A DNA stretch of 60,979 nt from Actinomycetota bacterium. GTDB taxonomy: Bacteria; Actinomycetota; Thermoleophilia; Gaiellales; Gaiellaceae. The notes below the pieces were generated by a model. The model was given only the letters and a program-made list of their open reading frames with translations. It was not told the origin of the DNA and made no database searches. The stretch lies in the NCBI GenBank assembly GCA_005885245.1, contig VAWR01000008.1, positions 1 to 60,979 of the forward strand, written 5' to 3'. Shown here in pieces: positions 1-60,979 of the stretch. Numbering within the stretch: position 1 is the stretch's first letter; the number at the start of each line of letters is the position of its first letter. A program made the position numbers and the translations under genes.

Positions 1-1
1 C

Positions 2-265
2 GATTTCGAGTCGGTACGCAACCGCGTGGAGGAGACATTCGGGCCGGGCGCGCTCGAGCGCACACGCTCCGGGTGCATCGGCATCTGCGCTCGGCTGAAG
101 ATGTCGCTCGCCTATGCGCTCGACCGTGCAGCGGAAGGGCCGGTGAGGGACGAACACGTGCTGCTTGGCCTGCTCAGCGTGCCGGATTCCGTGGCCGCAC
201 GCGCCCTCGGCAATCTCGGCGTCTCGCTCGCCGAGGCCCAGGCAGCACTCGATCCTCGGCGGTGA
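2..265 (+). CDS. Clp N-terminal (R) domain protein, 3' part only
   Basis: The frame is open to the window edge and ends at a TGA at 263-265, so only the last ~87 residues are visible. The stretch with SLAYALDRA, DEHVLLGLL and the following ALGNLGVS looks like one Clp N-terminal repeat, the adaptor/substrate-binding module of ClpA/ClpC and of stand-alone ClpN proteins. No AAA+ domain follows, so this is probably a small stand-alone protein. The GTG at 26 is internal to the frame and not needed as a start. Confidence 0.65.
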   Translation, partial: DFESVRNRVEETFGPGALERTRSGCIGICARLKMSLAYALDRAAEGPVRDEHVLLGLLSVPDSVAARALGNLGVSLAEAQAALDPRR

Positions 266-357
266 TCGGATCGATACACCCTGCCCGATCTTCCCCTCTC
301 GCCGCTTTCTCCCGCTCCTGAGCGGAACTTGGTCGCCCGGCAGGATTCCGCACGGGG

Positions 358-385
358 TTGTCCTTTTCCGCGTGCGCCGTTCGTC
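358..385 (+). promoter_or_regulatory. candidate ECF-type promoter upstream of the DGPF/ECF42 pair
   Basis: TTGTCC at 358-363 and CGTC at 382-385 are separated by 18 bases and lie about 35 bases upstream of the DGPF gene. A CGTC -10 element is usual for ECF sigma factors, and ECF42 factors generally drive their own DGPF neighbour. Only spacing and motif support this. Confidence 0.3.
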
Positions 386-418
386 TTAGAGGCGACCCAC
401 TCGAACAAGGAGGAAGCG

Positions 419-778
419 ATGAAGTACATGCTGCTGATCCATCAAGGCAACACTCCTCTGCCGGGATCGCCGGAGTGGGAGCGCCTCTCCGAGGAGGAGC
501 AGAAGTCCGTCTACGCCGACTACCAGGCGATTAACCAAACGCCCGGTGTCACTCCCGCCGACGTCTGGATGGAGGCGCCTGAGACGGCCACCACAGTCCG
601 CGTCGAGAAAGGCGAGACGCTGACCACGGACGGACCGTTCGTCGCCGTCAAGGAAGCGCTCGGCGGCTACCTCTTCTACGAGGGCGACGACCTCGACGCC
701 GCGATCGAGCTCGCGTCACGCATTCCGGCGGCCCGAATGGGCGGTGCGGTGGAAATCCGCCCCACGAAGGAGGGTTAG
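419..778 (+). CDS. YCII-related (DGPF domain) protein
   Basis: A 119-residue protein starting [10 protein letters not shown], with the YCII/DGPF-family block [17 protein letters not shown] around residues 60-75. AAGGAGGAAG immediately upstream fixes the ATG at 419. DGPF proteins are dimeric ferredoxin-like-fold proteins of unproven biochemistry, typically encoded beside ECF42 sigma factors, as here. The stop lies 2 bases before the proposed start of the sigma gene, so the pair should be cotranscribed. Family assignment is firm; function is unknown. Confidence 0.9.
767..774 (+). promoter_or_regulatory. ribosome-binding site that points to an ATC start
   Basis: AAGGAGGG sits 6 bases before an ATC codon at 781. 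In this frame there is no ATG, GTG or TTG near it. The conserved sigma-factor sequence begins at that ATC, so the site argues for initiation there. Confidence 0.55.
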
Positions 779-780
779 CG

Positions 781-1944
781 ATCCTCGACCAGGTCTTCCG
801 CGACGAGTGGGGCCGCGTCCTGGCCGGCCTGATCGGCTTCCTCGGCGACTTCGATCTCGCCGAGGAAGCCGCCCAGGAAGCTTTCGCGCTCGCAGCCGAG
901 CGCTGGCCTCGTGACGGAACTCCTGCCAACCCGCGCGCCTGGCTCGTGACCACTGCGCGCAATCGTGCGATCGACCGGATCCGCCGCGATCGCACGCTCG
1001 CGACGAAGGTCCGCTTGCTCGACGTGCCGGAGACCGTGGAGGACGACATGGATGAGACGACGATTCCCGACGAGCGGCTCGAGCTCGTCTTCACCTGCTG
1101 TCATCCCGCGCTTGCGATTGATGCGCAGGTCGCGCTCACGCTGCGAACGCTGGGCGGGCTGTCGACGGAGGAGATCGCCCGCGCTTTTCTCGTCCCCGAG
1201 GCGACCATGAACAAGCGGCTCGTCCGGGCGAAGCACAAGATCAAGGCCGCAGGCATCCCATTTCGGGTTCCGCCGGCTCACCTGCTCCCCGATCGCCTCG
1301 CCGCGGTGCTCGCAGTCCTGTACCTCATCTTCAACGAGGGCTACGGCGGCCGGGGAGACCTCGCGGCCGAGGCGATCCGGCTCGGACGTGCACTCGTGGA
1401 CTTGATGCCCGACGAGCCCGAGGTCCGGGGACTGCTGGCGCTGATGCTGATGAACGACGCCCGGCGCGATGCCCGATTCGCCGACGGCGAGGTGGTCCTC
1501 CTCCGCGATCAGAATCGATCGCTCTGGAACCTCGACCAGATCGCGGAGGGGCGAACCGCGCTCGAGCGCGCGCTGGCGCTCGGGGGTCGCGGTCCGTACG
1601 TGCTCCAGGCGGCGATCGCCTCCCTGCACCTCGAGGACCCCCAGGACTGGGCGCAGCTTGCGGCTCTGTACGGCGAGCTCGCTCGCCTGACCGGCTCGTC
1701 GGTGGCGGAGCTCAACCGGGCGGCCGCGATCGCCGAAGCCGGCGATGTCGAAGCGGCGCTTGCCGTCGTGGAGCGCCTCGAGCTCGACCGCTACCACTAC
1801 CTGCACGCGACGCGCGCCGAGCTCCTGCGCCGGCTCGATCGCCTCGAAGAGTCCCGCGCCGCTTACGGCCGCGCGCTCGAGCTCGTTCACTCGGACGCCG
1901 AGCGACGCTTCCTGGAGCAGCGCCTGGTGGAGCTCCCGGACTGA
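781..1944 (+). CDS. ECF42-type RNA polymerase sigma factor with C-terminal TPR-like extension
   Basis: About 387 residues. Sigma-2 lies at roughly 1-75 ([31 protein letters not shown]), sigma-4 at roughly 110-165 ([24 protein letters not shown]), followed by the long helical extension of this group with its YLIFNEGY signature. The DGPF neighbour is diagnostic of ECF42, which has no classical anti-sigma and is thought to be controlled through its C-terminal extension. The first conventional start (GTG at 946) would delete the sigma-2 core, so I place the start at ATC 781 behind the AAGGAGGG site. A start-codon mutation or sequence error is the alternative. Confidence 0.8.
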
Positions 1945-1947
1945 CCG

Positions 1948-2583
1948 TCAGACGAGCCGGTGTTGCGTCGCCCAGCGCGTCAGCTCATGTCGCGTCGACA
2001 GCTGTAGCTTGCGCAGCACGCTCGAGACGTGGCTCTCGATCGTCTTGACGGACAGGTGTAAGCGGGCGGCGATCTCCTTGTACATGTAGCCGCGCGCGAT
2101 CAGCTGAAGGACCTCACGTTCACGCGGTGTCAGCTCGTTCAAGTCGGCATCGCCGGCCACCTCCACACCGGCGCGGAATGCGTCGAGGACGAAGCCCGCG
2201 AGGCGCGGCGAGAAGACGGCGTCACCGTGGGCGACTCGCTCGATCGCGGCGGCCAGCTCGTCGGCGTCGATCGTCTTCGTGACGTAGCCGCGCGCCCCGG
2301 CGCGGATGACTGCGATCACGTCCTCCGCGGCGTCAGAGACGGAGAGCGCGAGGAACTTGACGCCGGGACGTTCGGGCGCGACGGCGTTGATGATCGCGTC
2401 GCCGCTGCCGTCGGGCAGGTGCACGTCGAGGAGGACGACATCGGGATCGAGCTCCTTGATCAGCGGGACGGCGTCGGCGACAGCCTGAGCCTCGCCGACG
2501 ACGTCGACGGCGTCGCCGAGCTCGGCACGCACGCCGGCCAGGAAGAGGCCATGATCGTCCACGAGCACGACGCGGCGCTTCAT
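1948..2583 (-). CDS. NarL/LuxR-family response regulator
   Basis: 211 residues: receiver domain (phosphoacceptor Asp in VVLLDVHLP, conserved Lys in YVTKT) and a C-terminal LuxR helix-turn-helix (LTPREREVLQLIARGYMYKEIA). Its ATG overlaps the stop of the upstream histidine kinase by 4 bases, so the two are translationally coupled and form a two-component pair. With PspC domains in both upstream genes, the likely targets are envelope-stress genes (inference). Confidence 0.9.
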   Translation of the reverse strand: MKRRVVLVDDHGLFLAGVRAELGDAVDVVGEAQAVADAVPLIKELDPDVVLLDVHLPDGSGDAIINAVAPERPGVKFLALSVSDAAEDVIAVIRAGARGYVTKTIDADELAAAIERVAHGDAVFSPRLAGFVLDAFRAGVEVAGDADLNELTPREREVLQLIARGYMYKEIAARLHLSVKTIESHVSSVLRKLQLSTRHELTRWATQHRLV

Positions 2584-3641
2584 CGCGGCAGCCTCAGTTC
2601 GACCTCGGTGCCGCCGCCGGGCACGCTGGTGACGGTCGCGCTGCCGCCCGCACGCTCGAGCCGGCCCTTGATCGACTCGCGAATGCCGTGCCGATCGTCC
2701 GGAACAGCCGCGGGATCGAAGCCGACGCCGCGGTCGCGCACGAAAACTGCGATCTCGCCCTCGCTGACTTCAGCGTAGACGTCGATCTCTTCGACGCTCG
2801 CGAACTTGGCGGCGTTCGTCATCGCCTCGCGCGCGGCAAGCACGAGCGCATTGTCAGGAGGTGCATCGCCGGAGCTGGCGATCTCGACTCGCACTCCATG
2901 CAGCTCCTCGACATCCGCCGCCGCCGCAGAGAGCGCTGCCACCAGTGACGAGCCGTCGTCGCCGAGCGGCTGGTCCGCGTACAGCCATCCCCGCAGCTCG
3001 CGTTCCTGCCTGCGCGCGAGCGACGCGACGCGGCGCGGCTCACCCGCGTGACGCTGGATCAGAACCAGCGTCTGAAGGACGGAATCGTGAACGCGCGCGG
3101 CGACATCGGCGCGTTCCTCCGTGCGGATGCGCGCCGCGCGCTCCGCATCCCGCTCGAGCGCAAGGCGCCACAGCCATGGCCCGCAAAGCAGAAGCAGCGC
3201 GCCTGCCACCGCACCGGGTGCGAGCACCCGCGTTGGGGCGCTGCCCTGCTCCAGCAGCAGGACCGCGCCGAAGCCGGCGAGCGCGATCCCGCCGTACGAG
3301 AGAGGTGCATCTGGACGAAGCCCACCCCCTTTCCGCCATGCAAGGGTGAGACCAGCGGCGACGAGCACGATGCCTGCGACGGCGCGGTTGGAAACGCCGA
3401 TGGCGTTCAGCAGTAGCGATCCGGCGACGAGGAGCAGCAGGATCGTCCACCACTCGCGCTCTGACCTCGACCAGGCCCAGACGGCGAAGTAGAGGACGAT
3501 CCCGGCCCCGCCCGCGAGCGCGAGCAGGGCGAAGACGACCCGGACGAGCGTGACGTCTACGCCGAGGGCCTGTGCAATCCCCGCACAAACCCCGGCGAGC
3601 ACGCGGCCGTCAGCGCTCGTCGTGAAGGATCGCAGCGGCAT
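2580..3641 (-). CDS. PspC-domain sensor histidine kinase
   Basis: 353 residues. Residues 1-60 form a PspC domain (GRVLAGVCAGIAQALGVD plus a transmembrane helix), followed by further membrane helices to about 165, an HisKA_3-type dimerisation region with the phosphoacceptor in ARVHDSVLQTL, and an HATPase domain with N box EAMTNAAKFA and G box DRGVGFDP ending GGGTEVELRLP. PspC-kinase fusions of this kind pair with NarL-type regulators, exactly as encoded next. Membrane stress sensing is an inference from the PspC module. Confidence 0.88.
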   Translation of the reverse strand: MPLRSFTTSADGRVLAGVCAGIAQALGVDVTLVRVVFALLALAGGAGIVLYFAVWAWSRSEREWWTILLLLVAGSLLLNAIGVSNRAVAGIVLVAAGLTLAWRKGGGLRPDAPLSYGGIALAGFGAVLLLEQGSAPTRVLAPGAVAGALLLLCGPWLWRLALERDAERAARIRTEERADVAARVHDSVLQTLVLIQRHAGEPRRVASLARRQERELRGWLYADQPLGDDGSSLVAALSAAAADVEELHGVRVEIASSGDAPPDNALVLAAREAMTNAAKFASVEEIDVYAEVSEGEIAVFVRDRGVGFDPAAVPDDRHGIRESIKGRLERAGGSATVTSVPGGGTEVELRLPR

Positions 3642-3647
3642 CTGCCC

Positions 3648-4559
3648 TCATCGTACGGCGCGCGTTACGGTCACCTTGCCCACGCCGACGTGTGCGTCGA
3701 GGACGAGGACCTGTTTGCCGGTCTGGTCGATCTTCTTGTCGACGTTGCGTCCATCCGCAGCCTGGCCGAGCACCTCGACCTGGCCCAGCTGCGCGTCGCC
3801 GTGCACCCGCAGCGCGACGTTCTCGGGAACGATGACACGGAGGTTACCGACGTCGACGCGCGTCCCGACGTGCGTCGCGCCGTCGTTGAGGCGGACGTTG
3901 CGTAGGTCGACCGTCATGTCGCCGATGCCGAGCTTGTAGTTGCGGTGCAAGTCCTGCGCGCCCGCGACGACGTAGCTCCGGTCGCCGACACCGCTGCCCA
4001 CATGCACGTGGAAGATCGCCGCGAAGATCGCGGCAGCGACCAGCATCAGCGCGACGATCGTCCCCGCCGCGATCACCAGTCCCTTGAAGACGCGACGCAC
4101 TCGTCTGGAGTCCTCGGCGGCCAGAACCGACGCGTCCTCCGTCGCCGCCCTGTTGCCGTGACGGGTGATCCACAGGATCGCGGCCCCAGCTACGAGCAGG
4201 AGGGCCCAGGCGTCGCCGTGGGGCCAGAGCGTCGCGTGCGAGAGCAGCGACGCGAGCGCCACGCCGACCAGCGCGAGGCCGATCAGCGGCCAGGGGCGGT
4301 CACGCCGGTTGCGCAGCGCCGCCGTGGCGACCGAGTCCTCCTTGCCCTCGTCGGGGATGACCAGAGCAGCCGCCGCGTAGATGAGAATGCCGGCGCCGCC
4401 GAGCAGTGTCAGCACGACGAAGCCGACCCGGTAGAAGACGGGGTGAATGTCGAAGTACCGTGCCAGGCCGCCGCAGACGCCGGCAACCATCCGATCCGAG
4501 CGGCTTCGCTCCAGTCGCTTGGCCGCTCCGTTTTCGATTGTGTGGGTGTGTTCGCTCAT
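3648..4559 (-). CDS. PspC-domain membrane protein with LiaF-like C-terminal domain
   Basis: 303 residues: N-terminal PspC domain (RMVAGVCGGLARYFDIH, then LLGGAGILIYAAAALVIP), two or three more membrane helices around 95-200, and a C-terminal beta-rich region (KLGIGDMTVDLRNV, VDVGNLRVIVPENVALRV, GQVEVLG) typical of LiaF/DUF2154-like cell-wall-stress sensors. It ends 6 bases upstream of the PspC kinase, so it is the first gene of a three-gene envelope-stress operon. LiaF-type proteins often restrain such kinases; that role is inferred here. Confidence 0.82.
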   Translation of the reverse strand: MSEHTHTIENGAAKRLERSRSDRMVAGVCGGLARYFDIHPVFYRVGFVVLTLLGGAGILIYAAAALVIPDEGKEDSVATAALRNRRDRPWPLIGLALVGVALASLLSHATLWPHGDAWALLLVAGAAILWITRHGNRAATEDASVLAAEDSRRVRRVFKGLVIAAGTIVALMLVAAAIFAAIFHVHVGSGVGDRSYVVAGAQDLHRNYKLGIGDMTVDLRNVRLNDGATHVGTRVDVGNLRVIVPENVALRVHGDAQLGQVEVLGQAADGRNVDKKIDQTGKQVLVLDAHVGVGKVTVTRAVR

Positions 4560-4656
4560 GGTCTCCAGGATCGCGGAGCCGAGGCTCAGCCGCTATCCGG
4601 AATCACCCTGAGGCGACCCTGATTCGCCACGCATCCGGGACTATGATCGGCCGGCC

Positions 4657-5283
4657 TTGCCGCGCACGTTTCGCCTACCTGCTGGACTCGTCGCTCTGGC
4701 GCTCGCGGGCTGGATCGGAACAGCACTGTTGATGCAGGGGATGGCGTTCATGGACGGGCCCGGCTCGATCGGCTCGTTCCTCTGGCTGTGGATCGCGATG
4801 ACCGCGGCGATGATGCTGCCTTCGGTCGCACCCGCAGCATCGCTCGCCACGTCCGTCGGGCGCTCCGGCACGGTCTTCGTCGGCGCCTACCTGGCGCTCT
4901 GGCTGGTGACCGGCGTGCTCGCATTCGAGGCGGCGCGCGGTTTGATGGGGGCGGGAAGATGGATCGCCGCCGGCGCGATCCTGGCAGCTGCCGCGTACCA
5001 GTTCAGCCCACTCAAGGATGCCTGCCTGCGTCGCTGCCGAAGCCCGCTCGGCTTGTTGCTCCGGCACGGTGCATTCGCCGCCGGGCTCGGACACGGCGTT
5101 GTCTGCCTCGGTTGCTGTTGGGCGCTGATGCTTGCGCTCCTGGCGCTCGGTGTGGGGAGCATGTTCTGGATGGGGGCGGTCGCAGCGGCGATCTTCGTCG
5201 AGAAGGTCACGGGGGTCGGCGCGCGCGCTCCCGCGCCGGTGGCGCTAGCGCTGCTCGGCGCGGCCGTCTGGGTAGCGCTGTGA
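4657..5283 (+). CDS. DUF2182 metal-binding integral membrane protein
   Basis: 208 residues, TTG start, with five or more membrane helices. MAFMDGP, WIAMTAAMMLPSVAP, YQFSPLKDACLRRCRSP and GLGHGVVCLGCCWALM are the conserved blocks of DUF2182, whose Met/Cys/His-rich helices are thought to bind metal. The stop overlaps the DUF1326 start (GTGA). The frequent DUF2182-DUF1326 pairing suggests a joint metal-related role that is not established. Confidence 0.85.
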   Translation: MPRTFRLPAGLVALALAGWIGTALLMQGMAFMDGPGSIGSFLWLWIAMTAAMMLPSVAPAASLATSVGRSGTVFVGAYLALWLVTGVLAFEAARGLMGAGRWIAAGAILAAAAYQFSPLKDACLRRCRSPLGLLLRHGAFAAGLGHGVVCLGCCWALMLALLALGVGSMFWMGAVAAAIFVEKVTGVGARAPAPVALALLGAAVWVAL

Positions 5284-5855
5284 GCTTCCACATCGCCGGG
5301 ACGTACCTCGAGGCCTGCAACTGCGACGCGATCTGCCCGTGCCGCAGGGTCGACGGAGTCGGTGGGGGCCGCTCGACCCACGGCACCTGCTTCGGTGCGC
5401 TCAGCTGGCGGATCGACGCCGGCGTGGCGGAGGGCGTCGCTCTTTCGGGCACCGGGGCGCTCATGACCTACTCGTACGACGACGACGAACCCGGGTCGCC
5501 CTGGACGCTCGTCCTGCACGTCGACGGCCCTGACGAGCTCGCGGAGATCCTGCTCGGCCGCTTCGGCGGCGACCATGTCCTGACGCTGCCGTGGGTGCGC
5601 AAGCCGACTGCCTCGGTGGAGGTGCGGAAGGCTCGAATCGAGTTCAGTGACGGCGAGGTCCGGGTCGGCGATGCAATCCGGTTGCGCGCGAGCACGCCGT
5701 TCGAGACCGCTTCCACCGTCTCGTGCATCGTGCCGGGCCACGATCGCCCAGGCACCGAGCTGATCAACGACGAGGTCGTCGTCAACGATCCGCCGTTCGA
5801 GTTCGAGCTCCACGCCACCTGCGCCTTCAGGCGAGAGTTCGACTACTCGGGCTAG
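5280..5855 (+). CDS. DUF1326 protein
   Basis: 191 residues beginning MSFHIAGTYLEACNCDAICPC. The clustered cysteines at residues 13-21 and in THGTCFG are the DUF1326 hallmark and look like a soft-metal site. GTG start overlaps the stop of the DUF2182 gene, giving translational coupling. The end overlaps convergent dinB by 4 bases through a shared CTAG. Biochemical function unknown. Confidence 0.85.
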   Translation: MSFHIAGTYLEACNCDAICPCRRVDGVGGGRSTHGTCFGALSWRIDAGVAEGVALSGTGALMTYSYDDDEPGSPWTLVLHVDGPDELAEILLGRFGGDHVLTLPWVRKPTASVEVRKARIEFSDGEVRVGDAIRLRASTPFETASTVSCIVPGHDRPGTELINDEVVVNDPPFEFELHATCAFRREFDYSG

Positions 5856-7045
5856 TCCGGAAGCAAGGGAATCGACAGTCCCGAACCGCGTCCGAGCAAC
5901 ACGGCGCGAACGAGGGCCGTGGAACCAAAGCGGTTGCGGATCTCGTCGACCGCGAGGTCGAGTGCGATCCCGCCGCGGCCATCGAAGGGAAGGACGAGCT
6001 GGGCTGGACAGTCATCCTGGAGGTTTCCCACCGCCACGCCCACGAGAGTGAGACCCTGGCGCTGGATCAGAGGCATGGCCGTCGCGAGTAATGCTCGCGA
6101 CGTGTCGAGGACCGCCCGGGTCTCGGCGGTTGGCTCGTGCAGCGTGAACGAGCGAGTCGCCCGCGAGAAGTCGTCGAAGCGCAGCCGCAGGACGACGGTC
6201 CGGCCGACTCTCCGGGCAGCGCGCAGGCGGCGGGTGACGCGTTCCACCAGTCCGAGCAGGACGGCGTCGATGTCTTCGGGGGATCTCTGCCTGCGGCCGA
6301 GCGCGCACTGCGCACCGATCGACCCGCGACGGCGGCGCGGTTGCACCCGCCGGGCATCGCGGTTGTGGGCGAGGGCATGAAGCTGGCGTCCCGACGCCCG
6401 TCCGAGCGCCGACACGAGTGCGTCCTCCGGCAGGCTCGCGATCTGCCCGACCGTTGTGATCCCGAGCTGGTGCAGCTTGTCGGCGGTGACCGCGCCGACG
6501 CCCCAGAGACGTTCGACCGGGAGTGCGTGCAGGAAGGCCAGTTCCCGATCTGGCGGCACCACCAGCAGGCCGTCAGGCTTGGCGACGCCGCTGGCGACCT
6601 TCGCCAGGAACTTCGTTCGCGCGACACCAACCGTGATCGGCAGTCCGACGCGAGCCCGGACCTCGCGCTTCAACCGGACGGCTATCTCGGCTGGGCCACC
6701 AGCGAGCCTCTTCATCCCGCGCACGTCGAGAAACGCCTCGTCGATCGACAGCCCCTCGACCAGCGGCGTCGTATCGTCGAACACCTTGTAGATCGCCTTG
6801 CTCGCCTCGGCGTAAGCGGACATTCGAGGCGCGACGACGACCGCGCGCGGACACAGCCGTCGCGCCAGCCTTCCACCCATCGCCGTACGGATGCCGTATG
6901 CCTTGGCCTCGTAGCTCGCCGCGAGCACAACCCCCGCGCCGACGATGACGGGGCGGCCCCTCAGGCTGGGGTCATCGCGCTGCTCCACCGACGCGTAGAA
7001 GGAGTCCACGTCGGCGTGGAGGATCGTCGCCTCGTGCACGAACAT
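5852..7045 (-). CDS. dinB: DNA polymerase IV (Y family)
   Basis: 397 residues, the usual length. Catalytic motifs are intact: ILHADVDSFYASVEQRDDP near the N-terminus (first Asp plus steric gate region) and LSIDEAFLDVRG (Asp-Glu pair) at about 100-115, with helix-hairpin-helix VERLWGVGAVTADKLHQLGI. The C-terminal AQLVLPF is a canonical sliding-clamp binding motif. It performs low-fidelity translesion synthesis. No obvious SOS box was seen upstream. Confidence 0.95.
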   Translation of the reverse strand: MFVHEATILHADVDSFYASVEQRDDPSLRGRPVIVGAGVVLAASYEAKAYGIRTAMGGRLARRLCPRAVVVAPRMSAYAEASKAIYKVFDDTTPLVEGLSIDEAFLDVRGMKRLAGGPAEIAVRLKREVRARVGLPITVGVARTKFLAKVASGVAKPDGLLVVPPDRELAFLHALPVERLWGVGAVTADKLHQLGITTVGQIASLPEDALVSALGRASGRQLHALAHNRDARRVQPRRRRGSIGAQCALGRRQRSPEDIDAVLLGLVERVTRRLRAARRVGRTVVLRLRFDDFSRATRSFTLHEPTAETRAVLDTSRALLATAMPLIQRQGLTLVGVAVGNLQDDCPAQLVLPFDGRGGIALDLAVDEIRNRFGSTALVRAVLLGRGSGLSIPLLPD

Positions 7046-7058
7046 ATGTTCGCATAAC

Positions 7059-7244
7059 TCAGCGCCGTTTCACCAAACTGGCCAGCTGCTCACGCACGCG
7101 GTCGATCTCCGCCCGGTACATCAGGAGCTCGTCGGCCGCGGCACCGCGTTGTTCGCGGAGCCTCCGGACGAGGACGAGCCCCTTCAAGTGCAGGACGAGA
7201 TCGTCGAGTTCGCGGAACCGGCTTCCTGCTGCAGCGGACGTCAC
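7059..7244 (-). CDS. small helical protein coupled to the DHA2 transporter
   Basis: 61 residues starting GTG at 7244, whose GTGA overlaps the stop of the upstream DHA2 transporter. The sequence is charged and heptad-like (FRELDDLVLHLKGLVLVRRLREQ, then LLMYRAEIDRVREQLASLVKRR) with no membrane segment, so a short coiled coil is likely. The long open frame reading upstream through the transporter is a shadow. No family recognised; it may be an accessory peptide of the transporter. Confidence 0.5.
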   Translation of the reverse strand: MTSAAAGSRFRELDDLVLHLKGLVLVRRLREQRGAAADELLMYRAEIDRVREQLASLVKRR

Positions 7245-8716
7245 GCTGCCTCCTCGAACGCGGCCACCTCTTCGTCGACGGGCGCGGCGTTCGCGCTCGG
7301 CGCCGGAGCCGACTTGAGGAGCCCGACAGCGATCAGCGCGCCGAGCACCAGCAGGCCTGTCAGCACATAGAGGGCGGTCTGGAACCCGTGATCGAGGGCC
7401 GCGCCGTTCGTGGCCGTGACGGCTGAATGCGCGTCCACGTAGTGATTCGCCGAGGTGGCGGCGATCGCGCTCACAGCGGCGATGCCGATCGCACCGCCGA
7501 TCTGGCGGCTCGTGTTGATCAGACCGGAAGCGATTCCGGCGTCGGAGCGCTCGATCCCCGTGAGACTCGCAATCGTCACCGGGACGAACGAAAGTCCCAT
7601 GCCGGCGCCGCCGAGCACGAACCACGGGAACAGATCCCAGAAGTAGTGCCCGTTCATTGGCAGCCGCGTCAACCCTGCAACAGAGACCGCGGAAACGAGC
7701 AGACCGGCGGTGAGGGTCGATCGCACACCCAGGCGTCCGACGACGACCTGCGCGACGTTCGACACCACAACGACCGCGAGCGCAAAACCGCTGAAGGCGG
7801 CCCCGCTCTGCACCGCCGAGTAGTGGAGGACGTCCTGCAGGTAGAGGGTCAACAGGAAGAACTCCGAGAACGCAACCGCTCCGATGATCGCCATCGCAGC
7901 GTTGGCAGCGGTGAGCATCCGCCGACGGAAGATCCGCAACGGGAGGAGCGGCCACGGCGAGCGCAGCTCGATCGCGACGAACGCGAGGACAAGAGCCACC
8001 GCGCCGGCGAGGAGCGCGAGCGTGCTACCGGCGCCCCACCCATCGCTCGTCGCGCGTGTGGTGGCGTAGACGAGCAGCATCAGACCGGCGGTGATGGAAG
8101 CGGCACCCGGCACGTCGAAGTGGCGATGCGCCAGCTCCGCCCGGCTCTCCCGCAGAAGCAGTGGCGCAAGGGCGATCGCCGCGACGCCCACCGGCACGTT
8201 GATGAAGAAGATCCAGGACCAGTTCAGGTACGACGTGAGCAGCCCGCCCAGAAGGACGCCGGCCGCCGCACCGCTTCCGGAGGCAGCGCCGTAGATCCCG
8301 AGGGCGAGATTTCGCTCCCGGCCCTCCGCGAAGATCGTCATCAGCAGCGAGAGCGCGGCCGGGGCGAGCAGCGCGCCGCCGAGCCCTTGCACCGCGCGGA
8401 AGGCGATCAGCGAACCCTCGGACCACGCCAAGCCGCACAGGAGCGAGCTCGTAGCGAACAGCGCCAGACCGGCCATGAAGAGCCTGCGGCGACCGAGCAG
8501 ATCGGCGAGTCGGCCACCCAGAAGCAGGGCGCCGCCGAACATGATCGCGTACGCGGAGATCACCCACTGGAGGTTCGCCTGGGAAAAATCGAGATCCGAC
8601 TTGATCGACGGCAGCGCGACGTTCACGATCGCGACGTCGAGGATCACCATGAACTGGGCTGTGACAATCAGGGCCAGCGCGCTCCAGCGCCGGTCGCTCT
8701 TTGTGTTAATGCTCAC
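7241..8716 (-). CDS. MFS multidrug exporter, DHA2 (EmrB/QacA) family
   Basis: 491 residues, 14 predicted membrane helices. Family motifs include MVILDVAIVNVALPSI (helix 1), GGRLADLLGRRR (motif A) and the helix-5 antiporter motif around LGIYGAASGSGAAAGVLLGG. I start at GTG 8716 because GGAGG lies 8 bases upstream, rather than at GTG 8731. Proton-driven drug or metabolite efflux is expected. It is divergent from a MarR regulator, the usual control arrangement for such pumps. Confidence 0.9.
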   Translation of the reverse strand: MSINTKSDRRWSALALIVTAQFMVILDVAIVNVALPSIKSDLDFSQANLQWVISAYAIMFGGALLLGGRLADLLGRRRLFMAGLALFATSSLLCGLAWSEGSLIAFRAVQGLGGALLAPAALSLLMTIFAEGRERNLALGIYGAASGSGAAAGVLLGGLLTSYLNWSWIFFINVPVGVAAIALAPLLLRESRAELAHRHFDVPGAASITAGLMLLVYATTRATSDGWGAGSTLALLAGAVALVLAFVAIELRSPWPLLPLRIFRRRMLTAANAAMAIIGAVAFSEFFLLTLYLQDVLHYSAVQSGAAFSGFALAVVVVSNVAQVVVGRLGVRSTLTAGLLVSAVSVAGLTRLPMNGHYFWDLFPWFVLGGAGMGLSFVPVTIASLTGIERSDAGIASGLINTSRQIGGAIGIAAVSAIAATSANHYVDAHSAVTATNGAALDHGFQTALYVLTGLLVLGALIAVGLLKSAPAPSANAAPVDEEVAAFEEAA

Positions 8717-8735
8717 GCAGTTGGCCTCCACAATC

Positions 8736-8750
8736 GTTGATCACCACAAC
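8736..8750. promoter_or_regulatory. candidate MarR operator
   Basis: GTTG and CAAC half-sites separated by 7 bases form an imperfect palindrome in the 75-bp gap between the divergent DHA2 exporter and MarR gene. Position and symmetry fit a MarR operator; the match is short. Confidence 0.35.
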
Positions 8751-8791
8751 CTTATAGCAGACCAACGCTTGTCCGCGCTAATCTATTGCAC

Positions 8792-9301
8792 ATGGCGATC
8801 ACGAACCCCGACACGGCGGCCGCTCCAAAGATCCCGCAACTGCCCGAGGAACTGATCGCGTCGACCACGTTCCTGCTGAAGCGCCTGGGCTTTGCCGCCA
8901 AGGAGCGGACGATGAAAGCGTACGAGGGCACCGGCCTCCACCCTTACCATCACGCGATCTTGCTGGTGCTCGACGAGCGCTCGCGCGAGACGCAGGGATC
9001 GATCGCCGACGCACTGGGCTACGACCGCGGCCAGCTGGTCGGGCTCCTCGACGAGCTCGAAGAGCGCGGGCTGGTCGAGCGCCGTCGGGATCCCAACGAC
9101 CGCCGCCGTCACATCGTCCGCCTCACCGGTGAGGGAAAGCGGATGCTGCGTCGACTACGTGCGCTCGCGACGCAGATCGAGGACGAGTTCCTCTCGCCGC
9201 TCAGCGAGAAGGAACGCGTGAATCTGCACGCACTCTTGCTCCGCCTCGCGGAGAAGCACGAGCCGCGCTGCGCGCTCTCCTCTTCGCCCGTACGAACTTA
9301 G
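8792..9301 (+). CDS. MarR-family transcriptional regulator
   Basis: 169 residues from ATG 8792 (a TTG lies two codons earlier). Winged helix-turn-helix: ETQGSIADALGYDRGQLVGLLDELEERGLVERRRDPNDRR matches the MarR recognition helix and wing, with flanking helices for dimerisation. It is divergent from the DHA2 exporter, so it probably represses the pump and itself. Its stop codon lies inside the left arm of the 9295-9321 palindrome. Confidence 0.9.
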   Translation: MAITNPDTAAAPKIPQLPEELIASTTFLLKRLGFAAKERTMKAYEGTGLHPYHHAILLVLDERSRETQGSIADALGYDRGQLVGLLDELEERGLVERRRDPNDRRRHIVRLTGEGKRMLRRLRALATQIEDEFLSPLSEKERVNLHALLLRLAEKHEPRCALSSSPVRT

Positions 9302-9321
9302 TGGCTCTGAGCCACTAAGTT
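9295..9321. terminator. 27-bp palindrome carrying the stop codons of two convergent genes
   Basis: Arms AACTTAGTGGCTC and GAGCCACTAAGTT are perfectly complementary around a single T. TAG at 9299-9301 ends the MarR gene and the mirror-image TAG (CTA at 9315-9317) ends the EamA gene. The core GTGGCTC-W-GAGCCAC recurs at 26002 and 26071, also beside gene ends, so it is probably a bidirectional terminator-like repeat. Confidence 0.7.
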
Positions 9322-10211
9322 CCAGACTCCGGTACCGCCTGTGCAGCCCGTCGTCTACGCGCAACTACGCCGGAGGCGAGCGTGACGCCGACGAGGATGA
9401 GCGCAAGACCGCCCACCTTCGCTCCCGTCAACGGCTCGCCGAGAATCGTGGCGCCGTAGAAAAGCGCGAAGCCCGGGAGGAGGTAGTTGACGAGCATCGA
9501 CCGCGCCGAGCCGTGCTCGCCGATCAGCCGGTTCACGATCAGCTGCGCGATGCCGGTTCCGACGACTCCGAGCACCACGACCGAGGCCAGCGGCTTCCAC
9601 CCGACCGAGTCGGGCAAGTCCGCGAGCGCGAACGGAAGCATCGCGACGGCACCGCAGACGGCCGACGCAGCCGCGAGCTCGAGCCCTCCGACCACGAGAC
9701 TGCGCTGGATATAGAGGCTGGAGACGGCGTAGCACAGCGATGCCAGCACGACCGCGAGCGCTCCGGCGATGGCCCACCAGCCGCCGTTCGGATGCACCCC
9801 GGCGACGACACCGACACCTGCGAGCCCAACCATGAGGCCGAGCACGCGTAGTCCACTCGAGCGCTCGCTTGCTGCGAATCGGAGGGCCAGCAGCGCTACG
9901 AAGATCGGGACCGACGAATTCGCGACCGCGGCAACACCGGAGTCGACATGCGTCTCGCCCCAGGAGATCAGCAGGAACGGGAGGGCCATCCCGACCACGC
10001 CGACGAACGCTCCGGGAGCGAACGCGGGGCGTACTGCACGCAGGCCTCGCCGAACGGCGACGAACGAGACGAGGACCGCACCCGCGAGCAGCAGCCTCAA
10101 CTCGACCAGCGCCGCAGGCGAGAAGTCCCGAATCCCGACCTTGATGAACATGTACGACGAGCCCCAGATCGCCGACAGCAGTAGGAGCGGCAGCAGGTAA
10201 GAGCGCTTCAC
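9315..10211 (-). CDS. EamA/DMT-superfamily transporter
   Basis: 298 residues with ten membrane helices in two EamA halves (LLLLSAIWGSSYMFIKVGI at the start; YLLPGFALFYGATILGEPL in the second half). GTG at 10211 is preferred because the upstream extension is charged and overlaps the preceding gene. Exports small metabolites; substrate unknown. It lies 4 bases after the nucleoside-transferase-like gene, suggesting cotranscription. Confidence 0.85.
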   Translation of the reverse strand: MKRSYLLPLLLLSAIWGSSYMFIKVGIRDFSPAALVELRLLLAGAVLVSFVAVRRGLRAVRPAFAPGAFVGVVGMALPFLLISWGETHVDSGVAAVANSSVPIFVALLALRFAASERSSGLRVLGLMVGLAGVGVVAGVHPNGGWWAIAGALAVVLASLCYAVSSLYIQRSLVVGGLELAAASAVCGAVAMLPFALADLPDSVGWKPLASVVVLGVVGTGIAQLIVNRLIGEHGSARSMLVNYLLPGFALFYGATILGEPLTGAKVGGLALILVGVTLASGVVARRRRAAQAVPESGT

Positions 10212-10215
10212 GGCA

Positions 10216-10605
10216 TCAGCCCGGGACGCGGCTGAGCGTCTCGACCAGTGCTCCGACGGCATCCTCGAGGTCAGCGCGGATCTCGGCGGAGACGTAGGCC
10301 GCCCAGGGATGACACGGGCTGCCGCCGGTGTAGGCGATCACCGGTTTACCGAGCGAATGCGCGTACCAGGCTTCCATCGCCGTTCCCTCGTCAGGCGCGG
10401 TGAAGGCGGCCAGCATCGCCTCGCAGCCGCGAATGTCTTCGAGATCTCCTTCGACGATCTCGGCCTCGTGGCCCGTCGTGTTGCCGCGGAAGTCGCGGCG
10501 CATCGGATCGACCGGCTCGATGCCCGCCCCGCGGAGAAGCAGCGCCGCTCGACGGCGGTACTCCTCTGCGAAAGGCGGTCCCGCGAGGTAAACCCGATCA
10601 GCCAT
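10216..10605 (-). CDS. nucleoside 2-deoxyribosyltransferase-like protein
   Basis: 129 residues from the internal ATG at 10605 (MADRVYLAGPPF). VYLAGPPF, then MLAAFTAPDEGTAMEAWYAHSLGKPVIAY match the nucleoside 2-deoxyribosyltransferase fold, with the usual catalytic Glu in DEGTAMEAWYA. Such enzymes exchange bases on deoxynucleosides or hydrolyse the glycosidic bond. Divergent from queF with only 20 bp between starts. Confidence 0.75.
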   Translation of the reverse strand: MADRVYLAGPPFAEEYRRRAALLLRGAGIEPVDPMRRDFRGNTTGHEAEIVEGDLEDIRGCEAMLAAFTAPDEGTAMEAWYAHSLGKPVIAYTGGSPCHPWAAYVSAEIRADLEDAVGALVETLSRVPG

Positions 10606-10625
10606 GACGCGCGTACAGTACGGCG

Positions 10626-11009
10626 ATGGACGCCGGTACGCGTTCGACAGAGTTCGTGGCACTGGGTCACGCCGGCTCCGAGCATTACGCGGGGCTGGAG
10701 ACATTCCCCAATCCGGGCGTATCGCTAGTCGAGCTGGTCAGCGACGAGCTCGTTGCCGTCTGTCCGATCACCGGCCAGCCCGATCTCTATGTTGCCTCGA
10801 TCGAATACAGCCCGACCGATCGGTGTCTCGAATCGAAGTCGTTGAAGCTGTACCTGAACGGGTTTCGTGACCAGGGACACTTCTGCGAGGCGCTTGCAGT
10901 GAAGATACGCGACGACGTCGCCGGGGCACTCGGGCTCGCGGCGAACGAGGTGACCGTGACACTCGAGCAGAAGGCGCGCGGGGGCATCACGATCACCGCA
11001 ACCGCTTAG
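10626..11009 (+). CDS. queF: NADPH-dependent 7-cyano-7-deazaguanine reductase
   Basis: 127 residues, the short (unimodular) T-fold QueF. The nucleophilic Cys is in VCPITGQPDLY, followed by the substrate-binding ESKSLKLY and NGFRDQGHFCEA. It reduces preQ0 to preQ1 in queuosine synthesis. No queC/queD/queE genes are in this window, so the pathway is either encoded elsewhere or fed by salvaged precursor. Confidence 0.93.
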   Translation: MDAGTRSTEFVALGHAGSEHYAGLETFPNPGVSLVELVSDELVAVCPITGQPDLYVASIEYSPTDRCLESKSLKLYLNGFRDQGHFCEALAVKIRDDVAGALGLAANEVTVTLEQKARGGITITATA

Positions 11010-11315
11010 CACTACACCAACTCGGGGCGGCTGTTCAACGCTACGAACTTAGCGGGTGATGTCGACGATCCTCGAGTTCGGGAACACAGACGTGTGGAAC
11101 CTGGCCGCCTCTTCTCCCTCGGTGTCGGGGCCTCCCGCGCGACCGATGAGTTCTTGCGGTCGGCGCGGTCATAGGTGCCGACGGTCGCAGAATGGCGACT
11201 CCCGCGAAAGGAGAAGAGCAGATGACCAGTGCAACGGCGACAGGCGTGGCAACGCCCCCTCCCGCCGCAGATGGGAGTCTGAGCTAGATCGTCGATACCA
11301 GAAGGAGGTTCGAAG
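11010..11315. other. 306-bp gap without a recognisable gene
   Basis: Open frames here show no family resemblance. The only notable item is a 21-codon ORF with a good ribosome-binding site at 11222-11287. GAAGGAGG just before 11316 is the ribosome-binding site of the next gene. Confidence 0.5.
11222..11287 (+). CDS. possible 21-residue leader peptide or gene-start remnant
   Basis: ATG at 11222 preceded by AAAGGAGAAG and ending in TAG at 11285. The predicted peptide is Thr/Ala/Pro-rich (MTSATATGVATPPP). It may be a leader ORF for the reductase gene 28 bp downstream or the surviving 5' end of a lost gene. No homology can be claimed. Confidence 0.25.
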   Translation: MTSATATGVATPPPAADGSLS

Positions 11316-11900
11316 ATGGGCAAGATCGTCGTAACGGAGTTCGTGTCCCTGGACGGCGTGATCGAGGACCCGGGCGGAGCCGAGGACTTCAAGTACGGAG
11401 GCTGGAGCTTCGAAATCAGCCGCGGAGACGAGGGCGACAAGTTCAAGCTCGACGAAGCCTTCGCGTCCGAAGCCCTGCTCCTGGGGCGGGTGACTTACGA
11501 AGGCTTTGCCGCGGCTTGGCCGTCGAGGGAGGGCGACTTCGCCGACAAGTTCAACACGATGCCGAAGTACGTGGTCTCGTCGACGCTGGTGGAGCCCGAG
11601 TGGAACAACTCAATCGTGTTGAACGGCGATCTTGTGGCTGAGGTTGCGAAGTTGAAACAGCAGCACGATGGGGACATCGTCGTCCACGGCAGTGCGCGTC
11701 TCGTACAGTCGCTGATCGAGCACGACCTGGTCGACGAGCTCCGGCTGATGGTCTACCCGGTCGTTCTCGGCAGTGGCAGGCGGCTCTTCGGCGAGACGAG
11801 CGACAAGAAGACGCTACGGCTCGCAGGCTCGAAGGTGGTCGGCGACGGAGTGACCATCCTCACGTACGTGCCGGCGAGCGAGGCAGCCAGTCAGCGATGA
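11316..11900 (+). CDS. dihydrofolate reductase-like (RibD C-terminal) protein
   Basis: 194 residues. MGKIVVTEFVSLDGVIEDPGG is the typical start of RibD-C/DHFR-like reductases, followed by LLGRVTYEGFAAAWPS, KYVVSSTL and GDIVVHGSARLVQSLIEHDLVDELRLMVYPVVLGSGRRLF, the NADPH-binding and C-terminal blocks. It reduces an unknown pterin- or flavin-like substrate. Convergent and 10-bp overlapping with the permease gene. Confidence 0.88.
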   Translation: MGKIVVTEFVSLDGVIEDPGGAEDFKYGGWSFEISRGDEGDKFKLDEAFASEALLLGRVTYEGFAAAWPSREGDFADKFNTMPKYVVSSTLVEPEWNNSIVLNGDLVAEVAKLKQQHDGDIVVHGSARLVQSLIEHDLVDELRLMVYPVVLGSGRRLFGETSDKKTLRLAGSKVVGDGVTILTYVPASEAASQR

Positions 11901-13093
11901 GCGTGAGCACCGTGCGCATGGTGTGCATGGTGCTGTTCGCCCAGAGGCTCGTTCATGGTCCGCAACATCGCCCACCCGCCGCCTCGCCGGAAGTAGCGCC
12001 AGACGAGGGCGGCCGCGAGCAGCAGGAAGAGGATGTTGAGGAACGTCGTGTAGTTCCACGAAACCGAGGCCGTGTCGACCTTGGCGTTGCGGGCGTGACG
12101 CTCGATGCCCAAACCCTGGAACAGAAACTCGACTGCGAGTCCGGCCGCGACCATCGTCGCGTAGAACGTGCCGAGCAGGAAGCCGGCCATCCTCCAGCCG
12201 TAGTAGCGGCGATAGATGTGCAGGATCGGCAAGATGATCAGGTCGGCGAAGATGAAGCTCAGCACGCCGCCAAAGCTGATGCCGCCGTTCCAGAGCACCG
12301 CGGCGAGCGGCACATTGCCGATCGAACAGACGAAGCTGAGGATCGCCACCGCGGGGCCGACGAGCGGTCCCCAGACCTTCGCGAGCGTGTGGTGGTGCTC
12401 GAAGAAGAAGCCCTGCCAGAAGGAGTCCGGGACCCAGGCGGCGAGCATGCCGGCGATCAGCAGCCCGCCGAAGACGTCTCGCGCGACCGCCGCCCAGTCC
12501 ATCACGAAGTTGTTGGCCGTGGCCGTGAAGCCGTCGGGAGAGCTCAGCCGTTGCCAGATCGAGCCATTGCTCTCGACGGACATCTCCATCTCGGCGTGGC
12601 CCTCCATCGAGCCCCGGCGACCCTTCTCCGCCTCCTTGCGCGCCTCCTCGACCAGGCGCTGCGTGAGGAAGAGCCGGAAGAGGACCGCGAGGAGGACGAT
12701 CATCAGGAGGCCGCCGGCGAACTCTCCGACCACGAATTGCCAGCCGAGCAAGAGCGCAATGATGATCCCGAGCTCGATCACCAGGTTGGTCGACGCGATC
12801 TCGAACGCCATCGCGGCCGTGAAGTTCGCACCCTTGCGAAAGAGCGAGCGCGCCAACGCGACCGAGGCGTAGGAGCACGAGGACGAAGCGGCGCCGAGGC
12901 CGCTGGCGACCGCGAGCGATTTCGGCGAATCGTCCGGCAGCAAGCGGCGCAGCTCGCGCTTGGAGACGACAGCCTGGATCATGCCCGAGAGGGCGAATCC
13001 GAGGATCAGTGCCCAGAGCACCTCCCAGGTCATCCCGAGGGCGAAGCTGAGCGCCAGCCACAACTCGTGCCCGACGGCAACCGCGACGATCAT
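11891..13093 (-). CDS. YraQ/DUF318-type permease with His-rich tail
   Basis: 400 residues, 8-10 membrane helices. GLGAASSSCSYASVALARSLF with CSY in helix 2 and LSFVCSIGNVPLAAVLWNGG are the duplicated Cys/Ser blocks of the DUF318 (ArsP/SO_0444-like) permeases that export arsenicals or metals. The C-terminus is His-rich (HHAHHAHGAHAHR), suggesting metal binding. The CsoR gene ends 5 bp upstream, so copper or another soft metal is the likely signal and cargo. Confidence 0.85.
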   Translation of the reverse strand: MIVAVAVGHELWLALSFALGMTWEVLWALILGFALSGMIQAVVSKRELRRLLPDDSPKSLAVASGLGAASSSCSYASVALARSLFRKGANFTAAMAFEIASTNLVIELGIIIALLLGWQFVVGEFAGGLLMIVLLAVLFRLFLTQRLVEEARKEAEKGRRGSMEGHAEMEMSVESNGSIWQRLSSPDGFTATANNFVMDWAAVARDVFGGLLIAGMLAAWVPDSFWQGFFFEHHHTLAKVWGPLVGPAVAILSFVCSIGNVPLAAVLWNGGISFGGVLSFIFADLIILPILHIYRRYYGWRMAGFLLGTFYATMVAAGLAVEFLFQGLGIERHARNAKVDTASVSWNYTTFLNILFLLLAAALVWRYFRRGGGWAMLRTMNEPLGEQHHAHHAHGAHAHR

Positions 13094-13098
13094 CTCGT

Positions 13099-13386
13099 CT
13101 AGCGCGTCTTCGCGAACCGTCGCACGGCGGCGAGCAGCTCGGCGGTTTTCGTCGTCGCCTCTTTCCTGTTACCGGAGGCGATGGCCTCCGCAACGCAATG
13201 GTTCACGTGATTGTCGAGGATCTCGAACGCAAAGCTCTCGAGCGCCGTCGACACCGCGCCGATCTGCGTGAGGATGTCGATGCAGTACCGATCGTCCTCG
13301 AGCATGCGCTCGATCCCTCGCACCTGGCCCTCGATCCGGTGCAGTCGCTTGACCAGAGCGTCCTTGTTCTCGGAGTACCCGTACAT
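13099..13386 (-). CDS. csoR: CsoR-family metal-sensing repressor
   Basis: 95 residues, all-helical DUF156 family. The Cu(I) ligand set Cys-His-Cys is visible: RYCIDILTQ, then ILDNHVNHCV. LVKRLHRIEGQVRGIERML is the DNA-contacting first helix. It is the first gene of a two-gene unit with the His-tailed permease and is preceded by a CsoR-type operator. Copper is the best guess for the ligand; RcnR/InrS-like nickel sensing cannot be excluded. Confidence 0.9.
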   Translation of the reverse strand: MYGYSENKDALVKRLHRIEGQVRGIERMLEDDRYCIDILTQIGAVSTALESFAFEILDNHVNHCVAEAIASGNRKEATTKTAELLAAVRRFAKTR

Positions 13387-13397
13387 CCGGGAGGACT

Positions 13398-13414
13398 ATA
13401 CCCGTAGGGGGTAT
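13398..13414. promoter_or_regulatory. CsoR operator
   Basis: ATACCCGTAGGGGGTAT is a near-perfect palindrome of the ATACCCC-N3-GGGGTAT type recognised by CsoR proteins. It starts 12 bp upstream of the csoR start, where binding would block transcription of csoR and the permease. Confidence 0.8.
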
Positions 13415-13516
13415 CACCTGCTTGATCCAACTTGCCGGCTGCTCGCCGCCAAGTGCTCGCGGACGGAGACGTCGCCTTTCCGAGCTGGAAGCGCTGATCT
13501 TGTGCGGCGACCTGCG

Positions 13517-15067
<1,551 letters not shown>

Positions 15068-15122
15068 CGGTCACACCGCGTGGGATACCGGATGAGTTTC
15101 CCGACCGCCTAAGTGGATTGGG

Positions 15123-15962
15123 TCAGAGCGTCAGACCGAGTGAGGCTAGCGTGCTGAAGATGAAGCTCTGGGCCTCTGCCGTGTCGAGGCGGAAGTCGTA
15201 GCCGACACCGCTGCAGTTTCCGTTCGTCCCGAAGGAGGTCTCAGCGATCAGCGTGCGGGTTCCGCCCAGGAAGATCGGTCCGCCAGAGTCGCCGAAGCAC
15301 TGGCCACCCTTGCCCTTTGACACGTTGCCGGAGATCTTCACGAACTCGTCCAGCTTGCCCTTGCCAACGCTGAGGAGATTCGAGGTCGCGCCGAAGCGCG
15401 TGAAGAAGGCGTCCGGTTGCTTCTTGCAGTTTGGATCGCAGGGGTCGGGCTTGCCGAAGTGCTGCACACCGTAGCCCGAGATGTCGAGCTTCGTACCCGT
15501 CGCCAGGCTCGCATCGAGTCCGATCGCGGGCAGGTTGGCATGCCCCAGGCTCGGCAGCGACACGTCCAGCACGATGATCGCGACGTCGTGCGTATCGAAA
15601 CCCGGGAGCCCGCCGCCGTTCACCCCGAAACCGAACCCGGGATCGAAGTAGTACGTGCCGAGGTATTGAGTGGGCGCAGGTTGGGTCAACAACCCCTGCT
15701 GATCAAAGGTCACCGCCACGCGCGGATGGCCGTGGCCGTCCGTGCCGAAGATTGAGGTCGTGTCAGAAAAGCAGTGCGCCGCCGTGACCAAGACTCGCGG
15801 ACCGATGAGCGTGCCTGAGCAAACGAAGACGCCGTTGTGCTCGAGCCCGACGTAGGTATGCGTTGTATCGGGCGTTCCACCGATGATCGCAGCCGCCGAA
15901 CCGGCGAACACCATCAGCGAAACGGCGCAGACGAGCGCAAGCAAGATCAAGCGTAAACGCAT
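15123..15962 (-). CDS. secreted trypsin-like serine protease
   Basis: 279 residues from ATG 15962. Signal peptide MRLRLILLALVCAVSLMVFAGSAAA, then the mature chain opening IIGGTPDTTHTYVG as in S1 proteases. Catalytic triad: His in VLVTAAHCFS, Asp in HDVAIIVLDVS, Ser in CFGDSGGPIF. Four or more cysteines suggest disulfides. The short pro-segment implies activation on signal cleavage. Confidence 0.92.
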   Translation of the reverse strand: MRLRLILLALVCAVSLMVFAGSAAAIIGGTPDTTHTYVGLEHNGVFVCSGTLIGPRVLVTAAHCFSDTTSIFGTDGHGHPRVAVTFDQQGLLTQPAPTQYLGTYYFDPGFGFGVNGGGLPGFDTHDVAIIVLDVSLPSLGHANLPAIGLDASLATGTKLDISGYGVQHFGKPDPCDPNCKKQPDAFFTRFGATSNLLSVGKGKLDEFVKISGNVSKGKGGQCFGDSGGPIFLGGTRTLIAETSFGTNGNCSGVGYDFRLDTAEAQSFIFSTLASLGLTL

Positions 15963-16087
15963 GAATCGACAACCCCCTTGTGGCATATTCGGCCCTCTAT
16001 TCAACGCCATGCTGCCACAGAAAGGTGGGATCGGCAAACCCTCCGAAGATGCGCCTGGACAAGAAGCACCTGACATGAGTCACTCCA

Positions 16088-16714
16088 TTGAGATCGATTG
16101 GACATTCGCCCGAACTGAGAGAGACGAAGGGAGCAGAGACGGTCGAAGAAGCGCGCCTCGAAGCCGCGGACTCGGGTTTGACGCCCGCCAGCGAAGGCTG
16201 GTTCGTCGTCAGCGTCCGCGAGGCTGCCTGGCTGGCGAACGAGGCGTTCGGAGGCCGCTGCGTCTTCGAAGCCGACGTCCCCGTCGTGCGCAACCGCCCT
16301 GAGCTCCGGGCCCTGAGGTTTGCCGATTTGGGCGTCACACTCGCGGTGCTCGAGCCGGGCAAGCCGAGCGGGCTCTACCACGCCGAGTCGAATCAGGAGA
16401 ACTTCCTCGTCCTCGCGGGCGAGTGCGTGCTGCTGGTCGAGGGCGAGGAACGCCGCCTGCGAGCCCGGGACTTCGTGCACTGCCCGCCTGGTACCGAACA
16501 CGTCTTCGTGGGAGCCGGAACGGGACCGTGCGTCATCTTCATGACCGGCGCGCGCGCACCGAACAAGACCATGGTCTATCCCGACTCGGAGCTCGCGCGA
16601 AGCCATGGCGCGGGCGTCGACGCCGAAACGAGCTCGGCTGCCGAGGCGTACGGGCCGTTCCCGCACTGGTCGCCGGGACGGCCGGCCGACTGGAGCCGAC
16701 TTCCCTGGGCATAA
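16088..16714 (+). CDS. cupin-domain protein
   Basis: Up to 208 residues. The cupin barrel spans about 75-155 with GKPSGLYHAESNQENFLVLAGECVLLVEGEERRLRARDFVHCPPGTEHVF, i.e. the two metal-binding His/Glu motifs. The protein family normally begins near VEEARLE, yet no ATG/GTG/TTG lies there; the TTG at 16088 is the nearest in-frame start. Function unknown; probably a small metal enzyme or sensor. Confidence 0.75.
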   Translation: MRSIGHSPELRETKGAETVEEARLEAADSGLTPASEGWFVVSVREAAWLANEAFGGRCVFEADVPVVRNRPELRALRFADLGVTLAVLEPGKPSGLYHAESNQENFLVLAGECVLLVEGEERRLRARDFVHCPPGTEHVFVGAGTGPCVIFMTGARAPNKTMVYPDSELARSHGAGVDAETSSAAEAYGPFPHWSPGRPADWSRLPWA

Positions 16715-16726
16715 CCACTGCCGACC

Positions 16727-17263
16727 CTAGTCATCGGCGAGCGCGAGTAGATTCGTGACGGTGGTCCAGTTCCGTGCGGTTGCGGTCACTCCCAAGCCGC
16801 GTCCTGCCAGCAGCGTCCACAACCGCGAGCGAGCGATGCCCTCGGGGTGCCAGGCGTAGAGCTCTCGACCCGCCACGACCAACCGCTCTGAGGGCGCGAC
16901 GGCGGCCTCGAGCTCGCGAACGACCTCGGCCTCGAGCGTTCCCGTCATGAACGTGACCTGATAGCGCTTCGGATTCACCGCCACCTTGCCCAGCGGATTC
17001 CGCTGCACGACCTTCGCGAGCTGCGCGCGCGTCCGCACCACGATCGGGATGTCAAGCCCGAAATGGCCGGCGATCTGTCGCTCGCATGCGCGCGCCACCT
17101 GTTCGGGCGAGCCGTTCCCCGAGAGGACGACGTTGCCACTCTGCAGGTAGGTCCGCACGTCTTCGAATCCCGCGCTGGTGAGCAGGTCGCGAAGCTGCGG
17201 CATCCCGATCCGGTTGCGAGCGCCGAGGTTGATGCCGCGGAGGAGCACGATCTGTCTGGCCAC
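16727..17263 (-). CDS. DUF1697 protein
   Basis: 178 residues, GTG start. IVLLRGINLGARNRIGMPQLRDLLTSAGFEDVRTYLQSGNVVLSG is the signature DUF1697 N-terminal block, and WTTVTNLL near the C-terminus completes it. Soluble protein of unknown function, common and usually monocistronic in Actinobacteria. Confidence 0.92.
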   Translation of the reverse strand: MARQIVLLRGINLGARNRIGMPQLRDLLTSAGFEDVRTYLQSGNVVLSGNGSPEQVARACERQIAGHFGLDIPIVVRTRAQLAKVVQRNPLGKVAVNPKRYQVTFMTGTLEAEVVRELEAAVAPSERLVVAGRELYAWHPEGIARSRLWTLLAGRGLGVTATARNWTTVTNLLALADD

Positions 17264-17322
17264 GACGGGCAGATTACGAGAGCCTCGTGCGTTCGGCCGG
17301 CGCCTGCTGGCATGCTGAACGG

Positions 17323-18222
17323 ATGGACGGGCAGCTGGCCATTCGCCTGCGGGGCGTCATCAAGCGGTATGGACCGATCACCGCCGTGAACGGCCTCGAC
17401 CTCGACGTCCCTCAGGGCACGTGCGTCGGCCTGCTCGGCCCGAACGGGGCGGGCAAGTCGACGACGATGCGCCTGCTGACGGCCCAGGCGATCGCGGATG
17501 AAGGCGAGCTCGAGGTGCTCGGCTTTCGCTTACCGGCGGAATCGAAGCAGGCCCGAGCTCGGTGCGGCGTCACTCCCCAGCTCGACAACCTCGACGTCAC
17601 ACTCACGGTCGAGCAGAACCTGCGCGTCTTTGCGCACCTCTACCGGATCGCGCGCGCCGACCGGCAGGCCGCAATCGAGCGTGCATTGCAGATCGCCAAC
17701 CTCGTCGAGCGGCGCGACTCGCGAGTCGACAAGCTCTCAGGCGGCATGCGCCGGCGCCTGCTGATCGCCCGCGCCCTCGTGCACCGGCCGCAACTCCTCC
17801 TCCTCGACGAGCCGACGGTCGGTCTCGATCCGCAGGTCCGGCAGGAGCTCTGGGCGCTCATCGACGCGCTACGCGCCGAGGGTACGACGATCCTGATGTC
17901 GACCCACTACATCGAGGAGGCGCAGCGTCTCGCCGACACCGTGCTGATCATGTCTCACGGAAGCGCCGTCGCAGCGGGCTCACCGTCCGACCTCGTGGCC
18001 GAGCACGCCGGCCGCGAGGCGATCGAGGTGTACGGGGCTCCGGCCGCGCTAGCCGAGGCCGAGGCCGCCGCGCAAGCAGTGGGCCTGCGCACACGCCGCA
18101 CGGGGACGAGCATCTCCGTGCTCGGAGTCGAGGGAGCCGATGGACGCGCGCCTGAGGGAGAGCGACGGCCGACCAACCTCGAGGACGTGTTCGTTCTGCT
18201 GACCGGCGAGGAGATCTCCTGA
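17323..18222 (+). CDS. ABC-2 type exporter ATP-binding subunit
   Basis: 299 residues from ATG 17323. Walker A GPNGAGKSTTMRLL, signature LSGGMRRRLLIARALVHRP, Walker B LLLLDEPTVGLD and the H-loop MSTHYIEEA are intact, with the DrrA/NodI-type C-terminal tail. Pairs with the permease that follows. Drug, polyketide or oligosaccharide export is plausible; the cargo is unknown. Confidence 0.93.
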   Translation: MDGQLAIRLRGVIKRYGPITAVNGLDLDVPQGTCVGLLGPNGAGKSTTMRLLTAQAIADEGELEVLGFRLPAESKQARARCGVTPQLDNLDVTLTVEQNLRVFAHLYRIARADRQAAIERALQIANLVERRDSRVDKLSGGMRRRLLIARALVHRPQLLLLDEPTVGLDPQVRQELWALIDALRAEGTTILMSTHYIEEAQRLADTVLIMSHGSAVAAGSPSDLVAEHAGREAIEVYGAPAALAEAEAAAQAVGLRTRRTGTSISVLGVEGADGRAPEGERRPTNLEDVFVLLTGEEIS

Positions 18223-18293
18223 CGGCGGCGGCGACCACGCAGCGCACGCCGCGGCTCGGACGTCTCGAACGGCCGGCGCTGACGGGGGTACTC

Positions 18294-19022
18294 GTGCGCG
18301 AGGTCATCAACTTCTCCTCGTATTGGCGTTCGGCGACGTTCTCCTCGACGGTCGAGCCGACGATCTACCTGCTCGCCTTCGGGTTCGGCTTCGGCTCGCT
18401 GGTCAGCCGAGTCGGCGGCTACCGCTATGTCGAGTTCGTCGGGACGGGGACGGTCGCGACGGCGGTTCTCTTCTCGAGCGCCTTCCCGGCGATGTTCGGC
18501 ACGTTCGTCAAGTACCAGTTCCAGCGCACCTACGACGCGATCCTCGCGGCGCCGGTCGACACCGAAGAGCTCGTGACGGCGGAGGCGCTCTGGGTAGCCA
18601 GCCGCGCCGGCGTGTACGGCTGCGTCCCTCTCATCGTCGCGTTGTTCTTCGGCCTCAATCCGGCGTGGGGGATGCTTACCGTGCCGGGGATCGCGTTCCT
18701 CTCCGGCTTCGGCTGGGCCTGCTTCGGCATCGCGGTGGCCGGCTTCGCGAAGTCGATCGAGAACTTCAGCTACGTCGTCAGCGCCGTGCTCACCCCACTC
18801 TTCCTGGTCGCCGGGACGTTCTTCCCCTTGAGCCAGCTGCCGGAGTGGGCGCAGGTCCTCGGCAACTTCAATCCGCTGCACCATTGTGTCGAGCTCGTCC
18901 GCCACGCCGCCTTCGGTACGGACGGCTGGGCCGACCTCGGACGTGTCGCCGCCCTGGTCGGCTACGGGCTCCTCACCTGGCGCGTGGCGATCTACGCGAT
19001 GACGCGAAAGCTCATCGACTAG
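18294..19022 (+). CDS. ABC-2 type exporter permease subunit
   Basis: 242 residues from GTG 18294, six membrane helices, with EPTIYLLAFGFGFGSLV and the C-terminal GTFFPLSQLPEWAQVLGNFNPLHH typical of NodJ/DrrB permeases. The reading frame continues upstream to a CTG at 18219 that overlaps the ATPase stop (CTGA) and sits 5 bp after GAGGAG, so a 25-residue longer product starting at CTG is possible. Forms the exporter with the preceding ATPase. Confidence 0.85.
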   Translation: MREVINFSSYWRSATFSSTVEPTIYLLAFGFGFGSLVSRVGGYRYVEFVGTGTVATAVLFSSAFPAMFGTFVKYQFQRTYDAILAAPVDTEELVTAEALWVASRAGVYGCVPLIVALFFGLNPAWGMLTVPGIAFLSGFGWACFGIAVAGFAKSIENFSYVVSAVLTPLFLVAGTFFPLSQLPEWAQVLGNFNPLHHCVELVRHAAFGTDGWADLGRVAALVGYGLLTWRVAIYAMTRKLID

Positions 19023-19025
19023 GCG

Positions 19026-20420
19026 TTACGCGAGGGCCGGGGTCGGCAAGCCCTCGATCGCCTGCAGGGCGCGCCGCATCTCGCCTTCGTCGAGGGCGAC
19101 GTCCTCGAGCTTCCCGGCGAAGTAGTTGTCGTAGGCGCCCATGTCGAAATGGCCGTGGCCGGAGAGGTTGAACAGGATCGTGCGCTCCTCCCCCGCCTCG
19201 TCGGCAGTCTTTGCGACCTGAAGCGTCCCGTGAATCGCGTGTGCCGCTTCCGGCGCCGGAAGAATTCCCTCGCTGCCCGCGAACAGAACGGCGGACGCGA
19301 ACACGTCGTTCTGGAGGTACGCCTCAGCCCGGATCAGCCCGTCGAGGACGAGCTGCGAGATGAGCGGGGCGACGCCGTGGTATCGGAGCCCGCCGGCGTG
19401 GATCGGGGCCGGCACGAAATCGTGGCCGAGCGTGTGCATCGGGACGAGCGGTGTGAGCTTGCTCGTGTCGCCGAAGTCGTACGCGAAGACGCCGCGCGTC
19501 AGGGTCGGGCACGCTGCCGGCTCGCAGGCGAGCACATCGATGTCGCGACCGGCGATTTTCTCGCGCAGGAATGGGAAGGCGAGGCCGGCGAAGTTCGAGC
19601 CGCCCCCGACGCAGCCGATGACGACATCCGGGAAGGCACCCGCGAGCTCCATCTGCGCAAGCGCCTCCTGCCCGATCACGGTCTGATGCAAGAGCACGTG
19701 GTTGAGAACGCTCCCGAGCGAATAGGCCGTGTCGTCGCGTCCAGCTGCATCCTCGACTGCCTCCGAGATGGCGATACCGAGGCTCCCGGGCGAGTCCGGA
19801 TGCGCTTCTAGAATCGCTCGCCCCGACTGGGTGTCCTCGGAGGGGCTCGGCACGATCTCCGCACCCCACGCCTGGATCATCGAGCGCCGGTTCGGCTTTT
19901 GCTCGTACGAGATCTTGACCATGTACACCTTGCACTCGAGACCGATCAGCTTGCACGCGAACGCGAGCGCGCTGCCCCACTGGCCCGCGCCGGTCTCCGT
20001 CGAGAGCCGAGTCCGCCCTTCCTGCTTGTTGTAGAAGGCCTGGGCAACCGCCGTGTTCGGCTTGTGGCTTCCCGGCGGACTCACGCCCTCGTACTTGTAG
20101 AAGATGCGCGACCGAGTCCCGATCGCCTCCTCGAGCCGGTGCGCACGGTAGAGCGGCGTCGGCCTCCAGAGGCTGTACAGCTCGAGCACCTCTTCCGGGA
20201 TGGCGATCTCCGCGTCCTCGCTGACCTCCTGGCCGATCAGCTCCATCGGGAAGAGCGGGGCGAGATCTTCCGGCCCGACCGGCTGCCCGGTGCCCGGATG
20301 TAGGACCGGCTGCGGGGCCGTGGGCAGGTCCGAGCGGATGTTGTACCAACGCCGGGGAAGCTGCGATTCCTCGAGCAGGAACTTCGTCGGGGTCACAGCG
20401 CCGGTGCGGGTCCGCTGCAC
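19026..20420 (-). CDS. TrpB2-type tryptophan synthase beta-like PLP enzyme
   Basis: 464 residues, longer at the N-terminus than classical TrpB, as in TrpB2. PLP lysine in [14 protein letters not shown], glutamate region [14 protein letters not shown], phosphate-binding [10 protein letters not shown]. Condenses indole with serine, often as a stand-alone indole salvage enzyme. No trpA is adjacent. Confidence 0.92.
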
Positions 20421-20472
20421 TCCGCGAGCATAGAGCCTGAGCCGCGCTAGCGCACCAGCTCGTTCGACGGTC

Positions 20473-20694
20473 TCAGTCAGGCTGCGGCACGATCCGGATG
20501 TAGGGCCGCGGGGACTCCCAGCCGTCCGGATAGGTCTGCTTCGCCTCGTCGTCGGACACCGAGCCGGCGATGATCACGTCCTCGCCCTGCCGCCAGTTCA
20601 CGGGCGTCGCCACCTTGTGCTCGACCGACAACCCGATGATCTTCACGCCCCTTCGGTCGAAATCCGGCTTGACCTTGGCCATGTAGCCGAGCTC
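20473..20694 (-). pseudogene. remnant of a 1-Cys peroxiredoxin with internal deletion
   Basis: ELGYMAKVKPDFDRRGVKIIGLSV is the peroxiredoxin-6 type segment right after the catalytic PVCTT motif, but here it is joined directly to [20 protein letters not shown] and the family's normal C-terminus ending [10 protein letters not shown]. The ~100 residues in between and everything upstream, including the peroxidatic Cys, are missing. The frame remains open to an upstream ATG at 20790, but the first ~32 residues show no homology. Non-functional as a peroxidase. Confidence 0.8.
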
Positions 20695-20792
20695 GGGTCG
20701 TGCCGACGCCAAACGCTGCAGGGGCAGTCTCTGACAATAGAAAGGACTGCGAGCCAACGCGCCCTTCAGCCAGAGTCGACGATACTCCATTC

Positions 20793-21419
20793 GTGAGCGA
20801 CCGAACCCCCGCCCTGCGAGCGTCCGATGCGGAACGCGAGCAAACCGTCGGAGTCCTGCGCACCCATGTAGTCGAGGGCCGCCTCACGCTCGAGGAGTTC
20901 GCGGAGCGTCTCGACAGGGTCTATGAGGCGCGGACGCGGCCGGAGCTCGAGGAACTCACACACGACCTTCCCGAGGATTCGCAAGGATCCTTGCCGCAAA
21001 GGCGCCGGAGGCCCAAGCGCTTCACGGGCGTCGCCTTCGGAAGCGTCGAGCGTCGCGGACGCTGGCGAGTGCCGCGGTTTGCCGGGCTCGCGGTCCTCTT
21101 CGGGGACGCCGACATCGACCTCCGCACTGCGGAGATCCACTCGGGGACGATCACGATCAACGCCCTGCTTCTATTCGGCAACGCCGATTTCTACGTGCCG
21201 AGAAGCGTCGAAGTCGACCTCGGGGGCCTCACGATCTTCGGGCATCGTCGAGAGCACGGCGACGACTCCGACCCGGCACCGCAAGCGCCGCTCGTTCGGA
21301 TCCGCGTGTGGTCCCTGTTCGGGACGAGCGACGTCTGGCGAATACCACCCGGAATGTCCGGCACGTATCGCGAGCTGATCAGATCGATCCGCAAGCGCCG
21401 GCAGCTCGATCCCGGCTAG
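20793..21419 (+). CDS. DUF1707 / LiaF-like cell-wall stress protein
   Basis: 208 residues from GTG 20793. Residues 5-60 are a DUF1707 domain (LRASDAEREQTVGVLRTHVVEGRLTLEEFAERLDRVYEARTRPEL), followed by a beta-rich domain (VLFGDADIDLRTAEIHSGTITINALLLFGNADFYVP) as in LiaF/DUF2154. No membrane helix is visible. The region upstream of the start overlaps the divergent peroxiredoxin remnant. Confidence 0.85.
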   Translation: MSDRTPALRASDAEREQTVGVLRTHVVEGRLTLEEFAERLDRVYEARTRPELEELTHDLPEDSQGSLPQRRRRPKRFTGVAFGSVERRGRWRVPRFAGLAVLFGDADIDLRTAEIHSGTITINALLLFGNADFYVPRSVEVDLGGLTIFGHRREHGDDSDPAPQAPLVRIRVWSLFGTSDVWRIPPGMSGTYRELIRSIRKRRQLDPG

Positions 21420-21423
21420 AACG

Positions 21424-22785
21424 ATGGGAGGCGCGCTGGGCGACCTGCTGGGCCGAGAGCTCGAACGCTTCGAGCTGGAGCACCCGCGTTCGCGCGAACT
21501 GTCGAAGCAGGCCGAAACGTCACTCCTCGCCGGCGTCCCGATGCCGTGGATGATCCGCTGGGCAGGCGGCTTTCCCGTGTTTGCCGCCACTGCCGAGGGC
21601 GCGCGCTTTCGCGATGTCGACGGCCACGAGTACATCGACTTCTGTCTCGGCGATACCGGCGCGATGACCGGACACTCACCGGAGGCAACGGTGCGCGCCG
21701 TGTCGGAGCAGGCCGGCCGCGGCATCACGCTCATGCTGCCGAGCGAGGACGCGCTCTGGGTCGGACAGGAGCTGACGCGCCGGTTCGGACTCCCTCGCTG
21801 GCAGTTCGCACTGACGGCGACCGACGCGAACCGATTCGCGATCAGGCTGGGCCGCGAGCTGACCGGCCGTCCAAAGATCCTCGTCTTCAACTGGTGCTAC
21901 CACGGCACCGTCGACGAGACGTTCGCCGGACTGGAGGGAGGTTCCGTCGTCTCGCGCGAAGGGAACGTCGGCCCCCCTGTTCCCCTGGCGGAGACGACCC
22001 GTGTCGTCGAATGGAACGATCTGGAGGGGCTCGAGCGCGAGCTCGAGCATCGTGACGTCGCTTGCGTGCTGGCGGAGCCCGCGCTCACGAACATCGGCAT
22101 CGTGCTGCCGGAACCTGGCTTTCACGACGCGCTGCGCGAGCTCACGCGCCGAACAGAAACGCTGCTGATCATCGACGAGACGCACACGCTCTGCGCCGGA
22201 CCCGGTGGCTACACGGCCGCGCACGGGCTCGAGCCCGACCTGCTCACGGTTGGCAAGGCGGTCGCCGGCGGTATTCCCGCTGCTGCGTACGGTTTCTCCG
22301 CCGACGTGGCCGAGCGACTGGAGGCGCTCCTTCCCCGTGACGAGCGGGCCGATGTCGGTGGCATCGGCGGGACGGTGGCGGCGAACGTCCTCTCGCTCGC
22401 GGCCATGCGGGCGACGCTTGCAGAGGTGCTGACCGAGGAGGCGTTCGTGCGCATGATCGAGCTCGGCGAGCGCTTCGAAGCCGGCGTCGCCGCCGTGATC
22501 GAGCGGCATGCGCTCCCGTGGCACGTGACACGGCTCGGCTGCCGCGTGGAGTACCTCTTCAGCCGCGAACGCCCACGAAGCGGCAGCGAGGCGGCGGCCG
22601 CCGGAGATCCGGAGCTCGACCGTCTGATTCACCTCTACGCACTCAACCGCGGCATCCTGCTGACGCCGTTTCACAACATGGCCCTGATGTCTCCCGCGAC
22701 GACCGATGCCGACGTCGACACGCACACTGCCGTGTTCGAGGAAGCCGCCCAGGAGCTCAGTGCATTGCTGACGCAGGCCTCGTAA
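21424..22785 (+). CDS. class-III aminotransferase, glutamate-1-semialdehyde-mutase-like
   Basis: 453 residues. FCLGDTGAMTGHSPEATVRAV, NWCYHGTVDETFAG, IIDETHTLCAGPGGYTAAHGLEPDLLTVGKAVAGGIPAAAYG (PLP Lys in TVGKAV) place it in the HemL-like/beta-amino-acid aminotransferase branch rather than true HemL. Starts 4 bp after the DUF1707 gene and is followed 7 bp later by a nitroreductase, so the three may be one transcript. Substrate unknown. Confidence 0.85.
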   Translation: MGGALGDLLGRELERFELEHPRSRELSKQAETSLLAGVPMPWMIRWAGGFPVFAATAEGARFRDVDGHEYIDFCLGDTGAMTGHSPEATVRAVSEQAGRGITLMLPSEDALWVGQELTRRFGLPRWQFALTATDANRFAIRLGRELTGRPKILVFNWCYHGTVDETFAGLEGGSVVSREGNVGPPVPLAETTRVVEWNDLEGLERELEHRDVACVLAEPALTNIGIVLPEPGFHDALRELTRRTETLLIIDETHTLCAGPGGYTAAHGLEPDLLTVGKAVAGGIPAAAYGFSADVAERLEALLPRDERADVGGIGGTVAANVLSLAAMRATLAEVLTEEAFVRMIELGERFEAGVAAVIERHALPWHVTRLGCRVEYLFSRERPRSGSEAAAAGDPELDRLIHLYALNRGILLTPFHNMALMSPATTDADVDTHTAVFEEAAQELSALLTQAS

Positions 22786-22792
22786 CGTAGGT

Positions 22793-23317
22793 ATGTCCGA
22801 GCGGGCTCTGACCGTCGCCGACGTCATTCGGTCACGGCGAACGCACAAATCGTTCGGTCCGGATGCCGTTCCCAGCGAGGCACTCGACGAGCTGCTCGAG
22901 CTCGCACGCTGGGCGCCGAACCATCACCGGACGAATCCCTGGCGTTTCCGTGTCATCGGCCCGGAGACCCTCGAGAAGCTGAAGGAGGCGGCCGGCCCCG
23001 CAGAAGCCGCGAAGCTGGACCGCGCGCCGACGCTCATCGTCGCATCGGCGGCGCTTGGCGGCGACCTCGTGCAAGACGAGGAAGACATCTGCGCGACGGC
23101 TGCGGCCATCTACGCGGTCCTCCTCGCGGCGCAGGCGCGCGGGCTGGCCGGCTACTGGCGGACACCACCCGTGCTGCGGACGAAAGCCGGGCGTCTCGCA
23201 GTGGGACTGCCTGATGGCGAGCGCTTCCTGGGCCTGATCCATCTCGGCACGCCCCGAAGCGATCCCCCGCCGCGCGAGCGGGCGCCGCTCGAGGACTACC
23301 GCTTCTTCCTGCCCTAG
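22793..23317 (+). CDS. nitroreductase-family FMN oxidoreductase
   Basis: 174 residues. VIRSRRTHKSFGPDAVPSEALDELLELARWAPNHHRTNPWRF is the FMN-binding N-terminal block; ARGLAGYWRTPP and LGLIHLGTP complete the fold. Dimeric, reduces nitro or quinone-like compounds with NAD(P)H. Probably cotranscribed with the aminotransferase. Confidence 0.9.
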   Translation: MSERALTVADVIRSRRTHKSFGPDAVPSEALDELLELARWAPNHHRTNPWRFRVIGPETLEKLKEAAGPAEAAKLDRAPTLIVASAALGGDLVQDEEDICATAAAIYAVLLAAQARGLAGYWRTPPVLRTKAGRLAVGLPDGERFLGLIHLGTPRSDPPPRERAPLEDYRFFLP

Positions 23318-23331
23318 CGGCAGCAGGTACC

Positions 23332-23499
23332 GTGAACGGAGTGGCGGACCTTCCCGCAGCGAGTGCCGGCCACGAAGTCGTGTGCCCCCATTGCAAGAAG
23401 ACGTTCACGGCCGAGCTGATCGCCGGCCAGACCGAGCGTCACCGTGGCTTCAAGTGCCCGCACTGCAAGCTCTTCGTCCCGGTTGACCGCGCGACTTAG
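23332..23499 (+). CDS. 55-residue double-CPHC zinc-ribbon protein
   Basis: GTG at 23332 to TAG at 23497. Two Cys-Pro-His-Cys knuckles (VVCPHCKKTFTAEL and FKCPHCKLFVPV) spaced 24 residues apart form a compact zinc ribbon. It starts 14 bp after the nitroreductase gene, and the stop is followed at once by a 13-bp-arm hairpin. Too short to be called by length filters. Role unknown; nucleic-acid or protein binding is plausible. Confidence 0.75.
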   Translation: MNGVADLPAASAGHEVVCPHCKKTFTAELIAGQTERHRGFKCPHCKLFVPVDRAT

Positions 23500-23942
23500 C
23501 CCGCGCGAAAGCTACGCTTTCGCGCGGGGGTTTGGGTACGGCGCTTCGCGCGTAACGCGCACGGGCGAAGCCCGTGCGCTCCTTTTGGGGTTTGTTCTTG
23601 CCGCTTGGATTGGTCCACGGGCGGCGGCGCCGGAGCCGTCGCCGCCCGTGTGAGGTCGGCCTCCTCGTAGCCCGGCTGCGCCTGGTCTACGCTCCGGCCC
23701 TCGGTGTTGGGTGGTGAACGCGGGCTCAGGCAGAACCATGAAGGCCGGAGGCTAAGACCAGGCGCAGCCGGGCTTAGCCTCCGGCGGAGTGATGCGGGCG
23801 CGGCCGCGAAGCGCCCGTGCCCGCACGGTTCGGGAACAACCGCCGAGCACCAACACCAATTGGAGTGCGCGGGCTCCGCCCGCGCACGTCACGCGCGAAG
23901 CGCCGTACCTAGAGCCGAGCGAAAGCGAAGCTTTCGCTCGGG
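23500..23942. repeat. 443-bp concentric palindrome of nested hairpins
   Basis: Two diverged inverted copies of a ~210-bp unit meet at about 23721. From outside in: hairpins 23500-23528 (13-bp arms) and 23915-23941 (12-bp arms); GGTACGGCGCTTCGCGCGT at 23535-23553 repeated inverted, 19/19, at 23891-23909; hairpins 23557-23579 and 23865-23887 (10-bp perfect arms); hairpins 23616-23650 and about 23794-23828; and a central stem of 20 bp (23669-23688 with 23755-23774) plus 8 bp (23692-23699 with 23743-23750) closing a 43-nt loop. No gene or transposase is inside. The left outer hairpin probably ends the zinc-ribbon transcript. A shorter relative lies at 29548-29618. Confidence 0.85.
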
Positions 23943-23966
23943 CGTCAGCGTGCCGATGAAGCTGGC

Positions 23967-25994
23967 GTGGCTGCCGTCGACGTTGCTTCCCCACGTGCGG
24001 ATCCGCACGTCTTCCCGGGCTGGGTCTGGCTGTCCGGGATCATGCTGGCCAGCTTCGCCGGCCGTTTCCTCGCGGCGGCCTCTCGACCGGCGCCGTACTA
24101 CCTGCCGGACGAGTACATCTACCCGTCGCTTGCGCGCGGCTTCGCCGAGCACGGGCGCCCGCTGATCCGGGGGGTCGGAGCTCACTTCCCGGCGCTTCTC
24201 GATCCCATCGTCACTGCGCCGGTCTGGCTGGTCACCAGCGATCCCGTCACCGCCTTCCGGCTCACGCAGGGCTTGCACGCAGTCCTGTTCTCGCTCGCCG
24301 CAATTCCCGCCTATCTCCTTTGCCGCCGCCTCGGGCTCTCGCTCTGGGTCGGAGTTGCCGTCGCCGCGCTGACTGTCGCCGTCCCGGATGGCGTCTACTC
24401 GTCCACCATGCTCGCGGAGCCGCTCGCGTACCCGCTCGTGCTCGCCGCCGTCTACGCGGGCGTCTGCATGGTCAGCGAGCCGACGAAGCGGGCCCAGCTC
24501 GCGTTCGCCGTCTTCAGTGCACTCGCGGTAGCAGCGCGCATCCAGTACGCGATCGTCCCGTTGGCGGTCCTCGTCGCCGAGCTCGTTGCCGATCGCGGCC
24601 GCTTGCATCGGTCCATTCGTCGGATCTGGGTGGCGCTCGTCCTCCTCCTCGGCCCTCCTGTCACCCTGTTGGTGATGCTCGGCTCGAACCGTGTGCTGGG
24701 CGTCTACGCACACCCGAGCAGCGCAATTGACCCGGGCGCGATCCTGCACTGGATCGGCCTCGAGGGAATGCTCCTCACGTACGCCGGCGGCTGGGTGATC
24801 GTTCCCGGCGCCCTCGCGGGCCTGGCGCTTGCGCTCTTCCGATCACTGCGCCGGGCAGAGCTCGCCTTCGCGATCACGACGGTCGTGCTCGCCTGCGGAC
24901 TCCTGCTCGAATCGGCACAGGTCGCACACACCGACTCGCAGCGTTTCCAGGAGCGCTACCTCTTCACGCTCGTGCCGCTCCTCGCCACGGCGTTCGGCCT
25001 CTACCTCAAACGAGGACTGCCCTGGCGCGTCCCCGTCGGCCTGCTTTCGGCAGCACTGCTGCTGGTCGCCGCTCGGGTCCCGCTCTCCGGCTACGCGGCG
25101 GCTCACAACAAGGATGACTCGCCCACGCTCTGGGCAGTCCTCAGGCTCGAGGGACTCGTATCCGTCGGGAACGGTGCGCTGGCCGTGGCGCTCGTCGCCG
25201 CGGCGCTGTCGATCCTTGCGGCGCTCGTCGCGTTCCGGAGACTTCCCGCCTCGCTCGCCTTCGTCGCTGCGATCGTGGCGTGCTGCTCGCTCTCCGCCGG
25301 GGCGTCCGCCTTCGACTCGCGTACGAGCCAGAGTCTGCGTGGCACGCTTCCCGCGGACCTGCGCTGGGTCGACCACGCCCACCTCGGCGACGTCGACCTC
25401 CTGGCACCTCCCAGGGCGCGGAAGGAACAGTCCTGGGAGCAGTTGTTCTGGAACACATCCGTCAAACGGCTGCTGCTTCTCGGCAGCCCGCCAATCGACC
25501 GATTCGACGCGAAGGTCGTCCAGGTCAGAGGTGACGGCACATTGCTCGTCGACGGCCACCCGGACCGGAAGCCGCTACTCGTGCAGACGTACGGGTCCAC
25601 GGTGCAGCTGACCAGCGTTCGGCGCGTTCGGCACCAGCTGATCTTCGACCTGTATCGCCCAACCGGGACGCCGCGCCTGCGGCTCGTGGCCGCGGGGCGG
25701 TACGCCGACGACTGGCTCGCGCCGCGAGGCGTGATCACCGTCTGGACGAAGACGGGCGGAACGCTCGAGCTCGTGCTCGCCCAGCAGGCCGGCACGCAGG
25801 TGACGCCGATGCGGTTCACCGCCAGGGGCGCCGTCCGCACGCTCCGGGTTCACCCCGGCCAGCGCCTGACGCTCAGCTTCCAGGTCCCGGCCGGCGGCGC
25901 CTGGAACCTGCACTTCCGGACGACGAGGCCCGGCTACCTCGGCGACCGCGCCGTCAGCGTCATCGCCAAAAGAGTCACGTTTCGCCCGCGCTGA
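23967..25994 (+). CDS. GT-C-like polytopic membrane protein with C-terminal beta domain
   Basis: 675 residues. The N-terminal ~460 contain 11-13 membrane helices; the first loop PAPYYLPDEYIYPSLARGF resembles the Asp/Glu-containing loop of GT-C glycosyltransferases (ArnT/PMT type), and HTDSQRFQERYLFTLVPLL is a conserved late block. The last ~200 residues are a soluble, beta-rich extracytoplasmic domain. Probably transfers a lipid-linked sugar outside the membrane. Starts just after the giant palindrome, whose distal hairpins lie in its leader. Confidence 0.7.
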   Translation: MAAVDVASPRADPHVFPGWVWLSGIMLASFAGRFLAAASRPAPYYLPDEYIYPSLARGFAEHGRPLIRGVGAHFPALLDPIVTAPVWLVTSDPVTAFRLTQGLHAVLFSLAAIPAYLLCRRLGLSLWVGVAVAALTVAVPDGVYSSTMLAEPLAYPLVLAAVYAGVCMVSEPTKRAQLAFAVFSALAVAARIQYAIVPLAVLVAELVADRGRLHRSIRRIWVALVLLLGPPVTLLVMLGSNRVLGVYAHPSSAIDPGAILHWIGLEGMLLTYAGGWVIVPGALAGLALALFRSLRRAELAFAITTVVLACGLLLESAQVAHTDSQRFQERYLFTLVPLLATAFGLYLKRGLPWRVPVGLLSAALLLVAARVPLSGYAAAHNKDDSPTLWAVLRLEGLVSVGNGALAVALVAAALSILAALVAFRRLPASLAFVAAIVACCSLSAGASAFDSRTSQSLRGTLPADLRWVDHAHLGDVDLLAPPRARKEQSWEQLFWNTSVKRLLLLGSPPIDRFDAKVVQVRGDGTLLVDGHPDRKPLLVQTYGSTVQLTSVRRVRHQLIFDLYRPTGTPRLRLVAAGRYADDWLAPRGVITVWTKTGGTLELVLAQQAGTQVTPMRFTARGAVRTLRVHPGQRLTLSFQVPAGGAWNLHFRTTRPGYLGDRAVSVIAKRVTFRPR

Positions 25995-26001
25995 CGACTT
26001 A

Positions 26002-26016
26002 GTGGCTCAGAGCCAC
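26002..26016. repeat. GTGGCTC-A-GAGCCAC palindrome, copy 2
   Basis: Perfect 7-bp arms around one A, 7 bp after the stop of the GT-C-like gene. Flanks extend the resemblance to the 9295-9321 element (CTTA before it). Probably terminator-like. Confidence 0.65.
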
Positions 26017-26070
26017 AAACACGCTCGCACCACCGGCGACCCGGCCTGATTAACGCGATCGCTCGAACAA

Positions 26071-26085
26071 GTGGCTCAGAGCCAC
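26071..26085. repeat. GTGGCTC-A-GAGCCAC palindrome, copy 3
   Basis: Identical 15-bp palindrome 69 bp from copy 2, 4 bp beyond the stop of the minus-strand primary sigma gene. The two copies serve the two convergent genes, one each. Confidence 0.65.
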
Positions 26086-26089
26086 AAAG

Positions 26090-27184
26090 TCAGACGCAGT
26101 CCTTGAGGCCTTGCGCCTCGGGTAGGGACTCGAGCTTTTTCAGCGTGTTGTTTTCGATCTGCCGGATCCTCTCGCGCGTGACGCCGAAGGCTCGCCCTAC
26201 CTCTTCGAGCGTGCACGGTTGCGCGCCCGACAGGCCGAAGCGGAGCTCGATCACCTGCCGCTCGCGCTCGGGCAGCGCGGACAGCGCGTGCTCCACGTCG
26301 TCGCGACGCAGGGAGAGCGTTGCCGTGTCGAACGGCGATTCGGCCGACTCGTCCTCGACGAAGTCGCCGAGCTCGGACTCCTCCTCCTCGCCGATCGGCT
26401 TCTCGAGGGAGACAGGTAGCTGCGACATGCGCAGGATCTCGCGCACCTCTTCCGTCGTCATCTCGAGCTCCTCGGCGATCTCGTCCGGACGGGGCTCCCG
26501 GCCGAGCCGCTGCACCAGCTGCCGCTCGATGTGCACGACCTTGTTGAGCTTCTCGACCATGTGAACAGGGATGCGGATGGTGCGCGCTTTGTCCGCGATC
26601 GCACGCGTCACGGCCTGCCGAATCCACCAGGTTGCGTACGTCGAGAACTTGTAGCCCTTGCGGTAGTCGAACTTCTCGACCGCCCGGATGAGGCCGAGCG
26701 AGCCCTCCTGGATCAGGTCGAGGAAGCTCAGGCCCCGACCGAGATACGACTTGGCAATCGAGACGACGAGGCGCAGGTTCGCCTCGATCATCTGCCTCTT
26801 CGCCGACATGTCGCCGCGCTCGATGCGCTTCGCCAGATACACCTCCTGGTCGGCGGTGAGCAAGGGCACCTTGCCGATCTCGCGCAGGTAGAGCCGCAGC
26901 GAGTCGAGCGACGGCTCGACGCTCAGGTCGAGCTTCGGGCCCTTCTCCTCTTCCGGTGTGGGGAGCTGCTCGTGCGGCGGATGCTTGTGCGTCTCGCCTT
27001 CCATCAGCTCGACCCCGTGGTCGATCAAGTAGGTGTAGAAGTCTTCGATCTGGTCCTTCGTGAGCTCCACGTCTTCGAGCCCGGTGGCGATCTCGTCGTA
27101 ATTGAGGACGCCCTTCTCGAGACCTTCCTGGACGAGCTTCTGCAGTTCCTCGACTTCAGGAAGGGAGATTTCGACGGTGAGCAA
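26090..27184 (-). CDS. rpoD: primary (SigA/RpoD-type) RNA polymerase sigma factor
   Basis: 364 residues, TTG start behind GGGAGGTAAG. Region 1.2 [17 protein letters not shown], region 2 with [27 protein letters not shown] and [15 protein letters not shown], region 3 and region 4 with [17 protein letters not shown] and [16 protein letters not shown] are complete. An acidic region-1.1-like N-terminus of ~85 residues precedes them. This is the housekeeping type. The final residues run into the copy-3 palindrome region. Confidence 0.95.
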
Positions 27185-27289
27185 CGGCGGCTTACCTCCC
27201 GGCTTCGCGAAGGTGGACGGGGACTCGATCTACCTCTTACACGCAAAGAGCCGAGACCTGTTCCCCCGGCTCACCCTCTCGCCGTCGGG

Positions 27290-27318
27290 ATATTACAGAG
27301 GTCGCGGAAAAAGCAAAG
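27290..27318 (-). promoter_or_regulatory. candidate promoter of the primary sigma gene
   Basis: On the minus strand TAATAT (27290-27295) preceded by TG, with TTTGCT at 27312-27317 and a 16-bp spacer. It is ~105 bp upstream of the TTG start in the only AT-rich patch of the gap. The -35 match is weak. Confidence 0.3.
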
Positions 27319-27341
27319 AGCGATTTTTTGAACGACCCGCT

Positions 27342-28217
27342 CTAGGTTCTGATCTCGCCGACCGCCTCTCCGCGACTGTTCTCCAGGGGAACAACCGCGA
27401 GGTCCGAGAGGTCGAGGTCGAGCCGGCTGAAAAACGAAGCGGCGGCAGGCCCGAGGCCGCGCCCGTTGCCGTCCTCCGCCTTGAGTGCGACACCGATTCC
27501 GTTTCCTGCGGCGCAGAGAAGGCCTTCGGCGCCGCCCTTGGCGATCCAACCTGGTAACGCCTGCATCAAACGTGTGTCGCTGGCCAGCGGTCCTCGGATC
27601 AGCGCTGGATGCGCCCGCATCGCGGCGGCCACGCGGTCGCCGCCATCCAGTTGCGGCAAACGGGAAAACGCATAGGCCATTCGTTCCAGTGGCAAGGCGA
27701 AGGTAAGGACGCCGCAGCCGTCGAGGCCGGTGCGGATCTCGTCCTCGTCGACCTCCGCGGCCTCCGCGTGGACCGCGAGCATCTCACGTTGCACGCGGTG
27801 CCCCTCGAGCCGATAGCCCTCGCTCCGCCACCCGTGGGCGCGGCAGAGGGCGAGCATGCCGGCGTGCTTGCCCGAGCAGTTGTGCTTGAGCGGCGAAGGA
27901 GGATCTCCCGCAGGCCCGCACTCGAGCTCGCTCTCGGCGGCGGGCACTTTCGCAAGCAGCGCACGCACGGCTGCGAGCTGATCTATGTCTGCGAGATGCG
28001 AGGCCGAGGCGATCGCGAGGTCGCGATCGTCGAGGTCGGCTCTCGCTCGAGCGAGGGGGATGGCCTGGATCGGCTTGGAGGACGAACGCATGAACGCGAC
28101 GAGGCCGGAATCGCCGGACTCCGCGACGACTGCGCCGTCCTGTACGGCGACCGCGTGCACGCGATGGACCGCCTCGACCACATCTCCACGTGACACGGAT
28201 ACCCTGATTGGTTCCAT
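27342..28217 (-). CDS. asparaginase II-family amidohydrolase
   Basis: 291 residues from ATG 28217. SGLVAFMRSSSKPIQAIPLARA, CGPAGDPPSPLKHNCSGKHAGMLALC and GPLASDTRLMQALPGWIAKGGAEGL are the landmark blocks of the PF06089 asparaginase family, which hydrolyses L-asparagine to aspartate. No signal peptide, so cytoplasmic. Divergent from fpg with 23 bp between starts. Confidence 0.9.
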   Translation of the reverse strand: MEPIRVSVSRGDVVEAVHRVHAVAVQDGAVVAESGDSGLVAFMRSSSKPIQAIPLARARADLDDRDLAIASASHLADIDQLAAVRALLAKVPAAESELECGPAGDPPSPLKHNCSGKHAGMLALCRAHGWRSEGYRLEGHRVQREMLAVHAEAAEVDEDEIRTGLDGCGVLTFALPLERMAYAFSRLPQLDGGDRVAAAMRAHPALIRGPLASDTRLMQALPGWIAKGGAEGLLCAAGNGIGVALKAEDGNGRGLGPAAASFFSRLDLDLSDLAVVPLENSRGEAVGEIRT

Positions 28218-28240
28218 GGTTCGGAGCCTAAAGACCGCCG

Positions 28241-29068
28241 ATGCCTGAGCTTCCCGAGATCGAAGCATGGCGGCGCGCTCTCGACGATCCGGTTTCCGCG
28301 TTTCCGATCGTGAAAGCAGGACCCGCGCACGTCGCGACCCTGAAGACCTTCGACCCGCCGCTGTCCACGCTCGAAGGTCGGAGGCTGGCGGGTGCGGAGC
28401 GGCGCGCGAAGCGCCTCCTCTTCCCGACCGAGGACGGCGAGCTCGTCGTCCTGCTGCATCTGATGACGGCCGGACGCCTCAAGTACCTGAAGGCAGGTGA
28501 GGCCGGCCCGAAGACCCCGGCCTTCCAGCTGGCCTTCGAGGGCGGGGCGCGCCTCGTGCTGACCGAGGCCGGTGCCAAGAAGCGCGCAGGCGTCTGGCTC
28601 CTGAATCCGGAGGAGGCAAAACAGGAGCTCGCCCATCTGGGCCCCGAGGCGCTCGGGCTGGGCGAAGAGCGTCTTGCGGAGATCTGCGTCGACGAATCGC
28701 GTCGCCTGCACTCGATGCTCCGCGACCAGCGGGTGATCGCCGGCATCGGACGAGCGTGGGCCAACGAGATCCTGCATCACGCCAAGCTGTCGCCCTACGC
28801 GCTGACGCACGATCTAGCGCCGGAGGAGATCATGCGGCTTGCGGAGGCGATCGACCAGGAGCTCGTGCGTGGGCTCGAGCTGCGGGAGCGAGGCGCAAAC
28901 GACAAGCGCACGTATCGCGTCCACGACAAGCTCGGGCAGCCATGCTACGTCTGCGGTACGCCGCTCGCGCGTGTCGACTTCGAGGAGCACACGATCTACT
29001 ACTGCCCCGACTGTCAGACCGGAGGCCGCGTGCTCAAGGATCGTCGGCTCTCACGCTTGCTGCGCTGA
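28241..29068 (+). CDS. formamidopyrimidine-DNA glycosylase (Fpg/Nei family)
   Basis: 275 residues starting MPELPEIEAW with the catalytic Pro2 and Glu3. H2TH region IAGIGRAWANEILHHAKLSP and a C-terminal zinc finger CYVCGTP...CPDCQTGG are intact. Removes oxidised purines in base-excision repair. The N-terminal strand spacing is unlike E. coli MutM, so Fpg versus Nei preference is uncertain. Stop overlaps the start of the ankyrin gene (TGATG). Confidence 0.92.
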   Translation: MPELPEIEAWRRALDDPVSAFPIVKAGPAHVATLKTFDPPLSTLEGRRLAGAERRAKRLLFPTEDGELVVLLHLMTAGRLKYLKAGEAGPKTPAFQLAFEGGARLVLTEAGAKKRAGVWLLNPEEAKQELAHLGPEALGLGEERLAEICVDESRRLHSMLRDQRVIAGIGRAWANEILHHAKLSPYALTHDLAPEEIMRLAEAIDQELVRGLELRERGANDKRTYRVHDKLGQPCYVCGTPLARVDFEEHTIYYCPDCQTGGRVLKDRRLSRLLR

Positions 29069-29562
29069 TGTCCGAGCTGCTCGAAGCGCTGTACCAGGGA
29101 CAGGACGAGCGAGTTGGAGAGCTCCTGGCCGGCGACCCGCTGCTCGACGTCTTCGAGGCCGCCGCCCTGGGCAGGACTCCACGCCTGCGAGTCCTCTTGG
29201 AGGAAAATGCCTCACTGGCCAACGCGTTCGGCGACGACGGCTTTCATCCGTTGGGCCTGGCGTGCTTCTTCGGACACCTGGAGGCCGCGCGTCTCTTGCT
29301 GGAGCACGGCGCCGACGTGAACGTCCTCTCGCGAAACGAGCACATCCAGACCGCGGCGATCCACGCCGCCTGTGGCGCTCAGGACGTGGACGAAGCAACT
29401 CGATACGACCTGGTCGAGCTCGCACTCGAGCACGGCGCCGATCCGAACCTCCCGCAGGGCGGCGGCTTCCGCCCGATCGACGCGGCCCGGCAGAACGGTG
29501 ACGCTCGCGTCGAACAGCTGTTGCTCGACCACGGCGCCGCTTCCCCACCGGGCGAAAGCTGA
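29068..29562 (+). CDS. ankyrin-repeat protein
   Basis: 164 residues with about four ankyrin repeats: GFHPLGLACFFGHLEAARLLLEHGADVNVL and the last repeat GFRPIDAARQNGDARVEQLLLDHGA are clearest; TAAIHAACGA marks another. Protein-protein interaction scaffold, overlapping fpg by one base. The last codons GGCGAAAGC and the stop form the left arm and loop of a hairpin, so the C-terminus was apparently set by insertion of the repeat element. Confidence 0.88.
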   Translation: MSELLEALYQGQDERVGELLAGDPLLDVFEAAALGRTPRLRVLLEENASLANAFGDDGFHPLGLACFFGHLEAARLLLEHGADVNVLSRNEHIQTAAIHAACGAQDVDEATRYDLVELALEHGADPNLPQGGGFRPIDAARQNGDARVEQLLLDHGAASPPGES

Positions 29563-29618
29563 CGCTTTCGCCCGGGATTGGGTACGGCGCCTCGCGCCGA
29601 AAGCGCAGCTTTCGGCGC
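29548..29618. repeat. short copy of the hairpin element, at a convergent gene junction
   Basis: Hairpin 29548-29575 (arms CCGGGCGAAAGC/GCTTTCGCCCGG, loop TGAC holding the ankyrin stop), then GGGTACGGCGCCTCGCGCC matching 23534 onward with one change near its middle, then hairpin 29594-29618 (11-bp perfect arms). Same order of parts as the outer end of the 23500-23942 palindrome. It fills the space between two convergent stop codons and is likely a bidirectional terminator. Confidence 0.8.
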
Positions 29619-29622
29619 GGAG

Positions 29623-29826
29623 TTAGCGGCCTTCCTCCCAGGCGTCGAGGAGACCCTCGACGTGACGACGCTGCTCACCAGTGAAGGGCACATCCGCGAG
29701 TAGCCGCCGGACCTCGCCTGGATCGTCGTTCTCCACGGCGGCCTCGAGACGCTCGCGACCGGGAGTCGGTTGCTGCAACTGCCGCCTGAGCCAGCGGAGC
29801 AGACTGACCTGTGCCGCCCGGTTCAC
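29623..29826 (-). CDS. small helical protein downstream of the kinase-like gene
   Basis: 67 residues, GTG start overlapping the previous stop (GTGA). Sequence is helical and charged (VSLLRWLRRQLQQPTPGRERLEAAVENDDPGEVRRLLADVPFTGEQRRHVEGLL), with no membrane segment or known motif. Coupling suggests it works with the kinase-like protein. Confidence 0.6.
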   Translation of the reverse strand: MNRAAQVSLLRWLRRQLQQPTPGRERLEAAVENDDPGEVRRLLADVPFTGEQRRHVEGLLDAWEEGR

Positions 29827-30440
29827 TCGGCGAAGCGAACGGAGAGCGTGTCGCCGTCCAGTCCGACGGAGCCGCCGTGCGCGCCGATGAGCAACACCGC
29901 GACCGCAGCGCCGAGATCGCGCAGATCCTCTCCGAGCAGCACGGGACCCGAAGCCGCGGTGACGGGCGAGATCGAGATCGCGGGACCGTCGACCCGAACG
30001 TTCACCTGCTCCAGCCCGCCGTGTCGCAGTGCCGCCTGCACCAGGGCCGACACTCCGCGCTGCATGGCCTCACGATCGACCTGCACGCTCGCACCGTCGC
30101 CCTCGACGAGGACCCGCTCGTGGCCGAGCTGCTCGGCCGCTCCAGAGGCGAGCTCACGGGTGTCGGCGGGCTGCAGGTTCGGCTCGTAGCGACCGCCCTC
30201 GATGCGCGCGGCGAGGCCCAGCTCGTCCAACAGCTCGGCGAGCTGCAGGGCGGCGAGGTCGATCATCTCGAGATAGCGCTGTTTCGGTTGACCCAGGTCG
30301 CCCAGGCGGACGAGGGTCTGCGCAAACCCGTGAATCGTCGCCAGCGGTGTGCGCAGGTCGTGCGCGGCAAGCGAAACGAGCCGCGGAAAGGATGTGTCCG
30401 CGTTCACCACTGGGCGTTCTGACACTAACCTTTCACGCAT
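29823..30440 (-). CDS. histidine-kinase-like protein with degenerate ATPase domain
   Basis: 205 residues from ATG 30440. A clear HisKA helix with phosphoacceptor His (LVSLAAHDLRTPLATIHGFAQTL) is followed by a domain that aligns in length with HATPase but lacks the Asn of the N box and any DxGxG box. No membrane helix or sensor domain. It may accept phosphate, dimerise with another kinase, or act as a histidine phosphotransfer-like adaptor. The ATG overlaps that of the divergent folE2 within one CATG. Confidence 0.72.
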   Translation of the reverse strand: MRERLVSERPVVNADTSFPRLVSLAAHDLRTPLATIHGFAQTLVRLGDLGQPKQRYLEMIDLAALQLAELLDELGLAARIEGGRYEPNLQPADTRELASGAAEQLGHERVLVEGDGASVQVDREAMQRGVSALVQAALRHGGLEQVNVRVDGPAISISPVTAASGPVLLGEDLRDLGAAVAVLLIGAHGGSVGLDGDTLSVRFAE

Positions 30441-31392
30441 GGGCGAGTCACGGCACCTTCTCGACGATCTACAGGCCTCCGTTCCGGAGGTGCGGCTCGG
30501 GCTGTCGCGCGCGGGCGTCCAGGGCGTCGGTAAGGCGATTCGTCTGCGCTGGGGCGGAGCCGAGAAGCTGATCTCCGCCGAGATCGACTGCACAGTCGAC
30601 CTCGACCCGGCTCAGAAGGGGGTGCACATGTCCCGCTTCCCCGAGCTGTTCGAGGAGGCGATCGACGAAGTGGTGATCGGAGAGGCCTTCCTCGTCGAGG
30701 AGCTGGCCGAGCACATCGCCCGCCAGATCGTGGCGCGCCAGGCGGCCGGCCGCGCGGAGGTGCGAATCGTGGCTCGCTATCCGCTCGAGCGGCGCACACC
30801 CGTGACCGGGCTCGCGACGCAGGAGCTGATCTCGATCATCGGCATCGCCGCAGCCTCAGCAGCGCACGTGAGGCGGGTCGTCGGCGTCGAGGCCACCGGC
30901 ATCAACGCGTGTCCGTGCGCGCAGGGGACGGAGCGCCTGCTGGAGGCCGGCTTCGATCAGCCGGACGTCGAGCGGATCCTGGAGCTCGTCCCGATCGCGA
31001 CGCACAATCAGCGAGGGCGGGGCACGCTCTACGTCGGCAGCGACCATCCCGTGAATGCCGAGCAGCTGGCGACGATCGTCGAGGGCTCGATGAGCTCGCC
31101 GATCTACGAGCTCCTGAAGCGTCCCGACGAGCTCTTCGTCGTCGAGCATGCGCACCTGCAACCACGCTTCGTCGAGGATTCGGTGCGGATCTCGCTGCAG
31201 TCCGCGCTCGAGCGCTACGCCGAGCTCGAGGACGTCGACTTCTTGCTCGCCAGGCAGCTCAACTTCGAGACGATCCATTCGCACGAGGTCCTCGCCGAGC
31301 GCTACGGAACGGTCGGAGAGTTGCGCGCCGAGCTCGAAAGCGGCGAGCCGGCCACCCGACACACCGAGCTACGCGACTGGCTCGCCTCCTAG
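30439..31392 (+). CDS. folE2: GTP cyclohydrolase FolE2 (type IB)
   Basis: 317 residues from ATG 30439. VDLDPAQKGVHMSRFPELFEEAI, YPLERRTPVTGLATQEL and GINACPCAQGTERLLEAGF are FolE2/MptA-family blocks including the metal-binding Cys and Glu regions. Makes dihydroneopterin triphosphate (or, in MptA, the cyclic form) for folate synthesis; FolE2 can use metals other than zinc. Confidence 0.92.
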   Translation: MGESRHLLDDLQASVPEVRLGLSRAGVQGVGKAIRLRWGGAEKLISAEIDCTVDLDPAQKGVHMSRFPELFEEAIDEVVIGEAFLVEELAEHIARQIVARQAAGRAEVRIVARYPLERRTPVTGLATQELISIIGIAAASAAHVRRVVGVEATGINACPCAQGTERLLEAGFDQPDVERILELVPIATHNQRGRGTLYVGSDHPVNAEQLATIVEGSMSSPIYELLKRPDELFVVEHAHLQPRFVEDSVRISLQSALERYAELEDVDFLLARQLNFETIHSHEVLAERYGTVGELRAELESGEPATRHTELRDWLAS

Positions 31393-31481
31393 GCGTCGAC
31401 TCGGCGACGCCGCAGAGAGGTCGCACGGGCTTTGCCCGGGCGACCGTCTGAACTGCCGCCCTCTGGATCGAGACCGTCCGA

Positions 31482-32090
31482 CTAGTCCGCTGCCTTGGCC
31501 AGTCGCCTGAAGCGGAAGCGGTTCTCCGTCCCGGCGCGGAGCCTCGCGATGTTCGCCCGGTGGAGTACGACGACACCGGCCCCCGCCGCGGCGGCGAACA
31601 CCACGACGGGCCACGGCTCCTCCAGCAGAACGGCCACAACCGGAAGCGCAAGCGCGGCGACGATCGATGCCAGAGACGCGTAGCGAAGGAGCAGGAAAAC
31701 CGCGATCCAGACAGCGGCGCCGATGCCGCCCACGACGGGCGCAACGCCGAGGAAGGCGCCGCCACAGGTGGCGACCATCTTGCCGCCGCGCTGCCAGCGC
31801 AGGAAGAGCGGCCGCCAGTGGCCGAGCATCGCCGCGCCGCCGGCCAGCACGCCGACGAGGTGGGACGCGACGAGCGTCGCCACGAGGGCCGGCGCGAACC
31901 CCTTCGCCGTGTCGAGGAGGACGACCGGGAGGCCGAGCCGCCAGCCGTAGACCCGCCAGACGTTCGTCCCGCCGATGTTGCCGCTGCCGTGGTCGCGGAT
32001 GTCCTCGTGCTCGAGGAGCCGCGTCAGCCAGTAACCCCACGGCATCGACCCCAAGACGTAACCCGCGACGATGAGCAGGACGGTGGTCAT
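31482..32090 (-). CDS. plsY: glycerol-3-phosphate acyltransferase PlsY
   Basis: 202 residues, five to seven membrane helices. GYVLGSMPWGYWLTRL, HGSGNIGGTNVWRVYGW, LLDTAKGFAPAL, GHWRPLFLRWQRGGKMVATCGG are the PlsY active-site loops. Transfers acyl phosphate to glycerol 3-phosphate, the first step of phospholipid synthesis. Start overlaps the GNAT gene end by 4 bp. Confidence 0.94.
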   Translation of the reverse strand: MTTVLLIVAGYVLGSMPWGYWLTRLLEHEDIRDHGSGNIGGTNVWRVYGWRLGLPVVLLDTAKGFAPALVATLVASHLVGVLAGGAAMLGHWRPLFLRWQRGGKMVATCGGAFLGVAPVVGGIGAAVWIAVFLLLRYASLASIVAALALPVVAVLLEEPWPVVVFAAAAGAGVVVLHRANIARLRAGTENRFRFRRLAKAAD

Positions 32091-32560
32091 GCGAGCTCCT
32101 TGGACATGAACACCGCTCGTTCCTCGAAGCCGAGCGAGCGGTAGAGCGAGCGAGCGAGGTCGTTGCCGCCCCAGACGTTCAGATCGATCCCGGGCAACCC
32201 GTCGGCCCGCACCTCGGCCTCGAGGAGCTCCATGGCCTGGCGCCCGAGACCCCGGCCGCGAAACGCCTCTTCGATGTAGATCTGGTAGAGGAACGCGCGC
32301 GTCGTCGAGCCCGCAGGGCGCCTCGCCCAGAAGAGATGTCCGACAACCTCGCCGGCCTCGTCCTCCACGATGTACATGTGGTGATCGGGCTGCGGGCTTC
32401 CCCCCGGAAAGAGGGAGGCGTGATCGGTCGTAGCCTTGTCCTCCGCCTTCTCCCTCGACATGCTCGCGTCCTCGACCAGGCCCCGGACGTATTCGCCGTA
32501 CAACCCGTCGATGAACCCCCGGACCTCGTCATCGCGCAGCGGCCGGAGCCGAACGGTCAT
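32087..32560 (-). CDS. GNAT-family N-acetyltransferase
   Basis: 157 residues. Acetyl-CoA binding motif IYIEEAFRGRGLGRQAMELLEAEVR and the C-terminal GNDLARSLYRSLGFEERAVFMSKEL are typical GNAT features. Substrate unknown. Cotranscribed with plsY (4-bp overlap) and starting 2 bp after the upstream superoxide dismutase stop. Confidence 0.9.
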   Translation of the reverse strand: MTVRLRPLRDDEVRGFIDGLYGEYVRGLVEDASMSREKAEDKATTDHASLFPGGSPQPDHHMYIVEDEAGEVVGHLFWARRPAGSTTRAFLYQIYIEEAFRGRGLGRQAMELLEAEVRADGLPGIDLNVWGGNDLARSLYRSLGFEERAVFMSKELA

Positions 32561-32562
32561 GC

Positions 32563-33183
32563 CTACTTCTGAATCTGGTACTTCGACACCCAGTCGTCGA
32601 TCGTCGACCAGTCGAGATTGTCGAAGAACGCATCGATGTAGGACGCACGATCGGTCTGGTAGTCGAGGAAGTAGGCGTGCTCGTACACGTCGAGCGCGAT
32701 CAGCGGCGTCGCGTTCCAGATCGGATAGGTGTTCTGCGCGTCGCCGACATAGTTGAACAGACGTCCCTCGTCCCAGTCGTACGCGGTCCAGGCCCAGCCC
32801 CGACCGGCCATGCCGGTTGCCTTCAGATCCGCGCGCCAGGCTTCGACCGAGCCGAAGTCGCGTCGGATCAGGTCACCCGTCAACCCCTTCGGATCGCCGC
32901 CGCCACCGCCCAGGTGCTCGAAGTAGATCTCGTGGTTCTTGATCCCGCCGATCGCGAAGGTCAGGTCGACCTTGAGCGCGCGCAGCTCCGAATAGGCCTG
33001 GTTGGCGCTCGACACGTCCACGCCGTCGAGCTTCTGCAGAATCTCGTTCCGCTTGTTCACGTAGCCCTCGTAGAGCTTGTAGTGAGCCTCGATCGTCGCG
33101 CGCGAGATGCCATCGAGCTCGTAGAGCTCGGGCTTCAGCTCCCGGGCGGTGATCTCCTCGAACTTGAACGCAAGCGTGGCCAA
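32563..33183 (-). CDS. Fe/Mn superoxide dismutase, divergent type
   Basis: 206 residues from TTG 33183, behind AGAGGAG. The four metal ligands are kept: His in IEAHYKLYEGYV, His in IKNHEIYFEHLGGGG, Asp and His in ALDVYEHAYFLDYQ; the second-sphere HH..HH cluster is reduced to HYKLYE. Sequence differs strongly from the neighbouring SOD. Head-to-head with it, 71 bp apart. Metal preference cannot be read from sequence. Confidence 0.88.
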   Translation of the reverse strand: MATLAFKFEEITARELKPELYELDGISRATIEAHYKLYEGYVNKRNEILQKLDGVDVSSANQAYSELRALKVDLTFAIGGIKNHEIYFEHLGGGGGDPKGLTGDLIRRDFGSVEAWRADLKATGMAGRGWAWTAYDWDEGRLFNYVGDAQNTYPIWNATPLIALDVYEHAYFLDYQTDRASYIDAFFDNLDWSTIDDWVSKYQIQK

Positions 33184-33254
33184 AAAATCTCCTCTCTCGA
33201 CTGCGAAGGCGCGCGGAGCATATCCTCGCAAGAGAGCCCAGAAAGGAGCCACCG

Positions 33255-33860
33255 ATGGCCTTCGAAGTCCCGCCGCTGCCTTACGACTACAACGCGCTCG
33301 AGCCGCACATCGACGAGCAGACCATGCATCTCCACCACGACAAGCACCATCAGGCCTACGTCGACAATGCCAACAAGGCCCTCGACGGCACCGAGTGGGC
33401 CAACCACTCCGTGGAGCAGGTGCTGGCCAACCTGGAGATCCTGCCGGACGAGATCCAGACCGCCGTCCGCAACAACGCCGGCGGCCATGCGAATCACACG
33501 CTGTTCTGGGAGATCATGAGCCCGGACGGTGGTGGAGAGCCCGGCGGCTCACTGGCCAACGCGATCAACGACACCTTCGGCAGCGTCGACGAGCTGAAGA
33601 AGCTCGTGAACGACACGGGCGTGAAGCGGTTCGGCTCAGGCTGGAGCTGGCTCGTCCACGACGGGACCGGCCTCGCCGTCTACTCGACCGCGAACCAGGA
33701 CTCGCCGATCTCGAGCTCGGATACGCCGCTCCTGGGAATCGACGTCTGGGAGCACGCTTACTACCTCAAGTACCAGAACAGGCGACCGGAGTATCTCGAG
33801 GCCTGGTGGAACGTCGTCAACTGGGAAGCCGTTCAGCAGAGGTTCGAGAGCGCGGGCTGA
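33255..33860 (+). CDS. sodA: Mn/Fe superoxide dismutase
   Basis: 201 residues. MHLHHDKHHQAYVDNANKAL, NNAGGHANHTLFWEIM and LLGIDVWEHAYYLKYQNRR give all four ligands and the active-site Tyr. GPDGGGEPGG-type loop suggests the Mn class. Ends in a hairpin whose loop contains the stop codon. Confidence 0.94.
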   Translation: MAFEVPPLPYDYNALEPHIDEQTMHLHHDKHHQAYVDNANKALDGTEWANHSVEQVLANLEILPDEIQTAVRNNAGGHANHTLFWEIMSPDGGGEPGGSLANAINDTFGSVDELKKLVNDTGVKRFGSGWSWLVHDGTGLAVYSTANQDSPISSSDTPLLGIDVWEHAYYLKYQNRRPEYLEAWWNVVNWEAVQQRFESAG

Positions 33861-33872
33861 ACCCGCGCTCTC
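33846..33872. terminator. bidirectional terminator hairpin with the sodA stop in its loop
   Basis: Arms GAGAGCGCGGG (33846-33856) and CCCGCGCTCTC (33862-33872), loop CTGAA containing the TGA of sodA. It separates sodA from the convergent cupredoxin-like gene, which ends at 33879. Confidence 0.75.
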
Positions 33873-33878
33873 AGAGAC

Positions 33879-34757
33879 CTAGCGCTTGACGACAGGCTGC
33901 GTGCCGCTCCAGGAGTCGATGTACCCGCCCGGCATCTCGGTCGCCGGCATGTAGATCCGGACAGACCACCGGCCACGCGGGATCAGCCGACGCACGAACT
34001 TCACGGACATGATCCGGCCCGACTTCTGTCCGAGCTGAAGCCTGCGGACGTTGATCCAGGTCCGGGCCAGCGTGAAGCGTTGGAGATAGACGAAGCGTCC
34101 GGCGAACGACTGCCCGGCCGTGACGTAGAAGTGGAAATACCCGGTCCGCGAGACGAACGGCAGCTTGATCATCGGCTGAACCTGGACGATCACCGAGCTC
34201 TCGAGACTCTTCCACTGGGCCTGGTAGGTGGTGTTGACCTGCGGTGCGAGCGTGAAGGAGAACGTTCCGTTCGTGGTCGTCTGCAAAGTCGCAACGACCT
34301 GCTTCGTCGTCTGCCCGTACGGCAACGCCACGAGCGTCACGGTCTCGCCCACCTTCTTGCTGGTCACCGCTCCCGTGAGCGTGATCTGGGACCCGAACTT
34401 CACGACCGGCGCCGACGCCGCGAGCGTCACCTGATCCGGCGCCCCCTTGACCGTGACGGTGCCCGTCAAGGTCGGGTGGAGGCCGTCGTGGTATCGGAAC
34501 GTGCCGCCGCTCTTGAAGGTATGCGTGAACGACTTCCCGGGCGCCAAGATCCCGGAGACGAACGAGCCGTTGTTGGCGACGACCTGATGATTCTTGGTGT
34601 CCGTGTTCGTCCACTTGACGGAGTCGTTCTGGTTGATCGACACGGTGGCCGGCGCGAAACCCGTGCTCTTGATCTGAACCGCGCTCGTCGCGGCCGAGGC
34701 GGGCGCCGCCAGCACCAAGGCCAGCGCTGCAACCGCGTGAGGTATGAACCTGCGCAT
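33879..34757 (-). CDS. secreted cupredoxin-like protein with altered copper site
   Basis: 292 residues with a signal peptide ending APASAATS. Residues 25-105 form a plastocyanin-like domain (INQNDSVKWTNTDTKNHQVVANNGSF, then GGTFRYHDGLHPTLTGTVTV). The usual YxCxxHPxM is YHDGLHPTL: Cys becomes Asp and Met becomes Leu, so a type-1 copper site is not possible. The rest (residues ~110-292) is beta-rich, Ig-like, of unknown role. Divergent from the ECF sigma factor. Confidence 0.75.
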   Translation of the reverse strand: MRRFIPHAVAALALVLAAPASAATSAVQIKSTGFAPATVSINQNDSVKWTNTDTKNHQVVANNGSFVSGILAPGKSFTHTFKSGGTFRYHDGLHPTLTGTVTVKGAPDQVTLAASAPVVKFGSQITLTGAVTSKKVGETVTLVALPYGQTTKQVVATLQTTTNGTFSFTLAPQVNTTYQAQWKSLESSVIVQVQPMIKLPFVSRTGYFHFYVTAGQSFAGRFVYLQRFTLARTWINVRRLQLGQKSGRIMSVKFVRRLIPRGRWSVRIYMPATEMPGGYIDSWSGTQPVVKR

Positions 34758-34808
34758 CCTGGAACCCCCTGATGGTTTCCGGACTCTTCTTTCCCTCAGA
34801 CGTACATG

Positions 34809-34825
34809 CCCCGTAAGGGGTTTTT
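34809..34825 (+). terminator. small CCCC-GTAA-GGGG hairpin followed by five T
   Basis: 4-bp GC stem with a tetraloop and a T-run, in the leader between the divergent cupredoxin-like and ECF genes. It could be a weak terminator/attenuator reading plus, 89 bp before the sigma start. Short stem, so uncertain. Confidence 0.35.
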
Positions 34826-34913
34826 AAGCGTTTCGTATGGGTCGTAGTTGTGCGATGTACCCCTTCTCTGCTGCAATCCAACAGGCGTGGAATTCCGTAG
34901 AGATCCCGAGAAG

Positions 34914-35531
34914 ATGGGCATCAGCGTTGCCTTGCCCGCTGCGATGCCCCAGGGCACCGACCGGGAAACGACCAACCAGAACCCGCCGGACGAGCGCGGG
35001 CAGAGCGACGGCGACCTCATACGGCTGGTGGCCGGCCGTGACGCGAACGCCTTCGAGGAGCTCTACCACCGCTACGCGAGGCCGGTGTTCGGGCTCGCGC
35101 TGCGCCGGCTCGGCGACCGGATGCGGGCAGAAGACGCCGTCCAGGAGACCTTCGCCGCCATCTGGCGGTCTGCGCGGACGTACCGGCCCGAGCGCGGCGC
35201 CGGCGCGCCGTGGCTCTACGCGGTGGCACGAAACGCGATCGTCGACCGCAGCCGCAACCGCACCGAGCCGCCGGGCGAAGCTCCGGACCTCCCGTCCACC
35301 GAGCCGGGCCCGGACGAGCGGGCGGAAGCGTCCTACATCTCCTGGCGCGTGCATCGCGCCCTCGAGGAGCTGCCGCTCAACGAGCGCGACGTGATCGAGC
35401 TCGCCTACTACGGCGGGCTGTCGCAGAGCGAAGTCGCCGACTTCCTGGGCATTCCGCTCGGCACGGTCAAGACCCGGACGCGCGCCGGACTCGGCCGGCT
35501 CGCCGACCTGCTCGAAGGGGAGCTGCGATGA
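34914..35531 (+). CDS. ECF-family sigma factor (SigK-like)
   Basis: About 205 residues from ATG 34914; an in-frame ATG at 34848 is also available. Sigma-2: AFEELYHRYARPVFGLALRRLGDRMRAEDAVQETFAAIWR; sigma-4: LPLNERDVIELAYYGGLSQSEVADFLGIPLGTVKTRTRAGLGRL. Coupled by an ATGA overlap to a single-pass membrane protein that should be its anti-sigma factor. Confidence 0.88.
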   Translation: MGISVALPAAMPQGTDRETTNQNPPDERGQSDGDLIRLVAGRDANAFEELYHRYARPVFGLALRRLGDRMRAEDAVQETFAAIWRSARTYRPERGAGAPWLYAVARNAIVDRSRNRTEPPGEAPDLPSTEPGPDERAEASYISWRVHRALEELPLNERDVIELAYYGGLSQSEVADFLGIPLGTVKTRTRAGLGRLADLLEGELR

Positions 35532-36142
35532 CTCGCCCGCCGGACTTCGACGAGCTCGTCGGCGCGGAGGTCCCGGCGCAGGAGCGCGAGCGCCTCCGCC
35601 GCGCGCACGAGCTGCTCATGCAAGCCGGACCGCCGCCAGAACTCTCGCCGGCACTCGAGACGGCGCCTCGGATGGAGGAGACGCCGCGCTGGTTCCGCCA
35701 GGGCAAGCGGCGGGTGGGTCGCCGTGTGGTCCTGCTCGCGGCCGCGCTCGCGACCGCAGCTGCGCTCGGTTTCATGTTCGGGCACTCGACCAACCCGAAC
35801 TCGATCAGCACCGAACGCGTGGTCACGCTCGCGGGAACGAGCCTGCGCCCGCAAGCGAGCGGGACGCTCGAGCTCGGCAAGAACGACCACGGGAACTGGC
35901 CGATGGTGCTGCGCGTGAGGGGACTGCAGGAGCTCCCGTCAGGGGGCTATTACGACCTCTATCTGACGAAGGGCGGCAGGCCGGTCGTCCTCTGCGGAAC
36001 CTTCAACGTCGGACGCGGCCAGACAGAGATCCGGTTGACGGCCGCATACGACCTCAGCCACTTCGACTCGAACGGCTGGGTCGTCACGCGTCAGATGCCC
36101 GGCCACCACAAGCCGACCGACGTCGTCCTCCAGCCGAGCTAG
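35528..36142 (+). CDS. RskA-like membrane anti-sigma factor
   Basis: 204 residues: cytoplasmic N-terminus (~70 residues, helical, no HxxxCxxC zinc motif), one membrane helix RRVVLLAAALATAAALGFMFG, and an extracytoplasmic RskA-type beta domain (GTLELGKNDHGNWPMVLRVRGLQELPSGGYYDLYLTKGGRP, then LCGTFNV). Position right after the sigma gene supports the pairing; release by regulated proteolysis is the family norm. Confidence 0.82.
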   Translation: MTRPPDFDELVGAEVPAQERERLRRAHELLMQAGPPPELSPALETAPRMEETPRWFRQGKRRVGRRVVLLAAALATAAALGFMFGHSTNPNSISTERVVTLAGTSLRPQASGTLELGKNDHGNWPMVLRVRGLQELPSGGYYDLYLTKGGRPVVLCGTFNVGRGQTEIRLTAAYDLSHFDSNGWVVTRQMPGHHKPTDVVLQPS

Positions 36143-36151
36143 GTCGAGTCC

Positions 36152-37873
36152 TTACGGCGCGACGCGGTTCGCTGCCACGAAGGCCGCGTGCGTGACTGGC
36201 ATCTTCGCCGCGAAGAACTGCTCCACCGCGTCGGCGTAACGGCGGATCTCGCGCTGCGCGGTGTCGGCGGCGCGGAGCGAGACGAAGTTCATCAGCGCGC
36301 GTGCGTTGACCGTCCAGAAGAACTCGGTGTATGCGCCGACGGGCATCACCGAGCGGGCGAGCTCGCGCGCGACGCCCGCCTCCACGAGCCGCTCGTATGT
36401 CTCGAACGCGTGCTCGTAGACCTCGCGCAGTTCTTCCCGCGTCCGCTCTGCCAACTCCTCGTCGACGGGTTCGAACGAGTACGCGCCCGGCTTGCCGACC
36501 TGCGAGCGGACGTCCTCGGCCTCCGGAACGTAGAAATCGTCGGTGGCCTTCGCATAGCGCATGGAGAACTCATTGAAAGAGGAAATACGGTGTCTCTGCC
36601 ATTCGCGCGTGACGAAGATCGGCGCGCGGACGTGGAAGCGGAACGAGTTGTGCTCGAAAGGAGTGTTGCCCGACCACACTGGATACCCGTTTCTTCGCAC
36701 ATAGAGCGTGTGGTTTGGCACCTCGACACAGTGGATCAAGCCGTCGTAGAGCTCCACGCCCATTTGCGCGTTCGCTGCGCTCCGGGTCCGGCAAAGAGCC
36801 GGCCTCGAGTTGCGCTCGTTATAGATCGTCACTCGCCAGCGCGGAAGACTCCCGTAATGGCCGTCTCCGGGAACTGTTTCATGGGGACGTAAAGACGCGC
36901 TGCGTCCGAGCTTGAGCGCAAGCTCCTGAGCCTGGTCAGCGAGACGCTTGCTGGTCGTGTAGTACGAATGTTTGTCCGCACGCCCAGGCCGGACCTGAAC
37001 CGAGCCGTCCGACTCCATGAGGCCCTCATAGAGCGCCTGTAAGAGCGACGCCGAAAGCCCGAGGAGCCTCGATGGAATCACCTTCTGGCGATTTGAATAG
37101 CACTCGGCAAACAGAGTGCGTAGGCCCGGACCGATCGGCACGGCTAAGTGCCGGTTGCGCCACTCCCTCAGCTCGAGGCCGGCCTCCGCAGCGATTCCGT
37201 TGAGGAAGCGAATCTCACGAGCCTTCCGCAGGTTGAAAACGATGTGATTTGAGGGCGACAGGTTTCCATCGCCGATGAAGAAGCCGACTAAGCGAAGCAA
37301 CGCATCTGGACGGAATCGCTGCCCATCGAATTGGAAGTACTCCAGAGCCTCGCCGCTCCAGCTCGCGGTCGTCACATGACGATGCGATCGCCAGAGAACG
37401 CTATGTGCGGGACGTAGGTGGTAGAGAGGGCGTCGTCGTCCGGCAAGGGTCGTCATCTCCGAGGCCAGGACACGATGATCGGGTGTGACCATCAGATCCA
37501 AACTCATCCCCTTGAATCCGATCATGTGTCCGCGGTACTCCTTGCGGACGAGCCGCAGCGCCGGTTGGTACTCGAGGCGACCGTCGATGGTCCGGGTTGC
37601 GAAAAGCTCATCGCCACTAACGTCCGGCCACGCCTTCCAACCGGAGTCCGTCAAGACTTCGCTGTGATCGTCGTAGCAACCGTGCCTGTCGCGCATGAGG
37701 AACCGGATCAAGCCCTCATCCGACTCGTCCATCTCTTCCTTCCGCCGGGCGAAGCTGACGCGCGCCGCGTTCACGACGGAAAGGTCGGTCGCCATCGAGC
37801 CGTCGAGGCGGACGAACCCGTGATCGAGGACGCGGATCGCGTCCTCGGCTATCACTCTGTCCGTGGACGCCAT
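36152..37873 (-). CDS. thyX: flavin-dependent thymidylate synthase with intein
   Basis: 573 residues from ATG 37873: 65-residue N-extein, 338-residue intein, 170-residue C-extein. Joined exteins read ...FLMRDRHG-TPFEHNSFRF..., the normal ThyX sequence, and the ThyX signature RHRISSFNEFSMR is intact in the C-extein. Mature enzyme ~235 residues, FAD-dependent methylation of dUMP using methylene-THF and NADPH. No thyA in the window. Confidence 0.95.
   Translation of the reverse strand: MASTDRVIAEDAIRVLDHGFVRLDGSMATDLSVVNAARVSFARRKEEMDESDEGLIRFLMRDRHGCYDDHSEVLTDSGWKAWPDVSGDELFATRTIDGRLEYQPALRLVRKEYRGHMIGFKGMSLDLMVTPDHRVLASEMTTLAGRRRPLYHLRPAHSVLWRSHRHVTTASWSGEALEYFQFDGQRFRPDALLRLVGFFIGDGNLSPSNHIVFNLRKAREIRFLNGIAAEAGLELREWRNRHLAVPIGPGLRTLFAECYSNRQKVIPSRLLGLSASLLQALYEGLMESDGSVQVRPGRADKHSYYTTSKRLADQAQELALKLGRSASLRPHETVPGDGHYGSLPRWRVTIYNERNSRPALCRTRSAANAQMGVELYDGLIHCVEVPNHTLYVRRNGYPVWSGNTPFEHNSFRFHVRAPIFVTREWQRHRISSFNEFSMRYAKATDDFYVPEAEDVRSQVGKPGAYSFEPVDEELAERTREELREVYEHAFETYERLVEAGVARELARSVMPVGAYTEFFWTVNARALMNFVSLRAADTAQREIRRYADAVEQFFAAKMPVTHAAFVAANRVAP
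36665..37678 (-). mobile_element. intein with LAGLIDADG homing endonuclease, in thyX
   Basis: 338 residues. Starts with Cys (CYDDHSEVLTDSGW, block A), block B MVTPDHRVL, LAGLIDADG motifs LLRLVGFFIGDGNL and LLQALYEGLMESDGS (both with the catalytic Asp), block F CVEVPNHTLYVRRNGYPVW and terminal Ser-Gly-Asn followed by Thr +1. The usual penultimate His is Gly, a substitution seen in some active inteins. Endonuclease motifs look intact, so homing may still be possible. Confidence 0.93.
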
Positions 37874-37895
37874 CGGTGAAGCGAGTCTAGCCGGG

Positions 37896-38522
37896 GTGCA
37901 TGTCGGCACTTCGGGCTGGTCGTACCCGTCCTGGAAGCCCGGCTTCTACCCTGCCGGCACCGACGCGAAGGCGTTCCTCGGCTTCTACGCGGACCGGTTC
38001 TCGACCGTCGAGTTGAACACGACCGGCTACCGGTTGCCGGGTGAGGAGCAGTTCGAGCGCTGGGCCGCGCAGACGCCGCCCGGCTTTCGCTTCGCGCCGA
38101 AGCTCGCCGGTAACCGGCCGTGGTTGCTGGCGGAGTTCGCCCCGCGCGTGCGCGCGCTCGGCGACCGGCTGGGTCCCACCCGGGTGCAGCTGATCAGCGC
38201 CCGCGACGAGGGCATGATCGAGCTCGTTTTGGGCTCGCTGGATCCGCGGTTTCCAGTGGCGTTCGACCTCGAGCACCCGTCGTGGGATGGGATCGAGCCG
38301 CGACTCGCGTCGGCTGGTGCCGTTCGCGTCAACGACCTGGAGCACGATGCGCCGTTCCGTTACGTCCGCTTCCGCGATCCGCCCTACGACGACGAGCAGC
38401 TGCGGGCGTGGGCTGGTCGGCTACGCGACGTGGACGTACCGCTCTTCGCGTACTTCCGGCACGAGGACGAGCCGACCGCGCCGGCGTACGCCGGGCGCCT
38501 GCTCGAGTTGCTGGCTCAGTGA
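37896..38522 (+). CDS. DUF72 protein
   Basis: 208 residues from GTG 37896; the earlier GTG at 37863 would overlap thyX. VHVGTSGWSYPSWKPGFYPAGTDAKAFLGFYADRFSTVELNTTGYRLPGEEQFERWAAQTPPGFRFAPKL is the DUF72 TIM-barrel start; YVRFRDPPYDDEQLRAWA and YFRHEDEPTAPAYAGRLLELL end it. Function unestablished. Confidence 0.9.
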   Translation: MHVGTSGWSYPSWKPGFYPAGTDAKAFLGFYADRFSTVELNTTGYRLPGEEQFERWAAQTPPGFRFAPKLAGNRPWLLAEFAPRVRALGDRLGPTRVQLISARDEGMIELVLGSLDPRFPVAFDLEHPSWDGIEPRLASAGAVRVNDLEHDAPFRYVRFRDPPYDDEQLRAWAGRLRDVDVPLFAYFRHEDEPTAPAYAGRLLELLAQ

Positions 38523-39412
38523 ACGTGGCACTTCTTGTCGCCTGAGGCGATGGAGTCTTGCCAGGCGTTCTGCTGGCGCTCGTACGCGACATCCGCGGCG
38601 TTCCTGGCGTTGTAGTCGTGCAGGCCCGGCAGGGTGATGCTCACGTCGGGTGTGACGCCGGGCCCGATCGTCGTCAGGCGGTACTTCGCGCCGTTGCCGG
38701 GTCCGCGCGACGTGAACGGGTAGAAGCCGTAACAGAAGACGCCCGTCGGCCGGTGAGCGAGGAAGGCGCTCTCCCGCCGCCAGCCTTTGCCGTAGCGCGA
38801 GTCGAACGTGTCGACGTAGATGTTCCGGCCGTAGGCGTCCCGCGGCGAGCCGACCCGGTTCGCCGAGAAGCCGTACACCGGCTTGCCGTCGTACGACAGC
38901 CGCCCGAAGAGGTGGTGGTAGCGGCCGCCGTAGACCCAGTCGCTCCAGGCCTCGAGGGTTGCGATCGCCCCCGACCAGTGGGAGAGGTGGAGCTCCCAGG
39001 CGCCCAGACCTGGTCGCGGCTTCCCGTCGAAGTTCGGCAGCGTCCTCCGCCACGATTGCAGACCCCAGTACGACCCATCTGGTGCGGCGCAGGCAGCGAC
39101 CATGAACGCGAGCTTCGGTCCGTCGTAGGTGCGGCACTGGTTCCGGAAGGACGTCCACCGGCGTCCGGAATAGTCCTTGCGGAACACGACTTGCGGTCGG
39201 CCGCTCGTCGGCTGTCGTGCATCGACCGCGCCCCACGCCATGACGTGCATCGCGCGGCCGTGGGCTCGGTAGCTGACGAGCGCACGCCCGCTGGCGTCGA
39301 CGCTGAGCCTGACGTCCTGCGCATTGCGGTCGATGATCTCCGAGGCCGAAGCAGACGACGCCTGCACGAGCGCCAGTCCGACTGCGAGCGAAAACAAGAG
39401 GCGGCGACTCAC
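38516..39412 (-). CDS. secreted protein, unknown family (paralogue 1)
   Basis: 298 residues, GTG start, signal peptide through SASASE. Conserved with its divergent neighbour: VDASGRALVSYRAHGRAMHVMAWGAVDAR, CRTYDGPKLAFMVAACAAPDGSYWGLQSW, LGAWELHLSHWSG, YGRNIYVDTFDSRYG, GPGVTPDVSITLPGLHDYN. Several cysteines suggest an extracellular disulfide-stabilised beta fold. No Pfam family recognised. Confidence 0.75.
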   Translation of the reverse strand: MSRRLLFSLAVGLALVQASSASASEIIDRNAQDVRLSVDASGRALVSYRAHGRAMHVMAWGAVDARQPTSGRPQVVFRKDYSGRRWTSFRNQCRTYDGPKLAFMVAACAAPDGSYWGLQSWRRTLPNFDGKPRPGLGAWELHLSHWSGAIATLEAWSDWVYGGRYHHLFGRLSYDGKPVYGFSANRVGSPRDAYGRNIYVDTFDSRYGKGWRRESAFLAHRPTGVFCYGFYPFTSRGPGNGAKYRLTTIGPGVTPDVSITLPGLHDYNARNAADVAYERQQNAWQDSIASGDKKCHVH

Positions 39413-39466
39413 CCACTATGGTGAGTCGGTTTTGCAAATTGTAAGAGGTATCACTCGAACGAGGGA

Positions 39467-40448
39467 ATGTCCGCTACCTTCGCCGGGTTGAAGAGGGTGA
39501 TCCTCCACCTCATGGTCGTCGGCCTGGCCGGAGTACTACTGGTCGGCGGATCGCCGGCCTGGGCTTCTGAACGCGTCGATGTAAACACCACTGGTGTGCG
39601 CCTTGCCGTCAATCCGCGAGGGGTTGCGTTGGTGACCTATCGCGCGCGCGGGCGAGCCTTCCACACTCTCGTCTGGGGCGCCGTCAACGCGCGGCCGCCG
39701 AGCCAGACCGTGCGGCAGGTGCACTTTCGATTCGACTGGAGCGGCGGCTGGAGGTCAGCGCACAGGCTCGTCTGGAAACACTTCAAGAACCGCTGCGGCT
39801 CGTACGACGGGCCGACGCTCGCGGATGCCGTCGCGGCCTGTAAGGCGCCCGACGGGTCGTACTGGGCACTGCAGGCGTGGCAACCGTACCTGCCTCACCG
39901 AGGTTATGCGCCCTGGCTTCCGCGGCAGACGCAATGGGAGCTGCACATCTCGCACTGGGTCGGGCCGACTGCGAAGCTCGAGGTGTATCCGGACTGGGCG
40001 TTCAAAGGCCAAGCGCATGATCTGTTCGGTCGGCTGACGTACCTCGGCAACCCGGTGTACGGCTTCGGCACAGGTCGGGACGGGGCGCCCAACGACCGCT
40101 ACGGACGCAGTCTCTACATCGATACCTTCGAATCCGCGTACGGGTCTTTGGAGGCGCGAGACTTCGATCGTGTTCCGGAGGGGCAGCGGCGCCTTCTGTT
40201 ACAGCTTCTGGCCGACGCACGACAAGACCCTGCCGGGCTATCCCAACAATCCCCGGCCGGCGGGAAACGGAAAGCGTTACCGGATCACGGTCGAAGGACC
40301 GGGAGTCACCCCGGACATCGTCTGGGAAGGCGCCGGGCTCCACGACTTCGATCCCGACAGCCGCTCCGATGTCGAATACGAGCACCGCATGGACACGTTG
40401 TTCATGCAGTTCCTCGCGAACGACAAGTTCTGCCCCACGCAGCGTTAG
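39467..40448 (+). pseudogene. secreted protein paralogue 2, frameshifted
   Basis: Signal peptide, then SYDGPTLADAVAACKAPDGSYWALQAW, WELHISHWVG and YGRSLYIDTFESAYG in the first frame. At about 40142-40146 the homology jumps to another frame: WRRETSIVFRRGSGAFCYSFWP and GPGVTPDIVWEGAGLHDF continue to TAG 40446. Relative to paralogue 1 one base must be removed or two added. Either a real frameshift or a sequence error; the rest of both halves is well conserved, so the lesion is young. Confidence 0.75.
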
Positions 40449-40449
40449 C

Positions 40450-41604
40450 TCAGAACCGCGCCGTTGCGCCGAGATGGCGTTCGTACGCGCCGGTCTCGAC
40501 GATCTCCGCGATCTGGGCCACCGTGAACCGCAGTTCGTCGTCGGTGTTGTAGTAGTGCGGGCCGAGCCGCAGGCCGGCGTCGGGACGAAAGTCGCAGAGG
40601 ATCTGCCGCTCGGCGAGCTCCTTGTGCACGGCTTCGAACTCGGGAGTTCGTACCGTCACGGTGCCGCCGCGACGCGCAGGATCGCGCGGGCTGCCGAGCT
40701 CGAAGCCCGCCTCGTCGAGCAGGTCGATCAGGAGCTGCGTCTGCCGCAGGGAGTTCTGACGGATGCGGTGGACGCCGATCTCCTCGATCAGGTCGTAGCC
40801 GGCGGTTCCGGCGTGCAGAGCGGGGACGTTCGGCGTGCCGGTGAGGAAGCGGGCGACGCCCTGCGCATATTCGAGCTCCGGCTCGAAGCCGAACGGACGG
40901 GCATGCGCCTGCCAGCCCACGAAGGTCGGCTCGAGCACCTCGGCGAGGTCCGGCCGGACATAGAGCCAACCGTTCCCGGGCCCGCCGCACAACCACTTGA
41001 CGCTGCCGCCGACGGCGAAGTCCACGTTCAGCGCCGTCACGTCCACCGGCACGATGCCCGCGGACTGGTAGGCGTCGAGGACGACGTGCGCGCCGAACTC
41101 GTGCGCACGCCGGACGATGGCCGCGACGTCCTGGATCTCCGCGGTCTTGAAGAGGACGTGCGTGATCGGCACGAGCAGAGTGCGCTCGTCGATCGCCTCG
41201 ACGATCGCTTCGTCGTCCGGCACGACGACAACGTCGAGCTCGGGCTGCGCCTGGTAGAGGTAGCGAACGCTCGGGAAGTTTCCTTCCTCGTAGACGACGC
41301 GGTTCCGGCCGGGGTCGACCGGACGGAAGCAGGAGACGACGATCGCTTCCGCGATCGCGACGTTCTGGTGCATGACCGTCGAGCCGGGTGGCGCGCCGAT
41401 GATGCGGCCGATCTGGTCGCCGACCGTGAGCGGCAGCTCCCACCAACCCTCCGCCCACGCGCGGATGCCGCGCTCCCTCCACGTGCGCGTGAACTCGAGC
41501 AAGTGTTCCTCGGTCGCGGCAGGCATCGCGCCGAGCGAGTGGTTGATCAGGTATGTCGTGTCGCGGAGGATCGGAAACTGCTCGCGATAGTCCGTCAGCT
41601 CCAT
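40450..41604 (-). CDS. kynureninase-like PLP enzyme (class V aminotransferase fold)
   Basis: 384 residues from ATG 41604. LINHSLGAMPAATEEHL, EGNFPSVRYLY, LLVPITHVLFKTAEIQDVAAI, VVLDAYQSAGIVPVDV and PLP-Lys block AVGGSVKWLCGGPGNGWLYV follow the kynureninase layout. Would cleave kynurenine (or hydroxykynurenine) to anthranilate and alanine. No other tryptophan-catabolic genes are adjacent, so an alternative beta-elimination role is possible. Confidence 0.8.
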   Translation of the reverse strand: MELTDYREQFPILRDTTYLINHSLGAMPAATEEHLLEFTRTWRERGIRAWAEGWWELPLTVGDQIGRIIGAPPGSTVMHQNVAIAEAIVVSCFRPVDPGRNRVVYEEGNFPSVRYLYQAQPELDVVVVPDDEAIVEAIDERTLLVPITHVLFKTAEIQDVAAIVRRAHEFGAHVVLDAYQSAGIVPVDVTALNVDFAVGGSVKWLCGGPGNGWLYVRPDLAEVLEPTFVGWQAHARPFGFEPELEYAQGVARFLTGTPNVPALHAGTAGYDLIEEIGVHRIRQNSLRQTQLLIDLLDEAGFELGSPRDPARRGGTVTVRTPEFEAVHKELAERQILCDFRPDAGLRLGPHYYNTDDELRFTVAQIAEIVETGAYERHLGATARF

Positions 41605-41673
41605 CGCGAGGAGCCTACTCGGGGACGTGCTCGGACCCGTCCCGGTGCGCGCCGGCTCGCGGGGCCACGGCTT

Positions 41674-41787
41674 GGTGTCGGACACAGTGCCGTGGGAGTG
41701 GCGAGAACGTCACGGCAAGGACGCGAATGTCGCAGTCAGGACGGTCTGCCATCGTCCAACGTGGTCACGGCCCGGTGTCGGACACCG
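41674..41787. repeat. pair of GGTGTCGGACACC palindromes, 100 bp apart
   Basis: GTGTC-G-GACAC at 41675-41685 and CGGTGTC-G-GACACCG at 41773-41787 lie in the 255-bp gap upstream of the kynureninase-like gene. Both are followed by a GTGNCG-like tail. A related palindrome (CCGGTGCC-T-GGCACCGG, followed by GGACG) is at 57560. Looks like a REP-type family. Confidence 0.55.
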
Positions 41788-41859
41788 TGACGAGAGTGTG
41801 ACTTTCCTTCCACACGCGGCCGGAGATCACCCGGAGTGAAGGGTCAGGAAGAGGCGACG

Positions 41860-42954
41860 CTAGTTCAGCTCGGCGAGATGGCGCTCGCTCGGGCCCACGT
41901 AGCGTGCGGCCGGTCGGAAGAGCCGGCCGGTTCGCTTCTGCTCCAGGATGTGCGCCGACCAGCCGGCGACGCGCGAGCAGGCGAACATTGCAGGCGCCAG
42001 CGGCGGTGGAATCTCGGCGACGTCGAGCACGATCGCCGAGTAGTACTCGACGTTCGTCGCGAGCACGCGGTCCGGGGATTTCTCCTGCAGCGCCACGAGG
42101 GCGACGCGCTCGAGCTCCTCGGCGACCTCGTATTGCGGCGCGCCGAGCTCCTTCGCCGTTCGCTTCAGGATGCGCGAACGAGGATCCTCGGCCCGGTAGA
42201 CGCGATGGCCGAAGCCCATGATCCGCTGCCCATTGTCGAGGGTGTCGCGAACCCACTTCTCCGGATCGCCCATCCGCATGACCTCCTCGAGCATCGGCTT
42301 CACGTAGGCGGGAGCCCCGCCGTGCAACGGCCCGGAGAGCGCGCCCACCGCCGACGACAGCGCCGCGCCGCAGTCGGCGCCCGTCGACGCGACAACGCGC
42401 GCGGTGAACGTTGACGCGTTCAGCCCGTGTTCCGCGGTGCAGATCCAATACGTGTCGATCGCCTTGACGTGACGAGGATCAGCCTCGCCGCGCCAGCGCA
42501 GGAGGAACTTCTCGGCGGCCGTCTTCCCGCGCGCGACGACGTCGTCGGGAACAACGTCCGTCTCGCCGTCGGCGATCCGAGCCGAGCGCGCGACGATGGA
42601 CATCATCTGTGCCGAGAGACGACCGAGGTCTTCGCGCGCCTGCTCGTCGGAGATCTCGTTCAGCTTGCCGAGCCTCCATTCGCCCGCGATCCGCGCCGTC
42701 TCTGCCTGGAGGTCAGCCGGCGCGTCGCCCGTGAGCCGTGCGGGCTCGTACGGCTCCGGATCCGGCATGCTCGAGTGGAGGTCGTTGTCGACGAGCAGAC
42801 CCCAGACGTTTTCGTAGGGGTAATGGCCGACGAGCTCCTCGATGTCAACGCCGCGGTAGCGAAGCGAGCCGCCTTCGCGATCGGGCTCGGCGATCTCCGT
42901 CTCGACCGCGACGACGCCTTCGAGCCCCGGCTTGAAATCGTTGTTGCTGCTCAT
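41860..42954 (-). CDS. gltA: citrate synthase
   Basis: 364 residues, the short bacterial type. GGSLRYRGVDIEELVGHYPYENV at the N-terminus; catalytic His in EHGLNASTFTARV and GPLHGGAPAYV; IMGFGHRVYRAEDPRSRIL; active-site Asp region NVEYYSAIVLD; end ACSRVAGWSAHILEQ. Last gene of a long operon, overlapping the cyclodeaminase-like gene by 4 bp (ATGA). Confidence 0.96.
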   Translation of the reverse strand: MSSNNDFKPGLEGVVAVETEIAEPDREGGSLRYRGVDIEELVGHYPYENVWGLLVDNDLHSSMPDPEPYEPARLTGDAPADLQAETARIAGEWRLGKLNEISDEQAREDLGRLSAQMMSIVARSARIADGETDVVPDDVVARGKTAAEKFLLRWRGEADPRHVKAIDTYWICTAEHGLNASTFTARVVASTGADCGAALSSAVGALSGPLHGGAPAYVKPMLEEVMRMGDPEKWVRDTLDNGQRIMGFGHRVYRAEDPRSRILKRTAKELGAPQYEVAEELERVALVALQEKSPDRVLATNVEYYSAIVLDVAEIPPPLAPAMFACSRVAGWSAHILEQKRTGRLFRPAARYVGPSERHLAELN

Positions 42955-43898
42955 CGGTCCTCCAACTGGATCTCCTGGCCGATCGACCGCTCACGCGCCG
43001 CTGCCAGCACGAGCGACGCGGCAGCGGCGTCCTGGACGGCAACGCCGACTGACTTATACAGGGTGATCTGATCCTCTGAGGTTCGTCCTGGCTTCGTCTC
43101 GGCCACTAGCTCGCCGAGCTCCACCGTGTTCGCGGGAGCGCCGTCGCGGAACTCGGGCGCGCCTGCCGGCGGCGGCGCAAGCGTCGAAGCCCGAGACTCG
43201 ACGGCGACGAGCGCATCGCGCACGATCGCAGGGTCGACCTCACCGCGGCCCGCGGGATTCGCGCCGACGGAGTTGACGTGGCCGCCCGGCGCCAGCCATT
43301 CGCGGAGCACGATCGGCTCGGTCGCGTGCGTCGTCGCCGCGACGACGTCGGCGCCGCGAACTGCCTCCTCGAACGACGCGACTGCAGTTGCGCCGAGCTC
43401 CTCCGCGAGAGCCGCCGCCTTGACGCTGTCGCGGCCGGCCACACGAACCTCCTCGAAGTGACGAACGCGGCGCAGCGCGTCCGCGTGCGTCCGCGCCTGG
43501 ACGCCCGAGCCGAGGATTGCGAGCACCCGCGTGTCCTGCCGCGCGAGCAAGCGCGTTGCCAGCGCGGAGCCGGCCGCAGTCCGCGTCGCAGTGATGTAGG
43601 TGCCGTCCATCAACGCGACCGGCGTGCCGTTGTCCGGGTCGAACACGCAGATCAGCGCCTGGTGCGTGTGGCGGTCGCGGTTCTGCGGAAACAGGGTCAC
43701 GAGCTTGCAGGCCAGTCCGGTCGAGGGCAGGTACGACGGCATGGCGCCGAGCAGGCCTTCGTGGTTGGCCAAAGCGGCGATTCGCGGCGGCATCGAGGCC
43801 TTGCCCGCACTGAGCTCCGCGTGGGCGGAGGCAAGCGCATCGACGAGCGCGTCTAGATCGAGCAGCTCGCGCACGTCTGCTTGCGTGAGGACGATCAA
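42951..43898 (-). CDS. ornithine cyclodeaminase / mu-crystallin-family protein
   Basis: 315 residues from TTG 43898, overlapping the upstream stop (TTGA). MPPRIAAL, GLACKLVTLFPQN, DGTYITATRTAAGSALATRLLA, LGSGVQARTHADALRRVRHFEEVRVAGR (Rossmann NAD site) and the GGHVNSVGANPAGRGEVD block identify the family. Catalytic choice between ornithine cyclodeaminase, alanine dehydrogenase and ketimine reductase is not resolvable here. Confidence 0.88.
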   Translation of the reverse strand: MIVLTQADVRELLDLDALVDALASAHAELSAGKASMPPRIAALANHEGLLGAMPSYLPSTGLACKLVTLFPQNRDRHTHQALICVFDPDNGTPVALMDGTYITATRTAAGSALATRLLARQDTRVLAILGSGVQARTHADALRRVRHFEEVRVAGRDSVKAAALAEELGATAVASFEEAVRGADVVAATTHATEPIVLREWLAPGGHVNSVGANPAGRGEVDPAIVRDALVAVESRASTLAPPPAGAPEFRDGAPANTVELGELVAETKPGRTSEDQITLYKSVGVAVQDAAAASLVLAAARERSIGQEIQLEDR

Positions 43899-44920
43899 GA
43901 GAGACGTTTGAGCAGGCCGAGAGCCTGCTGGTTCCAGGGAACCCGGTGCGTTACGCCGGCCCGGCCGACCCGCTCGCGATTGGCCAGATACCAGTCGTAG
44001 GTCTCGATCAGCGTCGCGCTGTTCGACAGCCGCGGCTGCCAGCCGAGGAGCCGCTGCGCCTTTGAGACGTCGACGTAGGAGTCCTTGTGCGCCGTCTTGT
44101 AGTGCCACTCTGCGAGCGGAGAGAGCCGCGCCAGCTCCAGAGCGCGCAGCGCCAGCTCGGCAGGCTTTACGGGGACGGGACGCAGGTGCGAAGAGGATCC
44201 CGCGTGGTCGATCAACGCCTGTAGGTCCGACCGCACCGTGCCGAAGTCGGTCGCGCCGACGTTGAACGTCTCCCCGGCCGCCTCCGGGGCCTCCGCCGCA
44301 CGCACGATCGCGTCAACGAGGTCCTCGACGGCGAGCAGCTGATAGCGGTTGTGACCCTGGCCGAGGATGTAGATCCGCCGGCCTTCCCGGATCCAGTCGA
44401 AGAGGATCTCGAACACGCCGAGGCGCTCCGGCCCGACGAACGTCTTCGGACGAATGATGGTCGTCTCGACTGCTGCGACGCGACAGAGGCCTTCGGCGTC
44501 GATCTTCGACTCACCGTACGAGCCGACTCCGACGAGCGGGTCTTCCTCCTCGATCGGATGCTTCTCCGGCACGCCGTAGACCGCTGTCGAGGAGATGAAC
44601 GCGACGCGCCGGACACCGGCGTCGCGCGCCGCCCGCAGGACGTTCTCCGTCCCGCCCACGTTCACCGACCTGATCGAGGCGCGCGACGCCTGGATCGGCA
44701 GTGCAGCCGCCGCATGGACGACGACGTCGGCGCCGGCGACGAGCGCGCGCACCCGATCGGCGTCGCGAACATCACCGCGTAGCTCCTCGACAGAGGCCTC
44801 GAGCTCCGTATCGTCGAGCGGGACGACGTCGAGCGTACGGACCTGGTGCCCGTCGGCGAGCAGCCGCCGTGAGAGGTGCAGGCCGAGGAAGCCTGCGCCG
44901 CCGGAGAGTGAGTACAGCAT
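43895..44920 (-). CDS. NAD-dependent epimerase/dehydratase (extended SDR)
   Basis: 341 residues. Glycine motif GGAGFLG at residues 7-13, Asp (RTLDVV) for NAD ribose, ISSTAV and catalytic YGESK (Tyr-x-x-x-Lys). Acts on nucleotide sugars or sterol-like substrates. Starts directly after the CopCD stop (TAG then ATG). Confidence 0.88.
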   Translation of the reverse strand: MLYSLSGGAGFLGLHLSRRLLADGHQVRTLDVVPLDDTELEASVEELRGDVRDADRVRALVAGADVVVHAAAALPIQASRASIRSVNVGGTENVLRAARDAGVRRVAFISSTAVYGVPEKHPIEEEDPLVGVGSYGESKIDAEGLCRVAAVETTIIRPKTFVGPERLGVFEILFDWIREGRRIYILGQGHNRYQLLAVEDLVDAIVRAAEAPEAAGETFNVGATDFGTVRSDLQALIDHAGSSSHLRPVPVKPAELALRALELARLSPLAEWHYKTAHKDSYVDVSKAQRLLGWQPRLSNSATLIETYDWYLANRERVGRAGVTHRVPWNQQALGLLKRLS

Positions 44921-46228
44921 CTACGGCTGAACGCTACTGGCCGCCGGTGGCGCGGGCTCCGCCCGGGTGGGCGGCTTCGAGTTCACCAGCACCGCGGCAG
45001 CGAGCAGCACGGCCATCCCGACCATGCTTTCGCCGAGCAAGCTTCCGCGCAGACGGCCGAGGACGCCGCCGCCGCCGCCCTCGCGGCTCACCGCTGGCAC
45101 CGCGATGACCTTGTGCAGCCCGCCCCAGGCAAACGCCAGCGAGACGAGTCCGATCTTCACGAGCAGGACCTGGCCGTAGCCCGTCGTCCAGAGGTCGTGT
45201 AGCCGCGGCAGCCGCAAGATGCTCAGGTAGACGCCGGCGACGAGGAGCACGCCCACGCAGACGGTCGCGAGCCGTGAGAACGAGAGGAAGGCCGCACGCC
45301 GTGCGTCCGGCAGCAGCGGCCAGACGACCAGTGTGAGCTGGACGAGTCCGCCGATCCAGAGGCAGGCGGCGGAGAGATGCGCCCAGTCCGCGAGCTCGGA
45401 CTTCCACGACGAACCCGCGTCGGCAGCGGAATGCCCGGAGAGCGAGAGCCCCGAGGAGAACGCGAGACTGAGCAAGAAGGCCGGCCACAGGAGCACCGTG
45501 CGGTCGGTGAGCCAGGCGAGAAAGAGCAGCGCCGAGACCAGCGCGAAGCCGAGCGTCATCGCGATGAACGCCGCGCCGAATCGCGACTGAGCAAGCGGCG
45601 ACAGGTCGCCGTAGAGCAGCCGTCCGAACGGAAGCTGCAGCGCGTCCTCCGCACGGAGGATGAACGCCGTGATGCCGATGTCGATCGTCGCGACGACCCC
45701 GATCCCGGTAAGCACGAAGAAGCGCTTCTCCGCGCGCGGCGAGAGCGGCCCGCGCAGCACGAGCACGCGAAAGCCGAGACCGCCCACAAGGATTGCGAGG
45801 GCGAGGAAGTAGAGCCATCGCACGACGTCCTCGCTGCGAGTCGGGCCGGCCGAGCCGAACGCCTCGCTCAACGCGGGCGCCTGCGCGCGGACTCCGAACG
45901 TGAAGACACCCGAGACGACGTGGCCGTCGCCCGACAGCGCATGCCAGCGCACCGTGTACGGGCCTCGCGGCAGCCGCGGGAGCGATGCCTTCAGGTAGCG
46001 GCCGTCCCTCCAGATCCGGAGGACGCCGACACGCCGCGTCGCCGAGTACAGCTGGATCGATCCGGGAAGTGCGTCGACGTATTGGTCGAAGCCGAGGGCG
46101 ATGGTCCGGGGCGATGCGGGCAGCCTCTCGTGGAACGTGGGAATTGTCTTCTCGAGCGTCGCGTGAGCGAACGCGTGCGCGGGGAAGACGAGCGCCGCCG
46201 TGACTACCAGGAGGAGAACTCGCTTCAT
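44921..46228 (-). CDS. CopC-CopD fusion, copper resistance
   Basis: 435 residues from ATG 46228. Signal peptide ends AFAHATLEK, leaving His1 as in CopC; CopC domain to ~120 with GFDQYVDALPGSIQLYS and YTVRWHALSGDGHVVSGVFTFGV (second His set). Then eight-helix CopD domain with LSGHSAADAGS and a His in ADWAHLSAACLWIGG. Copper scavenging and import across the membrane. Confidence 0.92.
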   Translation of the reverse strand: MKRVLLLVVTAALVFPAHAFAHATLEKTIPTFHERLPASPRTIALGFDQYVDALPGSIQLYSATRRVGVLRIWRDGRYLKASLPRLPRGPYTVRWHALSGDGHVVSGVFTFGVRAQAPALSEAFGSAGPTRSEDVVRWLYFLALAILVGGLGFRVLVLRGPLSPRAEKRFFVLTGIGVVATIDIGITAFILRAEDALQLPFGRLLYGDLSPLAQSRFGAAFIAMTLGFALVSALLFLAWLTDRTVLLWPAFLLSLAFSSGLSLSGHSAADAGSSWKSELADWAHLSAACLWIGGLVQLTLVVWPLLPDARRAAFLSFSRLATVCVGVLLVAGVYLSILRLPRLHDLWTTGYGQVLLVKIGLVSLAFAWGGLHKVIAVPAVSREGGGGGVLGRLRGSLLGESMVGMAVLLAAAVLVNSKPPTRAEPAPPAASSVQP

Positions 46229-46809
46229 CGGTGGGGCGGCCCTGCCAGCGGCGAGATATGGCCAAAGACCGGGGCAACGTCGCGATCGCAGTAGAGGAGC
46301 ACTGCAACGACGACGAATGTGAGCGCGAAGCCGGCCGCCGCTGCCTGCGAACGAGGACGGATCGTCCGTGCCAGCGGGAAGATCGCGCTGCCGACCAGCG
46401 TCCACCCGAGCAGGTGATGGAGGAAGGCCGAGCGCTGGAAGAACCAGGCGTTCTGCTCGTGGACGAGGAACGCGACGCCCGACACCAGATACATGCTCGT
46501 CATCCCGAGCCGCCACCACCGGCTGCGGAGCTTGCCGCGGACGAGCGCAAGCTCGGTTGCGCCTGCGAGCATCAGCACCTGAGCCCAGAGGCCGTGCGCG
46601 ATCATGTGCAGGGTCGAGTTGGTGTAGAAGACCATCACGGGCCATAACAGGACGCCGAGCGCGAAAGCGAGGCCGGGCCAGAGATAGGCGCGCCAGGCGC
46701 GACGCCGCCAGACCTCGGGGCCGACAGCCGCCTCGGCGAGCAGGCACAGGCCGAGCAGGAGGAAGCCGGTCGCGAACAACCAGTGAACGTGCTCAGAGGG
46801 CGGTTGCAC
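46225..46809 (-). CDS. multi-pass membrane protein of the copper gene cluster
   Basis: 194 residues from GTG 46809, about six membrane helices with conserved-looking His pairs (EHVHWLFATG, TLHMIAHGLW, FLHHLLGW). Overlaps both neighbours (17 bp upstream, 4 bp downstream with CopCD). No family named with certainty; metal handling is inferred from context and from the His residues in helices. Confidence 0.65.
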   Translation of the reverse strand: MQPPSEHVHWLFATGFLLLGLCLLAEAAVGPEVWRRRAWRAYLWPGLAFALGVLLWPVMVFYTNSTLHMIAHGLWAQVLMLAGATELALVRGKLRSRWWRLGMTSMYLVSGVAFLVHEQNAWFFQRSAFLHHLLGWTLVGSAIFPLARTIRPRSQAAAAGFALTFVVVAVLLYCDRDVAPVFGHISPLAGPPHR

Positions 46810-47086
46810 GCTCTTCCTCCAGGTCCTCGAGCAGTCCGGGAACGATGACGAAGTGGAAGAACAAGCCAACCGCGATCACGAGTAGCGGCGGCTCGACGAC
46901 CAGGAACCAGAACGTCTCGCCCCGCGGATGGAGGAACGTGATTCGGTAGGGCTGGACGAGCGCCCAGACGATTCCCGCCAGCGCCGTCATCGGCCCGAGC
47001 GCGGAGACGATCCGCGCCCGGGCGGTCAGGTGTGCGCGTGCCTTGAGTTCGGTGACGAGTTCTGCGTTCACGACGTCCTCCCGCAT
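46793..47086 (-). CDS. 97-residue two-helix membrane protein
   Basis: Two membrane helices (ARIVSALGPMTALAGIVWALV and FWFLVVEPPLLVIAVGLFFHFVIVPG) with a short loop between; polar N-terminus. Belongs to the copper-cluster operon by a 17-bp overlap with the next gene. Function unknown. Confidence 0.65.
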   Translation of the reverse strand: MREDVVNAELVTELKARAHLTARARIVSALGPMTALAGIVWALVQPYRITFLHPRGETFWFLVVEPPLLVIAVGLFFHFVIVPGLLEDLEEERATAL

Positions 47087-47127
47087 TCGAGGTCAGGGGC
47101 AGACCCGCGGACGTCGGTCCGCAGGCG

Positions 47128-47787
47128 CTATGCAGGCGCCGGAGGAGGCCTGCTCTCGAACGCGAGCCCGAAGAGGCTGCGCGGGGCGACGAGCTCGCCC
47201 AGCGTCGTTCGTGGCTTCAGCAGTAGGGCGGCCGCAGAACGCGAGGCCCGAGCGACGGTTTCGCGGGCATAGCTCTCGTAATCCGAGAGCCAGTTCTCGA
47301 CCGCGCGGTAGATCAGCGCGACGACGACTGCAAGCACTGCGAAGACGGGCAGGGCAGCAGTGTGGAGCCAAGGTGCGAGCAACGGCCAGCGCCCCGCCGA
47401 GATTCCCTCGGCATCGACCTGCATGAGGTAGATCGACGAGGTGACGAGGAACGAACCGAGCCACAGCTTCGGCGACAGCTCGATCCGCACGCGCGGTGCG
47501 CGCTGCTTCGCGGCAAAGCCCTGCGAGTCGACCAGCCGTCTCGCCGCGCGCGCGACCGCGCGCGCCTTCACGAACCGCCACGCGACCCGCGCGAGCATGA
47601 GCGCGACAGCCACCTTCACGACCGCCAGCAAGACCGGGTAGTACTGCGCGCCGGCGTAGGGCGTCTCGACGTGGCGTCCGAAGTCCAGACGATGCGCGAG
47701 ACTGCGGCCCGCAAGCTCGGCGACCAGCGCAAGGAGGCCCAACGCGAGCCGCGCCAAGAGTCGCTGGTGACGGCGGGCGTGCTCCAT
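47128..47787 (-). CDS. membrane protein, first gene of the copper/citrate operon
   Basis: 219 residues from ATG 47787, about four to five membrane helices (ARLALGLLALVAELAG, YYPVLLAVVKVAVALMLARV, LWLGSFLVTSSIYLMQV, AALPVFAVLAVVVALIYRAV). The RVRIELSPKLWLGSFLVTSSIYLMQVDAEG block looks conserved. Family not recognised; downstream genes follow within 41 bp. Confidence 0.6.
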   Translation of the reverse strand: MEHARRHQRLLARLALGLLALVAELAGRSLAHRLDFGRHVETPYAGAQYYPVLLAVVKVAVALMLARVAWRFVKARAVARAARRLVDSQGFAAKQRAPRVRIELSPKLWLGSFLVTSSIYLMQVDAEGISAGRWPLLAPWLHTAALPVFAVLAVVVALIYRAVENWLSDYESYARETVARASRSAAALLLKPRTTLGELVAPRSLFGLAFESRPPPAPA

Positions 47788-47857
47788 CCCTACGAAAGTG
47801 TGCGCCCTGCGACGGCGGCAGGTCAACTCGGATGTGCTGGAGAGGTTCGGTCCCGGG

Positions 47858-48241
47858 CTACGCGACGATCGTGAGCATCCACTCGTCGTTGCAGCGATCC
47901 TCGAAACCGACGAGGAAGATGCGCTGGTACTGGCCGAGGCAGAGCGACCCCTCGCTGAAGGGGATCTGCTCGGTCCGGGGCCCCAGCAACATCGAGACGA
48001 GCCGTGCTCGCTCGTCCGCCTCGAGCGGGACGAGCCGCTCGAGCAGGCCCCCGAGGTCTTCGAAGAAGCCCGTCTCGCGTTCCTGCACGCGGATCAGCGA
48101 CGGATCGCCGTTGGGCGAGACGTACGCGATACCGCTACCGCCGGTCGATTCGACCTCGTGCCTGACGTCGTTCGTGATGTCGAGGACCGTCAGATTCGGA
48201 AGCGCTGCGGCGATCGAGACGGGGATCTCGACCGAGGTCAT
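47858..48241 (-). CDS. YjbQ/UPF0047-family protein
   Basis: 127 residues; the C-terminal LGPRTEQIPFSEGSLCLGQYQRIFLVGFED is the UPF0047 signature. The usual HTTA(A/G)L active-site block is SPNGDPSL here, so the reported secondary thiamin-phosphate synthase activity may be lost. Last gene of the hopanoid operon, overlapping ispH by 4 bp. Confidence 0.8.
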   Translation of the reverse strand: MTSVEIPVSIAAALPNLTVLDITNDVRHEVESTGGSGIAYVSPNGDPSLIRVQERETGFFEDLGGLLERLVPLEADERARLVSMLLGPRTEQIPFSEGSLCLGQYQRIFLVGFEDRCNDEWMLTIVA

Positions 48242-49167
48242 GCGGACGCGACCTCCCGCGGCAGCCGGAAGTGAACGTCCTCCCTCGCCACCGTCACCTC
48301 GACGACCTCCTCGTAACCGCGCTTGACCAGCTGCTCGATCGTCGCGTCGACGAGCTCTCCCGGGGTCGAGGCGCCCGCGGTCAGACCGACGACCTCGTGA
48401 GCCTCGATGAGCTCCGACGCAAGCTTGCTCTCGCCGTCGATCAGCTCGGCCTCGGCACCGGCGAGCCGCGCGACCTCCACCAGCCGCTGCGCGTTCGAGC
48501 TCGTCTCGGAGCCGATGACCAGGATCAATGTCGCCTCTTCCGCGAGACGCTTGACCGCGTCCTGGCGATTCTGGGTCGCGTAACAGATGTCATCGGCACC
48601 CGGCCGCGTGAGGGTACCGAACCGGTCTTCGAGGGCATCGACCGTTGCGCGGACGTCGTCGAGCGAGAGGGTCGTCTGGCTGATCACGGCCACCGGTTTG
48701 CCCCGGGAGTCGAGCCGTGCCGCCTGCTCCGGGGACTCGACGACGACGGTCGAGTCGGGACGCTCTCCGCGCGTGCCGATGACCTCGACGTGGTCGGCGT
48801 GGCCGACGAGTGCGACGAGGTGGCCCGTGTCCGCGTACCGGCGTGCTTCGGCGTGCACCTTGGAGACGAGTGGGCAGACGGCGTCGACGACGCGCAGACC
48901 CCGCCGTTCGCAGTTCTCGCGGACCGCCGGTGCGACGCCGTGTGCCGACAGCACGCAGATCTCGCCGGGCGGAATCTCGCTCTCGTCGTCCACGAAGACC
49001 GCGCCCATCCGCTCGAGCCGGCGCACGACGTGGTCGTTGTGGACGATCTGATGTCGAACGTAGATCGGCGGCCCGTGCTCCGCGAGCAGGCGTTCGACGA
49101 TCTCGATTGCACGATCGACGCCCGCGCAGAATGAGCGCGGGGCAGCGAGAAGGACGCGTTTGCTCAC
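48238..49167 (-). CDS. ispH: 4-hydroxy-3-methylbut-2-enyl diphosphate reductase
   Basis: 309 residues from GTG 49167. The three Fe-S cluster cysteines are in PRSFCAGVDRA, DAVCPLVSKVH and DICYATQNRQ; HGV and GSETSSNAQRL complete the active site. Last MEP-pathway step, making IPP and DMAPP for the adjacent hopanoid pathway. The GTG overlaps the stop of a 77-residue ORF whose start duplicates the ispH start. Confidence 0.95.
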   Translation of the reverse strand: MSKRVLLAAPRSFCAGVDRAIEIVERLLAEHGPPIYVRHQIVHNDHVVRRLERMGAVFVDDESEIPPGEICVLSAHGVAPAVRENCERRGLRVVDAVCPLVSKVHAEARRYADTGHLVALVGHADHVEVIGTRGERPDSTVVVESPEQAARLDSRGKPVAVISQTTLSLDDVRATVDALEDRFGTLTRPGADDICYATQNRQDAVKRLAEEATLILVIGSETSSNAQRLVEVARLAGAEAELIDGESKLASELIEAHEVVGLTAGASTPGELVDATIEQLVKRGYEEVVEVTVAREDVHFRLPREVASA

Positions 49168-49397
49168 GAGCCCGTCTCCAGCGCGCGGGCAAGGGAAGGG
49201 GCTGAAGGGGAAACCGTGCGGTTTCCCCTTCCTATCTCCTCGGCCCAGGCGGCGATCTGAGCGGCGCGTGGGTCGAGGCGTAACCCAAAGAAGGGAGCTC
49301 GTGAGGGAAACATGGTTTCCCTCACGGGAGCGAGCCGCAGGCGAGCAACCCCGGCACAGAATGAACGCGGGGCGGCCAGCAGGACGCGGCGCGTCAC
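49164..49397 (-). CDS. 77-residue ORF: duplicated ispH start plus inserted hairpin DNA
   Basis: GTG 49397 overlaps the hpnG stop; the ORF ends TGA overlapping the ispH GTG. The first 17 codons are a second copy of the ispH N-terminus: RVLLAAPRSFCAGV is identical in both, although 8 of those 14 codons differ at the third base. The remaining ~60 codons read through a hairpin-rich insert. It may keep translational coupling from hpnG to ispH; the product itself is unlikely to be catalytic. Confidence 0.55.
   Translation of the reverse strand: MTRRVLLAAPRSFCAGVARLRLAPVRETMFPSRAPFFGLRLDPRAAQIAAWAEEIGRGNRTVSPSAPSLARALETGS
49205..49325. repeat. two related hairpins inside the ispH-start insert
   Basis: AAGGGGAAACC/GGTTTCCCCTT with loop GTGC (49205-49230) and GTGAGGGAAAC/GTTTCCCTCAC with loop ATG (49301-49325). 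Both share the core GGGAAAC...GTTTCCC, 96 bp apart, like the paired hairpins of the 23.5-kb and 29.5-kb elements. Confidence 0.75.
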
Positions 49398-49963
49398 GCC
49401 AGCGCCTCCAGACTGCGGAGCGCGCGGCGCGCCCCGAGCGCAGCACGCAGCGTCACCAGAGGTTGACGCGCAAATCCGCGCACGAATCCGAGCACGTCGA
49501 CCTCGCCGCCCGGCTTCGCGCCCTCCGCGACGCCGCCGAGCCGGCGTGTCGGCGTGTCACTGATGGCGCGCAAGCAGCCGACCAGGCGCCCGCTGCGTGC
49601 GAGCGGGCCCGATTCCATGTCGACCGCATCGGCCCCGGTCTGTGCGTGCAGACGGGCGCGCTCGGCCGGGTCGTCGACGATCCGGCTCGCGCCGAGAATG
49701 GTCCCCGTGCGTGCGGGCGCAGCTCCGAGCGGCGCGCCCTCCCACAGGACCGCGCCTGACTCGTCGACGACGCGCGTGGCGTCGATCACCGTGCCGACCG
49801 GCAACTCGCCCGACAGCGCTCCGGCGATTCCGAACGACACCAGCCGTCCCTCCGGAACCCCCTTCGACGCGCCGAGGCCGACAATCGCAGTCCGACCCAG
49901 CCGCCGAGCGATGCGCTCTTCGACCGTCAGCGCGCACGCGAACGTCAGCCCGTCAGCGTCCAA
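49394..49963 (-). CDS. hpnG: adenosylhopane nucleosidase HpnG
   Basis: 189 residues, TTG start overlapping hpnH by 19 bp. Phosphorylase-family fold: RLVSFGIAGALSGELPVGTVIDA and substrate loop GADAVDMESGPLAR. Short for the family, as HpnG often is. Releases adenine from adenosylhopane to give ribosylhopane. Confidence 0.85.
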   Translation of the reverse strand: MDADGLTFACALTVEERIARRLGRTAIVGLGASKGVPEGRLVSFGIAGALSGELPVGTVIDATRVVDESGAVLWEGAPLGAAPARTGTILGASRIVDDPAERARLHAQTGADAVDMESGPLARSGRLVGCLRAISDTPTRRLGGVAEGAKPGGEVDVLGFVRGFARQPLVTLRAALGARRALRSLEALA

Positions 49964-50946
49964 GCCACGCTCCTGGCGCTCTCCTTGAGGGAACCCGCCG
50001 CCTCGTAGGCAGCGGACGGCTCGAAGCCGGAGTGAATCGCGCAGTGCTCACAGCGGGGATCGTTGCCGGGACCGTACTCCTCCCACTCCATCCCCTCGAG
50101 CAGTGCGTCGTAGGTCGGAAAGATCCCGTCGGTCAGCAGGTAACACGGCCCCTTCCAGCCGTACGGGTTGCGGGTGATCGACCCCCAGGGGGCGCACTTC
50201 AGCTTCCGTTCGCCCGTGAGGAACTCCTGGTAGATGGGGGTCGCGAGCCAGCGGTAGCCGCGATCGTGCGCAACCTTCCGGATCACGCGGAACTTCTCCT
50301 CGTGCTCGGCCCGCGTCATCGTCAGCGCCGGGTCGATCTGCGAGTACTGGTAACCGGGAGCGATCAGCATCCCGTCGATCCCCACGTCGGTCAGATAGCC
50401 CATCATCTCGACGACGTCCTCGATCGATGTCTCCTTGAAGATCGTCGTGTTCGTGGTCACACGGAAGCCGGCCTCGCGCGCTTTCTTGATCGCGTCGACC
50501 GCGACATCCCAGAGACCGGGGTAGTCGCAGATGTAATCGTGGATCTCGCGCATCCCGTCGAGATGGACGACGAAGGTGAGCCGGTGACTCGGCTCGAAGA
50601 CGTCGAGGTACTGCTCGAGACGCAGCGCGTTCGTGCACAGGTCGATGTTCTTGCCGAGCTCGAGCACGCCGGCGACGACGTCTTCGATCCCCTTGTACAC
50701 GAGCGGTTCGCCGCCGCAGATCGACACGACGGGCGCCGGACACTGGACGCCGGCGTCGATGCATTCGTCGACGGTGAGCCGCGCCTTGTTCGACTCGTAT
50801 TCGCGGATCTTCCCGCAGCCGATGCACGCGATGTTGCAGGCGAGCGTCGGCTCGAGCATGAGGACGAGCGGATACCGCTCCCCCCTGCGCTGCTGGCTGG
50901 CCACGTAGCGGCCGATCTGCACGGTTGAGCGAAGCGGGAACTTCAT
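49945..50946 (-). CDS. hpnH: adenosyl-hopene transferase HpnH (radical SAM)
   Basis: 333 residues. Radical-SAM cluster motif CNIACIGCGK, SAM block ICGGEPLVYKGI, and the HpnH-specific C-terminal Cys region (KCAPWGSITRNPYGWKGPCYLL and CEHCAIHSGFEPSA). Adds 5'-deoxyadenosine to diploptene. Overlaps the cyclase gene by 4 bp. Confidence 0.94.
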   Translation of the reverse strand: MKFPLRSTVQIGRYVASQQRRGERYPLVLMLEPTLACNIACIGCGKIREYESNKARLTVDECIDAGVQCPAPVVSICGGEPLVYKGIEDVVAGVLELGKNIDLCTNALRLEQYLDVFEPSHRLTFVVHLDGMREIHDYICDYPGLWDVAVDAIKKAREAGFRVTTNTTIFKETSIEDVVEMMGYLTDVGIDGMLIAPGYQYSQIDPALTMTRAEHEEKFRVIRKVAHDRGYRWLATPIYQEFLTGERKLKCAPWGSITRNPYGWKGPCYLLTDGIFPTYDALLEGMEWEEYGPGNDPRCEHCAIHSGFEPSAAYEAAGSLKESARSVAWTLTG

Positions 50947-52727
50947 CGGTTGAGCCTTTCTCTCAGGCGCCCGAGGGCGAGAACGGGAAACGTCAGGCGG
51001 TAGAGGTGGTAGCGAATCATGAAGTCAAGGGGAAAACCGGTTCCCGTGTAGTGCTGCTCGTCCCAGTCGCCGTCTGGACGCTGGAACTCGCAAAGATACT
51101 CGGCTGCACGCCGCGTGGACAAGCCTGTCGCGGCCCCGCCGGAGACGTACGCCATCAGGGCCCAGGCCGTCTGCGACGGAGTCGCAGGGCCTTGCCCTCG
51201 CCGAGCCGGATCCGAGTACGAGCGGATGTCCTCACCGAAGGCGCCCGTCGGTTGCTGGACGGAGTCGAGCCACCGGAGCGCCCGCCGGATCGCCGGGTGC
51301 CCGGGCGGCAGGCCGCAGGCCTCCAGGGCCGGCACCGCTGCGCCCGTGCCGTAGACGTGATTCACGCCCCAGCGGCCGAACCACGAGCCGTCGTGCTCCT
51401 GCTCGGCGAGCAGCCAGTCGAGCCCGGAGCCCAGGGACGAGCCGACGCCCTCCTCGTGCCCGAGCGCCTCGAGCGCATGGCCTGTGACGTCGGCGGTCGG
51501 CTCGTCCGTCACCTTGCCGAAGTCGCAGATCGGGAGCTTGTAGAGCCAGAGCGCCTCATTGTCGACGTCGAACGCGCCCCAGCCGCCGCTGCGGGACTGC
51601 ATACCGACCAGCCAGTCGAGCCCGCGGCGAACCGCGGCATCGCCGATTCCCAGCTCCCGTAGCGCCAGAACGACGACCGCCGTGTCGTCGACGTCGGGAT
51701 AGAGATCGTTGTCGAACTCGAACGACCAGCCGCCGGGAGCGACGTCAGGGCGACGGATCGACCAGTCGCCCCGAACGGTGACCTCCTCGCGGAGCAGCCA
51801 CGCGCCGGCAGCCTGCAGCCGCGAATCGTCGGCCGAGAAGCCGGCGACGCGCAGGGCGAGGACGGCGAGCGCCGTGTCCCAGATCGGCGACTGGCACGCC
51901 TCGGGACGGAGTCGGTCACCGTCTCGGACCATGAACCGTTCCCAACCGGCCAGCCCGCGCGCAAAGATCTCGTCCTCGGGGCCGTACCCGAGTGCGGCGA
52001 GCATGATCAGCGACCAGACCCACGGAGGCTGGATCCCGCCCCACGATCCGTCCGCCTCCTGTCGCTCCCGGACCCAGCGCTCCGCAACGGCCAGTGCGTG
52101 GCGGCGCACCCTCGTCAGGTGCGGCCTCCCATCCGGCTCGGTCTTCCTGGCGCCGATCTCGCCGAGGTCGATCGAGCTCGGGCGCACGGGCCGCAGCGCC
52201 TCGACCACCGACAGCGACACCATCGTCTGGCGCGCCCAGCACGCGAAGTCGTAGACCGACAACGGTCCGGCGGGGGGCAGCAGGATCAGCTCGACGGGAA
52301 CGTGCGCGAGCCGGCGCCAGGGCCATTGGCCGATCAAGGCGAGAAACGCCCGGGTGAAGATCCGCGTGCGCGCCACGCCGCCGGCCTGCCGGATGTACTC
52401 GCGCGTCTGCTCACCCGGATCCACGCCCGCGAGCTTGAGCGCGGTGTAGGCCTCGACCGTCACCGAGAGATCCGGCGGGCCCTCGAACCAGATCGACCAC
52501 GTCCCATCTGCACGCCTGCGTGCGAGCAACTCGTTGGCGAGCAACCGGTCGGTCTCGGCGTCGCGGAGTCCGAGGAAGTGGAACAGGAAGAGGTGCTCGG
52601 CGATCATCGTCGCGTTCGACTCGAGCTCGCCCTTCCACCAGCCGTCCGGATGCTGGAGCGAGAGCAGGCGTTCGGCTCCCCGCTCCACGGCCGTGTCGAG
52701 GGCCGTCAACTCTTGAACGACGGTCAC
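50943..52727 (-). CDS. shc: squalene-hopene cyclase
   Basis: 594 residues from GTG 52727 (GTGA overlap with hpnE). Catalytic DVDDTA motif (LYPDVDDTAVVVLAL), several QW repeats (QHPDGWW, QSRSGGWGAFD, QEHDGSWFGRWG, QRPDGDWDE), GTGFPLDFMIRYHLYR at the C-terminus. Somewhat shorter than typical (630-720), mainly at the N-terminus. Cyclises squalene to hopene at the membrane. Confidence 0.95.
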   Translation of the reverse strand: MTVVQELTALDTAVERGAERLLSLQHPDGWWKGELESNATMIAEHLFLFHFLGLRDAETDRLLANELLARRRADGTWSIWFEGPPDLSVTVEAYTALKLAGVDPGEQTREYIRQAGGVARTRIFTRAFLALIGQWPWRRLAHVPVELILLPPAGPLSVYDFACWARQTMVSLSVVEALRPVRPSSIDLGEIGARKTEPDGRPHLTRVRRHALAVAERWVRERQEADGSWGGIQPPWVWSLIMLAALGYGPEDEIFARGLAGWERFMVRDGDRLRPEACQSPIWDTALAVLALRVAGFSADDSRLQAAGAWLLREEVTVRGDWSIRRPDVAPGGWSFEFDNDLYPDVDDTAVVVLALRELGIGDAAVRRGLDWLVGMQSRSGGWGAFDVDNEALWLYKLPICDFGKVTDEPTADVTGHALEALGHEEGVGSSLGSGLDWLLAEQEHDGSWFGRWGVNHVYGTGAAVPALEACGLPPGHPAIRRALRWLDSVQQPTGAFGEDIRSYSDPARRGQGPATPSQTAWALMAYVSGGAATGLSTRRAAEYLCEFQRPDGDWDEQHYTGTGFPLDFMIRYHLYRLTFPVLALGRLRERLNR

Positions 52728-53947
52728 GCAGCCACCGTCGTTGTCACATCCGACAACAGCGACTGCACCGCTGATCGGCCCGACCGCACCGCGCCCTCCA
52801 TCGTCGCCGGCCAGCCGGTGCCGGTCCACGCGCCCGCAAGGGCGACTCCCTCGCGAACGAGGCCCGGTGCGGGGCGTTCGACGCCGGGCCGAAGGGCGAT
52901 GGTCGCCTCCGGCTCACGGCTCACGCGCGACCAGAGCACCTCGGCCTCTCCGAACCGCTTTCTCACCTCACCAACAATGCCATCGAGGAGCTCTCGTCCG
53001 CGGAGCTCCATCAGCTCCGGGACACCGCTGGAGATGACCGTCAGGTACTGGCCCCGCTCCGGCTCGTGGCCGGTCAGCCTGCCGCGATCGAAGATCCACT
53101 GCACGGGGGACCTCAGGAGAGCGGCGTCGTGCTCGAGCAGACGACGATCGACGAGCAGGTGCACGCTGACGATCGGCGAGGGCTCGAAGCTCCAGTCCTC
53201 GTCGAGCAGGCGCGAGGCTTCGTCGGGAGGAACGGCGAGCACGATCGCATCCGCCTCGACCTCGTTCAGGTCGGCAACGCGCGCGTCCGTCCGCAGGTGC
53301 GCGCCCGCTTCCTCGAGGGCTCGTCGAGCCGCCCCTCCGTGCATGTCTCCGAGGGGCGCCGCCGGCAGCATCAAGTCGCTCGCCCGGCGGCCGGAGCGCA
53401 TCGCTGTGAGCACGGTGAAGACAGCCGCTCGCGCGTCGGCCTCGTCAGTGCGGAGGTTGAGCGCAGGCCGGATGAAGACATCCCAGAAGCGGTCGATCGC
53501 CGCCTGCGTCTGGCCATGCCGGCGCAGGAAGTCGCCGAACGTCTCTCGACCGGCTGCAAGCCGCGGCAGCCTGGTAACGAGCGCGGCGATGCGGAGCCGA
53601 TCGCGCAAGGAGAGGTGTCGGTAGCGCAGCAGCGGGCCGAGGCCGTAGCCGATCGTCGCCACGCGGCCGTGCTCGTCGATCACGGGCAGGTCGAGCGGGA
53701 CGCGGACGATCGAACCCGCGCTCCCGATCCGATCGAGAAAGGCGAGGTAGTGCTCGAAGCAGCCGAGTGCGACGTGCTGCCCGTTGTCCGGCGGTGGATC
53801 CGGATCGCCCTCACGGCGAGGCAGCGTCTGCACCTTGCCGCCGAAGGTCGGACGTGCCTCGAGGACGATGACCTCCTGACCTGCGTCGACGAGCTCGAGC
53901 GCGGCGCTGAGCCCGGCGAGCCCGCCGCCGACGACGGCCACCCTCAC
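52724..53947 (-). CDS. hpnE: squalene-forming FAD desaturase HpnE
   Basis: 407 residues from GTG 53947. FAD Rossmann motif VAVVGGGLAGLSAALELVDAGQEVIVLEA, phytoene-desaturase-like PPPDNGQHVALGCFEHYLAFL and C-terminal GVALAGAWTGTGWPATMEGAVRSG. Reduces hydroxysqualene to squalene. GTGA overlap with hpnD. Confidence 0.93.
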   Translation of the reverse strand: MRVAVVGGGLAGLSAALELVDAGQEVIVLEARPTFGGKVQTLPRREGDPDPPPDNGQHVALGCFEHYLAFLDRIGSAGSIVRVPLDLPVIDEHGRVATIGYGLGPLLRYRHLSLRDRLRIAALVTRLPRLAAGRETFGDFLRRHGQTQAAIDRFWDVFIRPALNLRTDEADARAAVFTVLTAMRSGRRASDLMLPAAPLGDMHGGAARRALEEAGAHLRTDARVADLNEVEADAIVLAVPPDEASRLLDEDWSFEPSPIVSVHLLVDRRLLEHDAALLRSPVQWIFDRGRLTGHEPERGQYLTVISSGVPELMELRGRELLDGIVGEVRKRFGEAEVLWSRVSREPEATIALRPGVERPAPGLVREGVALAGAWTGTGWPATMEGAVRSGRSAVQSLLSDVTTTVAA

Positions 53948-54765
53948 CGGCGCAAACCTCCACCGACGATCCGGAGCTTGGTGAGCGCGGAGAGATGCGG
54001 CGGACCTGCGAAGACGTCGAAGTCGCGGGCCTCGATCCGCTCGAGCGTCGCGCGGTAGAGGCCGGCGAAGGTCGACACGCACAGAGCGCTTCGTCCGTCG
54101 AGCGTCGTCAAGAGCCCCAGCCCGTCCCGCAGAAACGAGCGGGCGCGCTCGGCCTGGAAGGTCATGAGGGCGCGCCAGGTGGAGGTGGCCACGCCCGCAG
54201 CAATGTCCTCTTCCACCACGCCGAACGAGGCAAGCTCGTCCTGCGGCAGATAGACGCGCCCGAGCTCCCAGTCCTCGCGGACGTCTCGGATGATGTTGAT
54301 CAGCTGGAGCGCGATCCCGAGCGTCTCGGCCCGATGGACATCGTCCGACCCATACACGGCGACACAGGCCACTCCGACCGCGCCCGCAACCTTCGTGCAG
54401 TAGTCCCGCAGCTCTTCGAAGTGCGCGTAGCGCGTCTGCTCCAGGTCCTGGAGTCCGCCCGCCACGAGGGCGTGCAGCGCCTGCTCCGGAATCGGGAAGC
54501 GCAGACGGGCGTCGGCAAGCGCGACCGACATCGCATCGTTGCCGGGCGCGGCGTCGAGCCCCGCACTGAGGGCTTCGAGCTGCGCCCTCTTCTGCTCGAG
54601 CGGAAGGTCACCGTCCGCGATGTCGTCGACCCGGCGTGCGAACGCATAGATCGCGGCGATCGCGCGCCGCTTCTCCCGCGGCAGCACCATGATCCCGTAG
54701 GCGAAGTTGCGCGCGCGGCGGCGAGTCAGGCGCTCGACTTCCGCGTAGGCCTGCCCAATCGTCAT
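53944..54765 (-). CDS. hpnD: presqualene diphosphate synthase HpnD
   Basis: 273 residues, ATG overlapping the hpnC stop (ATGA). Trans-isoprenyl-transferase motifs RRVDDIADGD and NIIRDVREDWELGRVYLP carry the Mg-binding Asp residues. Couples two farnesyl diphosphates head to head. Confidence 0.93.
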   Translation of the reverse strand: MTIGQAYAEVERLTRRRARNFAYGIMVLPREKRRAIAAIYAFARRVDDIADGDLPLEQKRAQLEALSAGLDAAPGNDAMSVALADARLRFPIPEQALHALVAGGLQDLEQTRYAHFEELRDYCTKVAGAVGVACVAVYGSDDVHRAETLGIALQLINIIRDVREDWELGRVYLPQDELASFGVVEEDIAAGVATSTWRALMTFQAERARSFLRDGLGLLTTLDGRSALCVSTFAGLYRATLERIEARDFDVFAGPPHLSALTKLRIVGGGLRR

Positions 54766-55559
54766 CGTGTGAGCGCGGCCAGCGCGAGTCGCGTGCGGGA
54801 TGGGCGCGGTCGCTGGGTGAAGACATCCCAGTGCGCCGCTTCGAGCGCATCGAGCGCCGCCAGCCCGCCTCGCGCGAACAGGCCGACTCCCCGGCCGATG
54901 CGTCCGCCGATTCGCGCCTGCAAGGGACGGCCGGCGGCAAGCAGCCCTCGCGCCCGCGCGGCTTCGAACCGAAGCAACTCGAGCAGCTGCGGGCTCGGGC
55001 GGTCGAGCTCGGTCACGCCGAAGCGGAGGCGGTCTTCGAGAGGCAGGTAGATGCGGCCGAGCTCGAGGTCCCGCGGCACGTCCTGCAGGAAGTTCACGAG
55101 CTGGAGGCCGGTGCACACGTCGTCGCTCGCCGCGACGAGCTCGGGCTCGGAGTCCAGACCCAATAGACCGAGGACGAGCCGCCCGACAGGATCGGCGGAA
55201 TGCCGACAGTACTCGCGGAGGTCGTCCCAGGTCTCGTACTCGAACTTGCGCTGATCCATCCGATTGGCGTCGATCAGCCGCAGGAACGGCTCGCGCGGCA
55301 GCCCGAACTCGCGAATCGTCGGCTGCAGCGCCTGCAGGACCGGCCATTCCGGCTTGCCCTCGTAGCAGGCTGCGACCTCCCGCTCGAGCTCGTCGAGCGC
55401 GGCGAGCCGGTTTTCGTCGAGCTCATCGCCGAGGATGTCGACGAGGCGGGCGAAACCGTAGACCGCACGGAGATGGGGCCGCAGCCGGCGGGGGAAGAGG
55501 ATCGAGGCAACCGGAAAGTTCTCGGTTCGGGCGCGGCGGGCCACGGAGGCGACGTCCAT
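54762..55559 (-). CDS. hpnC: hydroxysqualene synthase HpnC
   Basis: 265 residues from ATG 55559. TENFPVASILFPRRLRPHLRAVYGFARLVDILGDE and LVNFLQDVPRDLELGRIYLPLEDRLRFGV are typical HpnC blocks. Converts presqualene diphosphate to hydroxysqualene. First gene of the hopanoid unit; the ORF could extend to 55787 but shows no homology there. Confidence 0.93.
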   Translation of the reverse strand: MDVASVARRARTENFPVASILFPRRLRPHLRAVYGFARLVDILGDELDENRLAALDELEREVAACYEGKPEWPVLQALQPTIREFGLPREPFLRLIDANRMDQRKFEYETWDDLREYCRHSADPVGRLVLGLLGLDSEPELVAASDDVCTGLQLVNFLQDVPRDLELGRIYLPLEDRLRFGVTELDRPSPQLLELLRFEAARARGLLAAGRPLQARIGGRIGRGVGLFARGGLAALDALEAAHWDVFTQRPRPSRTRLALAALTR

Positions 55560-55701
55560 CACTGAAGGTTGACTTGCTCGGCGCGGCCGAGTCAAACGGC
55601 TCGGTTTGCGCTGGGTGCACTGCAGGTGGTCTAATCGTGACGCGCCTGTTTCGCCCAGACCCTGCCGTGGCGCTCGTGTGTCAGGCGAACGAGGAGGGCG
55701 A

Positions 55702-56076
55702 GTGTCCGATCTGCAAGCTGGTGGGGATGGTCTGCGCAAGGACCCAGTGCTCCGCATCGAGGCGGTCGGCACGGCCTGCGTGATCATGCTCGGCGGGGAG
55801 CTCGACCTCTACAACGCAGAACAGGTACGCACGGCGCTCGCAAATGCGTGTGCCGCTTCCCCGGAGCGAGTGGTGGTCGACCTGAGCGAGGTGGAGTTCA
55901 TCGACTCGACCGCGCTCGGCGTCCTGATCGAAGCCCGCACCAAGCTGGAGAACCCGCGCGGCTTTTTCCTCGCCGCACCGGCGCTCGAGACGCGCCGCGC
56001 GCTGCAGATCTCCGGTCTGGACCGTCACTTCTCGGTGCTCGACACCGTGCCCGAGGCGCTGGTCGCGAAGGTCTAG
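55702..56076 (+). CDS. STAS-domain anti-anti-sigma factor
   Basis: 124 residues from GTG 55702. LGGELDLYNAEQVRTAL and phospho-acceptor Ser in VEFIDSTALGVLIEARTKL are diagnostic of SpoIIAA/RsbV-type proteins. No cognate RsbW kinase lies nearby. Convergent with, and overlapping by 4 bp, the second DHA2 transporter. Confidence 0.88.
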   Translation: MSDLQAGGDGLRKDPVLRIEAVGTACVIMLGGELDLYNAEQVRTALANACAASPERVVVDLSEVEFIDSTALGVLIEARTKLENPRGFFLAAPALETRRALQISGLDRHFSVLDTVPEALVAKV

Positions 56077-57539
56077 CCGGCGGTCGGTGCGGCCGCCGGT
56101 GCTTCCGCCATCTCTTCGCGCCTGATCAGCGTGAGGGCGGCGACCAGGGCCAGAACTCCACACACCGCCAGAGCCCAGAACGCCCACGCATAGCCGCCGG
56201 TGAGCGCAACCGGGAGCGGATTCCCTTCACGAGCCAGGGTCTTGAAATGGCTGGTGAACACGGTTGACGCGACGGCGACGCCGATCGCGCCGCCGATCTG
56301 TTGCGCCGTGTTGATCAGACCGGATGCGAGCCCGGCCTCGCGGTCCGCCACTCCCGCGAGGGCCGCGATCGAAACGGGCACGTAGGCGAAGGCGATCCCG
56401 ACCCCGACCATCAGGTATCCGGGTAGGAGGTCGGACGCGTAACTCCCGTTGACCGGAATCTGCGAGTACCAGATCATGCCCCCGATCAGCAGCACGAGCC
56501 CCACCGCGATGATCGGCTTGGCGCCGAGCTTCGTCGTGAGGGCCTGGGCCACGCCCGCGGACACCACTGCAGTACCGGCGGTGGCGACGAAGGTCACGCC
56601 CGTCTTCAGCGCCGAGTAGCCCAGCACGTTCTGGACATACAACGTCAGCAGGAAGAAGTTCGCGAAGAGGACCGCACCGAGCAGCGCACCGACGGTGTTC
56701 GCGCCGGCGACGGTCCGCACCCGGAAGATGTGGAACGGCATCAACGGGTCCGGAAGCCGGCGCTCGTTCACGAGGAAGCCGACGAGCAGCGCGCCCGACG
56801 CGATCAACAGCAGGATCGTCCTCGCCGTCGCCCAGCCGACGTCGGGCGCCTTGGAGATCGTGTAGACGAGCAGCGCCAGCCCACCGCTGACGAGCACGGC
56901 GCCGAGGACGTCGTAGTGCCGCTCCGGCCCTTCGCGCCGGCTCTCGGGGACGATTCGCGGGGTCAGGGCGAGCACGACTGCGCCCACGGGAACGTTGACG
57001 AAGAAGATCCACTCCCAGCCCAGGTACTTCGTGAGGACACCGCCGGCCAGCACGCCGACGGCTGCGCCGGACCCGCCGAGTGCTCCCCAGATCCCGAGTG
57101 CCTTGTTCCGCTCCGCACCCTCCTCGAAGCTCGTCATCACGATGGAGAGCGCCGCCGGCGAGATGATCGCGCCGCCGAGACCCTGCACGGCACGGCTGGC
57201 GATGAGCATCCCCTCCGACTGGGAGAGGCCGCAGACGAGCGAGGCGATCGTGAAGACCGCGACACCCACGACGAACACGCGCCTTCGTCCGAGCAGGTCG
57301 GCGGCGCGCCCGCCCAGGAGCAGGAAGCCCCCGAACGCGATCGCGTAGGCGGTGATCACCCATTGCAGGTTCTCGCGGGTGAAGTGGAGCGAGCGCCCGA
57401 TGGAAGGCAGGGCGACGTTCACGATCGAGACGTCGAGAATCGTCATGAAGAAGGCCGTCGCGACGACGGCGAGGATCCGCCAGCGGTGCGGGTTCGATGT
57501 CACCGGCGTTAGGTTATTCGGAACGGCCGATTCCGTCAC
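56073..57539 (-). CDS. MFS multidrug exporter, DHA2 family (second copy)
   Basis: 488 residues, GTG start, 14 helices. MTILDVSIVNVALPSIGRSL, GGRAADLLGRRRVFVVG and SGLINTAQQIGGAIGVAVAS are the hallmark segments. Resembles the 7.2-8.7-kb transporter closely enough to be a paralogue, but lacks a linked MarR gene. Confidence 0.9.
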   Translation of the reverse strand: MTESAVPNNLTPVTSNPHRWRILAVVATAFFMTILDVSIVNVALPSIGRSLHFTRENLQWVITAYAIAFGGFLLLGGRAADLLGRRRVFVVGVAVFTIASLVCGLSQSEGMLIASRAVQGLGGAIISPAALSIVMTSFEEGAERNKALGIWGALGGSGAAVGVLAGGVLTKYLGWEWIFFVNVPVGAVVLALTPRIVPESRREGPERHYDVLGAVLVSGGLALLVYTISKAPDVGWATARTILLLIASGALLVGFLVNERRLPDPLMPFHIFRVRTVAGANTVGALLGAVLFANFFLLTLYVQNVLGYSALKTGVTFVATAGTAVVSAGVAQALTTKLGAKPIIAVGLVLLIGGMIWYSQIPVNGSYASDLLPGYLMVGVGIAFAYVPVSIAALAGVADREAGLASGLINTAQQIGGAIGVAVASTVFTSHFKTLAREGNPLPVALTGGYAWAFWALAVCGVLALVAALTLIRREEMAEAPAAAPTAG

Positions 57540-57559
57540 GCCTTCGTGACGGTTTCGTA

Positions 57560-57586
57560 CCGGTGCCTGGCACCGGGACGTGTCCC
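57560..57586. repeat. CCGGTGCC-T-GGCACCGG palindrome plus a GGGAC/GTCCC stem
   Basis: 8-bp perfect arms around T at 57560-57576, running directly into GGGAC-GT-GTCCC (57575-57586). The sequence CCGGTGnCnGnCACCGnGACG aligns with the 41772 copy, so this is a third member of the same REP-like family, in the leader of the second DHA2 gene. Confidence 0.55.
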
Positions 57587-57613
57587 GGCCGGACGCCGCG
57601 CCTAGGGAGGACG

Positions 57614-57637
57614 GTGGGGGAGCGGAGGCTCCCCCAC
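57614..57637 (-). terminator. hairpin after the sugar-ABC binding-protein gene
   Basis: Arms GTGGGGGAGC and GCTCCCCCAC with a 4-base loop, 8 bp downstream of the minus-strand stop at 57645. No T-run, which is usual for high-GC Actinobacteria. Confidence 0.6.
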
Positions 57638-57644
57638 GCCGCTA

Positions 57645-59030
57645 CTAGATCTTTCCGAGCTTCCTCCACTTGGCGTAGATCTGCTTGATGTCGTGGTCGG
57701 CAGCGTTGACCGCGTCCTGCGCGGACATCTTCTTCTGCGAGACCTGCGCGAACATCTGTGGGATGACGAACTTGCTGAACATCTCGCCGAACGCCGCGTT
57801 CGTGTATCCGGGATATCCAGGATTCGTCGTGTAGTTCTGTGCGATCGTCGTCAGGACGCCGTACTTGCCGAGCGGCTTGTGCTTGTCCTGGGCGACGAGC
57901 TTGCGGATCTGCTTGAACGGGACCGCACCGGGGAAGCTCGGGAAGTTGTAGAACTTCGACGCGACGAAGGCTTGCCTGTAGTTGATCTCGAGGTCTGCGA
58001 GGAACTTCTTCGCGGCTGCCTTGTTCGCCGAGAACTTCCAGATCCACCAGCAGCCCATCACGTGCTCGTAACCCTTTCGACCGTGTGGGCCCCTCGGGAT
58101 CGGCCAGATCCAGAGGTCATTCGCAAAGGGCAGGCCACGGTCCTCCGGTGTACGCGTGGCCGAGATCGCGTTAAGGATCAGCGAGCCCTTGCCCGAGTAG
58201 AGGAAGTTGTTGTTCCCGGACGGATCCCAGCCGAAGATCTCATCCGTTTCGCCGCGCTGGTAGATGTCGGCCATGAACTTCACAGCCTCGACCGTGCGCT
58301 TGTTCTTGATCGTGACTTGATGCTTCTCGTTCTGGACGAACGAGCCGAAGCACATCAGGAAGCCCATCAGAGCCATGTTCGAGTCGAGCTCCGCCGACTG
58401 TCCGATCCCGAGCGGATGGCCGGCTGCCTTCAGCTTCGGCGCTGCCTTTCGGACGTTCTCCCAGGTATTCGGTGACATCCCAATGCCGTTCCAGATGTCG
58501 TGCCGCCAGACCACCGGATCGGGCACGTAGTTGTCCGAGAACGCGAAGTATTTCTTCGTCTTCGGGTTGTAGGTCGCCCTGTGGGCGACCCGGCCGATCT
58601 TGCCGACCTTGCGTTGGACCTCCTGCACGATTTCGTTGTGATTGATGACGTTGTCCTCGTACTGCGCGCGCGGCGCGAGGTCGAAGAAAATGTCGTGTCC
58701 GCTGTTCGCCGCGACCTCCGCCTGCGCACGCGCGGGGAGCAAGGTGTTGAGGATGTGGTCGACCTTCACCTGAACATCGTTCTGCTCTCCCCATTGCGGC
58801 GCCCATGTCTTGTCGAGCCAGACGTCGAATGACGGGACGAAGTGCGCCCATGTGATGAGCGACAGGTCGCCCTTGAGCCAGCGGCCTTTGAACCGCAGCG
58901 GCCCGTAGAACGCCTGGCCCAAGCCCGAGCCGGCGACACCGACCGAGACCGCTCCCACGCCGGCACGGCGGAGCAGCTCACGACGGTCATACCTCCCTTC
59001 TCTACGGCTCGGATCGTCTGAACTTGCCAT
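57645..59030 (-). CDS. sugar ABC transporter substrate-binding protein (Tat-exported)
   Basis: 461 residues. N-terminal YDRRELLRRAGVGAVSVGVAG is a twin-arginine signal. The mature protein has the extracellular solute-binding family 1 pattern (WKAWPDVS-like hinge regions absent; instead FSDNYVPDPVVWRHDIW, ILNAISATRTPEDRGLPFANDLWIWPIPRGPHG). Cotranscribed with two MalF/MalG-type permeases. Cargo probably an oligosaccharide or polyol. Confidence 0.85.
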   Translation of the reverse strand: MASSDDPSRREGRYDRRELLRRAGVGAVSVGVAGSGLGQAFYGPLRFKGRWLKGDLSLITWAHFVPSFDVWLDKTWAPQWGEQNDVQVKVDHILNTLLPARAQAEVAANSGHDIFFDLAPRAQYEDNVINHNEIVQEVQRKVGKIGRVAHRATYNPKTKKYFAFSDNYVPDPVVWRHDIWNGIGMSPNTWENVRKAAPKLKAAGHPLGIGQSAELDSNMALMGFLMCFGSFVQNEKHQVTIKNKRTVEAVKFMADIYQRGETDEIFGWDPSGNNNFLYSGKGSLILNAISATRTPEDRGLPFANDLWIWPIPRGPHGRKGYEHVMGCWWIWKFSANKAAAKKFLADLEINYRQAFVASKFYNFPSFPGAVPFKQIRKLVAQDKHKPLGKYGVLTTIAQNYTTNPGYPGYTNAAFGEMFSKFVIPQMFAQVSQKKMSAQDAVNAADHDIKQIYAKWRKLGKI

Positions 59031-59054
59031 TCGAGCCTCCTTTCCTCCGCTTCG

Positions 59055-59894
59055 TCAGCGGAATGCCCCACCGGTAAATCCCGCGATGAACCGGTCGAGA
59101 AACGTGTTGTAGAGGAGCGCGAGCGGAATGCTGGGAATGAGCGCGGCGACCATGATCGCGCCCCACTCCGGCAGGTCGCCGCGAATGAGATCCGTGTAGA
59201 CGCCCGTCGAGACCATCTTCTGGTCCGAGGGCGAGATGAAGGTGAATGCGTAGACGAACTCGTTCACCACCAGGGAGAACGAGAAGATCACGACCGTGAG
59301 GATGCCGGGAATCGAGATCGGAAAGACCACGCGCGTGAGCGTCTTCAGGCGCGATGCGCCGTCAACCCGCGCGGCGTCCTCGAGCTCCTGCGGAATCGTC
59401 TTGAAGAAGCCCATCAACAGCCACGTCGAGAAGGGGACCGTGAAGGACGGATAGACGAGAACGAGCGACCACATCGAGTCGGTCAAGTGCGCCTGCCTGA
59501 TCACGGCGAAGAATGGGATGAAGAGGAGCGTCGGCGGAATCAGGTAGGTGAGGAAGATTCCGACGCCCAGGCTTTGGCCGACTCGCCCGGCGAGCCGCGC
59601 GAGGGCGTAGCCGGCCGGAACCGCGAGCAAGAGCGTGATCGCGACGACGCAGGCCCCGACGATCGCCGTGTTGGCGAGCCACGTCGGGTACTCGGTGTGG
59701 TGGAAGAGGTACGACGCGTTCGCCCAGGTGGGGCTGTGCTTGCCGAACCAGTACGGCGTGACGGACGTGTCGTAGAACTCCGTCTGGTTCTTGAACGCCG
59801 TGATCACCATCACGTAGAACGGAAAGGCGAGCACGATCGCGAAGGGGCCGACGATCAGATACGAGAGACCCTTCTCGCGGAACGCCTGGGCCAT
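59055..59894 (-). CDS. sugar ABC transporter permease, MalG type
   Basis: 279 residues, six membrane helices. EAA loop EDAARVDGASRLKTLTRVVFPISIPGI contacts the ATPase. Start shares one base with the stop of the MalF-type gene (TGATG). Confidence 0.92.
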   Translation of the reverse strand: MAQAFREKGLSYLIVGPFAIVLAFPFYVMVITAFKNQTEFYDTSVTPYWFGKHSPTWANASYLFHHTEYPTWLANTAIVGACVVAITLLLAVPAGYALARLAGRVGQSLGVGIFLTYLIPPTLLFIPFFAVIRQAHLTDSMWSLVLVYPSFTVPFSTWLLMGFFKTIPQELEDAARVDGASRLKTLTRVVFPISIPGILTVVIFSFSLVVNEFVYAFTFISPSDQKMVSTGVYTDLIRGDLPEWGAIMVAALIPSIPLALLYNTFLDRFIAGFTGGAFR

Positions 59895-60826
59895 CAGGAA
59901 ACCTCCGTCCGGCGGGCGAACCAGAGCATGCCGATGCTCACCAGAGCGAGCACCGGCAGCAAGACGAGCGAGATCGAAGCCCCCGCCCCAAGGGATCCGG
60001 ATTCGACGCCGGTCTTATAGGCCCACGTTGTGACCATCTCCGTGCTGAAGGAGGGCGGTGGACCGCCCTGCGTGAGGATGTAGACGACGGCCATGTCCGT
60101 CGCCGTGAAGACGATCCCGAACAGCAATGCAACCGTCGCGATCGGCAGTTGCAGCGGCAGCGTCACTGACCAGAACTTGCGGAACCCGGTGGCGCCGTCG
60201 ATTGCCGCGGCGTCGTGGACCTCCTTTGGGATCGAGGACAGCCCGGCGAGGAAGATGACAACGGCGAAGGGCAGGATCCGCCATGTGTGCACGGCGATCA
60301 CCGATCCCATCGCGAGCTTCGGCTGCGCGAGGTATTGCGGAACGTCGAGCGGCTTGTAGAGGTGGGCGTGGACGAGGGTCCAGTTCAGGATCGAGTAGCT
60401 CGTGTCGAACATCCACTTCCACGCCATGAGGCTGAGCGCAATCGGGGCCGCCCAGGGCAGCAGGATCAAGAACCGCAGGATCCACTTGCCCGGAAAGTCC
60501 TTCAGCAGCGCGTGCGCGATCAGCCCGGCGCCGACGAGAACGATCGCCTGCGAGATGACGGTGAACAGGAAGGTGTGCCAGACGGCATGCTGGAACGCGG
60601 GGTTCCCCCACTCGCGTCTGAAGTTCTCGAGGCCGACCCATTTGCCGTGCAGCCCCGTGGTCGCGTTCGTGAAGCTCAGCCAGACGGCGAGTGCCAGCGG
60701 GCCGCCGACGAGCGCGGTGACGAATACAACCGCCGGAGAGATGAGAACGGACGCAAGCACACCCGGGCGCTCGAAGACATCCGTCCAGCGCCTACTGCGG
60801 GGCCGTGCAGCAGCGAGGGCCTCCAC
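59894..60826 (-). CDS. sugar ABC transporter permease, MalF type
   Basis: 310 residues from GTG 60826; a TTG at 60862 is in frame but sits inside the operator-like palindrome and leaves no promoter space. EAA loop HDAAAIDGATGFRKFWSVTLPLQLP. Six to seven helices. Partner of the MalG-type permease. Confidence 0.88.
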   Translation of the reverse strand: MEALAAARPRSRRWTDVFERPGVLASVLISPAVVFVTALVGGPLALAVWLSFTNATTGLHGKWVGLENFRREWGNPAFQHAVWHTFLFTVISQAIVLVGAGLIAHALLKDFPGKWILRFLILLPWAAPIALSLMAWKWMFDTSYSILNWTLVHAHLYKPLDVPQYLAQPKLAMGSVIAVHTWRILPFAVVIFLAGLSSIPKEVHDAAAIDGATGFRKFWSVTLPLQLPIATVALLFGIVFTATDMAVVYILTQGGPPPSFSTEMVTTWAYKTGVESGSLGAGASISLVLLPVLALVSIGMLWFARRTEVS

Positions 60827-60848
60827 CCACCGGGCTCCTACCCTTATG

Positions 60849-60864
60849 GTTTGCGGTTGCAAAC
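60849..60864. promoter_or_regulatory. LacI-type operator-like palindrome
   Basis: GTTTGC-GGTT-GCAAAC, perfect 6-bp arms, lies in the gap between the permease operon and the divergent ATPase gene and abuts its ATG. Inverted TTTGC/GCAAA sites are common for LacI-family sugar regulators. Confidence 0.5.
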
Positions 60865-60979
60865 ATGGCCGAGATCAGGCTCGAGCGGCTGACGAAGGTC
60901 TACGGGGATGGGACCCGCGCGGTCTCGGAGCTCGACCTCGAGATCGGCGACGGCGAGTTCGTGGTCCTCGTCGGACCGA
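60865..60979 (+). CDS. sugar ABC transporter ATPase (MsmK/UgpC type), 5' part only
   Basis: First 38 residues (MAEIRLERLTKVYGDGTRAV, then FVVLVGP reaching into Walker A) are the start of a MalK/UgpC-type ATPase. Window ends inside the Walker A loop. Likely energises the adjacent permeases. Confidence 0.88.
   Translation, partial: MAEIRLERLTKVYGDGTRAVSELDLEIGDGEFVVLVGP

Follow-up and report, generated by a model that had tools for sequence, protein, structure and literature searches.

A palindrome next to a stop codon is one copy of a dispersed hairpin repeat family of an uncultured Gaiellaceae genus

The window analysed here, a stretch of 60,979 nucleotides from a Gaiellaceae bacterium, contains a two-armed palindrome at 23499-23943 (445 bp) that is far above chance and is one member of a repeat family, hitherto unlisted, of an uncultured Gaiellaceae genus. 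Its presence and absence at orthologous sites shows that it is mobile. We read it as a non-autonomous, mobile, two-armed foldback hairpin element of Gaiellaceae. For this reading as a whole, including the inferred spread, the upkeep of the stems and a role as a terminator, we estimate a probability of roughly 0.6.

A self-inverted-repeat search centred all paired elements near 23721 (Table 1). A preliminary description of this DNA had claimed nested elements with this common centre, and all of them were recovered where it had placed them. Its outer hairpins, 10-bp hairpins and third pair correspond to H5, H3 and H2, and the two halves of its 19/19 inverted repeat are exact reverse complements. 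The central stem is present as well, but it spans 33 nt at 82% around a 40-nt loop, and not 28 bp around 43 nt as claimed. The outer arms pair over 85 nt at 78% (23523-23607 with 23837-23921), and the terminal inverted repeats measure 29 nt at 90% and 85 nt at 78%. RNA folding of both strands, which had also been proposed, gave z = -13.2 for the plus and -17.1 for the minus strand, and none of the shuffles was as stable. In the whole 61-kb window, 6 of the 11 perfect hairpins (at least 10 bp, 3-4-nt loop) belong to this element or its mini-copy, and only 0.5 are expected in all from mononucleotide shuffles. Other perfect hairpins in the window are of another kind (9294-9322, 49204-49231, 49300-49326 and 57614-57637); those near 49.2-49.3 kb are alike (GGGAAAC..GTTTCCC).

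Table 1. Parts of the element in the window, its mini-copy and the adjoining genes.
Feature	Position	Strand	Remarks
Whole two-armed foldback element	23499-23943		Self-inverted repeats; near-full copies at 84-89% in own genome
H5-left, terminal hairpin, 13 bp perfect	23500-23528		Adjoins TAG stop (23497-23499) of upstream gene
H4-left, GCGC-TTC-GCGC	23541-23551		Other strand shows GAA loop; within 19/19 inverted repeat 23535-23553 / 23891-23909; arm alignments
H3-left, 10-bp hairpin followed by TCCTTTT	23557-23579	+	Intrinsic-terminator-like, faces upstream gene
H2-left hairpin	23616-23650		Self-inverted-repeat search
Central stem with 40-nt centre	23669-23774		23669-23701 with 23742-23774; each side foldable locally as H1
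H1-right local hairpin	23744-23785		15/16 pairs formed
H2-right hairpin	about 23793-23826		Sequence, fold, arm alignment
H3-right, 10-bp hairpin	23865-23887		Arm alignment, covariation
H4-right, GCGC-GAA-GCGC	23893-23903		Sequence, arm alignment
H5-right, terminal hairpin, 12 bp perfect, core AAAGC-GAA-GCTTT	23915-23941		Inverted-repeat search, alignment
Upstream gene, 55-aa CxxC zinc-ribbon ORF	23332-23499	+	TAG stop touches H5-left; orthologues in congeners
Downstream gene, 675-aa membrane protein	23967-25994	+	Orthologues served to locate empty sites
Mini-copy, two H5 hairpins and GGATTGGGTACGG linker	29548-29619		Between convergent genes; stop of left gene is TGA in H5 loop

The repeat is dispersed over about 15-20 sites of its own genome (G000, a 213-contig assembly). 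Near-full copies number five (433-445 bp at 84-89%, one of 386 bp), and there are partial ones besides. A covariance model of H3-H5 (R1) scored 49 hits in G001, 32 in G000, 31 in G009, 30 in G005 and 20 in G008, among at most 150 scored candidates and in genomes that, like all those compared, are incomplete metagenome assemblies. Since a full element is hit once per arm and certain palindromes match on both strands, sites are fewer than hits. Eight congeners stood above the weak level, while G004 and G007 had 2-3 weak hits only. A diverged version is clearly present in G120 (22 hits), which represents another genus of the family, and among 399 sampled genomes of the class the repeat was found in Gaiellaceae only. 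A pattern scan of named genomes matched only soil Actinobacteria MAGs, one of them labelled Gaiellaceae. The H3 pattern was absent from the viral contig collection, and our literature search returned no paper describing repeats of this sort in Gaiellales. Many of the copies are found at the ends of contigs, as expected for a 440-bp repeat. On two contigs of G000 (L026 on C60 and L028 on C180), the same gene end precedes the element interior, whose orientation is reversed from one contig to the other; this is due either to a population-level inversion of the element or to an assembly effect. The preliminary description had proposed the search for related copies that brought out this family in the genome itself and in congeners; the multi-copy family, the mini-copy and the link to stop codons were absent from its account.

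An alignment of 49 copies gave the order of the arm, from the centre to the outside, as H1-H2-linker-H3-H4-(C)GTACC-linker-H5. The full element consists of two such arms, inverted and about 200 bp each, around a variable centre. On the centre-to-outside strand, the H5 loop reads GCA in 17, GAA in 16, GGA in four and GTA in one of the 49, with GTCA in four more; the H4 loop is GAA in 40/49, and H1 mostly has GNA between GC pairs. Unlike these three, H3 mostly has TNC on this strand, which is GNA on the opposite one. C-GNA-G triloops are unusually stable in DNA, d(GCGAAGC) being the classic case. Two studies make use of stable mini-hairpins of the d(GCGAAGC) sequence (PMC10527192 and PMC4686876). 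In G120 the stem sequences are different, but hairpin order and loop type are kept, with the core AAAGTGC-GCA-GCACTTT. Internal deletions take out entire hairpins, and several shortened forms retain whole ones, namely H5 alone, H4+H3, H5+H1 and H1+H5 (L257, L262, L263, L266).

Between sites, left arms are 0.92 and right arms 0.86 identical, as opposed to 0.64-0.73 for left and right arms within one copy. Therefore, the element is copied as a whole, with both arms together. Arms at unrelated sites have 81-96% of their sequence in common. The same sites recur across species, but orthologous ones were also found empty. No element is present at the window site in G001, G004, G006, G007, G008 and contig C348 of G003, and in G001, G004, G006 and G008 the zinc-ribbon gene and the gene of the 675-aa membrane protein, which we take to be glycosyltransferase-39-like (GT39-like), adjoin without the element. 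The site is occupied in G009 and in contig C171 of G003, where the element comes after the same gene end; the difference between the two G003 contigs points to a strain polymorphism within the MAG. The empty orthologous sites, among them the case of a single MAG that has both an occupied and an empty contig, indicate that the unit is mobile. At site C116, the stops of the convergent genes nearly or actually overlap in relatives (CTAG), whereas G000 has 386 bp between them, and the mini-copy site at 29548 shows the same contrast between empty relatives and occupied G000. When empty and occupied sites were compared, no consistent target duplication was seen; the element ends merge with stop codons. 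A non-autonomous element had been one of the candidates of the preliminary description, and the many copies at 84-89%, the copying of a two-arm unit between sites and the empty orthologous sites bear it out. Its argument against an assembly fold-back also stands, given related copies inside the contigs of many independently assembled genomes.

In congeners, the spacer from the zinc-ribbon gene to the GT39-like gene contains a short conserved palindrome, TCCCTCGTTCAAGGGA (L225, L226, L227, L231, L234); this hairpin is missing in G000, where the window element sits. A comparison of L086 with L025 revealed a single G008 element joining the outer flanks of two G000 elements about 6 kb apart, suggesting recombination between copies. 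On contig C68 of G008 (L223), the GT39-like gene has lost residues about 121 to 602 in a large internal deletion that fused its remaining parts, and one element arm follows directly after it.

The outermost hairpin, H5, usually begins at a gene's stop codon. At 31 of 53 ends, an ORF of 100 aa or more has its stop between -14 and +8 relative to the H5 core, compared to 5.6% at random flank positions (p = 2e-25), although the 53 ends are not fully independent since orthologous sites recur. Purifying selection in a compact genome, instead of the choice of an enzyme, may account for this preference. H5 stems often take in the stop codon or the coding tail, and the inner strand matches. One orthologous gene, for example, has TCGCTAGCGAAAGC...GCTTTCGCTAGCGA in G000 (stop TAG) and CTGAGCGAAAGC...GCTTTCGCTCAG in G008 (stop TGA). 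In four copies (C30, C45 and window position 29548 in G000, and C77 in G009), a long ORF of 172-384 codons without an earlier stop ends at a TGA in the H5 loop, which here has four bases and is read in the frame GAA-AGC-TGA. Relatives of three of these four genes retain an ordinary stop. In the copies whose loop contains the stop codon, a non-coding repeat is seen taking over a gene's end. Two further TGAC loops are unused as stops: in one case the gene has an earlier stop, and in the other no gene ends in the flank. On the gene-sense strand, a T-rich tract comes after H3: 30 of 49 arms have four or more T within 8 positions, against a background of 4.3%. This tract is weak in the second genus (G120), and H5 has no T run of 5. 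Judged by these sequence features, the element is probably a two-way 3'-end or terminator cassette and would hence be tolerated.

The stems are kept paired while their sequences change. Across H3-H5 of 57 arms, 97.9% of cells were paired, and 15 of 26 pairs had changes on both sides. Cells with double changes numbered 119 compared to 30.7 in shuffles, and 0 of 500 shuffles reached 119, but arms within one genome are related and these cells are not independent events. When the partner was slid by one column, pairing fell to about 30-34%. The strongest covarying column lies in H5 (AU 18, CG 18, GC 14). Watson-Crick pairs made up 1414 of the 1463 cells, G-U pairs 18 (1.2%) and mismatches 31. The scarcity of G-U intermediates is suggestive, though no proof, of pairing being kept at the DNA level or by template switching. 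This process makes and mends hairpins and produces multibase compensatory changes in one step (PMC8794818). The preliminary description had asked for a covariance analysis and had suggested selection on structure. Two outcomes that it had named as refuting, a lack of related copies and a lack of covariation in the stems, did not occur. The maintenance of pairing is indeed supported by overwhelming covariation, but selection itself is unproven, and correction by template switching of the DNA fits equally well. Orthologous arms were no more alike than non-orthologous ones (0.748 and 0.736, p = 0.36), so that arms may turn over, homogenise or be saturated; paralogous arms of the same genome were slightly more alike (0.778, p = 0.06). 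With dozens of copies, gained and lost sites, ten congeners and few G-U intermediates, the family is a natural test bed for whether hairpins stay perfect through selection or through replication template switching.

Searches for other identities and for a mobilising enzyme gave the following results. The window had no match in Rfam at gathering scores and none in the tRNA and tmRNA search. Reverse transcriptase (PF00078) was absent in 9 of 9 genomes, with positive controls. Y1 transposases are present in nine of ten congeners and in G120. In 13 genomes, 26 Y1 loci were inspected; neither the element nor its hairpin core occurs at any of them. One Y1 gene (L138:1357-2353) lies between the halves of an unrelated inverted repeat of its own, GGGGTCAGGTCTTGCATTC/GAATGCAAGACCTGACCC; Y1 genes with their own terminal repeats have been named 'TIRYT' genes (PMC3733652). 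Repeats like GGGGTCAGACCCC also occur beside some hairpin elements (L030, L100, L112), and around ten 40-bp direct repeats (CCGAGGGACTGTCCCTGGG...) lie near a Y1 transposase gene of G000 (L139:703-1138). No autonomous copy, cognate enzyme or arm pair enclosing a transposase was found in these incomplete genomes. L269 (C77 of G009) was considered as a parent element, its arms being 3.5 kb apart, but the interior consists of ordinary cyclase/ATPase-like genes, as though the element had received genes at its centre. Integron attC sites, group II introns and CRISPR-type repeats were set aside on anatomy alone.

According to our preferred reading, the element would disperse as folded single-stranded DNA, its loops being of the GNA type, which is highly stable in DNA, and would be mobilised by an enzyme that reads the hairpin shape and the AAAGC-GNA-GCTTT core. 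The stems would stay perfect through replication template switching and/or selection. Copies would survive at gene ends because nothing is disturbed there, and H5-H4-H3 with the T tract may act as a terminator and 3'-end cap toward each flanking gene. A bolder version, which we put forward as a rather unlikely extension, would define the element by DNA shape and not by sequence: ordered GNA-loop hairpins would be moved as single-stranded DNA by a hairpin-reading enzyme and targeted to stop codons, their stems would be continually re-matched to the host coding tail by template switching, and the loop would be able to supply the stop codon.

A true REP/BIME (REPIN-like) family, mobilised by RAYT, a Y1 HUH transposase recognising single-stranded hairpins, would have a similar layout of inverted pairs of hairpin units at gene ends, and Y1 transposases are at hand in nearly all congeners and in G120. 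Such a family is nevertheless unlikely: the Y1 loci lack the element and its core, one having its own unrelated repeat, copy number does not track Y1 (49 hits with one Y1 in G001, 3 hits with seven in G006), and there is no constant GTAG tag. Slightly more doubtful is a structured RNA, regulatory or stabilising in the 3'-UTR, whose covariation would reflect selection on the transcript. Covariation is strong, and the position just past stop codons makes transcription probable. A G-U share of 1.2% is low for RNA-level selection, however, the two strands fold about as well as each other, relatives have gained and lost sites, and the flanking genes have no functional relation; nor did Rfam offer a match.

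It also seems improbable that terminator hairpins grew in situ at tail-to-tail stops, by template switching or hairpin extension and without transposition. H5 stems do hold stop or coding-tail bases with perfect inner complements (TCGCTAGCGA in G000, CTGAGCG/CGCTCAG at the same gene in G008), empty sites such as the CTAG common to two convergent genes are palindromic themselves, and the making and mending of hairpins by template switching is known (PMC8794818). Local growth, however, could not give arms at unrelated sites 81-96% identity. It can thus explain stem upkeep, not dispersal, and as the only mechanism it is largely refuted. Nucleoid proteins can bind to dispersed palindromes, as is known for REP/BIME, but a chromosome-architecture or DNA-binding-protein site is very improbable for about 20 patchy sites that are absent in sister species such as G004 and in which the hairpin sequence varies while pairing stays. 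The chance of an assembly fold-back or chimera is close to nil: many copies do lie at contig ends, and L026 and L028 differ in orientation after the same gene, but copies with different arm sequences occur well inside contigs of several independent assemblies.

REP/BIME/REPIN sequences are GTAG-tagged (or CGTC) palindromes with RAYT transposases and more than 100 copies per genome. The mobile foldback element resembles them as a lineage-specific, non-coding set of dispersed GC-rich hairpins in inverted pairs, located between genes, at gene 3' ends and between convergent genes. REPs are found mostly between convergent and unidirectional genes (PMC3733652), and this placement is present here, with 31/53 ends at a stop codon and inverted arms. 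Unlike REPs, each Gaiellaceae arm lines up five different hairpins in a set order and has GNA loops, and a loop is usable as a stop codon. The bases before H5 vary (TTTAG, ATTGA, TATGA, CTAA), a stop codon recurring and not a tetranucleotide. Copies number tens instead of hundreds (at most 49 hits per genome, among at most 150 scored candidates in incomplete assemblies), and no RAYT is associated at the 26 Y1 loci. The element is REP/BIME-like in kind but is not filed under REP.

With MITEs that have long terminal inverted repeats (ERIC- and Correia-like), the element shares a non-coding, multi-copy, inverted-repeat nature and presence or absence between relatives. In contrast to them, it consists of hairpins throughout, its terminal stems vary between copies yet remain paired, and neither a parental transposase nor a defined target duplication was seen. 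Mitochondrial hairpin elements, such as the RHE of sponges (PMC2800124) and the palindromic repeats of Volvox (PMC2670323), are likewise dispersed, mobile and non-coding; going by the excerpted descriptions, the bacterial chromosome, the ordered five-hairpin arms and the tie to stop codons set the present element apart. Intrinsic (bidirectional) terminators are also GC-rich hairpins just past stops, similar to H3 with its T-rich tract toward each gene, but the Gaiellaceae element is far longer, common to many sites, and gained or lost as a unit. Five-hairpin ordered arms, GNA loops and a terminal stem taken partly from the flanking stop codon form an anatomy not found among these relatives. 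We rate the element as an addition to the dispersed bacterial hairpin elements, one that brings an unlisted repeat family to a poorly known soil lineage.
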